DNA of 64,000 nucleotides from Verrucomicrobiales bacterium (GTDB taxonomy: Bacteria > Verrucomicrobiota > Verrucomicrobiia > Methylacidiphilales > JAAUTS01), in assembly GCA_031256975.1 (NCBI GenBank), contig JAIRPN010000005.1, positions 1 through 64,000 on the forward strand. The letters are read 5' to 3'. The first letter of the stretch is position 1, and each line of letters opens with the position of its first letter. Of the stretch, positions 1-64,000 are shown piece by piece. The position numbers and the translations under genes were made by a program. The notes beneath the pieces are model-generated. The model was not told the origin of the DNA. It did no database searches and saw nothing but the letters and a program-made list of their open reading frames with translations.

Positions 1-16
1 GGAAATGGTAAGCACG

Positions 17-59
17 GGACTTACAACGTATAAGTGTCCTGCTTACACCCTGTAAGTCC
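17..59. repeat. Imperfect inverted repeat (hairpin)
   Basis: GGACTTACA at 17-25 pairs with TGTAAGTCC at 51-59, and the inner bases GT.TAAG pair as well, giving a stem of roughly 20 positions with about three mismatches around a 6-nt loop. There is no T-run, so this is not a standard terminator. Its role is unknown. Confidence 0.4.
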
Positions 60-527
60 GGCATTGGGAAGTGACAAAGGTCACCCTTAGCTCCCTCACC
101 CTCAGCACAAATGGAAGCAGGAGAATACTCATCTCTCGCAAATGAGAACACATATTCCTTTTGTGCAAAAAAGTATACACGAAGAAATGCATTTTTGGAG
201 GGAAGGGAGAGAACTCTACGCTTGGAGCGCGCGAGCGCGCGAGCGCGGACAGCAGGTCAGTTTGTCAAGGTCTCTCATTTTCAAGGACTTGCAGGTTTTT
301 TACCGCTTCTTAACCGGCCACTCTTCGCAGCCTCCCAAAGGGCAAACTTCCCTAACAAGTGATGCAAACCTTATCACATACGTCATTTCCATGTCAAATG
401 TTACGTATAAAATACTTACTATTTATTTTAAACAGCAAAAGTTAGCAACTGTCAGGCGCGTACATTCCCTTTCCGTAAAGAGAGGAGCGGGCGGCTTTGC
501 ATAAATAAGTTCTGAAACCACCCTTTC

Positions 528-558
528 CCGTTCATGCTGAGCTTGTCAAAAGGAACGG
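528..558. repeat. REP-like palindrome carrying CTGAGCTTGTC
   Basis: CCGTTC (528-533) and GAACGG (553-558) flank CTGAGCTTGTC (537-547). The core resembles the CTGAGCTTGTCGAAG-type palindromic repeat scattered between genes in many bacterial genomes. Only one copy was noticed in the window, so the family assignment rests on resemblance alone. Confidence 0.3.
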
Positions 559-811
559 CGCCATTACACGCGCTATCCAAGGACCCAAGCAAGCATGGGT
601 TTTACCCAAGAGACGTATTTACCCTTCGATGCTTCGGTAAACTCAGCACTCAAGGTGAGCGGATGAATTTATTTGGACTTTTTTTGGGAATTAAGGAGCG
701 GCAACCGGCATGGGATCATAATAGGAAACCATGTCCGATAGCTTCCCATTGATAATGTGCTTGTTGTTGCCCATGCCGATTACACTCCAAATTGTCTTTA
801 TTAATTGCGGT

Positions 812-1027
812 TTAAGGCGCTGAATTATCCCGAAAGACCTCGTCAATGCGGCAATGGAGCCGGTTGAGGATTTGTTCGACCAGGCGCAGGGAGACGCTCT
901 GCCTACCCTTTTCGATGCGGAAAGCGGTTGAGGTAGAAGTGCCGATGTGCCGCGCAAAATGCTGGTAAGGTGTGCGCCCGCGTTGACGTCTGAGAAATAC
1001 GGCAAATTGCCTATCCATGCTATTCAT
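812..1027 (-). CDS. Small XRE (Cro/CI-like) HTH regulator
   Basis: A 71-aa protein consisting almost entirely of a helix-turn-helix domain. It has the order typical of Cro/CI proteins: a helix beginning FAVFLRRQRG, then TPYQHFARHIGTSTSTAFRIEKG as the helix-turn-helix (about residues 20-42), then SLRLVEQILNRL as the last helix. The ATG (1025-1027) overlaps the TGA of the PEP-CTERM gene upstream (1024-1026) in an ATGA arrangement, which decides the start and implies translational coupling as the third gene of a leftward operon. A DNA-binding protein made in step with surface proteins suggests feedback control of the operon or of related loci. The target is not visible and no ligand domain is present. 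Confidence 0.75.
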   Translation of the reverse strand: MNSMDRQFAVFLRRQRGRTPYQHFARHIGTSTSTAFRIEKGRQSVSLRLVEQILNRLHCRIDEVFRDNSAP

Positions 1028-2445
1028 TTTAAAAGGTTTTCCCTTCGTCGATGCAAAGAACAAATCACGAAGATAATCGCACCAATACCAAACAGCAACC
1101 AAGTCGAGGGTTCACGGACTTGCTGGAGTTGGAAAGTCAATGTGCCATCGATGAAAGTCAGGCTGTCGTCATCAAGAATGCTCCATTGGGAAGAAAGATT
1201 CTGCCACTGGATGTTTGAGAGATAATCGCCGGTGACGCCTTGCATGAGGTCGAAGCTGTAGAGTCGGCCTTCCTGGTAGTCGAAACCGTCGAGGAAGTTG
1301 ATGGTGATGGTGCCGCCGATGCCGATTTTGAAATTGTTTAACAGGCGGTCATGGAGGGTGCTGCTGGCGAGGTCGAAGAGGGCTTCTCCATTGAGCGAAA
1401 CGAAACCATTAAGAGTCAGGGACCCCACGGCATTTTCCGCGCCGGGAGCGAGGCGGGTGCCGTTGGCAAAATGGTTCTGGCTGCCGCCGATGGTTCCGGT
1501 ACCGCCTAGGGTGGCACCGGCTTGGATGTCTATAACATGAAGTGCGGAGGCGTCACCATTGATGAGAAGGGTTCCGGCTGTTAGATCGACGAAATCGGCG
1601 GCGATGGTGCCGGTGAGGATGAGCGTGCCGTTGCCGGTTTTATTGAGGGCGATTCGGGTATCGGTGCCGCCACGGGTGAAGGTGAAGTTGTTGGTGGCGG
1701 TGACGATGTAGCCGTTGGTGTCGAAGGTGAGAGCGGCGGTGTTGCTGGCGACGCCGTTGCCGTTGAGAGTGAGGTCGTCGAAGCCGTTGAAGAAGTTGGC
1801 ATGGGAACTGGTGTTGTAATACGCGGTTTGCGGGGCGTCGGCGACGATGGTGCCGCCGTTGAGATTGAGGGTGGCGGTGCCATCGGGCCTGACAATACCG
1901 CCGGTTTGCAGGGTGCCGCCCTGGAGGTTGATGGTGCCGTTGCTTGCCGAACCGTTTTTGCCGAGATAGATCATGGGGGCGGTGACTTTGGCCTGGTCGC
2001 GGATATTCAGTACTCCCGTACCGAATTGGCCGATTACGAGTCCGATGGTGGTGCCTGTAACCAGAAGTTGTCCGGTACCGTCCACAGTTGCCACCCCGAA
2101 GTCCGGAGCGTTAAAACCAAGAAAGGCATTCTGAACCGTCAATTTGCCTCCGGTGGTGATGGACAGGGTGCCAGGACCGGGCTTGTAGTCGTTGCGGCTG
2201 ATGTGGAGGCTGTTGACGCCTGCCTCGGTATTCAACGTGGCAGTGCCGCCAATGCCGATGACTGCCCAGTCGGAGGAATCGGGAATTTTCTGTGGTACTT
2301 CTCCGGCTGGTGACCAGTTGTTCGGGTCAGACCAGTCGCCGATGCCGAACTTAACCCAAACATGGGTGGCAGCGCGAAGAGGAGCGGCACAGGTTGCCAA
2401 GGCAAGAACCAGCAAACAGGCGAGGCGGCTAGGAAACATTATCAT
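1024..2445 (-). CDS. PEP-CTERM surface protein with autotransporter-type repeats
   Basis: About 473 aa. An N-terminal signal peptide (hydrophobic CLLVLALATCAAP, likely cleaved after LRA) is followed by Gly/Asn/Thr-rich beta-strand repeats with the GNGTLILTG element of autotransporter-associated repeats. The C-terminus has the PEP-CTERM layout: short motif, hydrophobic segment WLLFGIGAIIFVICSL, then basic HRRRENLLK. The motif reads VREPS rather than VPEPS, so the first Pro is lost. PEP-CTERM tails direct export and processing by an exosortase, which is not in this window. The start ATG (2443-2445; alternative ATG at 2437-2439) overlaps the upstream TGA, so translation is probably coupled. The last 110 residues closely match the upstream neighbour, showing a tandem duplication. 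Confidence 0.85.
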   Translation of the reverse strand: MIMFPSRLACLLVLALATCAAPLRAATHVWVKFGIGDWSDPNNWSPAGEVPQKIPDSSDWAVIGIGGTATLNTEAGVNSLHISRNDYKPGPGTLSITTGGKLTVQNAFLGFNAPDFGVATVDGTGQLLVTGTTIGLVIGQFGTGVLNIRDQAKVTAPMIYLGKNGSASNGTINLQGGTLQTGGIVRPDGTATLNLNGGTIVADAPQTAYYNTSSHANFFNGFDDLTLNGNGVASNTAALTFDTNGYIVTATNNFTFTRGGTDTRIALNKTGNGTLILTGTIAADFVDLTAGTLLINGDASALHVIDIQAGATLGGTGTIGGSQNHFANGTRLAPGAENAVGSLTLNGFVSLNGEALFDLASSTLHDRLLNNFKIGIGGTITINFLDGFDYQEGRLYSFDLMQGVTGDYLSNIQWQNLSSQWSILDDDSLTFIDGTLTFQLQQVREPSTWLLFGIGAIIFVICSLHRRRENLLK

Positions 2446-4265
2446 TTTAGGTGGTTTGCTCGCCATTGATGCAAAGAACAAATCGCAAAGATAATCGTGC
2501 CGATACCGAACAGCAGCCAAGTCGAGGGTTCGGGAACTTGTGTGACCTGAAAGGTGAGAGTGCCGTTGATGAAAGTTGCGTTGCCAGTTTGAACGCTCCA
2601 TTGCCGGCCGATGTTCCCCCAAGCGAGGTCGCCGGTGTAATCGCCGGTGACGCCTTGCATGAGATCGAAGACGTAGACCCGGCCTTCCTGGTAATCGAAT
2701 CCGTCGAGAATATTGATAGTCACGACCACGCCGGGGACAAGCTGGATGGTGCCGCCGGTGAGCAGACGGTCATACAGGGTGCTGCTGGCGAGGTCGAAAA
2801 CGGCGTTGGCGCCGGAGGCCAGCGTCAGGTTGCCGACCGTCAATGTGCCGCTGGCACCAATGTCTCCGGCGGTGATAATGCCGCCGCTTTGGACGGTGGT
2901 GTTGCCATTGACCCTGCCGTTGCCGCCGAGGATGGCGCCGTCGGCTACCGTGGTGCTTTGATAAGCGTTGTCACCGTAAATGCTGCCATGGATCAGGGTC
3001 TTGCCCGCATTGAGGTAAGTGTTTCCGGCATAGGAGTTGGAACCATACAGCACGAGAGTACCCGCGCCGGTCTTGTAAAGGGCCGCGCCCCAACCGCCGA
3101 TCGAGTCGGCCTGGTTGGCGATGGAGGTCGTGTCGCCGATGACGGCGGTGCCGCTGGTGCCGATGTCGAAGGTAACATTGCCCTGGTTGACGAACAGGAA
3201 CCCGCCGTTGTCATTGGCGGCGGCCTTGTTGCCCGAGGCCAGCAGCGTGACATTGTCGGCGACGTGCAGGCTGAAATCCTGCCCGCTGTAAAAGGCTCCG
3301 CCATATTGCCCGGCGGTGTTATTGGAAATCAAGACCAGGCGGCCGCCGTCGTCCGAGAAAGCAACCCTGCCGTTGTTGACGTAGAAAGCCCCGCCATTGC
3401 CACCGGCGCTGTTGTTCATGATATAGAGGGTGTCGGTGATCGTCCCGCTGAACGAGATGTTGCCGTTGCCCGCGTAGAATGCGCCGCCATTGCCCGAGGC
3501 GTGGTTATCCTCAATGCTGAGGACATCGGTGGTGACATTGTCGAAGTTGATGCCGCCGCTGGCGTAGAAGGCCCCGCCGTTGCCGCTGTTGGCGGTATTC
3601 TGGGAAATGGAGATTTGCCCGGCGCGGGAATCCGCGATGCGGATATCGCCGTTGTTGACATAAACCGCCCCGCCGCTTTGGCTGGCGTAATTGAGATCGA
3701 AGTTGAAATTGCTGCGGGCGTTGGCGCGGAGGGTGAAAGTGCCGGAGGAGTAAACCGCGCCGCCGGAACCGCCGGCCGCGGTGTTGCTGATCACCGTGAC
3801 CGACTGCCAGCCGTCGCCGCTGAACGTGCCGCCGATGGTGACCGCCCCGTTATTGGCATAAACCGCCCCGCCCGCGCCGCCGCTGCTGGTGTTGTTGCTG
3901 AGGTTCAACACCTGGGCTACCAGATTGAGCGTGATTGAGCCGCCCTCGTCATGGATGGCCCCGCCGTTGCCGCCTGCCGTGTTGCCGGTGAAAAGAACCC
4001 CGCCGCCGTAACTGCCGCTGAGCAGGGTGGGGTCCGCGCCTTGCGAAGACCAGGCCCCGCCCTTGCCACCCGCAGTGTTATTGGTATAAGCCAAGGTGCC
4101 GCTGATGGTGTTGCTGACCGTAATGCCCGTGCCCGAGTGGAGCACCGCCCCGTCGCCCGCCGTGCTGCTGCCGCTGTAGATTAAATTCTGCGCCCGCAAG
4201 ACGCCTGGCAAAGCGAACAGGCACATGATCGGACACACCAGAACCGCTGATTTTCGCATCTTCAT
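2442..4265 (-). CDS. PEP-CTERM protein with Pmp-like GGA(I/V/F)Y repeats
   Basis: 607 aa. A signal peptide (residues 1-25, cleavage near VLRAQ) precedes nine or so repeats carrying GGAVY, GGAFY or GGAIH together with NNTA or NTAN. This recalls the GGAI and FxxN repeats of chlamydial polymorphic membrane proteins and predicts a right-handed beta-helix. The tail ends in VPEPS, a hydrophobic stretch and basic residues, a classical PEP-CTERM sorting signal; there is no beta-barrel, so this is not an autotransporter. It is the first gene of the leftward operon, under the LysR-type cassette at 4318-4357. Likely a cell-surface or matrix adhesin. Which of two closely spaced ATGs (4265 or 4259) is used cannot be told. 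Confidence 0.85.
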   Translation of the reverse strand: MKMRKSAVLVCPIMCLFALPGVLRAQNLIYSGSSTAGDGAVLHSGTGITVSNTISGTLAYTNNTAGGKGGAWSSQGADPTLLSGSYGGGVLFTGNTAGGNGGAIHDEGGSITLNLVAQVLNLSNNTSSGGAGGAVYANNGAVTIGGTFSGDGWQSVTVISNTAAGGSGGAVYSSGTFTLRANARSNFNFDLNYASQSGGAVYVNNGDIRIADSRAGQISISQNTANSGNGGAFYASGGINFDNVTTDVLSIEDNHASGNGGAFYAGNGNISFSGTITDTLYIMNNSAGGNGGAFYVNNGRVAFSDDGGRLVLISNNTAGQYGGAFYSGQDFSLHVADNVTLLASGNKAAANDNGGFLFVNQGNVTFDIGTSGTAVIGDTTSIANQADSIGGWGAALYKTGAGTLVLYGSNSYAGNTYLNAGKTLIHGSIYGDNAYQSTTVADGAILGGNGRVNGNTTVQSGGIITAGDIGASGTLTVGNLTLASGANAVFDLASSTLYDRLLTGGTIQLVPGVVVTINILDGFDYQEGRVYVFDLMQGVTGDYTGDLAWGNIGRQWSVQTGNATFINGTLTFQVTQVPEPSTWLLFGIGTIIFAICSLHQWRANHLK

Positions 4266-4292
4266 AAAATCTTTCGTGCAGATTCAGGGAAA

Positions 4293-4360
4293 CCCTAACA
4301 CTTGATACCAATACTGCCAAATACCGTTTTAGTATTCATCCATACCCATCGGGTATGGAT
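4293..4360 (-). promoter_or_regulatory. LysR-type operator/promoter cassette A
   Basis: A perfect 23-bp palindrome, ATCCATACCC-ATC-GGGTATGGAT, occupies 4338-4360 and contains ATAC-N7-GTAT and T-N11-A. A 23-nt AATAC block (4318-4340) lies beside it. On the minus strand a -35 TTTGGC (4316-4321) and a poor -10 TTAGGG (4293-4298, 17-bp spacer) serve the PEP-CTERM operon starting at 4265. The palindrome is centred about 64 bp upstream of the expected start, the usual place for a LysR recognition site. It also lies 58 bp upstream of the divergent LysR gene, so self-regulation is likely. Confidence 0.65.
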
Positions 4361-4417
4361 TCAAGATTGTTAACTATTTATTGTGTGATAAAACACCACA
4401 GGGTATATTATCGGACA

Positions 4418-5314
4418 ATGGAACTACGCCATCTACGCTACTTTGTCGCCGTCGCAGAGGAATTGAACATCACCCGCGCCGCAAAGCGCTTGTCCGTCTC
4501 CCAGCCGCCCCTGAGCCGGCAAATCCGCGTCTTGGAAAACGAACTCGGAGTCAACCTGATCGAGCGTGGCGCCAAGCACATCCAATTGATCCCGGCCGGG
4601 GAAGTTTTTTTCACCGAGGCACTGGCGACATTATGCCATGCCACCAACGCGGTGAAGGCTGCGCAGGCGATGGCCAAGGGGAACAGAGGGAAAATCCACA
4701 TCTGCTATTCACCGTCATTGACGGTGGAATTACTACCGAGAATTCTGCGCGCGTTCCAAGAAGAATTGCCCCAGGTACGGGTCAAGTTGCACGAACTCTC
4801 TAGCAAGGAAATGTTCGACCAAGTGGAGGCGGGGAAAATAGATGCGGCACTCATGGTCCGTTTCAGCAAGACTCCAAGAAAAAATATGGTGTTCGAGGAG
4901 TTGCAGCGTTACGCTGTATGTGTGGCTCTAGCTCCGTCCCACCCGCTTGCCAGCGCCAAAAAAATCGATACCCGCCAATTATTGAAGGAAAGGCTGGTCG
5001 GTTACTCCCACCAGAATTATCCGGAGTATTACGACATACTTGACCACATATTCGCTCCCTACGGGCCGACTCCGCCGATCGCAACAGAACACGACAGCGT
5101 GGCCAGCCTGATCACCGCGGTGGAACTCGGCCACGGTGTGGCCCTCATGCCGGAAAGTCTCACCGCCCTGTCCGGACCAAGACTGCGGGTCATTCCCCTC
5201 CACCCCGCCCCATCCAAAATCTCGGTCGGTCTCACCTACCGCGCAGGGAAACTACTCCCCCTGCAAGAACGCTTCATCCTTGCAGCAAGGCGGGCGTCCC
5301 AGACCAAAAGCTGA
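4418..5314 (+). CDS. LysR-type regulator, BenM/CatM-like
   Basis: 298 aa. The first 60 residues are a LysR winged helix-turn-helix (MELRHLRYFVAVAEE, then NITRAAKRLSVSQPPLSRQI), most like the BenM/CatM/CbbR group. The rest fits the two-lobed effector domain. The start at 4418 is chosen because it gives the canonical MELRHLRYF beginning; an upstream in-frame ATG at 4355 would add 21 odd residues and overlap the palindrome. The gene is divergent from the PEP-CTERM operon across palindrome A, the usual LysR arrangement. Because six more copies of that palindrome lie before adhesin genes or relics in the next 31 kb, I infer that this protein is their common regulator. The effector molecule is unknown. 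Confidence 0.9.
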   Translation: MELRHLRYFVAVAEELNITRAAKRLSVSQPPLSRQIRVLENELGVNLIERGAKHIQLIPAGEVFFTEALATLCHATNAVKAAQAMAKGNRGKIHICYSPSLTVELLPRILRAFQEELPQVRVKLHELSSKEMFDQVEAGKIDAALMVRFSKTPRKNMVFEELQRYAVCVALAPSHPLASAKKIDTRQLLKERLVGYSHQNYPEYYDILDHIFAPYGPTPPIATEHDSVASLITAVELGHGVALMPESLTALSGPRLRVIPLHPAPSKISVGLTYRAGKLLPLQERFILAARRASQTKS

Positions 5315-5380
5315 TATTCTGCAACAGACCACTATCTATTACACGCGGCCTCCTATATGGCTTGGCAAGCAAAACAAGAA

Positions 5381-5410
5381 TCAGGGCTCCCCATTGTGAA
5401 GTCGCCCTGA
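5381..5410 (-). terminator. Terminator-like hairpin of a repeated family
   Basis: TCAGGGC (5381-5387) pairs with GCCCTGA (5404-5410). On the minus strand the stem is followed by ATTCTTGTTTTG, so it could end leftward transcription from the ferritin-like gene; on the plus strand it follows the LysR gene by 66 bp. Related stems with a GCGACT/AGTCGC core occur at 13295, 20201 and 33998. Confidence 0.45.
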
Positions 5411-5434
5411 CCTCTTCTCGCTGTGGCAACGATA

Positions 5435-5491
5435 GGATAAGGGAGAACTTAAACCCAACCACCACTCAACGGAAAATCTTCACTTAATCAG
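5435..5491. repeat. Dispersed 57-bp repeat, copy 1
   Basis: This stretch, starting GGATAAGGGAGAACTTAAAC and ending CACTTAATCAG, recurs at 20247-20303 with about 53 of 57 identical positions. Both copies lie next to a terminator-like hairpin and near degenerate genes. It looks like a shared downstream piece of duplicated adhesin-locus units. The remaining bases 5492-5692 hold no gene I can support. Confidence 0.6.
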
Positions 5492-5692
5492 CCGGCAACC
5501 TTCATTGTATTGCAATTTATCTATTTATATCCCAATAGAGATATGTAATTTTCCATACATCACCTGATAAAGGAATTTTAATCCAAGTATACGAACCGAT
5601 GATACCTGACCATGTCGGACAAGAATCAGGCTAGGGTTGCCAATATCCTGCGCCCTATTCACTTGGTTTGGACAGGGAATCGACTAGACGGA

Positions 5693-6049
5693 TTATTTCA
5701 AACCGATCAGGGCTTGTTTACCGAGGAATTTGGATGCGGTGTCGGCCAGCAATGATGCCATGCCCTCGGAGAGTTCGCCCGAAGCCACCGCCTTATCGAT
5801 GGTCTCCAGAATGTCTCGGATGGCTGTGGCTACGCCGATATCAATATATTTCGGCTCCAACACAGTGGCAGTGAGCTGCTCCGTCTTTTTGCCCGCCATG
5901 AAATATTGTTCTGCCACATTGTCCGCCATTTCGCCCAAATCTTCCTGCAAGCGGTCATACGGCAGGTGTTCTGCGTAAGATGATGCTTTCCAGTGGGAGA
6001 GTTTACATGCGTATTTGAATGCAATCAGTTTTTGCAGTAATTCCAACAT
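5693..6049 (-). CDS. Dps/ferritin-like protein
   Basis: 118 aa. The N-terminal half has the helix pattern and metal-site spacing of the Dps family: His19-Trp20, His28, and Asp43-x3-Glu47 in ADNVAEQY, so a ferroxidase-type iron site is plausible. It is shorter than a typical Dps (about 150-170 aa) and resembles the short ferritin-like proteins found in phages and PVC genomes. The start at 6049 is chosen because MLELLQKLIAFKY recurs in the broken paralogue at 8844-9062, aligned from the same Met. It is monocistronic and leftward, divergent from amtB, with an AT-rich inverted repeat upstream. Function in iron storage or DNA protection is inferred from the motif only. Confidence 0.6.
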   Translation of the reverse strand: MLELLQKLIAFKYACKLSHWKASSYAEHLPYDRLQEDLGEMADNVAEQYFMAGKKTEQLTATVLEPKYIDIGVATAIRDILETIDKAVASGELSEGMASLLADTASKFLGKQALIGLK

Positions 6050-6101
6050 AATAAATCTCCAATTGAGAGTTAACGCCAATGCTACAGGCCTTTTCAGGAA
6101 G

Positions 6102-6136
6102 AAATCTAAATCTATGTATTAGCATGATTTAGATTT
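6102..6136. promoter_or_regulatory. AT-rich inverted repeat between ferritin-like gene and amtB
   Basis: AAATCTAAATC (6102-6112) and GATTTAGATTT (6126-6136) are perfect 11-bp arms around 13 nt. It lies 53 bp upstream of the ferritin-like start and about 95 bp upstream of the sigma-54 promoter of amtB, so it could be an operator for the first or an enhancer site for an NtrC-like activator. No known consensus is matched. Confidence 0.4.
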
Positions 6137-6230
6137 ATAGTATTATTTTTTATACAAATATTCATTTATTCGAAGATTACAACCTAAAAACTATTTTTAG
6201 CTCATATTAGCAGGATATTGATAAATCAAA

Positions 6231-6247
6231 TTGGCACGACTCCTGCT
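6231..6247 (+). promoter_or_regulatory. Sigma-54 promoter of amtB
   Basis: TTGGCACGACTCCTGCT matches the RpoN consensus YTGGCACG-N4-TTGCW at all but one position (CTGC for TTGC), with correct -24/-12 spacing. It lies about 135 bp before the amtB ATG. Nitrogen-controlled amtB-glnK operons are commonly sigma-54 dependent, so the match fits the genes behind it. Confidence 0.8.
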
Positions 6248-6381
6248 TAATCCCGTTATGTGTTCATGAAATTAACTATCTGGCGCAATAGTAACCGTAC
6301 GGAGCGCAGTCCGCCGTCGTGAAGAAAAAAAATCCAATTACCCCAAGAAAAAATTCACTATCAAAAATAACGGAAACAAAA

Positions 6382-7716
6382 ATGAAGAAATTCTTTAGCA
6401 AGTTACAGGTGCCGCTGCAGGCGGCGGCAATAACCACAATAATAATGGAAATGGGTTCACAAGCACAGGCCGCGGAGGAAGCGGCGGCACCCGCGCTCAA
6501 TTCAGGCGACACGGCGTGGATGCTGGTCAGCACGGCGTTCGTGCTGTTCATGACACTGCCGGGGCTGGCGTTGTTCTACGGCGGCCTCGTGCGCCGGAAG
6601 AATGTGCTCTCCGTGCTGGCACAGTGCCTCGGCATCGCAGGGCTGGCGGCATTGCTGTGGTGGGCGGTGGGTTACAGCCTGTCGTTCAGCGGCGAGGGCA
6701 AGTTCATCGGCGATCTGGGCAAGGTGTTTTTCAAAGGACTTTACGGGCCCGAGGGAAATAACATTGATTTCTCCAGCATGCTGGCAGGAGTACCGGACTC
6801 GGTGCATGCGATGTTCCAGTATACGTTCGCGGTGATTACCCCGGCATTGATCGTGGGTGCTATCGCGGAGCGTATGAAATTCACCGCGGTGATGGCGTTC
6901 ATCGGGGGCTGGCTGTTCCTGGTGTACTTCCCCTTCGCTCACATGGTGTGGGGCGGCGGCTGGATCGGCGGCGAGATCGGGGCGATTGATTTCGCTGGTG
7001 GACTAGTGGTGCATATGTCGTCTGGTTTCTCGGCACTGGTGTTGGCATTGATTCTCGGACCGCGTGTCGGTTTCGGCAAGGAGAAGATGGCGCCGCACAG
7101 CATGGTGCTTTGCATGATCGGCACGGCAATCCTGTGGGTCGGCTGGTACGGGTTCAACGCAGGTAGCGCGGGCGCGGCCAACGGCGCGGCGGGCAATGCG
7201 TTCCTGACAACCACGCTAGCGGCAGCCATTGGCGGCTTCGTGTGGGCGGGATTGGAATTTATCATCAAGCGTCAGCCCTCGGTGCTGGGTTTTTGTTCCG
7301 GCGTAGTGGGCGGCTTGGTGGTCATCACTCCGGCGGCGGGTTTTGTCGACGCGACGGGCGCGGTCATCTGCGGTGTCGCCGCGGGCGTGGTGCCGTTCTT
7401 CGCCTGCGTGTATTTGAAGAAGTGGCTGGGTTATGACGATGCACTGGACACCTTCGGCGTGCACGCCATCGGCGGCACGGTCGGAACCCTGCTGACAGGC
7501 ATCCTTGCGGTGGAATTCGTCGGCGGCAAGGCAGGCGGCATGGAATTGTTCCTCAAGCAGCTTTACAGCGTGGGCATCGTGGCAGTGTGGAGTGTGGTGG
7601 CGACAGTGATTCTCGCCTACCTCGTCAAGTTCACCATCGGCCTACGCCCGACCAAGGAACAGGAAATCGAAGGTCTGGACATCACCGACCACGGTGAAGA
7701 AGGATACAATCTCTAA
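6382..7716 (+). CDS. amtB: Ammonium transporter AmtB
   Basis: 444 aa with a cleavable N-terminal signal (ends SQAQA, about residue 33) and the eleven-helix Amt fold in the inner membrane. Family marks are the GLALFYGGLVR segment, DFAGGLVVHMSSG with the first pore His, WYGFNAGSA, and HAIGGTVGTLLTG with the second pore His. It conducts ammonium/ammonia and is closed by P-II binding. The start at 6382 gives a normal signal peptide; an upstream in-frame GTG at 6319 would only add a lysine-rich stretch. It forms an operon with the P-II gene 66 bp downstream and is preceded by a sigma-54 promoter, indicating control by nitrogen status. Confidence 0.97.
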   Translation: MKKFFSKLQVPLQAAAITTIIMEMGSQAQAAEEAAAPALNSGDTAWMLVSTAFVLFMTLPGLALFYGGLVRRKNVLSVLAQCLGIAGLAALLWWAVGYSLSFSGEGKFIGDLGKVFFKGLYGPEGNNIDFSSMLAGVPDSVHAMFQYTFAVITPALIVGAIAERMKFTAVMAFIGGWLFLVYFPFAHMVWGGGWIGGEIGAIDFAGGLVVHMSSGFSALVLALILGPRVGFGKEKMAPHSMVLCMIGTAILWVGWYGFNAGSAGAANGAAGNAFLTTTLAAAIGGFVWAGLEFIIKRQPSVLGFCSGVVGGLVVITPAAGFVDATGAVICGVAAGVVPFFACVYLKKWLGYDDALDTFGVHAIGGTVGTLLTGILAVEFVGGKAGGMELFLKQLYSVGIVAVWSVVATVILAYLVKFTIGLRPTKEQEIEGLDITDHGEEGYNL

Positions 7717-8121
<405 letters not shown>

Positions 8122-8192
8122 GCGACCCTACCCCCTGGATGATTTTGTCTTGATCCTCTTCACATCAAGACAAAGCAAGACCGCACGGCGGC

Positions 8193-8246
8193 ACTCCTCC
8201 TTCCGGTTCTCACACACAGAGAATTAACCATACCGGAAGGAGGAGT
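8193..8246. terminator. Long hairpin downstream of glnK
   Basis: A perfect 15-bp stem, ACTCCTCCTTCCGGT (8193-8207) with its complement (8232-8246), around a 24-nt loop, 71 bp after the glnK stop. It lacks a clear T-run, so it may act as a barrier or 3'-end stabiliser. It also stands between the rightward amtB-glnK operon and the leftward small gene at 8264-8401 and could serve both. Confidence 0.55.
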
Positions 8247-8263
8247 CATTGCGCAAATTCTAA

Positions 8264-8401
8264 TCAAAACCGGAAATAGCGGGCCACATGCCGGAACAAT
8301 CTGTCCGCCGATTCCACACCTTTATAGCGGTAAAGAACCAGATATAGTCCCATCCTGAATATCAGCAGGAACCAGATGACGGTGCCCAGATCTATTCCCA
8401 T
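8264..8401 (-). CDS. 45-aa putative membrane protein
   Basis: A short frame starting MGIDLGTVIWFLLIFRMGLY. Residues 8-24 form one hydrophobic, aromatic-rich segment that can span the membrane; the C-terminal half is basic (RYKGVESADRLFRH). The best support is a good ribosome binding site, AAGGA with a 6-nt gap before the ATG (minus strand). I do not recognise the family. It lies between the glnK hairpin and a degraded PEP-CTERM gene, so a remnant of a larger gene is possible, although the binding site argues for real translation. Confidence 0.45.
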   Translation of the reverse strand: MGIDLGTVIWFLLIFRMGLYLVLYRYKGVESADRLFRHVARYFRF

Positions 8402-8518
8402 AGACCATCCTTCAGAACTCCCCCCCCACAGGAATCCCCACCAACTTGAACAGGTAACGGACGATTTCGTCCAGTGCCTTGTGGTGGGGTTGGGAGTTTA
8501 CCTGGCATTGTCCCCGGA

Positions 8519-8644
8519 CTAGCAGCGACGGTAAATGACAAAACCCATAAGTCCCAGTCCCGCACCGAGCAAAAAATACGCGGACGGTTCCGGCACTGAG
8601 AAAACCCCGTAGATCCATTCCCGCCACTGCGAAGATCCGATGTT
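8519..8644 (-). pseudogene. C-terminal relic of a PEP-CTERM protein
   Basis: The minus strand encodes a clear PEP-CTERM tail: VPEPS, hydrophobic AYFLLGAGLGLMGFVIY, then RRC and a stop. Upstream of about 8644 the frame loses resemblance to any exported protein and no signal peptide precedes it, so only the sorting tail is left. It is a different lineage from the tails at 1024 and 2442. Between it and the small gene at 8401 lies an 8-C run with another short frame (ending at 8412) that I cannot assign. Confidence 0.65.
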
Positions 8645-8659
8645 GCATGCTCTGGCAAA

Positions 8660-8687
8660 TCCCCGGCCACATCTCTGTGGCCGGGGA
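8660..8687. repeat. Stable 11-bp hairpin
   Basis: TCCCCGGCCAC (8660-8670) pairs perfectly with GTGGCCGGGGA (8677-8687) around a 6-nt loop. It has no T-run and lies just upstream of the PEP-CTERM relic; it may be a leftover terminator or a REP-type element. Confidence 0.45.
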
Positions 8688-8843
8688 CACCATACGTAAT
8701 TCCCGCAGGAATACCCCCGTATTCCTACGGTTTTTCGCCCTGCCTGTTTGAGCGGAGCGAAAGGAGATTGCCGGAATCGGTATTCCACCGAGGATATATG
8801 ATGACTAGGAAAGGCCGGCGGTTGCCGATTCCGGCAAAAAGGT

Positions 8844-9062
8844 TCATAAAAGGCTTTCTTTCCCGATTTTGAAGGTGCGGCGGGTGAGTTGGACGGTCTT
8901 TTTTCCTGTCATGAAGTATTGCTCGGCAAAATTGTCCCCCCTCTCATCCTGATCTTCCTGCAAGAGCTCGTAGAGCAGATGTTCCGCGTAGTTCGCAGCT
9001 TTCCGATAGGAGAGTTTGCATGAATACTTGAAGGCAATCAATTTTTGCGGCAGTTCCAACAT
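8844..9062 (-). pseudogene. Broken copy of the Dps/ferritin-like gene
   Basis: The first 56 or so residues align with the intact gene at 5693-6049 from the same Met (MLELPQKLIAFKYSCKLSY). The metal-site residues are partly lost: His19-Trp20 has become Tyr-Arg and Asp43 has become Asp-Asn in a changed context. After TGKKT the sequence turns unrelated and stops, 45 residues short of its paralogue. It is preceded by operator cassette B, unlike the intact copy. Confidence 0.75.
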
Positions 9063-9077
9063 AAAAACTAATCCTAA

Positions 9078-9141
9078 TTTATATAACACCCCATTTGCAG
9101 TCTAATACCCGTTCGGCTCTTTTTCATACTTGACGGGTATA
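9078..9141 (-). promoter_or_regulatory. LysR-type operator/promoter cassette B
   Basis: The 17-bp box CATACTTGACGGGTATA (9125-9141) and its AATAC block (9102-9124) match the other cassettes in spacing. On the minus strand -35 TTAGAC (9100-9105) and -10 TATAAA (9078-9083) are 16 bp apart, with the box centred about 62 bp upstream of the expected start. The message would begin about 9 nt before the ATG of the broken ferritin-like gene. The left arm of the box is imperfect. Confidence 0.6.
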
Positions 9142-9164
9142 ACCAAACATCCACCAACCTTATC

Positions 9165-10517
9165 GGTTCCTCGTTATTTGGAGTGGAAAGCTTCGCTGCC
9201 AGGGGTTAGTACACGGGATGGAAATCGAACAAACCATGCAGGCAATGTTGCAGCTTGGCGCGGAGTGGGAAGTGGCCAGTTGTCGATATGAACCAGGGGC
9301 GGAAACCTTTTATATTGTGATCCGGGAAACTCCGGCCCTATGGCAGAAAGAGCGTTGCGGCAAGGATGACGGGAAAGTTTATTGCTACGATCATGTCGGC
9401 CTGACCCGTTGGAAACATCTGAATATCTTCAACCAAGCCTGCGAATTACAATGCGATCTGCCACGGGCCAAGTGCCGCAGCTGTGGCAGCGTCTATCGCA
9501 TCACCCCGCCTTGGGAGGGCCTGAGCAAGCACTTCACCCGCGACTTTGAGGCTTTCGCCCTCACCCTGATGCGGGAGATGCCGGTGAGCCGGGTCAGTGA
9601 CATCGTCGGCGTAAACGACGGCCGCCTGTGGCGGATGTTATTGGCCCATGTGGAAGCGGCCTATGCGGAACTGCCGATGAACGAGGTCACGGTGATTGGC
9701 GCGGACGAGATGAACCGCCGCAAGGGCCATCATTACCTGACCGTCTTTTGCGACCTGACGGCGCGGCGCCTGCTGTATGCCACGCCGGGCCGCGATGCCT
9801 CGGTGTGGGAACGCTTTGCCCGCGCCTTCCGCGAGCATGGCGGCAATTCCGGCACTGTCAGCCAGATCTCCATCGACATGAGTCCCGCTTACCGTCAGGG
9901 CGCGGCGGACTGTTTTGGCAGGGCCGAGGTGGTGTTTGACAAGTTCCACGTTATCGGCCATGCGGGCATTGCCGTGGACACGGTGCGGCGGTTGGAGGCC
10001 GGTCTGGACAAACGGCGGCAGTCCCTGTTGAAGGAGACCCGCTGGTTGTGGCTGAAGAATCCTAACAACCTGACCGACAACCAGCAACGGCGGCTCAATC
10101 GCATCGACCAGCACAGCCTGTGGACCGCCAAGGCTTACCAGATGCGGCTGGCCCTGCAAGCCATCTACCAGCTTCCGCGCTTGCGCGCCAGACAGCGGCT
10201 GCTCGCCTGGTGCCGCTGGGTCTCCCGCGCCGCTGCCAAGGCTCCCAGCCAGCTGCTCCTGCCCATGCTGCGCGTCGCACGCATGGTCGAAAGCCATCTC
10301 TCCGGCATCCTCGCCCACTGGTCCTCCTCCGTCACCAACGCTTTCCTCGAGGGCCTTAACAGCCTCTTCTCCGCCACCAAGCGCAAGGCCCGTGGTTACC
10401 GCTCCACCCGTTACTTCATCGCCATGCTCTACTTCACCGCCGCCAAACTCAACATTCCCGCCCAACCAAACTTTCCTCTTGCCAATCACCCCGTTCCACT
10501 GTAAATCATGAAGAACC
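9165..10517 (+). mobile_element. ISL3-family insertion sequence
   Basis: Terminal inverted repeats of 24 bp were found: left 9165-9188 (begins GGTTCCTCGTTATTTGG) and right 10494-10517 (its complement begins GGTTCTTCATGATTTAC), 19 of 24 positions alike. They enclose one transposase gene, and the right repeat overlaps its last codons. ISL3 elements usually leave an 8-bp target duplication, but the flanks ACCTTATC and CTAGATGT do not match, so a flank has been lost or rearranged. The right end abuts the IS66-type fusion gene 18 bp away. Confidence 0.85.
9218..10504 (+). CDS. ISL3-family transposase
   Basis: 428 aa, full length for the family. The N-terminal zinc-binding part has C-x2-C (CRSCGSVYRITPPWEG, residues 87-102), then a helix-turn-helix around VSRVSDIVGVNDGRLWRML, then the DDE catalytic domain with VIGADEMNRRKGHHYLTVFCD, SIDMSPAYRQGAADCF and DKFHVIGH. 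It moves the surrounding element by DNA cleavage and strand transfer. All motifs are present and the frame is intact, so the element may be active. No ribosome binding site stands out. Confidence 0.95.
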   Translation: MEIEQTMQAMLQLGAEWEVASCRYEPGAETFYIVIRETPALWQKERCGKDDGKVYCYDHVGLTRWKHLNIFNQACELQCDLPRAKCRSCGSVYRITPPWEGLSKHFTRDFEAFALTLMREMPVSRVSDIVGVNDGRLWRMLLAHVEAAYAELPMNEVTVIGADEMNRRKGHHYLTVFCDLTARRLLYATPGRDASVWERFARAFREHGGNSGTVSQISIDMSPAYRQGAADCFGRAEVVFDKFHVIGHAGIAVDTVRRLEAGLDKRRQSLLKETRWLWLKNPNNLTDNQQRRLNRIDQHSLWTAKAYQMRLALQAIYQLPRLRARQRLLAWCRWVSRAAAKAPSQLLLPMLRVARMVESHLSGILAHWSSSVTNAFLEGLNSLFSATKRKARGYRSTRYFIAMLYFTAAKLNIPAQPNFPLANHPVPL

Positions 10518-10535
10518 CTAGATGTTAAATGCTAG

Positions 10536-13118
10536 CTAATTTATTTTCTCTCCCCTTTGCCGTTTCATGGCAAACATGGGCGGGTCCGGTCCGCCGGAAC
10601 GCAGAAAATCCAGGAATTTCACCCCGCGGGTCTTGCAGGTTTCGCACAGGCTGAGCAGGACGAGGTATTCGCGCAGGCCGTTTCCGGTGGTGACACCGTT
10701 GATGACCTGACGCAGCAGGGCGAAAGCCTTGACGGCATGCTCGGCGTTGTTGTTGTTCCACGGAACCCCGTCATGACCGAGGAAGGTGAAGAGTTCGCCG
10801 CGTTCGCGGGCAAGGCGGTCGCGGTATTTGCGGACGATGGCGGAATCCGGTGACAGGCGTTCGAGTTGACGGAAGAAGCGTTCGACGGGGATTTGATGCT
10901 TGCGCAGGAAACGGGCTTTGAGTCCGCGCTGTTCGACGGTGGCAACCATGGGACGGATCAGACCGGCAAAGTCGCGGCCCAAGCGTTGCAAGTCCTGGTC
11001 GTAGGGGTGTTTGTACAAGTCATCGTTCAAATCCCGCAGGAAGTGGATGAGGCAGCGCTGCTTGGGACATTTGAGCGCGTCGTAACCGGCGTAAAAATCA
11101 GTCACCAGCACGCCGTTGAATTCCTTGAGAAAATCCTGGAGCCACTGGCTCTCGCGGTTCTGGGTGTAGACGTAGGCGACGGTGTCCATGCTGGCGAAGG
11201 CCCAGACACAACCCTGATAACCCGCCACGCTGACCTTGGTTTCATCAACATGCAGCAATTTGCCTTGCTTCAGGTGTTGCAGGAGGGATTCGTAGGTTGC
11301 GGCGTAATCCTGCGCGGCCTTGATCTTGAAATTGCGCGCACTGCCCTTGGGAAGTTGCAGGCCGAACAATTCGTTGAGGCTGCGGTCGATAGCTTCCTGC
11401 GAAAGCCGCAACTCGATGTTCTGGTAAACGGCATAGGCCACCAAGCCCGCGCCGAACTTGCCGTCGGGCAATCCGGCCAGCGGCGGACGAAACACCCGCT
11501 CGCAAGTCCGGCATTCGTGGCGGTGGAACTGGTAATGCACCACCCAGCGCCGCACACCGTGGCGGGTGAATTTCAAATCATAGACCGTGCGGCCTGTGCG
11601 GTCATATTTGCGGAGAGCGGAGGGGCCGCAGTGCGGACACTGATCGGGAGCGGGGCATTGTACCCGGCGGTCCACCGGCAAGTCCTTCATGGAAACGGCG
11701 GAAGTTTGCAAAGCCCGTTTCAACCGCCGGTCGGATTTTATGTAGACTTTCTCCCGCTGGTAATCCCAGTACGCGGCCTGGTTGATGGATGCCAGTTCGG
11801 GGAAGAAAAACCGGTTGCGCTTGAAGCCGTAGGGATTCTCCCGTTTCAGGCTCGCCGCATCCACCACGTCGGGGTTCACTGCCATCGCCAAATCGAGAAT
11901 CCCCTGCGTCACCACCGCCAGCGCGGTGCAATCGTCCCTGTTGTAGGCAATCAGGTTTTGCTTTTCCTGCCCGTGCGCCAGCGGATCGCGCGACCAGGTC
12001 TCCCGCCACACCACGGATTGTACTCCCGAGGCTTCCGGCAGCGACCAGTCAAAGCCAAGGTAACGGGCGATTTCCTTCAGGCTGTTGGAATAGGTCGGGA
12101 AATAAATCCGCGCGAAGATGACGGTGACCAGATTCACCGCCGACTTGGTTGCCCGGTCCGCCGGGGAATCCTCCTGCGGCCCGCCGTAACGCGCCTGCAT
12201 CCGCCTGAGGAAACTGGTTTCGTAACTGCCGTAATGGATGAGTACGGGATTCTCCACCGCATTGAGAGTGGCGAGAAACTCCCGCCAGATGCGTTCCTCA
12301 CCGCCGTCATCATCCGCCCACAGGCTGTGCTGTATCGCCGCTGTCCCCTCGCCGACACGCAGGCCAATGAGATAGTAACGGTCACGCTCCGGCAATCCCT
12401 CGACGTCCAGATACACCGGCGTTCCCTCGATCTTCAGTTCCGGCCTGCCCACCAGATGAATCTTCCGCTCGCGAATCGCCAATGCCTTGAGCGCGTGATG
12501 ATACTTCTCCGCCCGGTTCTGCAACCATCTTGGCTTGCGCCTCGGCTGGAAAGTATAGGAAAGCTGCGTGACGGTAAAGATTCCCTTGTCCCGCAGCTTC
12601 AGGCGTTCCCGCTCACCCATGCCTGCCAGCAGGCTCAGACTGTCCTGCTCCACCGCCTTTTGTCGGCAATGAACTTGAAACTCGCACTCCACACAGTGCC
12701 GGTTCAACACCAGTTCCGGCGGCGTGGCGGAGGACAGCATCGTCTCCATTTGCCCAACCCGCTTGCGCACTTCCCCCGCCAGTTCGCCAAGCTTCACCCT
12801 CTTCACCGCAAAGGCATCCCCATACACCAGCCTGCCCTGCGTCACCGGACTCTTGCTCGCAGAGGACAACTCCAATGCGTCAAAGCCCAGCAACAAACGC
12901 TCCTCCTTGCCCGGCTTATTGGAACCGCAAAAACGCAGTGGCATTCCCTCCGTCTCCGCCACCAATACCAGCCGTCTGGCCTTATCCTGATAAACTGCTT
13001 CGCGTTCCCGCAGCCAACCGGCATAGGCATGCTCCCCCGATGGCACGGCATGAAAACGTAACCACCACTTGACCGGACACTGCAAAAAAGCCGCGAACAA
13101 CTCCGCCGTAATCTTCAT
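10536..13118 (-). CDS. Cas4/RecB-like + RNase H-like nuclease fused to IS66-type transposase
   Basis: 860 aa in one frame. Residues 1-155 resemble TM0106-type RecB/Cas4 nucleases: Cys14 and the cluster Cys142-x2-Cys145-x5-Cys151 could hold an iron-sulfur cluster, although the catalytic Asp/ExK part looks shortened. Residues about 230-420 are a YprB-like RNase H/exonuclease fold with VYLDVEG (Asp238, Glu240) and the late motif AYNRDDC. From about 480 comes an IS66-type transposase: C-x2-C zinc knuckles, HVDET, VTDFYAGYD and WNNNNAEHAVKAF as the three DDE parts. The start at 13118 matches the family N-terminus; an in-frame GTG at 13154 would add 12 residues. No terminal repeats were found, so whether it moves is open. 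It might be a transposase helped by its own nuclease, or a domesticated protein. Confidence 0.85.
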   Translation of the reverse strand: MKITAELFAAFLQCPVKWWLRFHAVPSGEHAYAGWLREREAVYQDKARRLVLVAETEGMPLRFCGSNKPGKEERLLLGFDALELSSASKSPVTQGRLVYGDAFAVKRVKLGELAGEVRKRVGQMETMLSSATPPELVLNRHCVECEFQVHCRQKAVEQDSLSLLAGMGERERLKLRDKGIFTVTQLSYTFQPRRKPRWLQNRAEKYHHALKALAIRERKIHLVGRPELKIEGTPVYLDVEGLPERDRYYLIGLRVGEGTAAIQHSLWADDDGGEERIWREFLATLNAVENPVLIHYGSYETSFLRRMQARYGGPQEDSPADRATKSAVNLVTVIFARIYFPTYSNSLKEIARYLGFDWSLPEASGVQSVVWRETWSRDPLAHGQEKQNLIAYNRDDCTALAVVTQGILDLAMAVNPDVVDAASLKRENPYGFKRNRFFFPELASINQAAYWDYQREKVYIKSDRRLKRALQTSAVSMKDLPVDRRVQCPAPDQCPHCGPSALRKYDRTGRTVYDLKFTRHGVRRWVVHYQFHRHECRTCERVFRPPLAGLPDGKFGAGLVAYAVYQNIELRLSQEAIDRSLNELFGLQLPKGSARNFKIKAAQDYAATYESLLQHLKQGKLLHVDETKVSVAGYQGCVWAFASMDTVAYVYTQNRESQWLQDFLKEFNGVLVTDFYAGYDALKCPKQRCLIHFLRDLNDDLYKHPYDQDLQRLGRDFAGLIRPMVATVEQRGLKARFLRKHQIPVERFFRQLERLSPDSAIVRKYRDRLARERGELFTFLGHDGVPWNNNNAEHAVKAFALLRQVINGVTTGNGLREYLVLLSLCETCKTRGVKFLDFLRSGGPDPPMFAMKRQRGEKIN

Positions 13119-13294
13119 CTCCTGATTTGCACGGCGGTCGCACAGTGCTACCACCCCGCAGTCAAGATGTCAGAACATCACTGGATGGCAATCTCCCCGA
13201 CGCAACAAATTGTGAACAACCACTTGTTGATTCACCCACCAAACAAAAGGAAGGCCGCAATCACACGCGGCCTCTTATGATTCAAAACAAAAAA

Positions 13295-13321
13295 CCGGAC
13301 GCCCCTCTAGAAGTCGCCCGG
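13295..13321 (-). terminator. Terminator of the 1320-aa autotransporter gene
   Basis: On the minus strand an imperfect stem (CCGGGCGAC paired with GGCGTCCGG, two mismatches) is followed by TTTTTTG, about 180 bp after the autotransporter stop. It belongs to the GCGACT-type stem family seen at 5381, 20201 and 33998. Confidence 0.6.
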
Positions 13322-13500
13322 CCTTCACTGTCACGTAACAACCAACGGAGGAAGGAAGAAAAAACAACAAATCTTTTCAAAAAAACACGAGGCTAAACAG
13401 GTGGCGGAAAGGAAGAACTAATTCAAAACCGCCGCCTGCTTGCCTCGTGCCCCGTGAGAGCCGGAATGACAGACGACTGCCATTCCGATTCAAAGTGTGA

Positions 13501-16500
13501 TTAGAACTGATGTCGGTAACCGAAGTTGATGCCAAAGGGTTTGTCGTACTTGTCGGCGAACTGGGCTTCGTAGTCGAGGTGGAGTTGGTTCCGTTCGTCA
13601 AGTTGGTAGATAACACCCGCACCGATGATGGCGCTCAGGCCGTCGGTGTTGGGGCGGTAGCTGCCGTCGAAGGTGGTCACTTCCCCGCCGTCGCTCACCT
13701 GCTCCACGCCGAATACCTTGACGTAGGGTTGCAGGAAGCCTTTGCCGTTTAGCTTGATGGTTCTGCCGAACATGGAGCCGAAGCGCAGTTGCAGGGCGTC
13801 CTGGCCGGAGATGTCCACCCCGAAGGCGTTGTCGCCGGTGGTGGCGTAGTTGCTGCCGAAGAAGTGCACGTAGCTGGCTTGTACCTGCGGTTCGGCGTAC
13901 CAGGCGTCCTTGAATTGGAATTGCCGGCCCAACTCGATGCTGGTTCCGGCGGCCCAGCCGTGGTAGCTGCCGTTCATGGTGTTGAAGCTGTCGTCGTGCG
14001 ACTTGAAGCTGCCGTCCAGATAGGCGGCGCGGGCGGTCCAGTCGGCGTACCAGCCGCTGTCGTGCAGCCATGAGGCGTACATTCCCAAACCGTAGCTGTC
14101 GAAGCCGCCGTCGCTGCCGTTGTATTTGAAGTCCAAATCACTGCGCTGGTAGCCGCCGAACAGGCCGGTGTACACCACGTTGCGCTGGTCAATGTTCCAC
14201 GCCTTGTCCGCGCCGATGTCCACGCCGTAGGTCATTTGCTCGTAGGTGCCGAAGCCGGTCACTTTGCCGCCCATGTTGTATTGGCTGCCGTAGCTTCTGA
14301 CCCACGCTTCCCAATCGTGGCCGGTCGGGTTTAAGCGCAGTTCGCCCATGCGTTTGACGAGGGTATCGTTGTCGAACCATGCCGTCGTTAATGCCGCTTG
14401 GCTGGCGTAGATCACGTGGCCGCCGCCGCCGGTTTCTGACTTGGAGGCTTCGGGCAGTACCAGATACCAGGTGTTCGGGTCGTCACCGCCCAAGGTGGTG
14501 TATTGCTCGCTGCCCTGCACCAGCCGGGCGGTCTTGGTGCCGAGGTTGATGGTGCCTTTGTAGATGTGCTCCACTTGCGTGTCCCCGCTGAAGCTGCCCT
14601 CACTGTTGCCGGTGACGATCATCGGCAGGGCGAAGGCGTCGGTCTGCAAGTTCCCTTGCGGTTTGATGATGACGGTATGGGTGCCCGCCGCCGTGCCGGT
14701 GACGATCATCTGGTCGGAGTTTTGCGTGTTGTTGTCCACCAGGACGTTCATTTGGAAGCTGCCGTTGCCGCTCAGGTTTTCCATGGTCAGGGTCTTGAAG
14801 CTGCCCTGCACTGTCTCGAAGTCCACCGTGCCGTTGTTGTCCAAGGTGGTCAGGCTGGAATTGTCGGTCAGGGTCCAGACGGAGCCGTTGTTCAGGTTGA
14901 CGTTCAGCACCGCGTTGTCGCTGACGGTGGATTTGCCGGTCAGGGTGCTGTTGTTGCCCAGTGTCACGGTTGTCACCGAGTCATCGTTGCCAATCAGGTT
15001 GCCGGTCAGGTTGGTGTCCTCCGAGGTCAGGGTCAGGCTGGCGCTGCCGCCGGCTTGAAGGACATTGTCGCCGTTGACCGCGCTGATGCCGCTCAGGATG
15101 ATCACCGATTCGCCGCCTGCGGCGTTAATCAGGTCTTCGGTGGCGGCCAGGGAGCCGCCAATGAAGGTCAGCGTGTTGGTGCCGGTTCCGTCAACAGTGA
15201 CGATGCCGTGCCGTCCGGCGGTGAGGTCACTGTCCAGCAGCGTGACGGTCGCGTTGCCCTGCATTTTCACCGCATCGGCCCGCGCGCTGCCCGCGGTCAG
15301 GCTGTCGGCGATCAGGGTGGCGCCATTGACCGACAACGCCACGGCGTCGTTTCCCTGCGTCGCAATACCGCCCCCCGTCATGGTCAAGGTTGAAGAACCC
15401 GTGGCGACGACACCACCGGCGGCATCCCCACCGGTGCTGATGGTCACATTGGCCAACTCAACAGAGGATGTGCCGCTGGCATAAGCACCATAACCGAGTG
15501 AGCCGGTGGTCGTGATACTGCTGTCAATCACGGTCAGGGTTGAAGCCTGCGCGGCGAAGACACCACGACCGTTTTCTCCCTCAGTATCGATGGTTACACT
15601 GTCCAGCATACCCGAAGAGGTGCTGGTGGCATAAACTGCATAGCTTTTATTCCCTTCCGTCTTGATATTCACATCGTACAACGTAATAACTGAGTTGCTT
15701 TGAGTAATGGCGCCATATCCGGCCGAACCCGTGGTCGAAACATTGCCGCCTGCCACATTCAGGGTAGAGGAAGTATTGACCCAGAGAGCAGCACCAGTAG
15801 CTCCGCTTGTCCGGATGTCCACATTATCCAAGGCACCGACCGAGGTTCCGGCAACAGTCACGGCGTAACCATTCGCACCGGTGGTCTCGACACTGCCACC
15901 GGTGATGTTCAAGGTCGAGGAGGCAATGGCATAAACACCGTAGGCGTGAGTCCCTTCCGTCCTGACGCTCACATTGTTCAGGCTGGCGGACGAACTGTTG
16001 TAAGCCACGACACCATAGCCGCTCGAACCATTGGTCACGATACTGCCGCCATCAATGCCCAGGGTCGAATACACATCGGCAAAGACACCATAGCTGTTCC
16101 GGGCGGTGATATCCACGTTGCCCAGCATGCCAACCGAAGTGCCGCTCAGTTCAACACCGCGATAAAAAGAGTCAATCACCGTATCCTGCAAAACCACGTC
16201 ACTGTGGGAAGCGACCCTTACCCCGCCCGCCCCGGTTGTCCCGGTGGTGATGCTGCCGCCGGTCATCGTCACGGTGGTGGAATTGGCGAGGTCAAGACCG
16301 TAGGCATTGGTGCCGCGAGTGGTAATATTGACACCGTCCAGGTAGGCAACGGAGTTGGTGCTGCTCAGGCGAATGCCGGTGGCATAGGAATTGATTACCG
16401 TATCCTGCATCTGCATGGTAACTTTGCTATTAGTGGTGCCGGACACGCCATAGGAACCGGGCCCGTTGGTGGTGATGGTGCCGCCGGTCATGGTTAGCAC

Positions 16501-17463
16501 GCCGGTGTTCTGTATGTAAATACCAGCGGAATTCGTGCCGTCGGTGGTGAGATTGACATTGTCCAGCAGCAGGCTGGAATTTGTCCCGGCGCCTCCCCAG
16601 ACGACTGCCGCATTGTAAGCGTAATTGGTGGAAGTCATCCCCTGGGTATAAACCGTGCTGTTGCGGACAGTGACAACTGTGTTATCATCGTACAAGGCAA
16701 GGCCATACGCTCTGGCCCTAAGGGTAATGTTATCCGCCGTCAAGGTCCCGCCGACGGCGACATAAATCTCCCCGCCGTCAAACACGGTTCCCTGCAGGTT
16801 GGCCACACCGCGTGTTATCGACAGCATCCGAGCGCTGCCACTAACGGAACCGCCGGTCATGGTGAGCGTGCCGGATGAATTGGTGATACCGAATTGAGTT
16901 ATACCTGTGATATCGACATTCTCCAACTCGATGACGGAAGACCCGTAAAGGCGTATACCGCTGTTGTAATTGTTAATCGTACTGTCCCGCATGGTCAGAC
17001 TGACTCCCGTGCCGGTCACGCCTGTACGATTACTCTCACCGGTCACGCTCGAGTTGATGGTGACAGTATCCAGATCAATGGCGGAATTGCTGCCGCTTAT
17101 TAAAACCCCGTAATAACTGCTCGTGATAATACTATCCGTCAGGTTGAGCTTGGCGCCAGCGCTGAGATTGGCACCGATACGCCCGTTGCCGCTGGCAGCG
17201 GTGCCGGTCAGCGTGACATTGCTGCCGGTGTAAACGCCGTTGCTGCCAGTCACCGTCAACGCCGCCGTGCCGGTGGACTTGTTTTCATAATGCGTCCCCG
17301 ACTCGGTGACCGTGGTATTGCTCACCACCAGGTTCTGGGCGGATGCGTTCAACACGGTAAAGCAAGCGAGCAAGCACACGCTCGCTCTGACGCCGAGCCG
17401 ACGGGCGAAGCAACCGCGCGAAAGCGCAGAGGGTTGGAAGTGAAGTTTTAGTTTATGTTTCAT
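13501..17463 (-). CDS. Autotransporter adhesin, 1320 aa
   Basis: A long signal peptide (about 43 residues; basic start, hydrophobic VCLLACFTVLNASAQ) is followed by a Ser/Thr/Gly/Asn-rich passenger of about 1000 residues with repeating TMTGGSI and TTGSxGYG units predicting a beta-helix. The last 280 or so residues are an autotransporter beta-barrel (from WFDNDTLVKRMGEL to GINFGYRHQF, ending in Phe as outer-membrane barrels do). This type V layout puts the passenger on the cell surface. A ribosome binding site (GGGAG) precedes the ATG. The barrel is very close to that of the 3623-aa protein at 22379, so the two share a recent origin. Expression is probably from cassette C, with a hairpin in the 5' leader. 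Confidence 0.92.
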   Translation of the reverse strand: MKHKLKLHFQPSALSRGCFARRLGVRASVCLLACFTVLNASAQNLVVSNTTVTESGTHYENKSTGTAALTVTGSNGVYTGSNVTLTGTAASGNGRIGANLSAGAKLNLTDSIITSSYYGVLISGSNSAIDLDTVTINSSVTGESNRTGVTGTGVSLTMRDSTINNYNSGIRLYGSSVIELENVDITGITQFGITNSSGTLTMTGGSVSGSARMLSITRGVANLQGTVFDGGEIYVAVGGTLTADNITLRARAYGLALYDDNTVVTVRNSTVYTQGMTSTNYAYNAAVVWGGAGTNSSLLLDNVNLTTDGTNSAGIYIQNTGVLTMTGGTITTNGPGSYGVSGTTNSKVTMQMQDTVINSYATGIRLSSTNSVAYLDGVNITTRGTNAYGLDLANSTTVTMTGGSITTGTTGAGGVRVASHSDVVLQDTVIDSFYRGVELSGTSVGMLGNVDITARNSYGVFADVYSTLGIDGGSIVTNGSSGYGVVAYNSSSASLNNVSVRTEGTHAYGVYAIASSTLNITGGSVETTGANGYAVTVAGTSVGALDNVDIRTSGATGAALWVNTSSTLNVAGGNVSTTGSAGYGAITQSNSVITLYDVNIKTEGNKSYAVYATSTSSGMLDSVTIDTEGENGRGVFAAQASTLTVIDSSITTTGSLGYGAYASGTSSVELANVTISTGGDAAGGVVATGSSTLTMTGGGIATQGNDAVALSVNGATLIADSLTAGSARADAVKMQGNATVTLLDSDLTAGRHGIVTVDGTGTNTLTFIGGSLAATEDLINAAGGESVIILSGISAVNGDNVLQAGGSASLTLTSEDTNLTGNLIGNDDSVTTVTLGNNSTLTGKSTVSDNAVLNVNLNNGSVWTLTDNSSLTTLDNNGTVDFETVQGSFKTLTMENLSGNGSFQMNVLVDNNTQNSDQMIVTGTAAGTHTVIIKPQGNLQTDAFALPMIVTGNSEGSFSGDTQVEHIYKGTINLGTKTARLVQGSEQYTTLGGDDPNTWYLVLPEASKSETGGGGHVIYASQAALTTAWFDNDTLVKRMGELRLNPTGHDWEAWVRSYGSQYNMGGKVTGFGTYEQMTYGVDIGADKAWNIDQRNVVYTGLFGGYQRSDLDFKYNGSDGGFDSYGLGMYASWLHDSGWYADWTARAAYLDGSFKSHDDSFNTMNGSYHGWAAGTSIELGRQFQFKDAWYAEPQVQASYVHFFGSNYATTGDNAFGVDISGQDALQLRFGSMFGRTIKLNGKGFLQPYVKVFGVEQVSDGGEVTTFDGSYRPNTDGLSAIIGAGVIYQLDERNQLHLDYEAQFADKYDKPFGINFGYRHQF

Positions 17464-17512
17464 ATGTTGGGTTCTCCCTTGTTGTTTGGTTGTTAATAAA
17501 AGTGAAACGACT

Positions 17513-17546
17513 CCCCTGACCGCAGCGCTAACGCTGGCGGCAGGGG
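17513..17546. promoter_or_regulatory. Leader hairpin before the autotransporter
   Basis: CCCCTGACCGCAGCG and CGCTGGCGGCAGGGG form an imperfect 15-bp stem (12 paired) with a 4-nt loop, in the 5' leader expected from promoter C (start near 17630). In the plus direction it is followed by GGGTTTTG, so it could also end rightward readthrough. A leader role is inferred. Confidence 0.45.
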
Positions 17547-17636
17547 TCGGGTTTTGACGACTGACGACTGACGCGTCGGCGTCAGGCCAGCCAATTCATG
17601 CTGTTCAACTAATAGATTCATCACATGCAATTAGAA

Positions 17637-17710
17637 ATTATAATTATTGATACAGTTTTGTTCCAATACCACTTTGGTCGCTTTTCATACCCGACGGGTA
17701 TGAAAAGCGA
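17637..17710 (-). promoter_or_regulatory. LysR-type operator/promoter cassette C (best copy)
   Basis: The palindrome is perfect over 15-bp arms with a 3-bp centre (17678-17710); its core CATACCCGACGGGTATG is at 17686-17702 and the AATAC block at 17663-17685. On the minus strand -35 TTGGAA (17661-17666) and a consensus -10 TATAAT (17637-17642) are 18 bp apart, predicting a start near 17630. The box centre is then at about -64, the known position of LysR recognition sites. It drives the 1320-aa autotransporter. Confidence 0.8.
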
Positions 17711-17795
17711 AAAAACAATTGCAGCGACGAATCGCTGTACACGGCAAACAATTCCCGCAACAGAAATCCTCGTTTCCACGACAGGGAAAGAAGCT

Positions 17796-19913
17796 TCATG
17801 GCAAATTCTTTTTGGTGTTTCGTATTAAGCGGCAAAATGACAGCAGCAGGACGGCAACCAACAGCAACATCCAGGTGGAGGGTTCAGGAACGGCGCTGTA
17901 GTTGAGGACAAGGGTGTTGCCGGTGACGCTGACGGTGAAAGTTTTTCCGTCCGCGATGGTGAAGCCGCCGGTATTGACAGTAAAGGAATCGGAGTCAACA
18001 GTACCGTCAAGGGTGGTGTAGGTGACAAAGGTCCAAGCATAGTCGCCGTCAGGATCGAAGTCGTCAAAGTCGAGCTTGCTGACGTTGATGGTAAAGCCAC
18101 CGTCAGCCAATATCAGGGTGTCGGTGATCAGCAGGTCGTTCACGGTTGCACCGCCGATTTCCAATTCGAAGACACCGTTGGCTGCGAAGGTGACACTGTC
18201 GGCGGTCAAGGCGCCGATGCTGTTGCCGGGGGCGAGGACTTGTCCGGCATTGGTGAAAGAGAGTTGCTGGCCCCGGTAATTGGTGCCGCCAATCGTGCCG
18301 CTGGCGAGGGTCAGGCTGCCGCCGAGGTTGGCGCCGTTGTTGCTGAATTTGCCGCCGATGACGGCGACATCCCCGGCGAGGGAGCCGCCGGATGTCACTT
18401 CCAGTTGCCCGGCTTTAACAGTAGTGATGCCGCTGTATTGCTGGGCGGCGCTGATGACGAGGGTGCCCTCGCCTTGCTTGGTGAGGTTTTTGCCGTTCCA
18501 ACCCGATGTGAAGTTGGTGACGTCCGTGCGGTCAGACAGGCCGAGGTCGAGGTCAAACGATTTGCCGTTGCCTATGCTGAAGACGCCGTTGCCGGTGGCG
18601 CTGCCGCTGTTCCACGCGAGGCCAGGGCCAGCGCGGTATTGTTTGTTGTCGGCGCTTTTGGTGACGGTGAGGACGAGGTAATCGGGCAGGTTGTGGCTGC
18701 CGGTGACAATAGAGCTGAAGGTGCCACTGAAGGCGTTGGTGCTGTTGATGAGGATTTGGCTGTCGGCGGCGAGTTCGCTGGCGCGGGTGTAGGCGGTGCC
18801 GTCACCCAGGCCGGATATGCGCAAGGTACCGGAGAGGTTGACCACGTTGTTGGCGGTAAACCAGGGGTCGGTGCGGCCCGGTGTCAGCAGGATGTCGAGC
18901 ACGCCGGTGCGGTAGATGTAGAGGTCGCCGGCTTGGACACGGGCGTAGTCGCGAAGCAGGACCGCGCCGGTGCCGCTGTTGCCGATGGCGAAGTAACCGC
19001 TGGCGCTGAACTGGCCGTGGTCGCGGATGTCGAGCACGCCGCTGCTGTTGGCGTAATAGCCGACGTTGGCGTAGCTGGCGGCGGTGACTCGCCCGCTGCC
19101 GGTGATGGCCAGCAATCCGGCGCCGCTGAGGCCGATATCGATATTAGTGCCGGCCCTGACACTGGCCTGTCCGCCGACGTTCATCTGGCCGGAACTGCCC
19201 GCGCCGTAAGCGAGGCTGATGAAAGTACTGGCGTAAAGGCTGCCGCTGTCAACAAGGGTGACGAGGGCGTTGCCGTTGTAACCAACACCAAAGTAGCCAG
19301 TGGATAGCAGATAACCTTGATCCTGAATATTAAGAACACCGCTACCGCCGTAGACACTGCCGATGTCCATGCTGGCCCCGGCACTGACGCTGCCGCTGCC
19401 GGCGATGGTCAGGGAACCGGTACCGGTGGCGTTGTAACCGATGCTCAGGTAGCCGGTATTGCGCCACCAGCCCGAGCCGTTGATCAAAACCGTGCCATTG
19501 CCACCCGGGCCGTAGCCAACATAGCCGGCGACGTTACTAACATAGCCGGAGGTAACCGTCAACTCACCCGAGCCGGTGCCGCCAACGACAAGATCGCCTA
19601 TGGCCGCAAGCGAACCGCCGTTGACGAGAAGCGCACCGCTGCTGCCCGTGGAAGCGCCGAGCCAGACAGTTCCCCCGCTGCCGGAAACACCCGCTCCGAT
19701 AACGGCGGTGCCGCCGTTGCTGATGTAGACTGTCTGCGTGCTTGGCGCTCCGGACGGCGACCAGTTGGCCGCATTATTCCAATTATCTGTGCCGCTGCCC
19801 TGCCAGGTCTTTTGCGCAAAAACGGAAAAACAGGCCAGAAAAGCGCAGAGGAATACGCCAATATTTCTAAGTTTAGTTATAATCAGCAGCCGTTGGTTAA
19901 GTATCTGTATCAT
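17796..19913 (-). CDS. PEP-CTERM protein with adhesin modules, 705 aa
   Basis: The signal peptide covers about 35 residues (hydrophobic NIGVFLCAFLACFSVFAQ). The passenger starts with the NWNNAANWSPSG module also seen in the giant autotransporter, continues through repeats of GSGSLTIAGSGSV type, and has the block AWNSGSATGNGVFSIGNG...GWNGKNLTKQGEGTL shared with that protein. It ends VPEPS, a hydrophobic stretch and basic residues (PEP-CTERM). The start at 19913 is chosen because it directly precedes the signal peptide; an in-frame ATG at 20093 lies only about 4 nt from the start predicted for promoter D. The stretch between 19913 and 20093 is therefore probably leader. Likely a surface or matrix protein sorted by an exosortase encoded elsewhere. 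Confidence 0.85.
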   Translation of the reverse strand: MIQILNQRLLIITKLRNIGVFLCAFLACFSVFAQKTWQGSGTDNWNNAANWSPSGAPSTQTVYISNGGTAVIGAGVSGSGGTVWLGASTGSSGALLVNGGSLAAIGDLVVGGTGSGELTVTSGYVSNVAGYVGYGPGGNGTVLINGSGWWRNTGYLSIGYNATGTGSLTIAGSGSVSAGASMDIGSVYGGSGVLNIQDQGYLLSTGYFGVGYNGNALVTLVDSGSLYASTFISLAYGAGSSGQMNVGGQASVRAGTNIDIGLSGAGLLAITGSGRVTAASYANVGYYANSSGVLDIRDHGQFSASGYFAIGNSGTGAVLLRDYARVQAGDLYIYRTGVLDILLTPGRTDPWFTANNVVNLSGTLRISGLGDGTAYTRASELAADSQILINSTNAFSGTFSSIVTGSHNLPDYLVLTVTKSADNKQYRAGPGLAWNSGSATGNGVFSIGNGKSFDLDLGLSDRTDVTNFTSGWNGKNLTKQGEGTLVISAAQQYSGITTVKAGQLEVTSGGSLAGDVAVIGGKFSNNGANLGGSLTLASGTIGGTNYRGQQLSFTNAGQVLAPGNSIGALTADSVTFAANGVFELEIGGATVNDLLITDTLILADGGFTINVSKLDFDDFDPDGDYAWTFVTYTTLDGTVDSDSFTVNTGGFTIADGKTFTVSVTGNTLVLNYSAVPEPSTWMLLLVAVLLLSFCRLIRNTKKNLP

Positions 19914-20103
19914 AAAATTAGTGATGGTATTAATAATGTCATACTTGGTTTTTGCTTCTCCGCCGGGTGGGGATGGAAAACCCGGTAGGAAGTGGGATTT
20001 CAAGACCTTCGCCGAAACCCTTTTCTTCAACCACTCCAGCAACCCTTTCAGGGCTTGAAGAACGATATGCTTATCTAATATTTGTATTTTCATATAATTA
20101 CAA

Positions 20104-20169
20104 ATTATAATAATAGTATACAGCGAGCGCCAATACTTCTTCTGTCGTCTACCATATCTTTCAGGTATG
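20104..20169 (-). promoter_or_regulatory. LysR-type operator/promoter cassette D
   Basis: The box CATATCTTTCAGGTATG (20153-20169) with its AATAC block (20130-20152). On the minus strand -35 TTGGCG (20128-20133) and -10 TATAAT (20104-20109) are 18 bp apart, as in cassette C. The box is centred near -64. It serves the 705-aa PEP-CTERM gene with a leader of about 180 nt. The palindrome is less perfect than in A and C. Confidence 0.65.
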
Positions 20170-20200
20170 GGAGTTTCGATGCCTGCCAAACCAAAAACCA

Positions 20201-20220
20201 GGCGACCCTGAGGAGTCGCC
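20201..20220 (-). terminator. Terminator-like hairpin next to cassette D
   Basis: GGCGAC (20201-20206) pairs with GTCGCC (20215-20220). On the minus strand the stem is followed by TGGTTTTTGG, so it would stop transcription arriving from the right before promoter D. Same family as the stems at 5381, 13295 and 33998. Confidence 0.55.
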
Positions 20221-20246
20221 GCGGCCTTGTCACCGCGGCAGCAGCG

Positions 20247-20303
20247 GGATAAGGGAGAACTTAAACCCGACCGCCGCTCAACGGAAAATCCTCACTTAAT
20301 CAG
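20247..20303. repeat. Dispersed 57-bp repeat, copy 2
   Basis: About 53 of 57 positions match 5435-5491. It lies between the hairpin at 20201 and the broken ribbon-helix-helix gene, and looks like a shared 3' flank of duplicated units. Confidence 0.6.
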
Positions 20304-20313
20304 TTTTCTTCTC

Positions 20314-20489
20314 CTACAACGTGAGAATATCAATCTCTTCGCCAGCAAATTTTTCCAGCGTTTAGTTAATGTAACGGCGAATGACGAAGTCTTTGCCGAG
20401 TCCAGTCTTGACTTGAAACTGTTCGAATAATCCGACCTGATTTGTTCCTCATCCAGCCGCACCGGAATGGGAAGGTTATTGGATTTCAT
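20314..20489 (-). pseudogene. Broken ribbon-helix-helix gene
   Basis: The first residues MKSNNLPIPVRLDEEQ match the intact gene at 33524-33712 (SNPIPVRLSAEQ). Then a frameshift moves the match into another frame: FQVKTGLGKDFVIRRYIN, an in-frame TAA, and TLEKFAGEEIDILTL. With one shift and one stop it cannot make the protein. It shows that the regulator next to the giant adhesin once had a second copy here. Confidence 0.75.
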
Positions 20490-20920
20490 AAACGAGGATT
20501 GAAGAGAGAATTGTTATGTTCACTATGAGAAATACCGATACCCACCAAAATTCGCTGCACCAAATCCTCATTGATCACCCGCAAACTGCGAAAACCCATA
20601 CGCTTTGAGTCGTAATAATCTGCAACGGTAAAAGTATGGCAGGTATCCAGTTAATCGCGATTTGCATGACCACGTTCCTTGGCATATCGCATCTTTATTC
20701 CTTCCAATTGATTGGTCTGACTGCAGAAGATTGGGCAAGGCGCATTGTAACCTCGCTTTTATTTTCCACATCCGGTTTTATTTCATTTATCGTGGAATCG
20801 TTATTCTTATGTCCATCGACACCCCCCTGAGCCATAAGCGACCAATAACGACGAACTGTTTCCTTGAAGTGAGATCCCCTAGCAATCAACTTCTGTTTAG
20901 CAATCAGAATCACATTTTAT
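20490..20920. other. Degenerate stretch without a supported gene
   Basis: Several short frames exist on both strands, none with family features. One minus-strand frame near 20570-20660 reads like real protein (VADYYDSKRMGFRSLRVINE) but is closed by stops; it may be a remnant. Orphan promoter E points leftward into this stretch. Confidence 0.4.
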
Positions 20921-20985
20921 TGATAATAGCTAATGCTAATATATTCCAATACCATCTTGGTCCTTTCCCATACTCACCGGGTATA
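20921..20985 (-). promoter_or_regulatory. LysR-type operator/promoter cassette E (orphan)
   Basis: The box CATACTCACCGGGTATA (20969-20985) and AATAC block (20946-20968) match the others. On the minus strand -35 TTGGAA (20944-20949) has a weak -10 TTATCA (20921-20926, 17 bp). No intact leftward gene follows, so its adhesin was probably lost. Confidence 0.55.
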
Positions 20986-20989
20986 AATG

Positions 20990-21126
20990 ATATGGTCATG
21001 CTGCCGGAATCGACCCAGAACGCATGGTAACTGTTGAGGTTCAACCCCATGCCGGATTCAGTGATAGTGGAACCAGAGACAACGAGGTCTGGAAAGTGCG
21101 ATGATCTTTTTGATTTGAATGCTCAT
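20990..21126 (-). pseudogene. N-terminal relic of an autotransporter
   Basis: On the minus strand an ATG at 21126 begins MSIQIKKIIAL, signal-peptide-like. After a +1 shift the frame reads DLVVSGSTITESG, matching the mature start NLVVSNTTVTESG of the 1320-aa autotransporter. The match fades at about 20990, right where cassette E begins. So a gene start survives, cut off by another unit's promoter: a recombination scar. Confidence 0.65.
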
Positions 21127-21300
21127 AAATTACCTACGATAACTTAATGATGATCAAAACCATCTATAGGGGGAGGTCATCGTTAGTAGTGGATAAAAAG
21201 TTTCCGGTCACAACGGCAGCGGGAAATATGGAGCGCGGCAGGGAAATTCTTTGGCTGAAGTCTGTGCGTGCCTTTTTTAATTGACGGTACCAGCCATTGC

Positions 21301-22062
21301 TCAATTCTTTTTCAGCCGCAGGTAAGGTTGTTTGTCACGGGCAATAATTTCAAAGTCGGGCAGCACTTTCAGAAAGGTGCTGAGTTGTTTCGTTTTGACG
21401 TCAATGCCTTGAATGCTTCTTGGGTCAAAATCCGGCCAACGGTTGTGGAGAACATTGCCGATGCTACCGATGGACACCCATCCGTCCGGGTCGGCATCCA
21501 TGCCGGCGATGGCGTTTTTGATGGCGGCTATGACGTTTTTCCGGGTAAGCGCCGGTGGTTTTACCGTCAACGACTCTTGGATTGCTGGTTCGCCGGCAGC
21601 GGGAACAATCGCGGCGGGGCCGTTGTTTTTATCCGCTATGTATTTGAAAGTCGAGCACGCCTTGACGAACGAACTGCCGGCTTTGCCTTCCTCGCCCATA
21701 CCGATGACTTCCAGACCGCCCTCGGCAAGGCGCATGGCAAGGCGGGTAAAATCATTGTCGTTCGAGACCACGCAAATCGCGTCCACTCGGCCCGCGTGCA
21801 AAATGTCCATTGCGTCAATGACCAGCACGATGTCGGAGCTGTTCTTGCCGCTTTTGCTGTGCCGCTGCGTGACTTGCCGGAGAGCAAAATCATTAGCCAC
21901 CGTATTCCAGCCGTCCATGGCGGGCGTACTGAAATCGCCATAAACCCGGCGATGCGTCACCCGGCCCAGCAAAGAAATTTCCTCGAAAATTTCATCCACG
22001 AGCCTGAAGGAGACATTTTCCCCGTCAATCAGCACGGCGATAATTTTTTCATTGTTGTTCAT
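21301..22062 (-). CDS. NYN-domain protein with C-terminal OST-HTH/LOTUS-like domain
   Basis: 253 aa. Residues 1-150 are a NYN (PIN-like) nuclease domain of the LabA/DUF88 type: AVLIDGENVS gives the first acidic site, DIVLVIDAMDILHAGRVDAICVVSNDNDF the others. Residues about 170-250 (RKNVIAAIKNAIAG, DGWVSIGSIGNVLHNRWPDFDPRSI, PDFEIIARDKQPYLRLK) look like an OST-HTH/LOTUS RNA-binding domain. Such proteins are thought to cleave or bind RNA. It stands alone among adhesin genes, without a clear promoter or operon partner. Whether it acts on the adhesin messages cannot be told. Confidence 0.88.
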   Translation of the reverse strand: MNNNEKIIAVLIDGENVSFRLVDEIFEEISLLGRVTHRRVYGDFSTPAMDGWNTVANDFALRQVTQRHSKSGKNSSDIVLVIDAMDILHAGRVDAICVVSNDNDFTRLAMRLAEGGLEVIGMGEEGKAGSSFVKACSTFKYIADKNNGPAAIVPAAGEPAIQESLTVKPPALTRKNVIAAIKNAIAGMDADPDGWVSIGSIGNVLHNRWPDFDPRSIQGIDVKTKQLSTFLKVLPDFEIIARDKQPYLRLKKN

Positions 22063-22378
22063 GGACGATTTTTTACCAAAAATAATCAGAAACGAGACAC
22101 AATATTTTCTGGTTTTATCTGGCTCATTTTAGGCGCGATGGGTAAGTTATCATTTGGTATTGATAGTCAAAGTTGGCCCATAAATTATGAAAAGGCCCCA
22201 TTGATCTAACTAATGGAGTTTTCTTTCTCTTTTTAAAATACAGAGGTTACATTAAGTATTATCCTATTGTCAGGATAAAATACATTGGTGCTATTGATAA
22301 TTTTGATCTTTGGGGAATATTATAAAGTCATTATTTATTGGTCACTTCACGGAAGCCAGTAATTCGCTGAGGGACTTA
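22063..22378. other. Intergenic, nothing recognised
   Basis: AT-rich DNA between the NYN gene start and the 3' end of the giant adhesin gene. I see no gene, no strong hairpin with a T-run and no copy of the operator cassette. Confidence 0.5.
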
Positions 22379-25300
22379 TCAGAACCGGTGATTGAAGCCA
22401 AAGTTGATGCCAAATGGCTTGGTGTATTTGTCGGAGAACTGAGCCTCATAATCCAGATGGATCTGATCATCGGGGCCAATCTGCCAGACGAGACCGGTGC
22501 CGATGATGGCGGAGGCGCCGTCGAAATTCGGGTTCCAGCTGTCCGGCCCGCTGCTGACCGCGCCACCATTGCTCACCTGTTCCACGCCAAAAATCTTGAC
22601 GTAGGGCTGGAGGAAGGAAGAGGTGTTGTTCGGAGTCAATTGAATGTTGCGGCCCAGCAACGAACCAAAGCGGAACTGCAGCACATCCCGGTCCTGCAGG
22701 TTCACACCAAAGACGTTATCGTCGCCGGTGGTATAGCTGCCACCGAAGAAATGCACATAGCTGGCCTGGACTTGCGGTTCGGCGAACCAGCCATCCTTAA
22801 AGCGGAACTGGCGGCCTAGCTCCAGGCTGGTGCCAACCGCCCAGTTGTCATAATCACCGGAGGTTTCGTTCCTGTTGTCATCGTAGGCCTTGAAGTTGTT
22901 ACTGTAATACTGAGCCTTGCCAATCCAATCCGCGTACCAACCGCTATCATGAATCCAAGTACCGTAGAAGCCCAACGAATAGGCATCGTTGCTGCCTGTG
23001 CCACTGTTTTGTTTAAAGTCCAAATCACCGCTGTCGTAGCCGCCAAATACACCGGTGTAAAGCGTATTGCGCTTGTCAATATTCCAAGCCTTGTCGGCGC
23101 CGATATTAACACCGTAGGTCATCAACTCCCAAGTGTGACCTGTAACCTGGCCGCCCATGTTGTATTGGGAACCGTAGCTTTGCACCCAGACATCCCAGTC
23201 GTGGCCGTTTTGATCCATGTGCAAATCGCCCATGCGTTTAGTCAGGGTGTTGTTGTCAAACCAGGCCAGTTCGCGAGCAGCGGCAGAGGACAACACCGCC
23301 AAACCGCCCTCACCCGGGGTGTTGCCACCTCCGCTTTCCGGCGCAAGCACCAGATACCATTGATCGAGGTTGCCGCCGCCGAGGTCACCAAGCTGGACGT
23401 GTGCACTGCGCATACCGACGTCGGTACTGCCGTTGAAATTAACCCCGCCATCCGTCTGCACATAGACCATCGGGATTTCCAGTTGCGGGACCACCACCAG
23501 TTGGTCGGCGGCGCTGCGTTTGATATTGATGGTGAAACTGCCCCGCGCGGCACCATTGATGCGCAGGAAGTCACTTTCATTGGTGGCCACATTGACATTC
23601 ATACCGAAGGTACCACTGCCATTGAGACCGGTCACGGTCAGCGTCTTGTTGTAACTGCCGTCCGTAACATAGTTCACCAAGCCGTTATTCGACAATTGCA
23701 AGACCGAGGAACTGGCGGTCATGTTCCATGCCGAGGTGTTATCGATATTCACATTGAGCGGATCGATCTTGCCGGTCAGGATGCTGTTGTTCAATAAGTT
23801 CAGCGTGCCGTCCCCCGCCGCGGTAATGTCGCCAACCAGCGTGCTACCATTGACATTGGCAATCAAGGTACTGCCCTCCTCGATATTAATCAAATCGCCG
23901 CCAGTGGCGGTGACATGCATATTGCTTAAATTCAAGGTGGAGCTGCCGCTGTTGTTGGCCACGATCAAGTCCCCGTTGCCGCTCAACTGGCTGCCGTTGA
24001 ATCCGGCGGTGCCGCCCTGCATGGTGACGGCGGGATCGGTGTCAGCCGCGATGTTAGCGGTGGTTCCCATTTCCAAATCACCGTCGCGGACCGTCACACC
24101 CTTGAGCGAAACGGCGACTGCATTGCTTAAATCCAGCGCAGCGGAGCCGGTCTTCACCAGTTCACCATTGGCGCCATCCACCACGCCGGTAAAGGCGGTA
24201 TCCGTCGTGTTATTGGCAGTCAACGCCGCACTGCCGGTCATCACCGTGCCCTGCCCTTGCAGGTTGTTGACGATTTCATCCTGATTGTTCAAATCCAGTG
24301 TCGCGCCGTCATGGATGATCATCGCCTCGCTGTTGGCAAAAATCTGGTCGCCATTCAAATTGCCGACCCGCAGCGTGCCGCTGAAAACGGTGGTCGCGCC
24401 ATAGTAATCGTTGCTGCCGCTTAACGTGATCATCCCCTGTGGCCCCGCCACAATATCGAGTCCACCGTTGCCGGTAACGTAGGCCGAGAGTTCGGTATCG
24501 CCGGCGGTGGTGTTATCCAGAGTCACCACCTGTCCGGCATAGACATCCAACTCACGCAGGATGTAACTAACGTAAAGGCCGTCATCCACGCCGTTCGCGC
24601 CGGTAGTCAGGCCGTAATTATAATAGCCGGTCGCCACCGCGGTGCCGCCCTCGTTGATGGTCACTGCCGTGGCCGTGCTGCCGCTAACGTCTATCGCCGA
24701 GCCGGTGACCGTGTCAATCAAGGTCAGATTACCCGCGCCGCCAGCCACCGTGCTGGCGGCGATCAGTTGCACGATCGGATTGCCGTTGTCCTGATCAAGC
24801 AAGTTCAGATTGGTCGGCGCAGCGGGATCATGGTCGAAATTGTTCATGTTCACGCCAACCGAGCCGGACAACAAAGTCAGCGTGTTGGTGCTGATGAAGG
24901 TGGTGGCCTGCGTTTCGGCGGGCACGTTGACAGCAAAATCCATGCGGCCGCCGTTATAGGTCAGGTTGCCGACCGACTGGGTGCCACTGCCTACCGCGGT
25001 ATAATTGCCGCCGTCGATTTGCAAGGTGGCATTGGCCAGCGCCGCGGCATTCTGGCCGCTTAAATTGAAACTGCCGGTGCCGAGTTCCACCGTTCCGGCA
25101 AAACCGGTGCCGCTGCCGGCGGTGAAATCAAACGCGCCGGTCGTGTCGCTGAAGGCCGCATACAGGGTGCCGCTGCCGGTCAGCGCATTGTCAAAGCTCC
25201 AGCCACCGCTCACCGGCAGCAGCGAAAGGATCCCGCCGGCGGCAATGTCCACCGCCGCCGGGCCGAGATTGTCCTGCGTGGTCGCCACACCCGCGCCGGT

Positions 25301-28300
25301 TACGCTCCAACTGCCACTAAACGCCGTGTTGCTGCCGCCGATGGTGACGGTGGAACCGCTGATGGTGTTCACACCGGCGCCGCTGATGCTGTTGGCGTAA
25401 GTGCCGCCGGCCGCCAAATCCAGCCCGCCGTTGTTCAGCACCGCGCCGGTGCCGGTGCCCTGCAAATCGGTCAATTTCAGCGTGCCGCTATTGATCTGCG
25501 TGCCGCCGCTGTAACTGTTACTGCTGGAAATGGTCACGGTGTTGGCATCTTCCTTAACGAGCATGCCGGTGCCACTGATGGTGTTAGTAGAGAGTAGGGA
25601 GTAGTCAGTAGTTCCGCCCAGGGTCAGCGTGCCGCTGTCAGCCACGGTGCCATTGCCCAGGCTGTCCACCCCAATGGCCTTGAAATTGCTGTCATCAGCA
25701 ATCGCCCAGGTACCGCTGAAGGCGCTGTTGCTGCCGCCCAGGACCACATTCGCCGCGTTGGTGGCGCTAACCACGCCGCTGCCACTCATGGCGTTGACGT
25801 TGGTGCCGATGGCGCCGTCAAACAGGAACAAACCGTTGTCGGTAACGCTGCCGGTGCCGAGACCGGCGACATTGTTCACTACGATGGCCGCACCGTTGTT
25901 GATCGTGCCGCTCACCGTGGTGCCGTTGCTGCCGCTGATGCTCAGCGTGTTGCTTTGCACGGGCAATGCGCCGCTGCCGCTCAAGGCGCCGGTTGAGGTG
26001 CTATTGCCGTTCGAACCGCTGATGGTCAGCGCACCGCCACCAAAGTCCAGCGCACCATCGTTGTTCAAGCTGCCGATGGTCTGCGTCTTGCCATTCAAAT
26101 CCACCGTGGCACTGCCGCTAACGGCCAGCTCCGCGGTTTGTCCCAGCGCATGGTCCACCCCGGCAATCAGGGTGCCACTGTCGGCGAAAGTGGTGCCGGT
26201 GTAAGTGTTGGCGCCGTTCAGCGTGATCGAATCGGTAGCGTCAATCTGCAAATTACCGGAGCCGGTGATCGCGGCGTGCAATTCATCCGCGCCGTGCAGA
26301 ATCGCGTTGGCCACATCGTTGTCCAGCACGGTGGTTTGTCCCGCCAGCAGGTTCAGGTTGGTCAACGTGTAAGCCAGATTCAGGCTGCCGCCTGAGGCGG
26401 TGGCGGCGAAGTCATAGGTGCCGATCGCCGTGGTGGCGCTGCTTTGCACGATGCCAAGCTCGGTGGCATTGCCCAACTGGTTGCCGTTCTGGTCGACCAG
26501 GTTGGTGCCGCTGATCTGCGTGTTGCCCAGCAAGGCGGTGTAATCGACCAGCTTGATACCGCTGCCCTCATCCTGCTGCAACAACGGCAGGGTGCTGCCG
26601 CCGAGGCTGGCGGTGTTGATCACCAGCACGGTGTTGCCGATGTTCAAGGTGCCGGTCTTGACCACCCCCTCGGCGCTGGAGCCGCTGCCGGCCAGGGTGA
26701 ATTGCATGGTGCCGCTTTGCAGGATCAGGTTGCCGATGCTTTGCGTACCGCTGCCGACGTTGGTGAAGTTGTTGTCGCCGATGACCAGGGTCGCGTGTGA
26801 AAGCGCCTGGGTATTGCCGCCACTCAATTCAAATTGATTATCCTGCAACTCCACCGCGCCGCGATAGTCGGTGCCGGTCACGCTGCCAAAGCCGAAGGTG
26901 CCGCTGTTCTGCACCAGCAAGGTGCCGTTGGAGCCGGTCAACGGCTGGTTGAACTGGTAATCGGTGCCGCCAAACAACAGGCTCAGGTCGCCGCCCGTGA
27001 TATTCACTCCGGTCGAGCCGCTAACGCCCAGGTTGTTCTGCGAGGTCATGGTGCCGCTGCCAGTCACCTTCCACGCCGCCTGGGTATTGCTGCCGCTGAT
27101 GACAACGCCGTCGCCGCTGATCACGTTGGTGCCGCTGCCGCTGACGTTGTTGCCATAGGTGCCGCCGGTCGCAAGGTCCAGCACCGAGTTATTGATCACG
27201 TTGCCCGTGCCGGTGCCGAGCAGATTGCCGAGCGTCAACGTGCCGCCGTTGATGATGGTGGTGCCGCTGAAGCCGCTGTTGGCCTGGTTGATGGCGAGAT
27301 TGCCCGCCGCGTCCTTGACGAACCAGCCGGTGCCGCTGAGCACATTGGCCAGCACTTCGTCGTCAGCGTTGTTCAGGTTGAAGGTGCCGTTGATCACCAC
27401 CTGCGCAGTACCGAGGTTTGCCGTGCTGCCGGCCGTTAGCGATGCCAGGCTGTCCGCGATATTCCAGGTGCCGCTGAAGGCGCCGTTGCTGCCGCCAACC
27501 GTCACCTGCGCGGCATTGTCCAGGGTCGCCGTGCCGTTGCCGCCGACCTGGTTGACCAGGGTGCCGCTGGCGCCGTCGATCAGCAACAACCCGTTGTCCG
27601 TGATCGCGCCCGTGCCGATCCCCAGCACACTGTTGAGCGCCACGGTGGCCGGCTGGTCAATCGTCACCGACGCGCTCATGCCGCCGTTGGTGCCGTTCAC
27701 CGTCAGCGTGTTGCTTTGCACCGTCAAGGCGCCGCTGCCGGTCAGCACGCCATTACTCACACTGTTACCGGTGCTGCCGCTAATGGTCAAATCGCCGCCG
27801 TGCAGGTTCAAGGCGCTGCCGTTGGAACCGCTCAAGGCACCGACCACCTGCGTCTTGCCGTTCAGGTCGAACACCGAAGTTAGATCGAGCAGCGCGGTGT
27901 CGCCCAGCGCATGATTAGTGCCCGCGATCAGCGTACCGGTGTTGACGAAAGTCGTGCCACTGTAGCTGTTGCTGCTGTTGGTCAGCGTGATGGCCCCGGT
28001 GGCGTTGATCGCCAAATTGCCGCCGCCGGTGATCTGCGCCTTCATGTCGTCACCACCGGCCGGAGGCACCGTGTCACTGGCAAACATCGTGGTCGTGCCG
28101 GTGAGCAAATCCAGGCGTGTCAACACCCCGCTGCTCACATACAGCCCGTTGGCGTCCTGCGTCAGCGCCGCCCCGGCGTAATAACCGGTCGCCACTGTGC
28201 CGCCGCCCTGCACGATTGCGCTGGTAAAGCCGACATTCTGGATCGAGTTGCCGCTCAGGTCCAGCAACTCCAGGTTGCCGGCCGAGCCGATCACGTTCGA

Positions 28301-31300
28301 CGCATTGATCAACTGGATGCGCGCGCCGCCGTCGTCCTGCTGCAACAACGGCGCAGAGCCGCTAACTCCCAGCAAACTCGGATCGATTTGCACCGCACCG
28401 GAGCTCAACGCCAGTGCGCCGGTGTCAATCCAGCCATTCGCCCGCGGGCCGCTGCCGCTGATGTCAAACTGCACCGTGCCGCCATTGAAGATGAAATTGC
28501 CGGTCCGATTGCTGCCGCTGGCAACAACCATCAGATTGCCACTGGAACTGATCACTGTGGCGTTGTTGAAATCGCTGTTGTTCAACGTGTAAACGCCATT
28601 GCGCAAATTCGCCGTGCCGGTGAAATCCAGGCTGCTGCCGCTCAGGACCAGGGTGTCGCTCGCCGCGAACAAGTTCACCTCCAGCAGGCCGCCGCCGGAG
28701 AGATTGTTGTTCAGCGTGTAATTGCCGCCGGTGGCGGGCGCGATATACGCGGCCGCGCCGCTGTCCACCGTCAGCGCGCCCGCGTTGGTAATGGCGTTGG
28801 CATTGGTGACGTACAACGCCCCCGCCCCGACGCCCACACTGCCGGTGAAGCTGTTGCTGGCGCTGAGCACCAGCGTACCCGAGCCCGCCTTGTACAGACT
28901 CTGCCCGTCCCAACCGGTGGCAAAGGTGCCGAGTTGGTCCTGATTGGCCAGCAGCACGTCCACATCAAAGGAATTGTTCACCGTGAAAGTCCCGCTGCCG
29001 GTGGCCGTGCCGCTGTACCACGTCAGCCGCGTGCCGAGCACCACGTCCGTCCCGCCGGCCACAAACGCGCCAAAGGTCAAATAATCCGCCGTGCTGGTGC
29101 CTCCATTGACCGTCACGCCAGAGAACCAGCCGTCAATGCTGCCGGTGGTGTGAATCAACACTTGCAAATCCTGCGCCAGTTCACTCGCCTTGGTACCCGT
29201 CGCCGTGCCGCTGGCGTTCACCGTCAGCGTACCGTCCAGGTTCGCGTCCGCCGCCGTGATGAACGCGCCTCGAGAACCGAGGCTGCCGGTCAAGGTCAGC
29301 GCCAGCGCGCCGTTGGCGTTTTGCTGGTAAACGGCCGTGGCAACAACGCTGCCGCTGCCGGCGACAACGAGGCTGGCGGTGCCGCCGTTGGAAACAGTGA
29401 GGTTGCCACCGACATTCAGCCACGCGGTGTCGCTAACGGTGACGCGGCCCGTGGCGTCTCCGGTGAAACCGATAATCATGTCGCCCGCGGAGGTGACGGT
29501 GCCGCTTTGGTTGATAATCAGCGTGGCATTGCCGCTCTCGCCGACGAAGAAATCGCCACCCGCCTGCACGCGCCACAGCGCGCTGCCACTAACGGTGACC
29601 GTACCGGTGCCATTGTTACCGATGGTCAGGCCGCCGCTGACGATGGAGCCGCTGTCGGTGAGCAACAGCGCGCCGGTGCCGTTGTTGGCGACCATGATGC
29701 CGTCGGTGCTGCTCCAGTAGCCGTTGCCGGTCACCGCCGCGCTACCAGTGGCGGCGGCGCTTTGGCCAATGACGCTGTTGCCGCCGACGGTGACCACGCC
29801 GTTGCTGCCGGTAAGCAGATTGCCGATACCGGCGGTGCCAACGATGAAGTCGCCACCGACGTTCAACGTGGCGGTGCCGGACGTGCCACCGATTTCAACG
29901 GTGCCGGCGTTGTCATCGATAAACATGGTGCCGCCGACACTGACGCTGCCACTGTCGGTAATGTGCAGCCACGCGGTGCCGCTTTGCCCGACTTGCAGGT
30001 TGCCCGCCATGCCCCAATAACCGCTGCCGCCGACCGTGACATTGGCTTCCGTCGCGGCGCCGGCGCTGTCAATGACGCCAGCCGCGTTGCTGCCGGTCCA
30101 GCCGGTGATGTTCAGCACGCCACCGTTGACCGTGGTGGTGCCGGTGTAGGTGTTAGAAGCGCTCAAAATCAGCGTGCCGCTGTTGCTCGATGTGACCGTT
30201 AATGATTGGCCGTCCCAGCCGCTGGCGTTCGGCGTGGCAACGTTGCTCAACGGCACGTCAACGGTGAAGCTCTCGCCGCTGTCCAAGGTGAAATTGCCAT
30301 GTGCGGTTTGTGTGCCGCTGTACCAAGTCAGTTGCGAACCCAGCACGTAATCCGTGCCGCCAACGATGAACGCGCCGAAAGTGAGGAAATCGCGCGCGCT
30401 GGTACCGCCGGTAACAATCTTGCTGGTAAAGTCGCCGCTGATGGTGCTACTGGTGTGGATAAGCACTTGTGCGTTATTCGCCAGGGCCGAGGCACTGCCG
30501 CCATTGACAAACGCCGCCGTAGCACCGGTGTCGCTGACGGTCAGCGTACCGCTGAGTTGTGCCGTGCCAGCCGTGACGAACGCGCCGCGTGAGCCAAGCG
30601 AACCGCTGAGGTCCAGCACCAGCGTGGAGTTCGCGTTTTGCAGGTATGCACCACCGACGGTGACGCTGCCGCTGTCGGTGATGTGCAAATAGCCCGCGCC
30701 AGTCTGGCCGACTTGCAAAGTCCCGCCGTTGACAATGCCCCAGTAACCGCTGCCGCTGACGGTCACGTTCGCCGTTCCGGAGGTGCCGCCAATCAAGCCC
30801 GCCGCGTTGCTGCCGGTCCAGCCGGTGACGCTCAGCACGCCGCCGAGAACGCTGGTGGTGCCGGTGTAGGTGTTCGACGCGCTGAGGATAAGGGTGCCGC
30901 TGTTGCTGGCGGTCACTGTCAATGAACGTCCGTCCCAACCGCTCTGAAAAGTGCCGAGTTGATTCTGGTCAACCAGCGCCACATCCACTTCGAATGAACT
31001 GCCGCTGCCGATGGTGAAATTGCCATTGCCGGTTGCCGTGCCGCTGTACCACGCGAGTTGCGTGCCAATCACATAATCCGTCCCGCCGACGATGAACGTG
31101 CCGAAAGCCAGATAATCCGCCATGCCGGTGCCACCGCTGATCGTCTTGCTCGAAAAATCACCGCTAATGGTGGATGAGGTATGGATGAGTACTTGCGCAT
31201 TGGCTGCCAACTCGCTCGCCTTCGTCCCGCTCGCCGCACCGGTGTAGTTCGTCACCGTCAGCGAACCGGACAACGTCGCGCTTTGTGCCGTGATAAATGC

Positions 31301-33250
31301 GCCACGCGTGCCACTGCCGAGGTCAAGGGACAAAGCCCCGTTGCCGGTTTGGACATACGCTCCATCGGCGGTGATACTGCCAGTATCCATGACTTTCAGC
31401 GCACCGCTTCCAAGGACGAAGCTGCCGGTGGCATTCCACCAGGCCGAGCCGTTGACCGTGGCGCTGCCGCCGTTGATGATCGCCGCGTTGCTGTTCGCGA
31501 TAGCCCCGTTGCCGGTAACCAGCAACTGCCCGCCGAGAACGCCGGTGGTGCCGGTGTAACTGTTGCTGGCGCTAAGAATGAGCGTACCGCTGTTGCTCGC
31601 GGTCACCGTCAGCGAACTCCCGTCCCAGCCGTTCTGGAAGGTACCGAGTTGGCTCTGGTCAACCAGCGCCACGTCCATCTCGAACGATTGTCCCGCGCCG
31701 ATGGTGAAATTACCGTGCGCCGTCGCTGTGCCGCTGTACCAAGTCAGTTGCGTACCGACCACATAATCGGTGCCGCCGGAGATGAACGCCCCGCCCGCCG
31801 TGAGGTAATCAACCGAATTGGAGCCGGCGACGACGGTCTTAGTGGAGAAATCGCCGGTGATGCCGCCGGTGGTATGGATCAGCACCTGGTTGTTTTGCGA
31901 AATCTCGCTGGCCTTGGTGCCGCTGGCAGAACTGCTGAAACCGACCAGTTCCAGGTTGCCACCGAGCAGCGACGCGGTTTGCGCCGTGATGAACGCGCCG
32001 CGCGTGCCCGTGAGCGTGAGGATCAGCGTGTTGTTGGGGGCGGGTATGAAGGCAGTTCCCACACTCACACTGCCGCTGTCAGTGATGGACAGGGTGCCAC
32101 CCGTGCTGAAACCGGAGCCGCCAAGGGACAGGCTGCCTTGATTGATCCACAGGGCATGGTCGCTCAGGGTAACCATCGCGGAACCATATTGGCCGATGAC
32201 GCCGTTAGCATCAATGACAGTACCGGAACCGGAAATGGCCAGCGTGCCCTTGGCACCATTGTACCCCAGAACCAAGTCGCCGCCGCTTTGCCACAAGGCC
32301 TGACTGCTGACGCTGACGGCCCCGGAACTTTGCCCGCTGTTGTAACCGACAAAACTGGTGCCTGCGACGAGGACACTGCCCGAATTCGTGATGCCCATAA
32401 CACTTGTGCCACCACTCGCGCCCATGTAGAAATTGCCGCTGGTTTGTTGCCACAGGGCGCTGCCGCTGACTCCGACGGTGCCGGTGGCACCGGTATTCTG
32501 ACCGAACAAAATGTCGCCGCCCGTGGTGACAATGCCGGTATTGGCGATAGTCATCACCCCCTCGCCGGTATTGTAACCCAAGACCAGTCCGCCGGTATTC
32601 TGCCACCGGCCGCTGCCGCTAACCATGATCAATCCGCCGCTGTTACTCCCATAACCGGCCGTGCCACCGCTGCTGATAACCAGTCCCGTGCCGGAAATCC
32701 TCAACTGCCCCAGATCGGCACCGCTGTAACCACTGCCGATCATCAGCCCGCCGGAGTTCTGCCACAACCCGGTGACGTTGACATTGCCCACACTCGCGAT
32801 GCCCGCGCTGTTAACAGGATCATAACCGATGAAACCGTTGACACTGGTAACCGTGCCGCTGATGGTGAGCGCCCCTTGGCCACCATGACCATAACCCACG
32901 TTCATGTCGCCGGTATTCTGCCACAACCCGCTGACAGTAGCGGTACCCAAACTAAGATTGCCGACATAGGCGTTGCCGGTATTGTCGAGTTCGCCGTTCA
33001 CCAGCAACGAACCGCTGCCGCTAAGAGTCACCCCGCCTGCCTGTGCCAGACTGCCGCTATTTATTATGACGGTGGCATGAATGCCAATCGTCACCGCGTC
33101 GCTGCTAGTGGGTACCGCCGAAAGACTCCAGTCGGCGGAAGTAAACCAATCCCCGGTGCCGGAAAAAGTCCAAACATCCTGCGCACGCGCCTCCCCGGCG
33201 ACGGTCAGCGTACCACATGCAACACACAGCATAATTCTCAAGATTCTCAT
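22379..33250 (-). CDS. Giant autotransporter adhesin, 3623 aa
   Basis: A signal peptide (residues 1-24, MRILRIMLCVACGTLTVAGE, cleaved near ARAQ) precedes a passenger of about 3300 residues and a C-terminal autotransporter beta-barrel (about 3335-3623, WFDNNTLTKRMGDL to INFGFNHRF). The passenger has repeated beta-strand units (GTLILSASNTYTGTT). In its first half are four large modules of about 235 aa, each with WYSGTxT, then GWDGxSLTV and GTLILSASN. At DNA level three of them are spaced 690-730 bp (landmarks near 30300, 31020 and 31715), a fourth lies near 29000. A strong ribosome binding site, GGAGGGG, precedes the ATG. The reading frame is intact over 10.9 kb, so it is under selection. Its barrel closely resembles that of the 1320-aa protein. 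Predicted surface-exposed adhesin. Confidence 0.93.
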   Translation of the reverse strand: MRILRIMLCVACGTLTVAGEARAQDVWTFSGTGDWFTSADWSLSAVPTSSDAVTIGIHATVIINSGSLAQAGGVTLSGSGSLLVNGELDNTGNAYVGNLSLGTATVSGLWQNTGDMNVGYGHGGQGALTISGTVTSVNGFIGYDPVNSAGIASVGNVNVTGLWQNSGGLMIGSGYSGADLGQLRISGTGLVISSGGTAGYGSNSGGLIMVSGSGRWQNTGGLVLGYNTGEGVMTIANTGIVTTGGDILFGQNTGATGTVGVSGSALWQQTSGNFYMGASGGTSVMGITNSGSVLVAGTSFVGYNSGQSSGAVSVSSQALWQSGGDLVLGYNGAKGTLAISGSGTVIDANGVIGQYGSAMVTLSDHALWINQGSLSLGGSGFSTGGTLSITDSGSVSVGTAFIPAPNNTLILTLTGTRGAFITAQTASLLGGNLELVGFSSSASGTKASEISQNNQVLIHTTGGITGDFSTKTVVAGSNSVDYLTAGGAFISGGTDYVVGTQLTWYSGTATAHGNFTIGAGQSFEMDVALVDQSQLGTFQNGWDGSSLTVTASNSGTLILSASNSYTGTTGVLGGQLLVTGNGAIANSNAAIINGGSATVNGSAWWNATGSFVLGSGALKVMDTGSITADGAYVQTGNGALSLDLGSGTRGAFITAQSATLSGSLTVTNYTGAASGTKASELAANAQVLIHTSSTISGDFSSKTISGGTGMADYLAFGTFIVGGTDYVIGTQLAWYSGTATGNGNFTIGSGSSFEVDVALVDQNQLGTFQSGWDGRSLTVTASNSGTLILSASNTYTGTTSVLGGVLSVTGWTGSNAAGLIGGTSGTANVTVSGSGYWGIVNGGTLQVGQTGAGYLHITDSGSVTVGGAYLQNANSTLVLDLSGSLGSRGAFVTAGTAQLSGTLTVSDTGATAAFVNGGSASALANNAQVLIHTSSTISGDFTSKIVTGGTSARDFLTFGAFIVGGTDYVLGSQLTWYSGTQTAHGNFTLDSGESFTVDVPLSNVATPNASGWDGQSLTVTSSNSGTLILSASNTYTGTTTVNGGVLNITGWTGSNAAGVIDSAGAATEANVTVGGSGYWGMAGNLQVGQSGTAWLHITDSGSVSVGGTMFIDDNAGTVEIGGTSGTATLNVGGDFIVGTAGIGNLLTGSNGVVTVGGNSVIGQSAAATGSAAVTGNGYWSSTDGIMVANNGTGALLLTDSGSIVSGGLTIGNNGTGTVTVSGSALWRVQAGGDFFVGESGNATLIINQSGTVTSAGDMIIGFTGDATGRVTVSDTAWLNVGGNLTVSNGGTASLVVAGSGSVVATAVYQQNANGALALTLTGSLGSRGAFITAADANLDGTLTVNASGTATGTKASELAQDLQVLIHTTGSIDGWFSGVTVNGGTSTADYLTFGAFVAGGTDVVLGTRLTWYSGTATGSGTFTVNNSFDVDVLLANQDQLGTFATGWDGQSLYKAGSGTLVLSASNSFTGSVGVGAGALYVTNANAITNAGALTVDSGAAAYIAPATGGNYTLNNNLSGGGLLEVNLFAASDTLVLSGSSLDFTGTANLRNGVYTLNNSDFNNATVISSSGNLMVVASGSNRTGNFIFNGGTVQFDISGSGPRANGWIDTGALALSSGAVQIDPSLLGVSGSAPLLQQDDGGARIQLINASNVIGSAGNLELLDLSGNSIQNVGFTSAIVQGGGTVATGYYAGAALTQDANGLYVSSGVLTRLDLLTGTTTMFASDTVPPAGGDDMKAQITGGGNLAINATGAITLTNSSNSYSGTTFVNTGTLIAGTNHALGDTALLDLTSVFDLNGKTQVVGALSGSNGSALNLHGGDLTISGSTGNSVSNGVLTGSGALTVQSNTLTVNGTNGGMSASVTIDQPATVALNSVLGIGTGAITDNGLLLIDGASGTLVNQVGGNGTATLDNAAQVTVGGSNGAFSGTWNIADSLASLTAGSTANLGTAQVVINGTFNLNNADDEVLANVLSGTGWFVKDAAGNLAINQANSGFSGTTIINGGTLTLGNLLGTGTGNVINNSVLDLATGGTYGNNVSGSGTNVISGDGVVISGSNTQAAWKVTGSGTMTSQNNLGVSGSTGVNITGGDLSLLFGGTDYQFNQPLTGSNGTLLVQNSGTFGFGSVTGTDYRGAVELQDNQFELSGGNTQALSHATLVIGDNNFTNVGSGTQSIGNLILQSGTMQFTLAGSGSSAEGVVKTGTLNIGNTVLVINTASLGGSTLPLLQQDEGSGIKLVDYTALLGNTQISGTNLVDQNGNQLGNATELGIVQSSATTAIGTYDFAATASGGSLNLAYTLTNLNLLAGQTTVLDNDVANAILHGADELHAAITGSGNLQIDATDSITLNGANTYTGTTFADSGTLIAGVDHALGQTAELAVSGSATVDLNGKTQTIGSLNNDGALDFGGGALTISGSNGNSTSTGALSGSGALPVQSNTLSISGSNGTTVSGTINNGAAIVVNNVAGLGTGSVTDNGLFLFDGAIGTNVNAMSGSGVVSATNAANVVLGGSNSAFSGTWAIADDSNFKAIGVDSLGNGTVADSGTLTLGGTTDYSLLSTNTISGTGMLVKEDANTVTISSSNSYSGGTQINSGTLKLTDLQGTGTGAVLNNGGLDLAAGGTYANSISGAGVNTISGSTVTIGGSNTAFSGSWSVTGAGVATTQDNLGPAAVDIAAGGILSLLPVSGGWSFDNALTGSGTLYAAFSDTTGAFDFTAGSGTGFAGTVELGTGSFNLSGQNAAALANATLQIDGGNYTAVGSGTQSVGNLTYNGGRMDFAVNVPAETQATTFISTNTLTLLSGSVGVNMNNFDHDPAAPTNLNLLDQDNGNPIVQLIAASTVAGGAGNLTLIDTVTGSAIDVSGSTATAVTINEGGTAVATGYYNYGLTTGANGVDDGLYVSYILRELDVYAGQVVTLDNTTAGDTELSAYVTGNGGLDIVAGPQGMITLSGSNDYYGATTVFSGTLRVGNLNGDQIFANSEAMIIHDGATLDLNNQDEIVNNLQGQGTVMTGSAALTANNTTDTAFTGVVDGANGELVKTGSAALDLSNAVAVSLKGVTVRDGDLEMGTTANIAADTDPAVTMQGGTAGFNGSQLSGNGDLIVANNSGSSTLNLSNMHVTATGGDLINIEEGSTLIANVNGSTLVGDITAAGDGTLNLLNNSILTGKIDPLNVNIDNTSAWNMTASSSVLQLSNNGLVNYVTDGSYNKTLTVTGLNGSGTFGMNVNVATNESDFLRINGAARGSFTINIKRSAADQLVVVPQLEIPMVYVQTDGGVNFNGSTDVGMRSAHVQLGDLGGGNLDQWYLVLAPESGGGNTPGEGGLAVLSSAAARELAWFDNNTLTKRMGDLHMDQNGHDWDVWVQSYGSQYNMGGQVTGHTWELMTYGVNIGADKAWNIDKRNTLYTGVFGGYDSGDLDFKQNSGTGSNDAYSLGFYGTWIHDSGWYADWIGKAQYYSNNFKAYDDNRNETSGDYDNWAVGTSLELGRQFRFKDGWFAEPQVQASYVHFFGGSYTTGDDNVFGVNLQDRDVLQFRFGSLLGRNIQLTPNNTSSFLQPYVKIFGVEQVSNGGAVSSGPDSWNPNFDGASAIIGTGLVWQIGPDDQIHLDYEAQFSDKYTKPFGINFGFNHRF

Positions 33251-33523
33251 ACTCCCCTCCTTGTACGGACTGGATTAGACATCATCGAATCACTATCTGG
33301 AACACACACATCGGCGCAACCGGTCGGTTTTCCCACCCTTCTTCCCGCAACCCATCGTTTGGCGGACGGAGTGACACATACTCACCTTACCCAAAACAGT
33401 GAAAACCCTAGCATAATTGCCCAGTCGGGGCAAATTTCTAACGCAAAAGACCAACAACGACACACCACGCAATAAAAAAACTCAAGCGGCAAGTCCTCTC
33501 ATTATCTAGAGACACAATTTCTG

Positions 33524-33712
33524 TTACTTCAAAGTAAGGATATTCATCCCGCCATTATCGAACTTTGACATGGCATAGGTAATGCAACGCCTGATGATGA
33601 AGGACTTGCCAAGACCAGTCTTGGCTTGATAAGCGGTCAGTAGTTTGTCTTGTTCGGCTGACAAGCGAACCGGGATCGGGTTGCTTTGGTATACTATTGA
33701 TCTTTTTTTCAT
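33524..33712 (-). CDS. Small ribbon-helix-helix DNA-binding protein
   Basis: 62 aa. The segment NPIPVRLSAEQDKLLTAYQ followed by TGLGKSFIIRRCITYAMSKF has the strand-helix-helix pattern of Arc/MetJ/CopG proteins, which bind DNA as dimers and are common as antitoxins or plasmid regulators. The ATG at 33712 is chosen; an upstream in-frame GTG adds only MRDFF. It precedes the giant adhesin gene by 273 bp in the same direction and may share transcription from cassette F. No toxin partner is visible. A broken copy lies at 20314-20489 near another adhesin gene, so the protein may belong to the adhesin units. Confidence 0.6.
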   Translation of the reverse strand: MKKRSIVYQSNPIPVRLSAEQDKLLTAYQAKTGLGKSFIIRRCITYAMSKFDNGGMNILTLK

Positions 33713-33741
33713 AAAAAAATCTCGCACAACAATTCTTACCG

Positions 33742-33855
33742 TTAAGATTCTTTGATTTTAGCTACTAATTCTTTGATAATTAGTGTTTTCAGGGTGACTA
33801 TTGAATAGTAACGGTAACCGAAGTTGACCGGGTTCAGTTGTTTACCTTTCTTGGG
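33742..33855 (-). pseudogene. Beta-barrel C-terminal relic, copy 1
   Basis: The minus-strand frame reads QLNPVNFGYRYY, similar to the end of the two autotransporter barrels (GINFGYRHQF). At DNA level CGGTAACCGAAGTTGA is shared with the 3' end of the 1320-aa gene. The original stop has been lost and the frame runs on for 20 unrelated residues. A small remnant of a deleted autotransporter. Confidence 0.5.
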
Positions 33856-33890
33856 TTATGTATCATGTCACACCTCATGGCATGAGTGTG

Positions 33891-33955
33891 ATAATAATAG
33901 TTAATGTCATATATTCTAATACCATCTTAGCCCTTTTTCATATCCCTTGGGTATG
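33891..33955 (-). promoter_or_regulatory. LysR-type operator/promoter cassette F
   Basis: The box CATATCCCTTGGGTATG (33939-33955) and AATAC block (33916-33938). On the minus strand -35 TTAGAA (33914-33919) and -10 TATTAT (33891-33896) are 17 bp apart; the box is centred near -63. Transcription would cross barrel relic 1, then the ribbon-helix-helix gene and perhaps the giant adhesin gene. Confidence 0.6.
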
Positions 33956-33997
33956 GATCGAAAAGGTCAACAACGATACTTTTCACGAGAAAAGAAT

Positions 33998-34025
33998 CAG
34001 GGCGACTCATTGTGAAGTCGTCCTG
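33998..34025 (-). terminator. Terminator-like hairpin after barrel relic 2
   Basis: CAGGGCGACT (33998-34007) pairs with AGTCGTCCTG (34016-34025), one wobble, 8-nt loop. On the minus strand it is followed by ATTCTTTTC, and lies 24 bp after the relic's stop codon, where the lost autotransporter's terminator should be. Best-preserved member of its family. Confidence 0.6.
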
Positions 34026-34048
34026 GTTTTGTTCCGCGTTAATCGTAG

Positions 34049-34110
34049 TTAGAACTGGCGCCGGTAACCAAAGTTCAAGCCTCCCGGCTTGCCATACTTA
34101 AATACGGCGA
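34049..34110 (-). pseudogene. Beta-barrel C-terminal relic, copy 2
   Basis: The minus strand reads KYGKPGGLNFGYRRQF and a TAA stop, matching the end KYDKPFGINFGYRHQF of the 1320-aa autotransporter. The resemblance is lost beyond roughly 20 codons, so only the very end of a former autotransporter gene is left. Confidence 0.7.
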
Positions 34111-34212
34111 ACCCAAGGCCAAAGAGCATCGCCATCAAAGCTCGCCGCGATGCCCTGCTCTGCTCCGGATCATGGACTGAACCTGTCGGTTGATTGATCC
34201 TCCAAAGACCAA

Positions 34213-34920
34213 TTAGGTAATTGTAACAAAAGCGTCAATGATCTTGCCAAAGTTTTCCTCCACGGCGGCGGCATAAAGTCTTGCCAAACGACGGATTTCA
34301 GCCTCGGTCTGTATCCACGGACCACTGATTTTGAAGTCGGCGCGACAATCCCTGATCATGGCGCCGATGTCACCCGGCCCAACCTCAAGATGGAATTGCA
34401 GGCCAAGGATTTGGTTGCCGTAATTGAATGCCTGATGCGGACAGGCTTCGCTAAATGCCAGTAGGGTGGCGGATTTCGGCAATTCGAAATTGTCTCCATG
34501 CCAGCACAATTGCAGCTGTCCGTCCGGCATGGAAACAAGCGGGGATTGCAGGGCGGCGAAAGTCTTGTAAACCGGATACCAGCCAATTTCGTAACAGGGA
34601 TTCTGATGGACACGGCCACCAAGGATGTCGGACAGGACTTGAGCGCCATGGCAAATGCCCAATGCCCTGCCACCACGGGCGAGATATTTTTCGATGTATT
34701 CACGCTGAGCTACCAGACAGGGATAATCACGGTACTGGTATGCGTTCAGGGTACAACCCATGATGATGAGCAAGTCCGGCAGGGTTGCCTCTCCATAAGT
34801 GGGCGGTAGTTCACCAAGTTCAAAACGGGTGCGGGTGATGCGATGTCCGTGACGAAGCGCCCATCGTTCGATATTGCCGCAGCCCTCGCTTGGCAGATGT
34901 TGGAAGATATGGACGTTCAC
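34213..34920 (-). CDS. Class I glutamine-amidotransferase-like protein
   Basis: 235 aa. The nucleophile elbow GICHGAQVL (Cys near residue 92) and the His-Glu part of the triad in LQFHLE are intact, so a GATase1 fold with glutaminase-type activity is likely. It resembles stand-alone GMP-synthase-like amidotransferases (GuaA N-terminal type) without a synthase domain, whose substrates are mostly unknown. The start is taken at GTG 34920, with AGG 8 nt upstream; TTG at 34926 is possible. It follows cassette G by about 235 bp, so it may belong to the LysR regulon. It is unlike its adhesin neighbours. Confidence 0.8.
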   Translation of the reverse strand: MNVHIFQHLPSEGCGNIERWALRHGHRITRTRFELGELPPTYGEATLPDLLIIMGCTLNAYQYRDYPCLVAQREYIEKYLARGGRALGICHGAQVLSDILGGRVHQNPCYEIGWYPVYKTFAALQSPLVSMPDGQLQLCWHGDNFELPKSATLLAFSEACPHQAFNYGNQILGLQFHLEVGPGDIGAMIRDCRADFKISGPWIQTEAEIRRLARLYAAAVEENFGKIIDAFVTIT

Positions 34921-35076
34921 TGTCAAAACCTAGTCATTCGCATGAGAATTACTTGGTACTATGCCGCAGACAAGCATTACCCGCGGTGGAGGCGCCCACA
35001 CAACGCCCAGATATCCCATCGAAATCAAAAAAGGTAACATTTAATTATCTATTACAGATGTAAAAGAGGGGGAAAA

Positions 35077-35153
35077 CATCAACGCCATGAACCCGCCCTT
35101 GGTGGGTACTATGTTGGGGAGTAGTGATGCGAGTCAGATTCATGACGTTGATG
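35077..35153. repeat. 15-bp inverted repeat in leader of amidotransferase gene
   Basis: CATCAACGCCATGAA (35077-35091) and TTCATGACGTTGATG (35139-35153) pair with one mismatch around 47 nt. It fills the start of the leader predicted from promoter G, so it could fold in the RNA, or it may be the ends of a tiny mobile sequence. Confidence 0.45.
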
Positions 35154-35163
35154 ATTGAAAATC

Positions 35164-35227
35164 CTAATATGAGACTCCCCAAAACACCAAATACTCTCTT
35201 AGTCATCTTTCATACCTGTCAGGCATG
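35164..35227 (-). promoter_or_regulatory. LysR-type operator/promoter cassette G
   Basis: The box CATACCTGTCAGGCATG (35211-35227) and AATAC block (35188-35210). On the minus strand -35 TTTGGT (35186-35191) and -10 TATTAG (35164-35169) are 16 bp apart; box centre near -62. The next leftward gene is the amidotransferase at 34920. Of the seven copies this is nearest to the mobile element. Confidence 0.55.
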
Positions 35228-35522
35228 GGGGGCGACAAGGAAATTTCCTCTCTCGCCAGACCAAGAAGCGGAATGGAGCCTTTTCATTCGGCTTAACGCG
35301 TTAACGGAATCAATTTTTAAGAATACCAAGATACTTATCACGAGCCGGCTTGATCAGGATTTCCGCCTACCGCATCATTTCCAAACGACGAAATTTGACT
35401 TCTATCGGTAGTTTGGCCGCCAACCGCCGACCTTCCTCTTTATCCCGGTAGATTTTATCCCTGAACTTTTGCAGGGGGATCGTTGTCGATGAGCATGCTT
35501 TAATTTTATCGTGTAATTATGA
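35228..35522. other. Gap at the left edge of the mobile element
   Basis: No intact gene. The minus strand has an open stretch (about 35367-35513) reading PLQKFRDKIYRDKEEGRRLA and ending KFRRLEMMR, protein-like but without a normal start codon; it may be a truncated gene tail. The left end of the mobile element probably falls in or near this gap, as ClpB-like gene content begins at 35523. Confidence 0.35.
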
Positions 35523-36428
35523 TTAATCAATAACAACGGCTTCATTCATCAAGATCAGTTCATCGGCAAGCTGACCCACGCCCAGACAACCGCTTGCCGC
35601 CCGTTTTTCCAGCAAAGCCCTGACCACCGCCCCCTGTACAAAACGTTCCACGGTGTCCCGCAGGGGCCGCGCCCCGTACACCTTGTCAATGCCATGCCGC
35701 ACTAAAAACTCCAATACTTCCGGTTCGGGTTTCAGGTCGTAACCCAACAGCCTTAATCGCAACAGTTCTTCGTCAAGAGTCAGTTGGGCAATCTCCCGCT
35801 GCACCGGATAAGTCAGCTTGTTAAACACCTGCTTCTCATTGATACGGGCCACCAGTTCGGGCCGCAATTGGTCGTTCAGTACTTCAAGGACGTAGTTCTT
35901 CAAACGGGATTGCGGCAGATTCTGCACTTCCATCAAGTCCCGCGCCGCCAGGTTGGAGGTAAACACGATGTAAAAATTCGACAGGTCATGTCGTTTGTTT
36001 CTGCCCACGGTAATTCGTGCCGCATCCATCATTTGCAAAAAAACATCCATTATTTTCGGATGCGCCTTCTCCATCTCGTCAAATAGCAGGGTGCCTTTGC
36101 CCCATTTTGCCAGCACCTCCCCCAGTCGGCCCTCGTAACCGCTTTCATCGCCAATCAGGTTCTTGATCTGGTCGGCATGCTGGTACTCGGACATATCGAA
36201 ACGATGCAGGTATTCCTTTCCCAGTAGCAATTCGGTAAAAACCAAGGCCAGTTTGGTTTTCCCGACTCCGGTCGGCCCCAGGAATAGGAAACTCCCCTTC
36301 GACCTGCCTTGCGGTGTCAAGCCAAGTTCACCACGCTGCAAAACGCCAACGACAGGCGTAATCACCTGCTCCTGCCCGCGAATCCGGTGTTTTAATTCAG
36401 CCGCCAATGACAACAATTTTTCATTCAT
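35523..36428 (-). CDS. Single-domain ClpA/ClpB-type AAA+ ATPase
   Basis: 301 aa, corresponding to the second AAA+ module of ClpA/ClpB: Walker A GPTGVGKT, Walker B LLFDEMEKAH, sensor 1 FTSN, arginine-finger region and sensor 2 GARPLRD, then the small C-terminal domain. The N-domain, the first AAA+ module and the ClpB middle coiled coil are missing. It lies 3 bp after the coupling-protein gene, in the same direction, so it belongs to the transfer operon. A remodelling role for relaxosome or secreted protein is inferred. No ClpP-binding loop is obvious. Confidence 0.88.
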   Translation of the reverse strand: MNEKLLSLAAELKHRIRGQEQVITPVVGVLQRGELGLTPQGRSKGSFLFLGPTGVGKTKLALVFTELLLGKEYLHRFDMSEYQHADQIKNLIGDESGYEGRLGEVLAKWGKGTLLFDEMEKAHPKIMDVFLQMMDAARITVGRNKRHDLSNFYIVFTSNLAARDLMEVQNLPQSRLKNYVLEVLNDQLRPELVARINEKQVFNKLTYPVQREIAQLTLDEELLRLRLLGYDLKPEPEVLEFLVRHGIDKVYGARPLRDTVERFVQGAVVRALLEKRAASGCLGVGQLADELILMNEAVVID

Positions 36429-36431
36429 ATT

Positions 36432-37910
36432 TTAGCGCTCAGGTTGATACCAGTCGGAAATCTTCCCTTCCGGCGTAATCGGGGTTAAATTCATGCGCTT
36501 GTACCCAAGCTCGGCATGGCAAACCACCGCCTCGAACTTTTTGAAGCCCCGCAATACATACGGCTCGATGAAGGCTCTGATTTTTTTGGTGTAATTGTAG
36601 GCGCTGTGGCCGCGGGAATAGGCCCAGCTTTTTTCGATGATTTCCCGCTCACCGATGCGCTTGCTGGCCATCCTCGCCGATTCGTCGTCCGCCACTTGAA
36701 AGATGATTTCATTGGCCATGTTGACGAAAAAAACCTTGGCGTGCTTCGGATCTAAGGCTCCAAAAATCGAAGTATAAGCCTGGGTCGCCAGCACAATCGT
36801 CGCCTTGGCCTCGCGGATCACTCCCGCCATGCGGTGGTCGGCAAAGGCGGATTCAGCCCCGGTAATCACTTCCTGTCCCTCGTCGGCAAACAATACCAGT
36901 AAATTATCCTTCCGCCGCTCTGCCCCGGTCTTGTCAAAACGACATAAAACGTGAAAATAATACGACAATTTCATCATTGTGTTCACATACAGCCGCTCGG
37001 TCTGGAACTTCTGCGGCATGGCGATGCAGACAATCTTGCCCCGGTCAATCCGGTCAATGCTGAAATTGGGCTCGGAATTGCAAAACACTTCCGCGATGTC
37101 CCGGTCAAGGAAGTAGGCCAGATAATTCTGGATGGTGCCCTGCACCCCTCCCAACTGCTCGGGCGGTTGTCCCAGGTAATTGTCCCTGAGTTCGATCAGC
37201 AATTCCCGGCCTCTGGAACTGAGGTCGCGCTTTAACTCGTCAAGCACCACCGCCCGTTCCTCCTGGTCGAGCAGCAGGGAATAAGCGCCCGGAATAGTGC
37301 AAGCGTAATTCAAATGGCGTAATATTTTAAACGCCGTCTCAATGGCCAACTGTGCTTTGACGGTGAAAAACACGTTGCCTTTCGACGCACCGGGCGACAA
37401 AGACGAGGCCGTGTCCACGATGGTCTTGGCATAGGTCGAGGCGGGAATATCGGGGTTCCCGGTAAGATTGATGGTATATTTGGGCTGCCAATCATAGGGG
37501 GCGTCTGACGGCCTGACCTGCAACAAAATCAAATCCTCCTCGCGGCAAAAAAACCTCGCCATTCGCACCAGGATTTCCCAATAAAGCCCCTTCTGGTCGA
37601 GGCACACCGCCCCGAAATCCTTGACGTGCTTGAACAACTGGAAAGTGATGGCGTTGATGGCCGCCTGCGTTTTGCCCGATCCGGTCCTGCCGGTAATCAG
37701 CCAGCCGCGCACAAAATCTTCCAGCCGCCACTTCAACCCACCAAAACGCATGACGACCGGCCCCTTCGGGTGCGGGATCAGGTCAACCGTCAGCCAGCAG
37801 GCCAAGGCCAAAAACAACCACGGGATGCAGACCGCCGCCCCCTGAAATGCGCCTTGTGTCAGGTAAAATACCAGCAGCGAGGCGCTGACAATGAACCAGG
37901 TCATTCGCAT
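36432..37910 (-). CDS. VirD4/TraD-type coupling protein
   Basis: 492 aa. Two N-terminal membrane segments (about residues 4-22 and 27-43) precede a cytosolic ATPase with Walker A ITGRTGSGKTQ and Walker B LLVLFADEGQ; a later VLATQAYTSIFG is typical of the TraD/TraG motor. Coupling proteins bring the relaxase-DNA complex to a type IV channel. It sits between the relaxase operon and the ClpB-like ATPase. The ATG (37908-37910) overlaps the preceding gene's end. No other type IV secretion genes are present, so the element probably borrows a channel. Confidence 0.9.
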   Translation of the reverse strand: MRMTWFIVSASLLVFYLTQGAFQGAAVCIPWLFLALACWLTVDLIPHPKGPVVMRFGGLKWRLEDFVRGWLITGRTGSGKTQAAINAITFQLFKHVKDFGAVCLDQKGLYWEILVRMARFFCREEDLILLQVRPSDAPYDWQPKYTINLTGNPDIPASTYAKTIVDTASSLSPGASKGNVFFTVKAQLAIETAFKILRHLNYACTIPGAYSLLLDQEERAVVLDELKRDLSSRGRELLIELRDNYLGQPPEQLGGVQGTIQNYLAYFLDRDIAEVFCNSEPNFSIDRIDRGKIVCIAMPQKFQTERLYVNTMMKLSYYFHVLCRFDKTGAERRKDNLLVLFADEGQEVITGAESAFADHRMAGVIREAKATIVLATQAYTSIFGALDPKHAKVFFVNMANEIIFQVADDESARMASKRIGEREIIEKSWAYSRGHSAYNYTKKIRAFIEPYVLRGFKKFEAVVCHAELGYKRMNLTPITPEGKISDWYQPER

Positions 37911-38173
37911 TGCAACTCCCGGTATTTCGCCAGATATTGGAACAACTCGCCTTCAGGATCGCGCACCTCGGCCCTGTGCCCGCCGAAAAACACCACCGTG
38001 ATGTCCGGCACCGGCGAGTCGCCCACCATGTGTTCGGGTACGCGCAAAAAGCCGTCCACCTTGTCGGGGCAAAAAGCAAATTGACTGATAATAACCCAAC
38101 CGCGCACCGTCCTAAATGTGGACGGATTGGCGTTGAGCTTGGCGAGTTTGGCGGATGTGGGCACTAACGGCAT
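37901..38173 (-). CDS. Small protein of transfer operon (90 aa)
   Basis: 90 aa, soluble, no recognised domain. Its start overlaps the relaxase 3' end by 62 bp and its TGA overlaps the coupling-protein ATG region (stop at 37901, next start 37910). Tight packing on both sides supports it as a real, translationally coupled gene. Segments VDGFLRVPEHMVGDSPVPDI and RAEVRDPEGELFQYLAKY look protein-like. It could be a relaxosome or coupling-protein helper. The alternative is chance openness opposite nothing, which I find less likely. Confidence 0.6.
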   Translation of the reverse strand: MPLVPTSAKLAKLNANPSTFRTVRGWVIISQFAFCPDKVDGFLRVPEHMVGDSPVPDITVVFFGGHRAEVRDPEGELFQYLAKYRELQCE

Positions 38174-39242
38174 AACGAATCGGTTGGTAATAGGTTTGAT
38201 GGAGGTGGAAATAACGGGCGCGGCTGCGGAACAATCTTTGTTGCGACTGTCTCATCCGTCCCGCCAATGAAAATAAACTCATCGCCGCCGTGCAAAATTT
38301 TCTGACCTGCGGCGGTTCCAGCGGCAGCGGATTGGCCATGCCCGCCAGTGCGGCGGCGGCGTTGCGCAGCAGGGTTCTTTGCCCGTGAAACTGGCGGGAA
38401 TGATGGCGGACTTGGCGGTGCTTCCGCTTCAGTTCGTCGTAAGCCTTCCGGTTCTCCCGACCCGGCAGGGGCGGCGGCAGCTTGGCCTTGAGATAAAAAT
38501 AATCGGCGGCGTTGCGCTGCTGCTTCAACTGTTCCAGCAGCCGTTCCCGCTCGGCAAAGGTCGAGAAGGATTTTGCCAGTTTTCCGTTCTCCCGCTCGCA
38601 GATCTTCTTCAAAAAGCCCAACTGGTTCTTCTGCCCGTTGGCAATTTGTTTCCCGCCCAGTTGGTCGCTTAACCCGACATAATTCAACCGTTCGCTGCGC
38701 GGGCAAACGGCGATATGGGCGTGCAAATTATCGGTGTCATGGTGCAGGCCGTAGGCGTAGCCGACCGAGTCCCCGGCATGGAATTTTTCCCGGAATTCCT
38801 TCATCACCAGCCGCACCCGCTCATGCAATACCGTGTCGGGATTGATGCCGTATTTGACCAGCAAATCGTGTTGTTCCCGCGACATGGAAAGCACAAAACG
38901 GTGCTGCACAATACCGCGCGGCGCACCCGCTTTTTTCAAGTGCTGCTGCCAGTTTTTCAGCAAACGCCGCTTGACTTCATCCTTCGGCAGATTGGCCGGC
39001 GCGGTGAAAGTTCCGTCCGGATTTTGCGCTACCGCCCGGTGAAAAAAGCCGCCGACATGCACCCGTCCGAGGTTGTCCTTGTCAGCGTAATCGTTGAATT
39101 GTTGCAACTTCTCACCGATGGTTTTGATCTCGGCTTTTTGTCGTTGCTGCCGCTGCTTTTCCGGCGAAGTCTCGTCCAGATAGTTAATCCGAATCGCGGA
39201 ACGCCAGGTCTTTTTTTTGACAATCATTATCCCGTTTTTCAT
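38112..39242 (-). CDS. Relaxase (MobA/MobL-like, MOBP type)
   Basis: 376 aa. The metal-binding motif GLHHDTDNLHAHIAV gives the HxDxxNxHxH pattern of MOBP relaxases. N-terminal Tyr in INYLDE may be the nicking residue, though another is possible. It would cut one strand at oriT and lead it into the recipient. The C-terminal half is Arg/Gln-rich and likely helical. The ATG overlaps the accessory gene's TGA (ATGA), and oriT-like DNA lies just upstream of that gene. It is shorter than RP4 TraI, in line with a mobilizable element. Confidence 0.87.
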   Translation of the reverse strand: MKNGIMIVKKKTWRSAIRINYLDETSPEKQRQQRQKAEIKTIGEKLQQFNDYADKDNLGRVHVGGFFHRAVAQNPDGTFTAPANLPKDEVKRRLLKNWQQHLKKAGAPRGIVQHRFVLSMSREQHDLLVKYGINPDTVLHERVRLVMKEFREKFHAGDSVGYAYGLHHDTDNLHAHIAVCPRSERLNYVGLSDQLGGKQIANGQKNQLGFLKKICERENGKLAKSFSTFAERERLLEQLKQQRNAADYFYLKAKLPPPLPGRENRKAYDELKRKHRQVRHHSRQFHGQRTLLRNAAAALAGMANPLPLEPPQVRKFCTAAMSLFSLAGRMRQSQQRLFRSRARYFHLHQTYYQPIRYAVSAHIRQTRQAQRQSVHI

Positions 39243-39490
39243 TGGGTCAATTCCTCCAGTTTGTGGTTGAAAATTTGCAACAATTTCTCCAGCCGCACGC
39301 TGACTTTGTCCGGTTCGCCGTTGCGGAGGCGCTCCGCATAATGCTCAATCGCCTGCTCGCAAACGGCCTTGCGGGTCCTGCCGATTTGCCGCGCCAGTTG
39401 TTCCAACAGCCCACAGCTTTCTGCGGAAATCACCACATGTTTTTTAATCCTTACTGTGTCCATAGGCTTGCTAGTCTTGAGTTTTTTCAT
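39239..39490 (-). CDS. Ribbon-helix-helix relaxosome accessory protein
   Basis: 83 aa. The start at 39490 gives MKKLKTSKPMDTVRIKKHVV, then ESCGLLEQLARQIGRTRKAVCEQAIEHYAERL, the beta-strand and two helices of a ribbon-helix-helix protein, with an extra helix. Position and size fit MobC/TraJ-like accessory proteins that bind oriT and help the relaxase nick. A palindrome that could be its site lies 63-84 bp upstream. Upstream in-frame starts exist but run into that palindrome. Confidence 0.7.
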   Translation of the reverse strand: MKKLKTSKPMDTVRIKKHVVISAESCGLLEQLARQIGRTRKAVCEQAIEHYAERLRNGEPDKVSVRLEKLLQIFNHKLEELTQ

Positions 39491-39519
39491 GGTCAAAGCC
39501 ACCTTGGGTGGCGGCGTGG

Positions 39520-39590
39520 CGGTAGTAGTTTTCCCCCGGAAAACTACGCTCTGTAAAAAAGTTAACTTTTTTACTATCCTGCGTTCCGAA
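39520..39590. other. Candidate origin of transfer (oriT)
   Basis: Three signals are packed together: a 10-bp hairpin with 3-nt loop (39525-39534 with 39538-39547), a perfect 22-bp palindrome centred on GTTAAC (39553-39574), and immediately after it TATCCTGC (39575-39582), which matches the IncP-type nic consensus YATCCTGY. The genes beside it are an accessory protein and a MOBP-like relaxase. Further small hairpins follow to about 39770. Cleavage at the G/C step is inferred from the consensus. Confidence 0.55.
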
Positions 39591-39778
39591 AAAAGCGGTC
39601 TTGCCACGTTTTCGGCCTTCCTCCATGACGCTAACCGTCAAGCCCCCGGCTTGGTGGTTTGGGTCATGCAAACTGGTTCTGCCGGGCAACACGCCCGACC
39701 ATCGCAGCGGTTCGGCGTAGTCCACTAAGCCGGACCCGGAGACAGATCGGGGATGTTGTGCGGGGCTGGCACACTGCC
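39591..39778. other. Intergenic between oriT candidate and primase gene
   Basis: Several short GC-rich hairpins, for example CAAGCCCCCGGCTTG near 39636, and GCCGGGC/GCCCG arms near 39680. Probably extended oriT or the end of the primase gene. The open frame crossing this region from 40031 overlaps the primase gene in another frame and is not supported. Confidence 0.35.
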
Positions 39779-40753
39779 TCATGGCGTTATCCTCATCGCC
39801 GGCGTTTGCCGGTTTTGCACATAAAGCTGGCGTAATTCGAGGTTCCAGTCCTTCAGTTTGGGCGGCTGGTTCTTGAGGTTGAATCCCGTCCATTCCGCCG
39901 TATCCTCCCACGCTTTTTGATACCCCTTCTCCCCCGCCGCGTCGTTGTCCAAGGCAACGATAAACAACGACTGCGGGCGGTTTGAATAGACCGTTCGCAT
40001 CAGTTCCAGCGGCACATAATTGCCCGCGCAACTGACCACCGCCTGTTTGTTGGACTGCCCGGTTATCGCGTAATAACTCAGCGCGTCTATCGGACTTTCC
40101 ACGGCGGTAATCCAGTTCGCCTCCGCCAAATTTCCCACGGTGAACCAGGCGTTTTTCTTGTCACCAAGGGTCTGCCGGAATACCGCCTGCGGCAGACAAT
40201 CCCGCAGCGAGGCTCCCCATACATGACCGCTCCAGGAACGATGCAAAAACACCATGGCGGGAGCGGGATAGCCCTCATAATTGCGGTGATCGTTGGCGTA
40301 AATGAGGCCCTGTTCGTGCAATTCATCCACCAGTTTTGACGGCAGATGACGGCCATCAATGAGATATTTTCTGACTTTCGGCCAGGCTTTTTTGCTGCGT
40401 CCCTGCACCGTCAGCAGCGTTTCAAACGAAACTTTTTCCTCCTTCGGCGAGACTGCTACCGGGAAGGAATATTGCCGCTCAATCTGCTCCCGACTGCCTC
40501 CCAGCCAAGCCACCGCCGCGTTAAAATCGCAGCCCCGAATGTGTTTTACCAAGTCAATCGCCCCACCGCCCCCGGTGCCATTCTTGTGGTCGAAAAATCT
40601 TTCCCCATTGATATTGATGGCGAACTTTTTATCACGGTACATCACCGCCCCGCCCTCGCGTTTTCCTGTCAGTCCCAGTTGTCCGGCCACCTGGTTCAGC
40701 GGCAAGTTCCGCAATCGGTCAATCGCTTCGTTTGGTTTGTTTTTGATCAACAT
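39779..40753 (-). CDS. Toprim-domain primase-like protein
   Basis: 324 aa. The first 90 residues resemble a DUF3991-like zinc/primase N-terminus (ERFFDHKNGTGGGGAIDLVKH is typical of plasmid primases). The C-terminal half is a toprim domain: AVESPIDALSYY gives the Glu, ALDNDAAGEKG gives DxD. Such proteins on mobile elements prime the transferred strand or aid replication. The catalytic residues are intact. It is upstream of the oriT candidate, in the same direction as the transfer genes. Confidence 0.85.
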   Translation of the reverse strand: MLIKNKPNEAIDRLRNLPLNQVAGQLGLTGKREGGAVMYRDKKFAININGERFFDHKNGTGGGGAIDLVKHIRGCDFNAAVAWLGGSREQIERQYSFPVAVSPKEEKVSFETLLTVQGRSKKAWPKVRKYLIDGRHLPSKLVDELHEQGLIYANDHRNYEGYPAPAMVFLHRSWSGHVWGASLRDCLPQAVFRQTLGDKKNAWFTVGNLAEANWITAVESPIDALSYYAITGQSNKQAVVSCAGNYVPLELMRTVYSNRPQSLFIVALDNDAAGEKGYQKAWEDTAEWTGFNLKNQPPKLKDWNLELRQLYVQNRQTPAMRITP

Positions 40754-40771
40754 GGAGTCCTCGTTTCCTTT

Positions 40772-42148
40772 CTAAACACCGAGCCGGTTGGCTTTGATTT
40801 TCTGCGTCTCGGCTGGCTTGGCCGTGATACTTTGCAAACGCTGCAACAGGTTGGTTTGTTCCTGGTAATTCAAATTCTCCAGCGGGTAATAGTCCCGGTA
40901 CCGGGCATCCTGCAGGTACAGCCCGACTTTCCTGACTTCCAGACGATATTCGCCGCCGTTGACAGGCAACACCCACTTACCCCCGGCATACTCACCGAGC
41001 AACGTGTCGGCCCGCTCCTTGCTGTCCGCCACAGTCAAAACACCGGTCGGCCTGCCTTCCGTCATGCGGCAGACGGCGTACCGGTTATATTTATCAATGG
41101 GTAAAAGGGTCAGGTCGTCCACGCCGCCGACCCCGGCGACTATGCCGTGCTTCTCAAATTCAGGTTTCAACCGGCTGAAATTCTTCCTGATATATTCGGC
41201 CAGTTTTTCGCCGGTGATCTTGTGCAGCAGGTTGTTACGGTTGCGGGTCAGTTCGCCCGCCGTGCTCCATGCCTCATAGTGGTTGTTGGTCAACAGGCAG
41301 CGCCGCCCCTGCGGGTCGGTCACGGCAAATTTCACCGTGGTGGCGGGGCAGATTTCATAGGTCTGGTGGCGGTCGGTCAGGCGTTTGGCAAGGCGGATCA
41401 GGCGGGCCGCCGCCAGACTTCTGGCCGCCACAAAGTGCTGCACCCCGTCCCGGTTCCCAACCAAAAAGTATTTGCTGCCGGCCAACTGGTCGCCGAGTGG
41501 TGGGATGGATAACAAGGAACCGTCTTTGCCGACCGCCGCCAGCAGGGCGTCCCGGTCGTCGTTCCGCACAATCTCACAACGGTAACGACCCGGCCCGGCC
41601 TTGATTTCCTCGTAACAGGAAGATAACTCCAAGGCTGGGCTCAGGACGGTCTTGGGGATTTTTAGCAGGGTTTGTTTTAATTCCTCGTCCGCGTGGGCCG
41701 TGCCCAGCAAGCCCTTCAACATGGGGCGGATTTCCTCCCGTATCTGTGGGTTGGCGACCAGAAAGATCCGGGCTTTTTCCACCGCCTCCCGGTACCTCGG
41801 CAGGATGGCATCAAGTTCCCTTCTTAGGGCATGGATTTGCTTCTGAAGTGCCCACCAATCGTTGTATTTGGCATAGGCTCCCTGCGGGGCTTCAATCGTT
41901 TTCCCCTCGTGAATGCGATAACGTTTGGCGGTTGATGGTTCCGCAATACGGGACAATGATTCACCCAGAATATACTGGTAACGGTGCAATTCCGGTAAAA
42001 TTTCCCGGTAATGGGCCAGCCGCCGCGCATAGGTAGCATAAGCGACCCAGGCCCCGTCCGCACAGGCTATCTTCGTGCCGGTATCGTTGATCCGGTACCG
42101 TTTGCAATCATCCTGGCGCAGCAGCTTTCTAAATACATTGTTTTCCAT
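40772..42148 (-). CDS. Large protein of mobile element, unknown function
   Basis: 458 aa, soluble, no membrane segment. The first 190 residues are rich in charged helices (possible coiled coil around RELDAILPRYREAVEK); the C-terminal half is mixed alpha/beta with pairs such as RYRINDTGTKIACADG and AKRYRIHEGKTIEAPQG suggesting a repeated small beta element. No motif is recognised. It precedes the primase gene by 18 bp and is surely part of the same operon, as the first gene after the divergent promoter region at 42149-42324. Confidence 0.8.
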   Translation of the reverse strand: MENNVFRKLLRQDDCKRYRINDTGTKIACADGAWVAYATYARRLAHYREILPELHRYQYILGESLSRIAEPSTAKRYRIHEGKTIEAPQGAYAKYNDWWALQKQIHALRRELDAILPRYREAVEKARIFLVANPQIREEIRPMLKGLLGTAHADEELKQTLLKIPKTVLSPALELSSCYEEIKAGPGRYRCEIVRNDDRDALLAAVGKDGSLLSIPPLGDQLAGSKYFLVGNRDGVQHFVAARSLAAARLIRLAKRLTDRHQTYEICPATTVKFAVTDPQGRRCLLTNNHYEAWSTAGELTRNRNNLLHKITGEKLAEYIRKNFSRLKPEFEKHGIVAGVGGVDDLTLLPIDKYNRYAVCRMTEGRPTGVLTVADSKERADTLLGEYAGGKWVLPVNGGEYRLEVRKVGLYLQDARYRDYYPLENLNYQEQTNLLQRLQSITAKPAETQKIKANRLGV

Positions 42149-42324
42149 TGTTACCCAATGGAATCACAGCTTGCCGGTTCCGTCAATAGGGCCGGGAAAT
42201 TTTGCCCGTATTTGCCTGGTGCCGAGCGAATTACGAACGGGTTAAATTCCCCATTCAAACAAAAAAACACTATCAATTGCCCACACTTGGACTATGTGAT
42301 ATAGGATAGTTAAATTGATTTTTT

Positions 42325-42960
42325 ATGCGGCAATTTGACGACACCAGAAGATTGGGACTGGAACTGGCCGGTCATCTCAATGAAAAATTTGCTCCCCTGG
42401 CTTGGCATGCAGACCATTCCTCACAGACCAATTCCTCCACCAGGGCTTTCTGGGATTTTGAACTGGTCTTGAGTTGTTCTGACAAAATCACCGAGCGCAA
42501 GCTGCTCAATCATTCGTTGTCCGAGTTTTTCCGGCAGCAAAACAGCGCTCCCAACGGTTTTGATTATTCACGGGTATGGTTCACCCTGGAGCCGGAAAAT
42601 CTGCTGAAAATCTATTATCGTTCCACCCAAAAATTGCTGACTGCCGAGGAACAGGAGATAGTCCGTGATGAACAGTTCAAGGAATTTATTGATCGGGTCA
42701 TTCGGGAACTGGACCGTTTGGAAGACCGCAACGACCTCATGGGATACAACATCGGCAAATTTAATGCCAAGCCCAGAGGCCAGTCTTTCGGCTTGGAATG
42801 CTGGCAAACCAATGAAACCATCATGGAGGCAAATATCCGCAATTGGGTTACTCCGCTTATAGCCAATACGCCTTTCTCTTATGAAATCCGTAATTTTATG
42901 ACCGACATCGAGGGAAACAGCGTGCAGGCTGAGTTATACTTTTGGGAGCAAGCAACCTAA
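42325..42960 (+). CDS. Hypothetical protein, 211 aa
   Basis: The only rightward gene inside the element. Soluble; mixed composition with a middle helix-rich part (QFKEFIDRVIRELDRLEDRND). No family recognised. It is divergent from the 458-aa gene across about 175 bp and converges with the nucleotidyltransferase pair, ending 4 bp before that operon's last stop. Upstream, TTGGAC near 42291 could be a -35 box, but the -10 is unclear, and no ribosome binding site precedes the ATG. Cargo or element regulator are both possible. Confidence 0.7.
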   Translation: MRQFDDTRRLGLELAGHLNEKFAPLAWHADHSSQTNSSTRAFWDFELVLSCSDKITERKLLNHSLSEFFRQQNSAPNGFDYSRVWFTLEPENLLKIYYRSTQKLLTAEEQEIVRDEQFKEFIDRVIRELDRLEDRNDLMGYNIGKFNAKPRGQSFGLECWQTNETIMEANIRNWVTPLIANTPFSYEIRNFMTDIEGNSVQAELYFWEQAT

Positions 42961-42964
42961 CCGT

Positions 42965-44026
42965 CTAATCTGACAACAAACCGTCATACAAATTGTTGCC
43001 GATGCCCTTCGTCAAATTGGATAAAAAATTTAGCCCAACTACCGTGTTGCTTCCGTCAATGCCGATCTGCTTGAGCAACATCGGAGAAACGGATTCCGTG
43101 AGTTTTTTCTGCTCAACCACCAGCAACAGCGGATCGACATGGCTCCATTTGTCATCACCAGCCAGTTTCCATACCTGGGTCAGCAAATTAAACAATGCGG
43201 GCCAGTCAATCCATTGCGGTACCAAGTCAGAAGACGGCTGCGCATACAAAAAATTCCATTCCTTGGTCAGCAGAAATTGTTTTTCCCGGCCGGGCATCCG
43301 GGAACGGATTTGCCCGGATACTTCCATTTCATTCAGGCAGTCCTGGATGGTTTTCCTGAAAAAGTAGGTTTCCTTGGCAATGGCCGCCGGATGTGCTTCA
43401 TCGTGAGTCAGCAGATAATTCATCACCTCGGCCCTGGCATTCACCCCGAATAGTGCACGCAACTTGACCAATAAACACGCCGGCAGGTTGTCCAAGGGGC
43501 GCAAACTCTTGGTTGAGCGCACATACGGAGACCGGGATAATCCGTATTTTTGGAAACGGTAATCCACGCTGCCAAAGTGGGGTGCCGATTCTCCCGTTTT
43601 TAACTTGAACAACGGTTCCACTTGCAACCGGCCGATATATTGCTCAACCAGTTCCTGTACCGACTGCCATTTCTTCAAGATGGCCTTTTCCCCCAGTAAT
43701 TCCGCACAGGCCGCCAATACCCGGTCATCCCCAAACCGGGGATATTTTTTGCGCACGTTGCCCAGTCGCTGCATATTGAGCAAGTTGCCGTGGCTCAACA
43801 GCCAATCCAGCATTTCGTCAAACAACCGTGCGTCATATCTGGCAAACACCGTGCTGAACAGCAGCAACGCTTCCGGGTCAATGATCGGGCGGTCGGTGGA
43901 ATAAACTGCTCCGCTTACCCCCAAGGCCGACCACTGCCGCCAAAGCAGATTAAGCATCCCCTCCAAAAAGAGCCGTTTGGAGTCGGGAGACAAATTAAAA
44001 GGTGAGTTGGGAAATAATCCGTTCAT
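42965..44026 (-). CDS. Partner of nucleotidyltransferase, putative winged-helix protein
   Basis: 353 aa. The centre (LVKLRALFGVNARAEVMNYLLTHDEAHPAAIAKETYFFRKTIQDCLNEMEVSG) has the helix-turn-helix plus wing pattern of a winged-helix domain that follows a regulatory helical region. The start overlaps the upstream nucleotidyltransferase gene by 32 bp, so the two are co-translated. A winged-helix protein paired with a nucleotidyltransferase recalls AbiE-type toxin-antitoxin systems, in which the winged-helix protein is antitoxin and repressor. Here the order is nucleotidyltransferase first, and the protein is larger than AbiEi, so the analogy is loose. Confidence 0.7.
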   Translation of the reverse strand: MNGLFPNSPFNLSPDSKRLFLEGMLNLLWRQWSALGVSGAVYSTDRPIIDPEALLLFSTVFARYDARLFDEMLDWLLSHGNLLNMQRLGNVRKKYPRFGDDRVLAACAELLGEKAILKKWQSVQELVEQYIGRLQVEPLFKLKTGESAPHFGSVDYRFQKYGLSRSPYVRSTKSLRPLDNLPACLLVKLRALFGVNARAEVMNYLLTHDEAHPAAIAKETYFFRKTIQDCLNEMEVSGQIRSRMPGREKQFLLTKEWNFLYAQPSSDLVPQWIDWPALFNLLTQVWKLAGDDKWSHVDPLLLVVEQKKLTESVSPMLLKQIGIDGSNTVVGLNFLSNLTKGIGNNLYDGLLSD

Positions 44027-44594
44027 AACCTAGTTGCTTTAGCATGTCCAGATATTGCCCCCGAAACCCCGGCGAATCGTCCTGTTGCAATACCCAGCGG
44101 GATGCGGTTAATATTTCGCCCTCCGTCGGTTTTAATTCCAGCAAATCCATCAGGTGTTTCCCCGGCCCCTGATCGCAGGCGGCGTACAATTTAAAATGAA
44201 TCTGGTCAAACCGGCTGACATAATAAACTGTCAGGCACAAGCCGTAATCCTTGCGTACCAGCCGACTGTCAAAGCCATCGGGAACGCCTGTTTTCAATTG
44301 ATCGGACGGTCCCGTATTAAGCCAATTTTCCGGCAAGCTCAATGCCCTTTGCACATCCTTGGCCGCCGCCAGAAGTTCGTCCGGCAACGGACGCGGGTCA
44401 ACAATGACTTCTTTATCCGAAAAATACCGCCCCAGTACATCCACATCCCGGGTGCTGCGCTGAATCAGGTTAAGGGCAAGCAAAGCTGAGCCACCACTCA
44501 CAACCAAACCGAATGGCTGGGAACTTTGCAGCTCCAAACGCTCTCCCAGTAGTTGCAAAGCTCGCTCCAAGGAATCTGTACTTAGTTTGGCCAT
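43995..44594 (-). CDS. Nucleotidyltransferase-like protein (DUF6036/AbiEii type)
   Basis: 199 aa. The motif VVSGGSALLALNLIQRSTRDVDVLG gives the GGS...DxD signature of the polymerase-beta-like nucleotidyltransferase fold; later acidic residues could complete the site. Small stand-alone members of this group are often toxins that add nucleotides to tRNA or proteins, or defence proteins. It is first in a two-gene operon with the 353-aa partner, next to the integrase, a common place for stability or defence cargo. The ATG at 44594 is preceded by TAATCTATAT, a possible -10. Confidence 0.75.
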   Translation of the reverse strand: MAKLSTDSLERALQLLGERLELQSSQPFGLVVSGGSALLALNLIQRSTRDVDVLGRYFSDKEVIVDPRPLPDELLAAAKDVQRALSLPENWLNTGPSDQLKTGVPDGFDSRLVRKDYGLCLTVYYVSRFDQIHFKLYAACDQGPGKHLMDLLELKPTEGEILTASRWVLQQDDSPGFRGQYLDMLKQLGYERIISQLTF

Positions 44595-44673
44595 AGATAT
44601 AGATTACCCGCTCATTATGAGTAGGTAAAGTATTAATTATTGCCTATGCTTTGCGATTTTATCCAATATCATG

Positions 44674-45870
44674 TTATTTAGGAAAGATATTAAACCACTT
44701 TTGTGCATCTTCCTTAGTTACCAATTCCCGATAATTGGCAAATACCATTTGTGGGCTGTTGCCCATTTCCGCACTGACTTGATGCTCGTTCTGCAAGATC
44801 GCGTAACGGTAGGAACAGAATGAATGACGTAATCCGTTTTTCTTCCATTTCACAATGGGATCGCATTTCGCCCCAACCACTTCCGCCGCAGTTTTTTCGG
44901 GACGTGTCAACGGGCTAACCAAGCCATCTTGCTTGGCTATTTTTTTCAACCAAGCAACGAGATTGGGTTGCATTTGGATCAACCGTCGCCCTTTGGTCTT
45001 GGCCTTGGATTTTTTAATCTCAATGTAGCCCCCAGCGAAATTGATCTCTGTCCATTCCATGCGAATGATTTCAGCCGTCCGGATTCCGGCGAAAGCTCCA
45101 AGGACAAGATACGGCAATACGTCCTCCCCAGCTCGGTCAAGCAACCGGCTCATTTCTTCGGGGGTAAAGATTTCGATTTCGCTGTCGTCGTTAACGCTGA
45201 TTTTGACTTTTTCAGCCTCGGTTTTTCCCTCGGGCAAATAGCCGCGCTCGATTGCAAAGCGAAACAGGGTGACGATTACACGACGATAATTATCCTGCGA
45301 GCGAGAGTGCCCGCCGAGTGCATGCAGCCAGTCAGCTATTTCCTTGGAACTGATATTGCTGATATACCCGCTGAAAGCGTCCTTGAATTTCCCCAGACGA
45401 AAGTTCAAATCCCGACGATATTGTTCACTCTTGTGCTGCCGTTGTCTAATAAGTTCGACCACGATTTCCGGCACCATGCGTTGAGTAACTTTGCCATGAC
45501 GTTTGACGTAAAAACGCGCCGCTTCCTGAATATTTGCGATACCACCGAGAATTTTATTGGCAGCAGCCCATTCATTAACCGCCGCATCCAATCGAACGGG
45601 GTAATTCTTTATGGCATCCAAGGCCCGCGTATAAGTCCATGCATCATCATCGGACAAGGATAAGATTTTGTGCTGACCTTCGTTTAGCTGGCGGGCGATT
45701 TTACGGGCTTCCTCTTTGGCTTTTTTATAGTCGGTAAATTGTTGAATCTTGCGCTTGCCTTCATAGTAATTTGCCACACTGAAAACTTTTCGCTGACCCC
45801 GATTTACGGTATAAATTTTAACAATGACCGAGCCTTCTTTAACTTCTTCAACATCGGATTTTCGTGTCAT
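44674..45870 (-). CDS. int: Tyrosine recombinase (integrase) of the ssrA element
   Basis: 398 aa. A SAM-like core-binding domain (about 90-200) precedes the catalytic domain: GAFAGIRTAEI (Arg I), the Lys in IEIKKSKAKTKGRR, GLRHSFCSYR (His-x-x-Arg region), and the Tyr nucleophile in MVFANYREL. It inserts the element at the 3' end of the tmRNA gene, 59 bp from its start. The ATG at 45870 begins MTRKSDVEEV; in-frame ATGs at 45879 and 45906 are alternatives. It reads away from ssrA into the element, the usual arrangement. Confidence 0.92.
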   Translation of the reverse strand: MTRKSDVEEVKEGSVIVKIYTVNRGQRKVFSVANYYEGKRKIQQFTDYKKAKEEARKIARQLNEGQHKILSLSDDDAWTYTRALDAIKNYPVRLDAAVNEWAAANKILGGIANIQEAARFYVKRHGKVTQRMVPEIVVELIRQRQHKSEQYRRDLNFRLGKFKDAFSGYISNISSKEIADWLHALGGHSRSQDNYRRVIVTLFRFAIERGYLPEGKTEAEKVKISVNDDSEIEIFTPEEMSRLLDRAGEDVLPYLVLGAFAGIRTAEIIRMEWTEINFAGGYIEIKKSKAKTKGRRLIQMQPNLVAWLKKIAKQDGLVSPLTRPEKTAAEVVGAKCDPIVKWKKNGLRHSFCSYRYAILQNEHQVSAEMGNSPQMVFANYRELVTKEDAQKWFNIFPK

Positions 45871-45928
45871 ATTGCACATTTTGTGTGCAAAGTGTGTGCA
45901 AAACAAGAAAATAATGAATTTTCTAGAG

Positions 45929-46279
45929 TGGAGGCGGTGGGACTCGAACCCACGTCCTTAATCGAGAGAACGCCTGCCTCTACAAGCTTAGTGGTTGGTT
46001 GATTTTCGAGTCACGGGTTGCGCAACCACACGCTCCGAAACCTTAGCCTCCGCGTCAATTCACTCCGCAAGCCGGCGACTCACTTTGCGGACAGCCCTGC
46101 TAATAGCGTCTTATTCCCCTAGCAGGGGTTGGAGATAAGACGTCACGGCAACTTAGGCCGCGAGAGCCAACTCTTCGTTAGCATTTAATTTTTTGAACCG
46201 GGTGATTAACGAGGCCAACCAGTTCAGTCCTCGGCTTGCCACAGACGCACGTTCGAGAAAGTCGAAACCGAGCGCCCCC
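45929..46279 (-). ncRNA. ssrA: tmRNA (one-piece)
   Basis: 351 nt. The 5' end GGGGGCGCTCGGTTTCGAC and the 3' end GGTTCGAGTCCCACCGCCTCC form the tRNA-Ala-like acceptor and T-arm; seven acceptor pairs (one G-U) join 46273-46279 to 45930-45936. The tag frame lies at 46153-46182 and reads ANEELALAA then TAA. tmRNA rescues stalled ribosomes and marks the product for proteolysis. CCA is not encoded. The integrase gene starts 59 bp past the 3' end, so this is the attachment gene of the element, and the 3' end here has been kept functional. Confidence 0.97.
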
Positions 46280-46298
46280 TTGTCATTTAGACGTTAAC

Positions 46299-46326
46299 AG
46301 TATAGCCTTTCCTGAATGACAGGCAA
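46299..46326 (-). promoter_or_regulatory. Promoter of ssrA
   Basis: On the minus strand -35 TTGCCT (46321-46326) and -10 TATACT (46299-46304) are 16 bp apart, predicting a start about 12 nt before the mature 5' end. The -35 box overlaps the first codons of the divergent PDZ gene. Confidence 0.6.
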
Positions 46327-47176
46327 CTTATTCCGCATCTCCCTTGGCATTCTGCTTCTCACTGTGAGTGCCTACCATGAATGCCCCGCCCAGGATGATG
46401 CGTTGCAGTCGCCGTTTGAACCCTCACTAGGTCTCGCCATTCCGTTGAAACAAGGAGCTGAGCAGGTATTGGTCACTCAAAAATTCTTATTAAACAACAA
46501 CGTCATCATCCAACCCGGCGACCAGATTCGCGTGATATTTCCCCGCCCCGAGGTTAACGACAGGGACGTGCGGATGAAAAATTCCAAGAAAAACCTGGAA
46601 AGCACGTTCTCCCGTCAACCCAGCAAGATCGGTAGCCATGACGACGAGTACACCGAATCCGCCATCTATCGCGCGGCACTCGACCGTTCAACTAAGACTG
46701 TCTGGAAAAATGAAATGGTATTCCGCGGTTACATCGACCGGATGGACCTGACCAACAACATTCTGGTGTTTCAACATCCCGGTTCCGAGCAATTGACCGT
46801 CGACCTGTTTTCATTCCCGCAAGACCTGTTCCTTGGCGAAAGCAACGGCAAGATTACCGTGCTCGCGGTACGCAAGGAATCACAATCCGAAAAGCTCGGC
46901 ATTAGCGCCGGAGCCACGCTAAGTGCCATGAATGGCAAGCCCCTCGCCAACCTGGAGGATTTCCGCAGCCGCTATTTCAACGAAAAGACCAGCCTGGAAG
47001 ACCAAAATAAACCCATGGTAATGACCTTCATCCTCAAGGGGGAAACCACGCCAAAAGACCTGACCTACAAACTGCCCATTTCGCTTAACAGCAACGCATT
47101 GATGATGGATTTGCCCGATCCCAACACGGCTCCGAAGCCTTCCGCCAGTGGCACCACGGCAAAACCGGCGCAATAA
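46316..47176 (+). CDS. Exported PDZ-like protein
   Basis: 286 aa with a signal peptide (ISLGILLLTVSAYHECPAQ, cleavage near residue 26). Residues about 170-245 resemble a PDZ domain: GKITVLAVRKESQSEKLGISAGATLSAMNGKPL matches the carboxylate-binding and GxxxGDxI-type turns. The middle is a beta-rich part of unknown type; the tail is Pro/Ala-rich. No protease triad is present, so it is a periplasmic binding or scaffold protein. The start is set by the signal peptide, although it overlaps the ssrA promoter. Confidence 0.75.
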   Translation: MTGNLFRISLGILLLTVSAYHECPAQDDALQSPFEPSLGLAIPLKQGAEQVLVTQKFLLNNNVIIQPGDQIRVIFPRPEVNDRDVRMKNSKKNLESTFSRQPSKIGSHDDEYTESAIYRAALDRSTKTVWKNEMVFRGYIDRMDLTNNILVFQHPGSEQLTVDLFSFPQDLFLGESNGKITVLAVRKESQSEKLGISAGATLSAMNGKPLANLEDFRSRYFNEKTSLEDQNKPMVMTFILKGETTPKDLTYKLPISLNSNALMMDLPDPNTAPKPSASGTTAKPAQ

Positions 47177-47179
47177 TAT

Positions 47180-47956
47180 TCAATGTTTCGACGCCGTCAA
47201 TTGGTCGCGCAATTTCGTCGTTAGCGGACAGGCAACCAATGGTTCGCCATCAAACTCTGTTAACGGCATGACTCCGATCCTGCTATTGGTCAAAAAAATC
47301 TCGTCGGCACTTTGCAACGCCGCTAACGGCGATCTGACCTGCCGAACCTCTCCAGAAAAATTCTCCAATACCCAGCGACGAATCACCCCGCTACGGCAGC
47401 CGCAAGCCAGCTCTGGGGTAAACAACACTCCGTCCTTAAACCAAAACACATTGGCCATCGCCGCCGAGGCGATTTCACTGTTCTCATTCAATAACAACAT
47501 CTCGTCCCAGGAACCGCGTTCCAGCCAAGCCTGATAGTGCAACAAATAACTCAATGTCTTGTAACGCGATTCCCACGCCAACGACGAAAGCCGCAACGGC
47601 GAGACCGCAACGCGATAACTTTCCGGCAACGCCGGCAATCCGGGAGTAAACGACGCATGCAATGCCGACGGGGTCAAAAACCACCGCCAGATTCCGGTTC
47701 CACGCGGCGTCATGGTCAACGCCGACAAGTCAGGCAACTTGATTCCCAAGGCTTGCGCCGCCTCGCGCAAATTCTGCTCATGCCAGTCGCGAAACTGCAC
47801 CGTGCCGGATTTCACGATTAGCGTCTCAAAAGTTCCCAAACCGTAACGAAATCCCAAATCTTCAATTCCAACCGACGCCTTCTTGCCGAACATTTCATAA
47901 ATGCCCTTCAACTCCGCCTTCAACTGTCCAAACCCGCCAATCGATTCGTCCGTCAT
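47180..47956 (-). CDS. pabC: Aminodeoxychorismate lyase-like class IV aminotransferase
   Basis: 258 aa with the fold-type IV PLP pattern: FRYGLGTFETL near the start, the Lys in ESRYKTLSYLLHYQAWLERG, and the EIASAAMANVFW and FLTNSRIGVMPL segments. PabC releases pyruvate from aminodeoxychorismate to give p-aminobenzoate for folate. It lies directly after pabB, whose stop is 4 bp upstream of this ATG, which settles the role over D-amino acid or branched-chain aminotransferases. A TTG at 47977 in frame is an alternative start. Confidence 0.88.
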   Translation of the reverse strand: MTDESIGGFGQLKAELKGIYEMFGKKASVGIEDLGFRYGLGTFETLIVKSGTVQFRDWHEQNLREAAQALGIKLPDLSALTMTPRGTGIWRWFLTPSALHASFTPGLPALPESYRVAVSPLRLSSLAWESRYKTLSYLLHYQAWLERGSWDEMLLLNENSEIASAAMANVFWFKDGVLFTPELACGCRSGVIRRWVLENFSGEVRQVRSPLAALQSADEIFLTNSRIGVMPLTEFDGEPLVACPLTTKLRDQLTASKH

Positions 47957-47960
47957 AAAT

Positions 47961-49118
47961 TTATTTCTGTCTTCCAATTTCGGTTTTCAGCCTTTCATAA
48001 ACAGCAAACGCTTCCTTCAAGGCCCGTGCCTTGTGCCCGGTTTCCGCGAACTCGTCATTAGCGTCCGAACCACTGGTAATCCCGCTGCCGGTCATGAATG
48101 ACAAGCAATTGTCACGCCATTCCGCGGTGCGGATCGCGATGTTAAATTGTGCGCTGCCGTCATAACCGAAATACCCGATCGCCCCGGTGAAAAAACCACG
48201 TTCAAAAGGTTCCAGCTCATCGATAATCTCCATCGCCCTCTTCTTCGGCGCCCCGGTGATCGAACCTCCCGGGAAACAAGCCCGCAACGCCTGCACCGGA
48301 GAAATTCCCTCTCGCAATTTTCCCTCTACCGTGGAGACCAAATGAAACACATGCGACAGTTTTTCGCAAACCAGCAACTCGTCCGCCCGTACCGAACCGT
48401 ATTCGCAAATCTGCCCCAGATCATTGCGCTCCAAATCGGTAATCATCACCAGCTCCGCCCGCTCTTTCGGCGACGCTAACAGCGAAGCTTCGTTCCGGCG
48501 GTCTTCCTCGTCATTAGCGCCGCGCGGCTTCGTGCCCTTGATCGGCTTGGTCACCACCCGGCCATCCCGGATGGCCAGGAACAATTCCGGCGAAGCACTC
48601 AACAAGGTTCGGTCGGCCCCGATGCAATAAGCCGCCAGCGGCGAGGCAGTCAGCGACCACAAAATCTTGAAAAAAGCCCACGCATCGAAATCGCGAACCT
48701 CACGTACAAAGGTTCGCGCCAGATTCGCCTGGTAAATATCCCCGCTGCGGATGTATTCCTGCGCCGCCCTGACCATTTGCGTGTACTGCCGCAAATCAAT
48801 CGCCTCACCCCAGCCGGATAATTCGCCGTCGCCAAGCGCCGGATTCACCCGTTCGCCAAGGAATTCACGCGCCGATGCCGCACGCAATTGCGGATAAAAG
48901 GCAAAGTCAAAATCCCCCTCGTAGGTAAAATAACCCACTGCCGCACCGGGTGGATGAAATTCGTCATTAGCGCCACCGCGACAACGCTTGCGAAGTTCCG
49001 CATCCAGCAAATCCCAGTCCCGCCAACTGCCGCGCAAACGATATTCCGGCTCGTCGAACAGATAGACGCAATCATCTATCCCGTGCCGCAACAACGCCGC
49101 TGTTAGCGCCCCGTTCAT
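47961..49118 (-). CDS. pabB: Aminodeoxychorismate synthase component I
   Basis: 385 aa, chorismate-binding domain throughout. PIKGTKPRG carries the Lys that marks PabB (anthranilate synthase has PIAGT). Other family marks are ELVMITDLERNDLGQ, CFPGGSITGAPKKRAMEIIDELEP and GAIGYFGYDG. It aminates chorismate on the way to p-aminobenzoate. The ATG overlaps the M16 peptidase stop (ATGA). The glutamine-hydrolysing subunit PabA is not next to it. It is somewhat short because the N-terminal part is reduced. Confidence 0.93.
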   Translation of the reverse strand: MNGALTAALLRHGIDDCVYLFDEPEYRLRGSWRDWDLLDAELRKRCRGGANDEFHPPGAAVGYFTYEGDFDFAFYPQLRAASAREFLGERVNPALGDGELSGWGEAIDLRQYTQMVRAAQEYIRSGDIYQANLARTFVREVRDFDAWAFFKILWSLTASPLAAYCIGADRTLLSASPELFLAIRDGRVVTKPIKGTKPRGANDEEDRRNEASLLASPKERAELVMITDLERNDLGQICEYGSVRADELLVCEKLSHVFHLVSTVEGKLREGISPVQALRACFPGGSITGAPKKRAMEIIDELEPFERGFFTGAIGYFGYDGSAQFNIAIRTAEWRDNCLSFMTGSGITSGSDANDEFAETGHKARALKEAFAVYERLKTEIGRQK

Positions 49119-50392
49119 AAATAAAACGGCTTGCTGACTTCCCGGAGCAATTTTTCATCCACTCCCGGCCCCACCACGCCAAGCGACATCCTGCCCGGCC
49201 GGAACAACTCGCGCGCCACCGCTTGTACTCCCTCCGTGGTTACCTTTTCCAAATCCTGCAACATTTCTTTCGGCTGCAGCATATAACCCAAGCCGATTAA
49301 CGATTCCCCCATCCACATCATGCGGCTGGTGGTGCTTTCCAAGTGCAACTTGATCTGCCCGATCAAATAATCCTTGGCCTGCCGCAACTCCTTGTCCGAC
49401 ACGCGGCGTTCAACGGTCTTTTGCAATTCTGCCGCCACCAGTTTCAACGCCTTGCCCAGCTTGGCGGAATCGACGCCCGCCTGCACGTAAAAAGCCCCGG
49501 TCTCACGAAAATGCGCGGTGGTCGAATTGATTGAATAAGCCAGTCCGTGCTTTTCACGCACCGTCTGGAACAGGCGCGAACTCATATTCTCGCCGAGAAT
49601 CACACTGAGCAATTTCAAGGCATAACGCCGTGGATCGGTTTTCGGGTAAGCCAGAACCCCGAGCGCCAGATGACATTGCTGGATCGGCTTGTCGATCGGT
49701 ACCAAAGTCACCTGTTTGGTGGTTAGCGGCCTGTAGGCAGGAATTTTTTCGTCTTCTCCGTGACGTGACATCTTGAGGTACTTGGCAAGCAGTTTCCTCA
49801 CCTTCTCCTCATCAACACCACCGGCGACGCTAACCACCAACGATTCCGGACTATAATGCTGACGCCAAAAATCCATCAAATCCGCTCGTCTCATCTCCGT
49901 CACCGATTCCGGCGAACCGGCAATCGGCCGGCCAATGCCGTACTTCGGCCAGATCGCCTGATTGAGCTTTTCCGTCACCAAGCTCGAGGGCTGATCCTCA
50001 TACATGCGGATTTCCTCCAAAATCACCCCACGCTCGCGTTCGATTTCCTCCTTGGGAAAATTGGAATTCCACAACATGTCGAACAACACGTCCAGCGCCA
50101 GATCGAGATGATCGGCATCCAGCCGTGCGTAATAACAGGTCATCTCCTCGGCGGTAAAGGCGTTCAGATCACCGCCACGGCTTTCGATCTCCTGGGAAAT
50201 TTGCAGGGCATTGCGCCGCCGGGTTCCCTTGAACAGCATGTGTTCCAGAAAATGCGCCCCGCCATACAGTCCTTTTTTCTCAAACAACGACCCCGTGCGA
50301 AACCACAACCCCACCGACACGCTATCCACATGCGGCATCGAACAAAACGCCAATGACGATCTCCCAACTTGCAACGACTCATAAGCCACCAT
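49115..50392 (-). CDS. M16 zinc peptidase
   Basis: 425 aa. The inverted zinc motif HFLEH (in GGAHFLEHMLFKGT) and the distal Glu in NAFTAEEMTCYYA identify the processing-peptidase-like M16B family; the second half is the inactive homologous domain. The start at 50392 is chosen for the AAGG 4-5 nt upstream and because the extra 12 residues from 50428 are not family-like. No signal peptide is seen, so it is cytosolic or exported otherwise. It heads the operon with pabB and pabC, with overlapping stop/start. Confidence 0.93.
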   Translation of the reverse strand: MVAYESLQVGRSSLAFCSMPHVDSVSVGLWFRTGSLFEKKGLYGGAHFLEHMLFKGTRRRNALQISQEIESRGGDLNAFTAEEMTCYYARLDADHLDLALDVLFDMLWNSNFPKEEIERERGVILEEIRMYEDQPSSLVTEKLNQAIWPKYGIGRPIAGSPESVTEMRRADLMDFWRQHYSPESLVVSVAGGVDEEKVRKLLAKYLKMSRHGEDEKIPAYRPLTTKQVTLVPIDKPIQQCHLALGVLAYPKTDPRRYALKLLSVILGENMSSRLFQTVREKHGLAYSINSTTAHFRETGAFYVQAGVDSAKLGKALKLVAAELQKTVERRVSDKELRQAKDYLIGQIKLHLESTTSRMMWMGESLIGLGYMLQPKEMLQDLEKVTTEGVQAVARELFRPGRMSLGVVGPGVDEKLLREVSKPFYL

Positions 50393-50440
50393 AAACCTTA
50401 AAAATAGCCTCCCGGACAGGCGCGGCAAGACATTGTCCCG

Positions 50441-51319
50441 TCACAACTTCAAAATCTTCTTCAGCTCTACCACGCAGGGATTTTCGCCGTTAGCGGGTTC
50501 CACCAGATAATATTGCATCAGCGGTTTCGGATTTTTCAACGGCTTGAATACTGTTCCCTGACCGCAATAGTACGCCAGATTTTCGCTCAGGAACGTCACC
50601 CCCAACCCCGCCGCCACCATGTTGACCGCCAGAATACGGCTTTGCGCCTCTTCGATGATCTTCGGCACGAACCCGGCATTCTGGCAACTGCTCATGATAT
50701 TGCTGAACAAGCCCGGATTCACCTGGTACGGAAACAGGATGAAATTCTCCTTCGCTAACGACAACAACGAAATTTCCTTTTTCACGGTTAGCGGGTGATT
50801 GTCAGGCAAAACGATGCCCATGGCCTCGGTGGCAATCGGCGTACTGGTAATGCCGTGCACATTGCCGACCAATGAAATAATCGCCGCGTCCAGCCGCTGC
50901 AACGACACCTCGCGCGCCAGTTGCTCGGAGTGTTCCTGCTTCAGTTGCAACAACACCTTCGGCAGCCGCTGCCGCAAACTGCGCAGCAGCGAGGGCAAAA
51001 AACTCGCCATTGCCGATTCCGTGTAACCCAACGCCAACGCTCCCCGTTCACCATTGGCGGCCTCACGGGTTTCCTTGACCAAGGCTTCGACATCATTCAA
51101 CAGCTCCGCCACACGTCCGTACAAGAATCGTCCAGCATGCGTCAATTTCACACTGCGCTTGTCACGGTCAAACAACGGCTTGCCGATTTCCTCCTCCAAT
51201 TGCTGGATCTGCCGCGACAGGGCCGGCTGGGTCAAATTCAACTCCTCTGCCGCACGACGGAAATTCAGATGATCGGCCACCATCTGGAATGACTTCAACA
51301 ATCTGAGCTCGATATTCAT
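50441..51319 (-). CDS. LysR-type regulator divergent from leuCD
   Basis: 292 aa. N-terminal LysR helix-turn-helix (LNFRRAAEELNLTQPALSRQI) and the usual effector domain. It is divergently transcribed from leuC with 95 bp between the starts, so it probably controls leucine synthesis genes and itself. Two identical 13-bp direct repeats lie in that gap. It is a different subgroup from the regulator at 4418, and the gap has no ATAC-N7-GTAT palindrome. Confidence 0.92.
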   Translation of the reverse strand: MNIELRLLKSFQMVADHLNFRRAAEELNLTQPALSRQIQQLEEEIGKPLFDRDKRSVKLTHAGRFLYGRVAELLNDVEALVKETREAANGERGALALGYTESAMASFLPSLLRSLRQRLPKVLLQLKQEHSEQLAREVSLQRLDAAIISLVGNVHGITSTPIATEAMGIVLPDNHPLTVKKEISLLSLAKENFILFPYQVNPGLFSNIMSSCQNAGFVPKIIEEAQSRILAVNMVAAGLGVTFLSENLAYYCGQGTVFKPLKNPKPLMQYYLVEPANGENPCVVELKKILKL

Positions 51320-51330
51320 TGATGCATTAA

Positions 51331-51375
51331 ATTTATCACAAAATAAAAAAATACTACTTCTAATTTATCACAAAA
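51331..51375. promoter_or_regulatory. Direct repeats in the LysR-leuC gap
   Basis: ATTTATCACAAAA occurs at 51331-51343 and again at 51363-51375, 32 bp (about three helix turns) apart and in the same orientation. They lie between the divergent LysR and leuC starts and are likely binding sites for the LysR protein or overlapping promoter parts. Confidence 0.6.
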
Positions 51376-51414
51376 CACCGCACAATCTTCGCAAACAAAC
51401 GCAAAAGGATTTTT

Positions 51415-52821
51415 ATGGGTAAAACATTATTCGAGAAAGTTTGGGACGCGCATACCGTCACGGTATTGCCGAACGGCCAGACACAATTATTGATCGGCAC
51501 ACACTTGATCCACGAGGTCACCAGCCCGCAGGCCTTCGCCATGATCCGCGAATTGGGCTTGAAGGTCAAATTCCCGCACCGCACCTTCGCCACGGTCGAC
51601 CATATCGTCCCAACCGACGTGATGTTCGAGCCTTTCGCCGACCCCTTGGCCGACGCGATGATGAAGGAATTGCGCAAGAACTGCGCCGAATTCGGCGTCA
51701 CCTTCTTTGACCGCAACACCGGCAAACAGGGCATCGTCCACGTCGTCGGGCCGGAACAAGGCATCACCCAACCCGGCACCACCATCGCCTGCGGCGACTC
51801 CCACACCTCCACCCACGGCGCGTTCGGCGCGATCGCTTTCGGCATCGGTACCACCCAGGTGCGCGACCTGTTGGCCACCCAGACCATGGCCTTGGGCAAA
51901 TTGAAAGTCCGCCGCATCGAAGTGAACGGCAAATTGCGTCCCGGCGTTTATGCCAAGGACGTGATCCTGCACATCATCCGCACCTTGGGCGTCAATGGCG
52001 GCACCGGCTTCGCCTATGAATACGCCGGCGAAGTGTTCGACAATTTCACCATGGAAGAACGCATGACCGTTTGCAACATGTCCATCGAGGGCGGTGCGCG
52101 CGTCGGCTACGTCAATCCGGATGAAAAAACCTTTGAATTCCTGAAAGGCCGTCCCTATTCCCCGCAAGGCGCGGAATGGGACAAAGCCGTGGCACGTTGG
52201 AAATCCTTCGCTTCCGACAAGGACGCCAAGTATGACGACATCGTTGTCATTCAGGCTGAAAGCATCGAACCGACCGTGACCTGGGGCATCACCCCCGGCC
52301 AGGGCGTGTTCATCAGTGAAAATATCCCGACTATCGAGGCTTCACCCGAAAGTGAAAAAGCCTTGATCAAGGAAGCCTTGGAACACATGAAGTTCGAAGG
52401 CGGTACTCCGATCAAAGGCAAAAAGATCAACGTCGCCTTCTTGGGGTCCTGCACCAACGGTCGCTTGAGCGATTTCCAGGAAGCGGCGAAATACTTGAAG
52501 GGTCGTCACGTCGCTCCCGGCGTGAAGGCTATCGCAGTGCCCGGCTCTCAAGTCGTCGCCGCCTTGTGCGAAAAATTAGGCTTGGACAAAGTATTCACGG
52601 AAGCCGGTTTTGAATGGCGCGCCGCGGGTTGCTCCATGTGCTTGGCGATGAACCCCGACAAATTGGTCGGCGACCAATTATGCGCCAGCTCCAGCAACCG
52701 TAACTTCAAGGGCCGTCAAGGCAGCGTCACCGGACGCACCCTGTTGATGAGCCCCGTCATGGTCTGCGCTGCTGCCGTCACTGGCGAAGTCAGCGACGCC
52801 CGCGAAGTATTCAAGGCATAA
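51415..52821 (+). CDS. leuC: 3-isopropylmalate dehydratase large subunit
   Basis: 468 aa, the family length. The iron-sulfur cysteines are present in [13 protein letters not shown] and in [13 protein letters not shown]. With LeuD it converts 2-isopropylmalate to 3-isopropylmalate in leucine synthesis. AAAGGA precedes the ATG. First gene of the leuC-leuD-methyltransferase operon under the divergent LysR protein. Confidence 0.98.
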
Positions 52822-52865
52822 ACGCTAACCACAACTCACTAACTACTATTTACTGAAAGAACATT

Positions 52866-53471
52866 ATGGCATTGGCAAAAATCACCCAAGTAAGCGGACG
52901 GGCTGTTCCCGTACGCGGCGACGATCTGGACACTGACCGCATCATTCCCGCGCGTTACATGAAATGCGTGACCTTCGATGGTCTCGGCGAATTCATGTTT
53001 TACGATGTGCGCTTTGATGAACAGGGCAACCAGAAACAACATCCCTTGAACGAGGAACGTTTCAAAGGCGCCACCATCCTGATTAGCGGCAATAATTTCG
53101 GCTGCGGCAGCTCCCGCGAGCACGCCCCGCAGGCCATCTACCGCTACGGCATCCGTGCCGTCATTGCCGAAGGCTTTGCCGAAATCTTCTTCGGCAACTC
53201 CACCACCCTGAGTCTGCCATGCGTCAGCGTCAGCCGCGCCGACCGCGAGACCCTGCAACAAATGGTGGAAAAGGACGCCAATACCGAGATCACCGTGGAT
53301 CTCGAAAAGAAAACCGTCACCGCCAACGGCAAGGTATTCCCCTGTGACATCCGCGAAAGCGCCCGTCAGGCCCTGACCAGCGGACATTGGGATCCCATCG
53401 CCGAATTGCTGGAAAGCGGCAAGAAAGTCGACGAGGTAGCCGACAAAGTCGGCTACATGGCCGTCCGCTAA
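52866..53471 (+). CDS. leuD: 3-isopropylmalate dehydratase small subunit
   Basis: 201 aa, full length. Marks of the swivelling aconitase domain are DLDTDRIIPARYMK, GNNFGCGSSREHAPQAIYRYGIRAVIAEGFAEIF and NSTTLSLPCV. It forms the enzyme with LeuC. AAAGAA precedes the ATG; 44 bp separate it from leuC. Confidence 0.98.
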   Translation: MALAKITQVSGRAVPVRGDDLDTDRIIPARYMKCVTFDGLGEFMFYDVRFDEQGNQKQHPLNEERFKGATILISGNNFGCGSSREHAPQAIYRYGIRAVIAEGFAEIFFGNSTTLSLPCVSVSRADRETLQQMVEKDANTEITVDLEKKTVTANGKVFPCDIRESARQALTSGHWDPIAELLESGKKVDEVADKVGYMAVR

Positions 53472-54151
53472 TGATGAAAGTCGCGGAAACCTTCGACCGC
53501 TTCGCTCAGTCTTATGATGAAGACCGTCGAAAATTGATTCCGCGGTTCGACGATTTCTACGGCACGCTAACGGCGCAGATTCCCTTTCCTGAATCTGCGC
53601 CCGTGCAAATCCTCGACATCGGTGCCGGTACCGGCCTGGTATCCGGCATGTTGTCGCAAAAATTCACCTGGGCGCATTTCACGCTGACGGATATTTTGGA
53701 AAAAATGCTGTCGCAGGCACGGGAACGTTTCGCTAACAGCGAACGGCACCAGTTCAAAATCCTGAACAGCCTCGATCTGGCTTTCGACAGCCAATTCGAC
53801 GCGGTGGTTTCCGCGTTATCCATTCACCACCTCGCTAATGACGAAAAGACCGCGTTGTATCAAAAGATTTATCGCGCCCTGAAACTCGACGGCATTTTTA
53901 TCAACGCCGATCAAGTGCTCGGTCCAACGCCGGAATTGGAACGGCAATACCACGAGCACTGGCTCACTCACATCTACAACTCCGGCAACACGGAAGAAAA
54001 AATCCAAGGAGCCTTGGAACGAGTCAAAATAGACCTCAACGCGCCGCTGGCGGACAATCTCAACTGGTTAAGCGCCGCGGGTTTCACAAACGTCGATTGC
54101 TGGTTCAAATACTACCGCTTCGCCGTGTTTGGCGGGGAAAAAGGCCGCTGA
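53471..54151 (+). CDS. SAM-dependent methyltransferase
   Basis: 226 aa, class I methyltransferase fold: ILDIGAGTGLVSGML is motif I, LTDILEKMLSQAR motif II, FDAVVSALSIHHL motif IV, then ALKLDGIFINADQVL. The substrate is not evident; it resembles small-molecule or tRNA carboxymethyl-type enzymes (CmoA-like core). The ATG shares its A with the leuD TAA stop (TAATG), so it is translationally coupled to leuD. Why leucine genes carry it is unclear. Confidence 0.88.
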   Translation: MMKVAETFDRFAQSYDEDRRKLIPRFDDFYGTLTAQIPFPESAPVQILDIGAGTGLVSGMLSQKFTWAHFTLTDILEKMLSQARERFANSERHQFKILNSLDLAFDSQFDAVVSALSIHHLANDEKTALYQKIYRALKLDGIFINADQVLGPTPELERQYHEHWLTHIYNSGNTEEKIQGALERVKIDLNAPLADNLNWLSAAGFTNVDCWFKYYRFAVFGGEKGR

Positions 54152-54182
54152 CAACGCCACGGCATTCCTGGCATTAAAGGCA

Positions 54183-54647
54183 TTACAGGCTTTTCAACTG
54201 GTCCCGCAATTGTGCGGCCTGCTCGTAGTTCTCGGAATGAATGGCCTCGGCCAACGCCTGCTCCAGATCCTGTCGCTGGGATTCGGTCTCGATCTGCTTT
54301 TGCAAATTGTGCGGAATTTTTCCGGTATGATGGCTCGCCCGCTGGGCGTCATGCAAGGCTTCCTTCACGATATCGGTAAACACCTCGTAACATTTCGGGC
54401 AACCCAGACGCCCGGTTTTGCGCAGTTCCTGCTCACTAAAACCGCAAACCGGGCAGGATTTGACCTTGGTCTTGGCCTGGAAAGTCGAGCCTTTCAGCAA
54501 CAGATCGGTCAGGCTGAATCCGGCGGATTGGTTCACCCCCATTTCGCGGGCGCACTTCTCACACAGGTCGACCTTGCGCATCTCGCCCTCGACAATCTGC
54601 GTTAAAAAAACCGTTGCCTCTGACGCGTGGCATTTTTCGCAAATCAT
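54183..54647 (-). CDS. McsA-like zinc/UVR-motif protein
   Basis: 154 aa. Four C-x2-C pairs (CEKCHA, CEKCAR, CPVCGF, CPKCYE) form two zinc sites, followed by a UVR motif (QDLEQALAEAIHSENYEQAAQLRDQL). In Firmicutes McsA activates the arginine kinase McsB; no kinase gene is next to it here, so partner and role are uncertain. Converges with the methyltransferase gene. Confidence 0.9.
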   Translation of the reverse strand: MICEKCHASEATVFLTQIVEGEMRKVDLCEKCAREMGVNQSAGFSLTDLLLKGSTFQAKTKVKSCPVCGFSEQELRKTGRLGCPKCYEVFTDIVKEALHDAQRASHHTGKIPHNLQKQIETESQRQDLEQALAEAIHSENYEQAAQLRDQLKSL

Positions 54648-54666
54648 GTTCTGCTCCTCAGCCTCA

Positions 54667-54692
54667 CGCTAACCGCAAGATCGCCATTAGCG
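54667..54692. repeat. Inverted pair of the RTTAGCG word
   Basis: CGCTAAC (54667-54673) and ATTAGCG (54686-54692) face each other in the gap between the McsA-like gene and ilvE. One of two such head-to-head pairs (the other at 63777-63811). Confidence 0.55.
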
Positions 54693-54697
54693 ATGGC

Positions 54698-55570
54698 CTA
54701 TTTGAATATAGGCGCGCCGGTGCTGCGGGTCAACTTGCGGTAGGCTTCGATGAATTTACGGGTCCACGGGCCCATCTTGCCAGAACCAATCACACGGCCG
54801 TCCAGCTCTCGCACGGGCACGACTTCCGCGGCGGTGCCGGTGAGGAAAATCTCATCGGCCACCCACAGGTCGTAACGGGTCAGGTTCGCCTCGCTGATGG
54901 TGATACCCACTTCGGGCGCCAAATCCATCACCGATTGGCGGGTAATGCCGCCGAGCGCACCCGCACTGATGGGCGGGGTGGTGATCTTGCCGTTCTTCAA
55001 CACGAAAATGTTGTCAGCCGAGCATTCGGCGACGTAGCCTTCGTGATTGATGACAATCAGTTCGTCCGCGCCGGCGAGGTTGCCTTCAAGACGCGCCAAA
55101 ATCTGGTTCAAATAATTGAGCGACTTGATCGCCGAACTGAGCGAGCTTTGCGGAATGCGCTGCGTCGCGGCGGTGATCAGCTTCAAACCCTTCTCGTAAA
55201 CCTCCTCGGGATAAATAGTGATACCGGTGGCGATACAGAAAATCGTCGCCTTCGGGCATTTGTTCGGGTTCAGGCCCAAATCGCCCACACCACGAGTCAC
55301 CACCAGACGGATATAAGCATCCTTCAGGTCGTTCTGGCGGCAGGTTTCCAGCACCACTTCCTCCACCTCGGCATGGGTCAGCGGAATATTGAGCATGATC
55401 GCCTTTGCCGAATCGAACAAGCGGTCGACATGCTCCTTCAGGCGATACACCCGTCCGCTGTAGGCGCGAATGCCTTCAAACACGCCATCGCCATAAAGCA
55501 ATCCATGATCGAAAACCGAGATCTTCGCGTCTTCCCTACTATAGAACTTCCCATCGAGATAAATTTTCAT
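54698..55570 (-). CDS. ilvE: Branched-chain amino acid aminotransferase
   Basis: 290 aa, fold-type IV PLP enzyme: GLLYGDGVFEGIRAY, the Lys in SLNYLNQILARLEG (AIKSLNYLN), EGYVAECSADNIF and FLTGTAAEVVPV. These are typical of IlvE, last step of Leu, Ile and Val synthesis, in line with leuCD nearby. Its ATG overlaps the lolD stop (TAATG). Confidence 0.95.
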   Translation of the reverse strand: MKIYLDGKFYSREDAKISVFDHGLLYGDGVFEGIRAYSGRVYRLKEHVDRLFDSAKAIMLNIPLTHAEVEEVVLETCRQNDLKDAYIRLVVTRGVGDLGLNPNKCPKATIFCIATGITIYPEEVYEKGLKLITAATQRIPQSSLSSAIKSLNYLNQILARLEGNLAGADELIVINHEGYVAECSADNIFVLKNGKITTPPISAGALGGITRQSVMDLAPEVGITISEANLTRYDLWVADEIFLTGTAAEVVPVRELDGRVIGSGKMGPWTRKFIEAYRKLTRSTGAPIFK

Positions 55571-56238
55571 TACTTGTCTTCCAGTCTGCCGCCAACCAGC
55601 CGATAACGCAAATCCATTCGTTGCGCAATCGCCTCGTCATGAGTTACCAATACCACCGATTTGTCCCGTTTCCGCGCCAAATCAAGCAATAAACCTAGCA
55701 CAACTTCGCTGTTAGCGGGATCCAAATTCCCGGTCGGTTCGTCGGCAAGGATGATCGCCGGGTCATTGACCAGCGCCCGGGCAATGGCGGCACGCTGCTG
55801 TTCACCGCCGGACAGCTCCGCCGGGCGATGATCCATTCGTTGTTGCAAACCGACTTGCTCGATCAATTCCAACGCCAACGACAAACGGTCCCGACGCTGG
55901 AAAGCCGCCGGCAACAGGATGTTTTCCAGCACACTGAGTTCCGGCATCAGATGATAGGATTGGAAAATGAAGCCAACCGAGTCCGCCCGCCAGCGGGACA
56001 GTCCATTCCGGCCATTGGCGTAAATCGACTCGCCACGCCAAAGCACTTCTCCTTGGCTCGGCTGCACCAAGCCTCCGATCACATTAAGCAAGGTCGTCTT
56101 CCCCGACCCCGAACTGCCGCTAATGGCGATCGTGCCCGACAACGGAATGGAAACCGACACGTCCTTGAGCACCTCGATCTGTTGGCCATGCCCAAAGGGA
56201 AATGCCTTGCTGATATTCTTAAGCTCCAGGAAATTCAT
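55570..56238 (-). CDS. lolD: LolD-type ABC transporter ATPase
   Basis: 222 aa. Walker A SGSSGSGKTT, Q-loop FIFQSYHLMPELSVLENILLP, signature LSGGEQQRAAIARAL, Walker B IILADEPTGNLDP and the His switch VTHD are all present. LolD powers release of outer-membrane lipoproteins with LolC/E. The ATG at 56238 follows the permease stop by 11 bp. An upstream in-frame start would run into the permease gene. Confidence 0.95.
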   Translation of the reverse strand: MNFLELKNISKAFPFGHGQQIEVLKDVSVSIPLSGTIAISGSSGSGKTTLLNVIGGLVQPSQGEVLWRGESIYANGRNGLSRWRADSVGFIFQSYHLMPELSVLENILLPAAFQRRDRLSLALELIEQVGLQQRMDHRPAELSGGEQQRAAIARALVNDPAIILADEPTGNLDPANSEVVLGLLLDLARKRDKSVVLVTHDEAIAQRMDLRYRLVGGRLEDK

Positions 56239-56249
56239 CGTCGTTAGCG

Positions 56250-57500
56250 TCACTCCGCATGCAAGGTTGTCGCCGGATCCACCCGTAGCGCCGCAAAAGC
56301 CGGGAACAATGCCGCCGCCGTACTCAGCACGATACCCGACATCGCGATCCAGAAAATCATCCAGCCGTCCGCCACGGCGGGAATCTGCGCAAAATGATAA
56401 ATTTCCGGAGGAAACACATCGACGTGGAAGGTATTGCTCAACCACAGGCTGAATTCATTGCGGTACGACAATACCAAATAACCCACCGCCACCCCAAGGC
56501 CGGAACCAACCACGCCAATCACAAAACCATACAGGGTAAAAATACTGACGATCTGCCGGTCACTGGCACCCAGTGCCTTCATCAAGCCAATCTCCCGCGC
56601 CTTTTGCACCGTTACCGTGATTAGCGTGCTGCTCAAGCCAAGGGCGGCGACAATAATGATAAAAAACAAAATGAACGCCATCACCCGCCGCTCAACGGCA
56701 ACCGCGCCGAACAAGGATTTGTTCTGGTCCATCCATGTCAGCGCCTGGTAAGGCGGTGGCAATTTGGCATTCAACTCATCTTTCAACTGAAAGGCCTTCA
56801 TCGGATCATCCGTGCAGACAAAGAGGCCATGTACTCCCATGCCCAAATCGTATAAACGTTGCGCTTCGCTCAGGTTAAGCAGGATAAAATTACCGTCATA
56901 TTCGTAGAATCCGGTCGAAAAAACCGCGGCAATGGTATATTCGCTCGGCAGGTAATATTCCTGCTCCTTGGCATCTTTCGACTGGGTCATGCGACTGATA
57001 TTGCGCGGCGAATAGACCACGATCTTGTCACCAATCCGCGCATGGTTGCGCATCGCCCAGTCGGCGCCAACCCATACCGAGTCCGGCGTCAGCGTTGCGC
57101 TGCCGCCCATCACCGCGTTCTTCATGGGAATGACCTTTTCGCTGCTTTCCTGGTCGATACCGCGGATATACGGCGTGGAGATGCGGTTGTTGGCTTCCAC
57201 CAAAACAGGTCCGAGCACGAACGGCGTGGTCGCCACCACTCCGGATTGTTTTTTGACCAGTTCGTCAATCTCCTGCCAATTGCGCATGATGCCGAAATTG
57301 GTGACCGTGACATGAGCGTTAAACCCGACAACCTTGTCGCGCAGTTCCTTCTCGAAACCCTCCATCACCGACAACACCAGAATCAGCACGCCGACTCCCA
57401 GCAACACGCCTAACAGTGATAGCACCGTGATCACGGAAACAAAGTTCCGCTTGGGCCGCAGGTATCGCAACGCGATGAACAATTCGACAAAACGATGCAC
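56250..57500 (-). CDS. LolC/LolE-family permease
   Basis: 416 aa. One membrane segment near the N-terminus (FVSVITVLSLLGVLLGVGVLILV), a large periplasmic domain, then three more segments, the FtsX/MacB layout of LolC/E. Only one permease gene is present, so it may work as a homodimer (LolF-like). The GTG at 57500 is chosen by comparison with family starts (VELFIALRYLRPKR); TTG at 57518 is possible. Confidence 0.92.
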   Translation of the reverse strand: MHRFVELFIALRYLRPKRNFVSVITVLSLLGVLLGVGVLILVLSVMEGFEKELRDKVVGFNAHVTVTNFGIMRNWQEIDELVKKQSGVVATTPFVLGPVLVEANNRISTPYIRGIDQESSEKVIPMKNAVMGGSATLTPDSVWVGADWAMRNHARIGDKIVVYSPRNISRMTQSKDAKEQEYYLPSEYTIAAVFSTGFYEYDGNFILLNLSEAQRLYDLGMGVHGLFVCTDDPMKAFQLKDELNAKLPPPYQALTWMDQNKSLFGAVAVERRVMAFILFFIIIVAALGLSSTLITVTVQKAREIGLMKALGASDRQIVSIFTLYGFVIGVVGSGLGVAVGYLVLSYRNEFSLWLSNTFHVDVFPPEIYHFAQIPAVADGWMIFWIAMSGIVLSTAAALFPAFAALRVDPATTLHAE

Positions 57501-57554
57501 GGCTCCAAACTGCCGCAATCCGTTACAGCGTCAAACTTGAAATAAATACATTGC

Positions 57555-57583
57555 TTGCGATTGGTGTCGGAAACGGGCATTAT
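57555..57583 (+). promoter_or_regulatory. Promoter of tRNA-Arg
   Basis: TTGCGA (57555-57560), 17 bp, CATTAT (57578-57583), ending 15 bp before the tRNA 5' end. Confidence 0.45.
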
Positions 57584-57598
57584 CGCAGCCATCTGCAG

Positions 57599-57671
57599 GC
57601 TCCCGTAGCTCAGTGGATAGAGCAGCGGATTTCTAATCCGTTGGTCGCAGGTTCGAACCCTGCCGGGAGCG
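57599..57671 (+). tRNA. tRNA-Arg (anticodon TCT)
   Basis: 73 nt with a full cloverleaf: acceptor GCTCCCG/CGGGAGC, D-arm TAGCTCAGTGGATAGAGC, anticodon loop TTTCTAA (anticodon 57632-57634), T-arm GCAGGTTCGAACCCTGC. CCA is not encoded. It reads AGA codons. Confidence 0.97.
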
Positions 57672-57679
57672 CTTTCACG

Positions 57680-58147
57680 CTATTTTGCCTCGACGCTAAT
57701 GGTGAAAATCTTGGTCGGTTCCTTGTCGTCCTCAAACGAGCGTTTGTAATCGATGTTGACGGCACCATTGCCGGCACCCATGGATTTGACTTTCAAGATC
57801 CACAATCCGCCACCGCCAATCCTGTCGCTTTCAGGATGATATTCCGGATTGCGCTCGCTCAACAAAAACTCCGGCAAGGGACGCAAGTACCAATTAAAAC
57901 CGGTGGTGGGATTTGACGGCAGGCTGATGACCACTGTTTGTCCCCGCTTGACCGCAACGCGGGTGCCATTGTCTTTCTCGGTCAACAGCAACGCGTCGGT
58001 AGTCATGGCACCGAGCATACTGCAACAGGCAGGTGAATCAGCTTGCTTGGCGGATGACTCCACAGACCCGCTCTTTTTGCAGGATAACAGGGTAAAAATC
58101 GCCGCGAGGGACGCTAACAACAAAAGCGTAAAACCTTGATTGCGCAT
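57680..58147 (-). CDS. Chagasin-type (I42) protease inhibitor lipoprotein
   Basis: 155 aa. A lipoprotein signal (LASLAAIFTLLSC, lipobox LLSC) is followed by the inhibitor domain with NPTTGFNWYL (the NPTTG loop), GGGGLWILKVKSMGAG and the final beta strand, the three loops by which chagasin blocks papain-like cysteine proteases. Likely anchored in a membrane facing the periplasm. The target protease is unknown. Confidence 0.85.
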   Translation of the reverse strand: MRNQGFTLLLLASLAAIFTLLSCKKSGSVESSAKQADSPACCSMLGAMTTDALLLTEKDNGTRVAVKRGQTVVISLPSNPTTGFNWYLRPLPEFLLSERNPEYHPESDRIGGGGLWILKVKSMGAGNGAVNIDYKRSFEDDKEPTKIFTISVEAK

Positions 58148-58183
58148 GGCTTCATGTTACCCAACCGGAGGCTAATGACAAAG

Positions 58184-58846
58184 CTATTCGGCAAATTTCA
58201 ACCTGCGCCAGGAACTGTTGTCGTGAAAATCGGGGCGCGGCGGCGTTGATGTGGTCGAGACCACCGGTTTGTCCTCGCCGCGGGTGTAATCATACCGGCA
58301 AAAACTCGCCAGCCATTCGTCTCCGATCCTCAGTGACCGAGGCAAACAAAACATGGACTGTGGAATCAACGCCAGCACCCGCCAGAGATTTTTTTCTCTC
58401 GTGATTAGCGTCTCCGACTTGAATGAGTGCGGCGGCAAGCCGATGCCGTCCAGCCAGTTTCCTGCCTGTTGTTTACCCAGCTCCCGGAAAAACTTCTCGC
58501 TCGGGTACAACAATTGCAAATGATGATTCTCCGGCGTGACATGGAATTCCCAATAGGCTTCACCGGGCAGCGGACGGTAAAACAATTCCAGCACATCGCC
58601 GGTTTTCCACGATTTTTGATTTTCGCCGTCAGCGGAGTTGGCAATGTCGCGGTCTTGTAATTCAGCGTAAACACCGATCGAATCGTCAGTCCAAAACGGC
58701 CAGACCGACGCCGGCATAAATCGTTTATCCGGCTCCGGCAACCAACTCTGCGCCATATGCACGGGTTGCTGAACAGTCAATAATTCCGCGGCAATCAGCA
58801 AATCATACGGATTCTGTTTGAGGTATCGGCAATGAAGATCGGACAT
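58184..58846 (-). CDS. CBM9-like (DOMON-type) protein
   Basis: 220 aa, no signal peptide. FWTDDSIGVYAELQDRDIAN, WKTGDVLELFYRP and YWEFHVTPENHHLQLLYPS match the carbohydrate-binding family 9-like fold found in many Verrucomicrobiota proteins. No catalytic domain is present. ATGs at 58846 and 58859 are both possible, without a clear ribosome binding site. Divergent from the AsmA-like gene. Confidence 0.75.
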   Translation of the reverse strand: MSDLHCRYLKQNPYDLLIAAELLTVQQPVHMAQSWLPEPDKRFMPASVWPFWTDDSIGVYAELQDRDIANSADGENQKSWKTGDVLELFYRPLPGEAYWEFHVTPENHHLQLLYPSEKFFRELGKQQAGNWLDGIGLPPHSFKSETLITREKNLWRVLALIPQSMFCLPRSLRIGDEWLASFCRYDYTRGEDKPVVSTTSTPPRPDFHDNSSWRRLKFAE

Positions 58847-58908
58847 AAAACGCACCATGCATTGATTTTTGCGTGGCACAGATTGTTAGCTTCGCTTATA
58901 TTACAAGC

Positions 58909-60432
58909 ATGCTCAAGAAGATTATCATTATCGTCGGCATCATCGTTCTGTTAATCCTGATAGTAATTGGCGCCGGAGCCTACTGGGGCTTGAGCAAAGT
59001 CAACAGTCCGGAAGGCAAACAACTCATTATCGCCAAAATCAGCGAAAGCACCGGCATTGACCTTGAGATTGAAAAATTGCACATCGGCCTGTTTTCCACA
59101 CGGATCGACAACATCAGCATCCCGGCGGCCAAGGGCAACGCCAATGGCGAAAAATTCCTGCAGGTGAAGGATGTCATTGTTAATTACAGCATCCTGCAAT
59201 TGTTGCGCTCTCCCATCACCGTCGCTAAAATCGAAATCGACAACCCGGCCGTGATCGTGAGGCAGGACAGCAGCGGCGCTTTGCAATTGCCGATTGAAAA
59301 GGCTCCCGGCACCGCCGCACAACCGGAGCAACCCTCTGGCAAACCGCTCACGCTTTCCCTGCCCGAGATTTATGTACGCAACGCCAGCGCCACGATCTTC
59401 GCTTCCGACAACTCGGTCTTGTTCGCCGTGAAGGACGCCAATCTGCAGGCGTCCTACGACAAGCTGGGCAATTCACAACAGGCCAAGGGCAATTTGAAAA
59501 TCGGCAAAGCCACCGTCACGCCGGGGCTTAGCGTGACCGATCTCAATCTGCCGCTGGAATTCACTAACAATAAGCTGACTGTCAGCAAATTTCAGGGGTC
59601 GGTTTACAACGGTGCCCTGACCGGCAACGCCAATGTGAATCTCGGCGCTACTCCCGCCACCTTCGGTACGGACGTCGCCATCAGCAAGGCCGACCTTAGC
59701 GCCATGTTGGCCGATCTCGGCAGCGACCCGAACACCATCATTGGCAAACTTGACTTGAATTTCGAAGGCAACGGCAACCTGGATGCGCCCAAGAATCTGA
59801 CGGGTAAAGGCAACCTATTGATCCCCTCACCGGTTATCGGCAAACTGAAAAGTTACCAGAACTTGACCGGCATCATCGGTACCATTGGCGGAGTTTCCGC
59901 CCTGAAGGAAGGCAAATTCGACAACATCAAAACTTCCTTCACCATGGCCGAACAGAAAATCCAGTTAACTCCCCTGGAAGTCAATTCCCAGAATATTTCC
60001 ATCAGCCTGAGCGGCCCCCTGGGTTTTGACAAAAGTCTCGACCTGAAGGGAGAGGTCGATCTGGCTCCCGGCCTCCTGCAAGTTGCGCAAACTGTGGAAA
60101 ACATCATCGGCGCCGTCAATGCGATCAAGAATCCCGATGCGCAACAACCCGTCAACAACGAAACCAAGACTCCCAGCAAGATCAAGTTTCCACTTGCTGT
60201 CGACGGGACCACCGACGATCCCAAAATCAGCCTGGACACCGGCAACCAAAATAATAATGCTCCGCAAACCCAGCAGGAAAAAAATCAAAACCTGATCAAC
60301 GGACTTAGCGACATGTTCAACAAAAAGAAAAACAACGAACCAGCCCCTGCTCCGGCAACCCAGCCCTCCACACCGGCAACACCCTCAACCCCGACGGACA
60401 ACCAGCCGGCGGAACAGCAACAAATGCAGTAA
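58909..60432 (+). CDS. AsmA-like protein
   Basis: 507 aa. One N-terminal membrane anchor (IIIIVGIIVLLILIVIGAGAYW) and a long beta-rich periplasmic part like AsmA/TamB bridge proteins (ISESTGIDLEIEKLHIGLFSTRIDNISIPA; later FEGNGNLDAPKNLTGKGNL). These proteins carry lipids toward the outer membrane. The C-terminal 60 residues are low-complexity Pro/Gln/Asn. The start at 58909 sits directly before the anchor. Confidence 0.88.
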   Translation: MLKKIIIIVGIIVLLILIVIGAGAYWGLSKVNSPEGKQLIIAKISESTGIDLEIEKLHIGLFSTRIDNISIPAAKGNANGEKFLQVKDVIVNYSILQLLRSPITVAKIEIDNPAVIVRQDSSGALQLPIEKAPGTAAQPEQPSGKPLTLSLPEIYVRNASATIFASDNSVLFAVKDANLQASYDKLGNSQQAKGNLKIGKATVTPGLSVTDLNLPLEFTNNKLTVSKFQGSVYNGALTGNANVNLGATPATFGTDVAISKADLSAMLADLGSDPNTIIGKLDLNFEGNGNLDAPKNLTGKGNLLIPSPVIGKLKSYQNLTGIIGTIGGVSALKEGKFDNIKTSFTMAEQKIQLTPLEVNSQNISISLSGPLGFDKSLDLKGEVDLAPGLLQVAQTVENIIGAVNAIKNPDAQQPVNNETKTPSKIKFPLAVDGTTDDPKISLDTGNQNNNAPQTQQEKNQNLINGLSDMFNKKKNNEPAPAPATQPSTPATPSTPTDNQPAEQQQMQ

Positions 60433-60729
60433 AGCAAACGCTAACGGCGAAATGCCGCTAGCGAACAAAACAAGGCTGGGGTTATTGACCGTTAGCCTGC
60501 GTGTTACCGGGACCGTCATAACACAATAGTCGCGATGGGTTTTTGTATACGCGATGCACGAAATTGACGAACTGTTGTTGCAGCCCTGATGTCAGGGATC
60601 CCCGCTGCATTTGCCAATACCCAAGCCCGCCTTCTCGCTTAATTCACCGGACAGGAGTCAGTTAAAATAAAATATGATTGAATCTAATCATATTGATTGG
60701 TTTAATGTCAGTTGAACTTACGCATACTT
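60433..60729. other. Intergenic with hairpin and operator-like repeat
   Basis: No gene. A 10-bp hairpin made from a CGCTAACGGC copy (60439-60448 with 60454-60463, one mismatch, loop GAAAT) follows the AsmA-like gene, without a T-run. AATATGATT (60671-60679) and AATCATATT (60686-60694) are perfect arms 36 bp before the aldolase/dehydrogenase start and could be its operator. Confidence 0.5.
60671..60694 (+). promoter_or_regulatory. Operator-like palindrome before the aldolase/dehydrogenase gene
   Basis: AATATGATT-N6-AATCATATT, 9-bp perfect arms. The size and place fit a sugar-responsive repressor or activator site, but no regulator gene is nearby. Confidence 0.45.
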
Positions 60730-62934
60730 ATGACAAACAAACAATCCGCCTATCAATACGTCAACTATTCATGGGATGATGCCTCGGCATCCAAGCTTTC
60801 ACCGGCCGAACGGCTGGTTTACCGTTCCAACCTGCTCGGTTCTGACCAGCGCATCACCAACACCGGAGGCGGAAACACATCCTCCAAACTGATGGAACAA
60901 GATCCGCTCAGCGGTGAACAGGTCGAGGTCTTGTGGGTCAAGGGTTCCGGCGGCGATTTGCGCACCGCCAAAAAGGACAATTTTTCCTCGCTCTACCAGC
61001 AAAAACTCATCGATTTGCAAAAGAACTATGCCAAACGCGCTGACAAAGGGCTGAAGTCGCAGGCAGAGGACGACATGGTCGGCATGTACCCCCATACCAC
61101 CTTCAACCTGAATCCCCGCGCCTCGTCGATTGACACGCCGCTGCACAGCTTCCTCAGCGGCAAGCATGTCGACCACATGCACCCCAACGCGATCATTTCC
61201 ATCGCCGCCAGCCGCCGTTGCGAGGAATTGACCAAGGAAATCTTCGGCGGTGAAATGGCCTACGTTCCCTGGATGCGTCCCGGCTTCGAACTCGGCCTTG
61301 CCATGCAGGAAATCGAACGGAAGAACCCCAAGATCCAGGCCATCATGATGGGCCAGCACGGTTTCATTTCCTGGGACAATGACGACAAGGCATGCTACGA
61401 AAAAACCCTGGCTTTCATTGAAAAGGCCGCGACTTACATCGAGTCCAAATACGCTGCCAAGGGCGGTGATACCAAGGCCTTCGGCGGTGCCAAATGCCAG
61501 TCCCTGGACCAAGCCAAGCGCCAGGAAGTTTTCGCCAAGATTCTGCCCTGGCTGCGCGGCAAGGTCAGCCAGCACAAACGCTTCATCGGCACTGTGCAGG
61601 ACGACGTAAAAATCCTGCGTTTCGTCAACTCCAAGGAGGTTCCGCGCTTGTCAGCACTCGGCACCAGTTGCCCCGACCATTTTCTGCGCACCAAGATCAA
61701 GCCGCTGTATGTCGACTGGAACCCGCAGGCCGAGGATGTCGCTTCGTTAAAACAGAAACTTGAAACCGGATTGGTAAAATATCGCGAGGATTACGCCGCT
61801 TATTACAACAAGTGCAAACACTCAAATTCCCCAGCCATGCGTGACGCCAATCCCACAGTCATCCTGATTCCCGGATTGGGCATGATCGCCTGGGGCAAGG
61901 ACAAGAGCGAATCGCGCGTCACCGCTGAGTTCTACAATTGCGCCGTAGAAGTCATGCGTGGCGCCGAAGCGATCGATGAATACATCGCCCTGCCGCAACA
62001 GGAAGCTTTTGATATCGAATACTGGTTGCTGGAAGAAGCCAAATTGCAGCGAATGCCCGCTGAAAAAGAACTCGCCCGCCAAATCATCATCGTGGTTGGC
62101 GCGGGCAGCGGCATCGGCAAGGAAACCGCGCACCGCTTGGTTAAGGACGGCGCGCATATTGTTTGTGTCGACCTGAATGCAGACGCTGCCAATGCCACCG
62201 CCAAGGAAATCACCGACAAATACGGACTCGGTATCGGAGTCGCCGGCAGCGGCATTTCCGGTTGCGGCCCGGCCATTGGCCTGTCCTGTGACATTACCAA
62301 GCGTGACAGCATCCGCCACATGCTCGATCAAGTCGCGCTGGCCTACGGCGGCTTTGATTCCATCGCCGTGACCGCCGGTATTTTTGTACCGAGCGACACC
62401 ACCGGCCACATTCCCGACGACAAATGGGCGCTCACCTTCAACATCAACGTGACCGGCAGTTACTTGGTCGCCGATGAAGCCTTCAAGACCTGGAAGGAAC
62501 AAGGCTTGCGCGGCAATCTGGTGCTAACCACCAGCGCCAATGCCGCCGTCGCCAAGAAGGGCAGCCTCGCCTACGACACCAGCAAGGCCGCTGCCAATCA
62601 TCTGATCCGTGAACTGGCCATCGAGCTTTCCCCGCTGGTCCGCGTCAACGGCGTCGCTCCCGCCACCGTGGTCAAGGGCAGCGCCATGTTCCCGCGCGAC
62701 CGTGTCATCGGTTCGCTGGCGAAATACAACATTCCTTACACCGAGGACGAGGCCACCGATTCCCTGGTCAACAAGCTGGCGCAGTTCTATGCCGACCGCA
62801 CCCTGACCAAGTCGCCGATTGTCCCCGCCGACCAGGCAGAAGCCTACTTCATTCTGCTGACCCAACGCCTGAGCAAGACCACCGGTCAGGTCATCACCGT
62901 GGACGGCGGGCTGCACGAAGCTTTTCTGCGTTAA
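60730..62934 (+). CDS. Fused class II aldolase/short-chain dehydrogenase (RhaD-type)
   Basis: 734 aa. Residues 1-430 are a class II aldolase domain (TNTGGGNTSSKL, zinc His residues in HVDHMHPNAIISIAAS and GQHGFISW). Residues about 450-734 are a short-chain dehydrogenase: IIIVVGAGSGIGKETA (NAD-binding), LTTSANAAV, and the catalytic AYDTSKAAANHL. The same fusion is known as rhamnulose-1-phosphate aldolase/lactaldehyde dehydrogenase in rhamnose breakdown. Here no other sugar genes are linked, so the substrate (rhamnose or a related deoxysugar) is inferred. The ATG at 60730 begins MTNKQSAYQYV. Confidence 0.93.
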   Translation: MTNKQSAYQYVNYSWDDASASKLSPAERLVYRSNLLGSDQRITNTGGGNTSSKLMEQDPLSGEQVEVLWVKGSGGDLRTAKKDNFSSLYQQKLIDLQKNYAKRADKGLKSQAEDDMVGMYPHTTFNLNPRASSIDTPLHSFLSGKHVDHMHPNAIISIAASRRCEELTKEIFGGEMAYVPWMRPGFELGLAMQEIERKNPKIQAIMMGQHGFISWDNDDKACYEKTLAFIEKAATYIESKYAAKGGDTKAFGGAKCQSLDQAKRQEVFAKILPWLRGKVSQHKRFIGTVQDDVKILRFVNSKEVPRLSALGTSCPDHFLRTKIKPLYVDWNPQAEDVASLKQKLETGLVKYREDYAAYYNKCKHSNSPAMRDANPTVILIPGLGMIAWGKDKSESRVTAEFYNCAVEVMRGAEAIDEYIALPQQEAFDIEYWLLEEAKLQRMPAEKELARQIIIVVGAGSGIGKETAHRLVKDGAHIVCVDLNADAANATAKEITDKYGLGIGVAGSGISGCGPAIGLSCDITKRDSIRHMLDQVALAYGGFDSIAVTAGIFVPSDTTGHIPDDKWALTFNINVTGSYLVADEAFKTWKEQGLRGNLVLTTSANAAVAKKGSLAYDTSKAAANHLIRELAIELSPLVRVNGVAPATVVKGSAMFPRDRVIGSLAKYNIPYTEDEATDSLVNKLAQFYADRTLTKSPIVPADQAEAYFILLTQRLSKTTGQVITVDGGLHEAFLR

Positions 62935-62962
62935 GAAAAACATCATGGGAAACACCACGAGG

Positions 62963-62991
62963 TCACAGGTTCGAATCCTGTGATCTTTTTT
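62963..62991 (+). terminator. Terminator built from a tRNA T-arm-like sequence
   Basis: TCACAGG-TTCGAAT-CCTGTGA (62963-62983) forms a 7-bp stem with a 7-nt loop and is followed by TCTTTTTT, a good intrinsic terminator 28 bp after the dehydrogenase stop. Stem and loop equal a tRNA T-arm, with GAGG before it like a variable loop, so it may derive from a tRNA 3' half. Confidence 0.75.
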
Positions 62992-63082
62992 ATTGCCTCG
63001 GCCTAACTTGCCACTATCCGGTCATCCGCTATAGTTTTGCCTCATGGGGAAACGGCGCCGTGATGTGCGCCATCTTGCATTT

Positions 63083-63673
63083 ATGGAAACCAACCGACTG
63101 GAAGCTTTTAGTGACGGCGTGTTCGCCATTATCATCACCATCATGGTGCTGGAAATGAAGGTGCCGCATGGCTCCGATTGGTCCGCATTGCAACCGGTCC
63201 TGCCGGTATTCCTGAGTTATGTGCTGAGCTTCATCTATGTCGGGATTTACTGGAACAATCACCATCACCTGTTGAAAGCCTGCCCGCATGTCAATGCGGC
63301 GATCCTGTGGTCCAACCTTCACTTGTTGTTCTGGCTGTCGTTGCTGCCCTTTGTCACCGGCTGGATGGGAGAAAATCATTTCACCACCGCACCGTCGGCC
63401 TTATATGGCGGCGTGCTGTTGTGCTCGGCAGGTGCCTATTACCTGCTGCAGCACCGGATCATCGCGGCGGTGGGTTGCGACTCCAAATTAGCCAGGGCCA
63501 TCGGCCCTGATTTCAAGGGAAAATTATCACCGCTATTTTATGCGTTGGGCATTCTGGCCTCGCTCATCGAACCATGGATCGGCGGCGGTATCTATGTGCT
63601 GGTGGCCATTATGTGGTTCATTCCGGACCGCCGCATTGAACATTTCATCGAGGACAGCCATCCCCGTCATTAG
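63083..63673 (+). CDS. TMEM175-family potassium channel-like protein
   Basis: 196 aa. RLEAFSDGVFAIIITIMVLEMKVP carries the FSDG signature of TMEM175 (DUF1211) proteins; six membrane segments follow. The bacterial members form potassium channels, so this one is likely in the inner membrane. Full length for the bacterial single-repeat form. ATG at 63083 is preferred because METNRLEAFSDG is the usual start; 63044 in frame is an alternative. Confidence 0.9.
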   Translation: METNRLEAFSDGVFAIIITIMVLEMKVPHGSDWSALQPVLPVFLSYVLSFIYVGIYWNNHHHLLKACPHVNAAILWSNLHLLFWLSLLPFVTGWMGENHFTTAPSALYGGVLLCSAGAYYLLQHRIIAAVGCDSKLARAIGPDFKGKLSPLFYALGILASLIEPWIGGGIYVLVAIMWFIPDRRIEHFIEDSHPRH

Positions 63674-63690
63674 CGTGCCGGAGAAAAAAA

Positions 63691-63764
63691 TCGGAGCGAC
63701 AGGATTTGAACCTGCGACCTCGTGGTCCCAAACCACGCGCTCTACCAAGCTAAGCTACGCTCCG
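63691..63764 (-). tRNA. tRNA-Pro (anticodon TGG)
   Basis: 74 nt. Acceptor CGGAGCG/CGCTCCG, D-arm TAGCTTAGCTTGGTAGAGC, anticodon stem CGTGG with loop TTTGGGA (anticodon TGG), T-arm GCAGGTTCAAATCCTGT. Discriminator A at 63691. CCA not encoded. Confidence 0.97.
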
Positions 63765-63776
63765 TCAAAGACTTGC

Positions 63777-63811
63777 CGCTAATAGTCAACCCGATTACAC
63801 GATCATTAGCG
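63777..63811. repeat. Inverted pair of the RTTAGCG word
   Basis: CGCTAAT (63777-63783) and ATTAGCG (63805-63811) face each other between tRNA-Pro and rpoZ. Confidence 0.55.
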
Positions 63812-63835
63812 ACCGATTATTTATGAAAATAACCC

Positions 63836-63864
63836 TTGCACCCTATCAGACTTAATGGCATTGT
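63836..63864 (+). promoter_or_regulatory. Possible promoter of rpoZ
   Basis: TTGCAC (63836-63841), 17 bp, CATTGT (63859-63864), 34 bp before the ATG. Confidence 0.4.
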
Positions 63865-63897
63865 GAAGGGCTAATTTTTCAAAGTAAGCAGATTTAT

Positions 63898-64000
63898 ATG
63901 ACAAAGAACGAACTGGTACAGGCCGCCCTCAGCAAAACGGAAAATCCGCAGATCCTTATTAATATGGTATCCAAGCGCGTCCGTCAACTCGGACAAGGCC
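63898..64000 (+). CDS. rpoZ: RNA polymerase omega subunit (partial)
   Basis: The first 34 residues, beginning MTKNELVQAALSKTENPQIL and going on with NMVSKRVRQLGQG, match the N-terminus of the short omega subunits of PVC bacteria (NPxVLVNLVSRRVRQL). The gene continues past the window. It helps assemble RNA polymerase. Only a third is visible, so the call rests on that conserved start. Confidence 0.8.
   Translation, partial: MTKNELVQAALSKTENPQILINMVSKRVRQLGQG

Follow-up and report, generated by a model that had tools for sequence, protein, structure and literature searches.

A single gene in the window, the 64,000-nucleotide stretch of the Verrucomicrobiales contig JAIRPN010000005.1 analysed here, encodes a Cas4/TM0106-like Fe–S domain and a DEDD-type exonuclease-like domain joined to a zinc ribbon and an IS66-type DDE transposase domain. 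This fusion is not a one-off: it belongs to an old monophyletic family found over many phyla. Our preferred reading, held tentatively and at slightly less than an even chance, is that the protein is a self-contained DDE integrase or transposase in which an N-terminal module from a TM0106-type nuclease replaces the IS66 accessory functions, and that its gene is mobile but not a standard insertion sequence (IS). The parts are known already, and database models recognise each half. A search limited to open PMC papers found no description of the fusion: neither the architecture and its conservation, nor the single origin of the family, nor the combination of a dead Cas4-like domain with DEDD and DDE domains appeared in the papers searched.

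Domain architecture and catalytic residues

The gene lies on the minus strand as a single frame of 860 aa from its ATG with no internal stop (Table 1); an earlier note made from the DNA letters had also placed the fusion in one frame. An alternative start, the upstream GTG at 13154, would give 872 aa. Profile searches of both halves returned matches above curated cut-offs. TIGR03491 (TM0106 RecB-like nuclease) covers aa 67–403 with an E-value of 1e-54 and 185.9 bits against a cut-off of 97.45, and NF033517 (IS66 transposase) covers aa 478–840 with an E-value of 4e-62, above its equivalog cut-off. Pfam identifies RNase_H_2 and DDE_Tnp_IS66 in the window protein, and both families in all 46 aligned members.

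Table 1. Features of the fusion gene and its downstream border (positions in the window)
Feature	Position	Strand	Evidence
Complete fusion gene, 860 aa + stop	10536..13118	-	AGGAG directly 5' of ATG; family start (M.IT) conserved in alignment
Cas4/TM0106-like Fe–S domain, aa 1–155; Cys14, Cys142, Cys145, Cys151; PD-(D/E)XK catalytic motif absent	12654..13118	-	Cas4 profiles; profile search of PDB sequences, Cas4 8d3l, E 5e-6; Foldseek 8d3q/8d3l, prob 1.00
Conserved linker, aa 156–230; slowest-evolving part by dN, window copy versus L002	12429..12653	-	dN comparison
DEDD(y)-type 3'-5' exonuclease-like domain (RNase_H_2), aa 231–405; D238, E240, E300, Y392, D396	11904..12428	-	Pfam; residues fixed or always acidic in 74/74; family-B DNA polymerases as Foldseek matches
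Variable linker, aa 406–477; partly disordered in model (427–433, 452–477 pLDDT < 50)	11688..11903	-	Predicted model
Zinc ribbon, aa 478–553; Cys494/497/536/539	11460..11687	-	Cysteines kept in 73–74/74; weak ISL3/IS66 zinc-finger profile matches in some members
IS66-type DDE domain, aa 554–860; D625, D674, E793	10539..11459	-	Pfam PF03050, E 5e-32; triad 74/74; Foldseek to ISCth4 transposase 6xgx, E 1e-7
Gap between fusion stop codon and ISL3-type element, 18 bp	10518..10535	.	Most ISL3 homologues of sister genomes stop at 10515–10517

The four Fe–S-type cysteines and the exonuclease-like domain, with DVE at aa 238–240 and YNRDDC at aa 392–397, lie exactly where the earlier note had placed them, and its full IS66-type transposase is borne out by the NF033517 match and the intact DDE triad. 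Across the 74 aligned full-length fusions, the exonuclease-like domain never varies at D238, E240, Y392 and D396, and each sequence has an acidic residue (E/D) at position 300. Of the Fe–S cysteines, Cys142, Cys145 and Cys151 are fixed, and Cys14 occurs in every sequence that has a residue in that column. The window protein and that of L002, a same-genus copy at a different place, lack about 60 residues that other members have between aa 57 and 60.

An AlphaFold2 model built from a 46-sequence alignment has a pLDDT of 86 and a pTM of 0.53, so that the domains are good and their mutual arrangement is uncertain. In a Foldseek comparison with the PDB, the strongest match is the ISCth4 transposase, followed by weaker matches (E ~0.01–0.05, most with prob 0.94–1.00) to exonuclease-bearing family-B polymerases, to Cas4 of Cas4–Cas1–Cas2 and to Dna2.

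The GYAD(F), EVxDTK and QLxxY motifs are present in the unfused TM0106 proteins L113, L117 and L119 and absent in all aligned fusions, in which the catalytic-motif region consists of unrelated residues and proline alone is kept throughout. A few distant fusions retain one acidic residue of the PD-(D/E)XK site and none retains the motif; an active RecB/Cas4 nuclease was rejected on this ground. The Fe–S cysteines persist despite the motif loss. Thus, the Cas4-like fold and cysteines of the Cas4/RecB-like nuclease named in the earlier note stand, whereas the nuclease label does not. The loss makes it most likely, judging from the aligned residues, that the Cas4-like domain binds DNA and holds its cluster without cutting. 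The likely nuclease of the fusion protein is the DEDD domain, which keeps its acidic residues in all aligned members.

Distribution, origin and selection

A pattern-based scan of 84,980 genomes yielded 153 relatives, a lower bound because the scan reaches close relatives only. Most of the best 80 of the 153, which were kept, are near full length, and the 74 full-length ones align end to end. These best 80 span Verrucomicrobiota, Acidobacteriota, Planctomycetota, Nitrospirota, Pseudomonadota, Bacteroidota, Cyanobacteriota, KSB1, Hydrogenedentota and one Thermoplasmatota archaeon. The same domain order recurs in independent assemblies, including complete records (the Polaromonas chromosome CP087965 and plasmids of Acaryochloris and Calothrix), and the fusions form a single clade. 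That sequencing or assembly had merged two adjacent genes, a concern raised in the earlier note, is rejected on this evidence; nothing was found in favour of such a join, and it keeps only a vanishing probability. Because same-order relatives occur across many phyla, the fusion is probably a horizontally spreading DNA-processing enzyme. Public annotation names one half each, "TM0106 family RecB-like putative nuclease" (H1) or "transposase IS66, putative" (H2).

A tree built from the DDE part groups 24 fusions into a single clade (SH-aLRT 100) on a long stem, separate from 21 IS66 proteins of the same phylum that are unfused. Among unfused proteins of the phylum sample, the best match is ~31% identical. 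In the full tree, strongly supported branches force the phylum label to change at least 10 times for Pseudomonadota, 7 times for Verrucomicrobiota and 9 times for Acidobacteriota, as horizontal transfer would give, although binning errors and paralogues can add to these changes. In a comparison of the window copy with L002, all domains are under purifying selection (dN/dS ~0.04–0.21), with values of 0.17 for the Cas4-like domain, 0.21 for the DEDD domain and 0.14 for the zinc ribbon plus DDE domain. Between L076 (5719–6320) and L078, the first 200 codons have a pS of 0.31 as compared with 0.02 for the rest of the gene, which suggests that the N-terminal Cas4-like domain was exchanged; some boundaries may therefore reflect recombination.

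Only two near-full-length plasmid matches were found in 72,556 records, both on cyanobacterial plasmids and each annotated after one of its halves; neither phage records nor two scans covering 2.9 million viral contigs yielded a fusion. Of the 289–388 genomes sampled from the phylum, only a few contain one. Genomes carry 1–5 divergent copies, and no near-identical copies within one genome were seen among the loci examined. This low, divergent copy number is unlike that of a currently expanding IS, though draft assemblies hide identical copies. At L038, a second, related fusion gene (9155–11366) lies in tandem downstream of the first.

Discrete units, competing readings and known counterparts

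Paired relatives share discrete units of 3–6 kb in unrelated surroundings, with identity falling to background within ~100 bp at both ends. The 6.0-kb unit of L061/L063 drops from ~93% to ~40% identity at both ends and includes a DUF1156-type methylase gene, and the shared part of the 3.1-kb unit of L064/L074 ends a few bases short of the stop codons. A convergent Gp49/HTH_37 toxin–antitoxin (TA) pair is included in the 3.7-kb unit of L039/L059, and AbiEi/AbiEii in the 4.4-kb unit of L069/L080; overall, AbiE, HigBA-like or methylase genes are present in some of the units. At many unit ends, the border is no more than tens of bases from the outermost gene's start or stop codon, and most close pairs have no noncoding 3' end in common.

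No general terminal inverted repeats were found among the relatives, with isolated cases only in L026 (a 30-bp inverted repeat beside a gene for a RAYT, or REP-associated tyrosine, Y1, transposase) and in L069/L080. The latter units (L069 245–4760, L080 505–5000) have the ends TTATGCC...GGCATAA with a hairpin downstream and by look are a candidate integron cassette with attC. No target duplications, which are of 8 bp in IS66 elements, were seen at the units examined. A clean empty site was found neither in the window's genus, where the L002 site is conserved on the mqnA side and not on the other, nor in searches of Polaromonas and Cupriavidus. The transposon with built-in end processing suggested in the earlier note is thus supported in part, since the discrete mobile units fit it, but repeats such as an IS66 element should have are missing from their ends. 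As the unit ends are without IS66-type repeats, the transposition step itself, like all biochemical activities of the fusion, is one that we infer.

TA families are enriched close to the fusions, a result that is good but not final given the 25 Pfam families listed and crude ORF calls. Among those 25, the families with at least two members in 145 ORFs within 1 kb are mostly TA (DUF6088/AbiEi 4, Gp49 4, AbiEii 3, DUF5615 3, UPF0175 3 and HTH_37 2), whereas among 145 ORFs at 2–6 kb, again with 25 families listed, PIN (2) is the only such TA family. The difference (19 versus 2, Fisher p 1e-4) holds without one related Bacteroidota group (13 versus 2, p 0.006) and when six unseen TA singletons are allowed in the far set (p 0.04). 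TnpB_IS66 is not among the 25 families listed for near neighbours.

Several observations count against a mobile integrase: no general terminal repeats, target duplications, clean empty site or near-identical copies, few plasmid and no phage copies, a window copy without visible ends, and the N-terminal divergence of L076/L078. The main and serious rival, though a somewhat unlikely one, is a domesticated transposase or defence enzyme that no longer transposes, has a nuclease/integrase-like role in defence or in maintaining the genome, and spread by recombination in TA-rich defence neighbourhoods. The absence of repeats and of recent copies, the low copy number and chromosomal bias, the TA excess within 1 kb over 2–6 kb, the methylase inside one unit and the strong purifying selection all agree with such an enzyme. 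By comparison, a conserved zinc ribbon and full DDE triad, as in an active transposase, sharp-ended units in unrelated flanks, and passengers that differ by lineage in no fixed operon argue against it. If domestication did occur, the family would represent an overlooked defence or repair enzyme, filed by automatic annotation under one half or the other.

It is improbable that the family is instead an ordinary IS66-family IS of ISBst12-like, single-tnpC type, with short or degenerate ends that were missed and an N-terminal half that is an inherited oddity of little consequence. ISBst12-type elements with tnpC alone do exist without TnpA/TnpB, the fusion exceeds the NF033517 equivalog cut-off, and inverted repeats are seen in L026 and, in shorter form, in L069/L080. 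However, the L026 repeat has a RAYT gene next to it and that of L069/L080 resembles an integron attC, most close pairs lack a common noncoding 3' end, and the fusions form a distinct clade on a long stem with the N-terminal half conserved throughout.

In the preferred reading of a self-contained DDE integrase, the Fe–S Cas4-like domain would bind and position single-stranded or frayed DNA ends without cutting, the DEDD domain would trim 3' ends, and recognition of the element and strand transfer would fall to the zinc ribbon and DDE domain. Trimming would be coupled to joining, as in the Cas1–Cas2/DEDDh trimmer-integrase, and the unit would pass from one species to another as a discrete segment, low in copy number and with borders close to its genes, with TA or methylase genes sometimes travelling as passengers. 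Such a trimmer-integrase would explain how an IS66-type enzyme works without TnpA/TnpB. A further proposition goes beyond this reading: the family would be a new class of mobile unit, in which a DDE trimmer-integrase of one chain, using its dead Cas4-like domain to bind ends and its DEDD domain to trim them, moves segments the size of genes that lack classical terminal repeats and pick up varied TA or methylase passengers. This proposition appears unlikely.

Compared with IS66 TnpC (NF033517, PF03050), the fusion shares the DDE domain and zinc ribbon and differs in its 477 extra residues and separate clade, with ~31% best identity to unfused members in the phylum sample; as compared with an IS66 element, it has no TnpA/TnpB and no IS66-type terminal repeats were found. 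The TM0106/COG2251 RecB-like putative nucleases (TIGR03491), found unfused as frames of ~500–1,140 aa without a transposase, have Fe–S cysteines followed by an RNase_H_2 exonuclease domain in the same order, whereas the fusion is joined to a DDE transposase and lacks their three motifs. In Tn7, a DDE transposase (TnsB) is paired with a catalytically active PD-(D/E)XK-fold protein (TnsA). The fusion resembles this pairing of a DDE transposase with a PD-(D/E)XK-fold partner, but its PD-(D/E)XK site is lost, a DEDD domain is present and no Tn7 target-selection genes were seen.

Cas4 of CRISPR adaptation shares the fold and the four-cysteine set by profile and Foldseek matches, whereas the fusion has lost the catalytic residues and showed no CRISPR link in a non-systematic look; the words transposase and IS66 are absent from a survey of Cas4 (PMC5704561). 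The closest citable functional analogue, by analogy only, is the Cas1–Cas2/DEDDh trimmer-integrase, in which DNA is trimmed ahead of its integration by a DnaQ-like exonuclease attached to the integrase (PMC10284694); in both, an integrase is covalently linked to a DnaQ-like exonuclease, the integrase being Cas1 there and DDE in the fusion. End trimming before integration usually involves separate proteins. Here, a Cas4-like domain, a DnaQ-like exonuclease and a DDE integrase are in one chain, and this widespread one-chain family allows a direct test, with one purified protein, of whether trimming is coupled to joining. If the proposal is true, a single-chain trimmer-integrase would be a DDE counterpart to the Cas4/DnaQ–Cas1 machinery of CRISPR adaptation.

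The window locus and neighbouring repeats

The fusion gene is single-copy in its own 2.76-Mb genome and is flanked by an ISL3-type transposase gene on one side and an autotransporter gene on the other. In agreement with the earlier note, neither TnpA/TnpB helper genes beside the gene nor a terminal inverted repeat at the window locus was found; further copies and ends were found among the relatives, as discrete units, and not in the gene's own genome or visibly at the window copy. No TA pair adjoins it, and an Rfam search returned nothing relevant. The ISL3-type element (9165–10517, plus strand; gene 9218–10504) ends 18 bp from the fusion stop codon, and the original downstream flank is hidden because this element adjoins.

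A RAYT gene is the immediate neighbour of the fusion in L022, L024, L026 and L058, and all four RAYT genes found in the flanks are first neighbours. The motif GTAGCAGCCGACGTNAGGAGGCTC occurs in 61 exact copies in the L022 genome. RAYTs are the makers of GTAG-led REP repeats. Because they adjoin the fusion and make such repeats, the GTAGCAGCCGACGTNAGGAGGCTC repeats are treated as an association only, and their production by the fusion was not accepted.

In the window, a short gene fragment is present in two copies, at 8885–9067 and 5871–6054, which are 76% alike, with a third copy on another contig of the same genome. The autotransporter gene (13501–17463, minus strand) belongs to a large autotransporter family; its C-terminal barrel region matches ~16 places in its own genome and ~40 places in each of two sister genomes.
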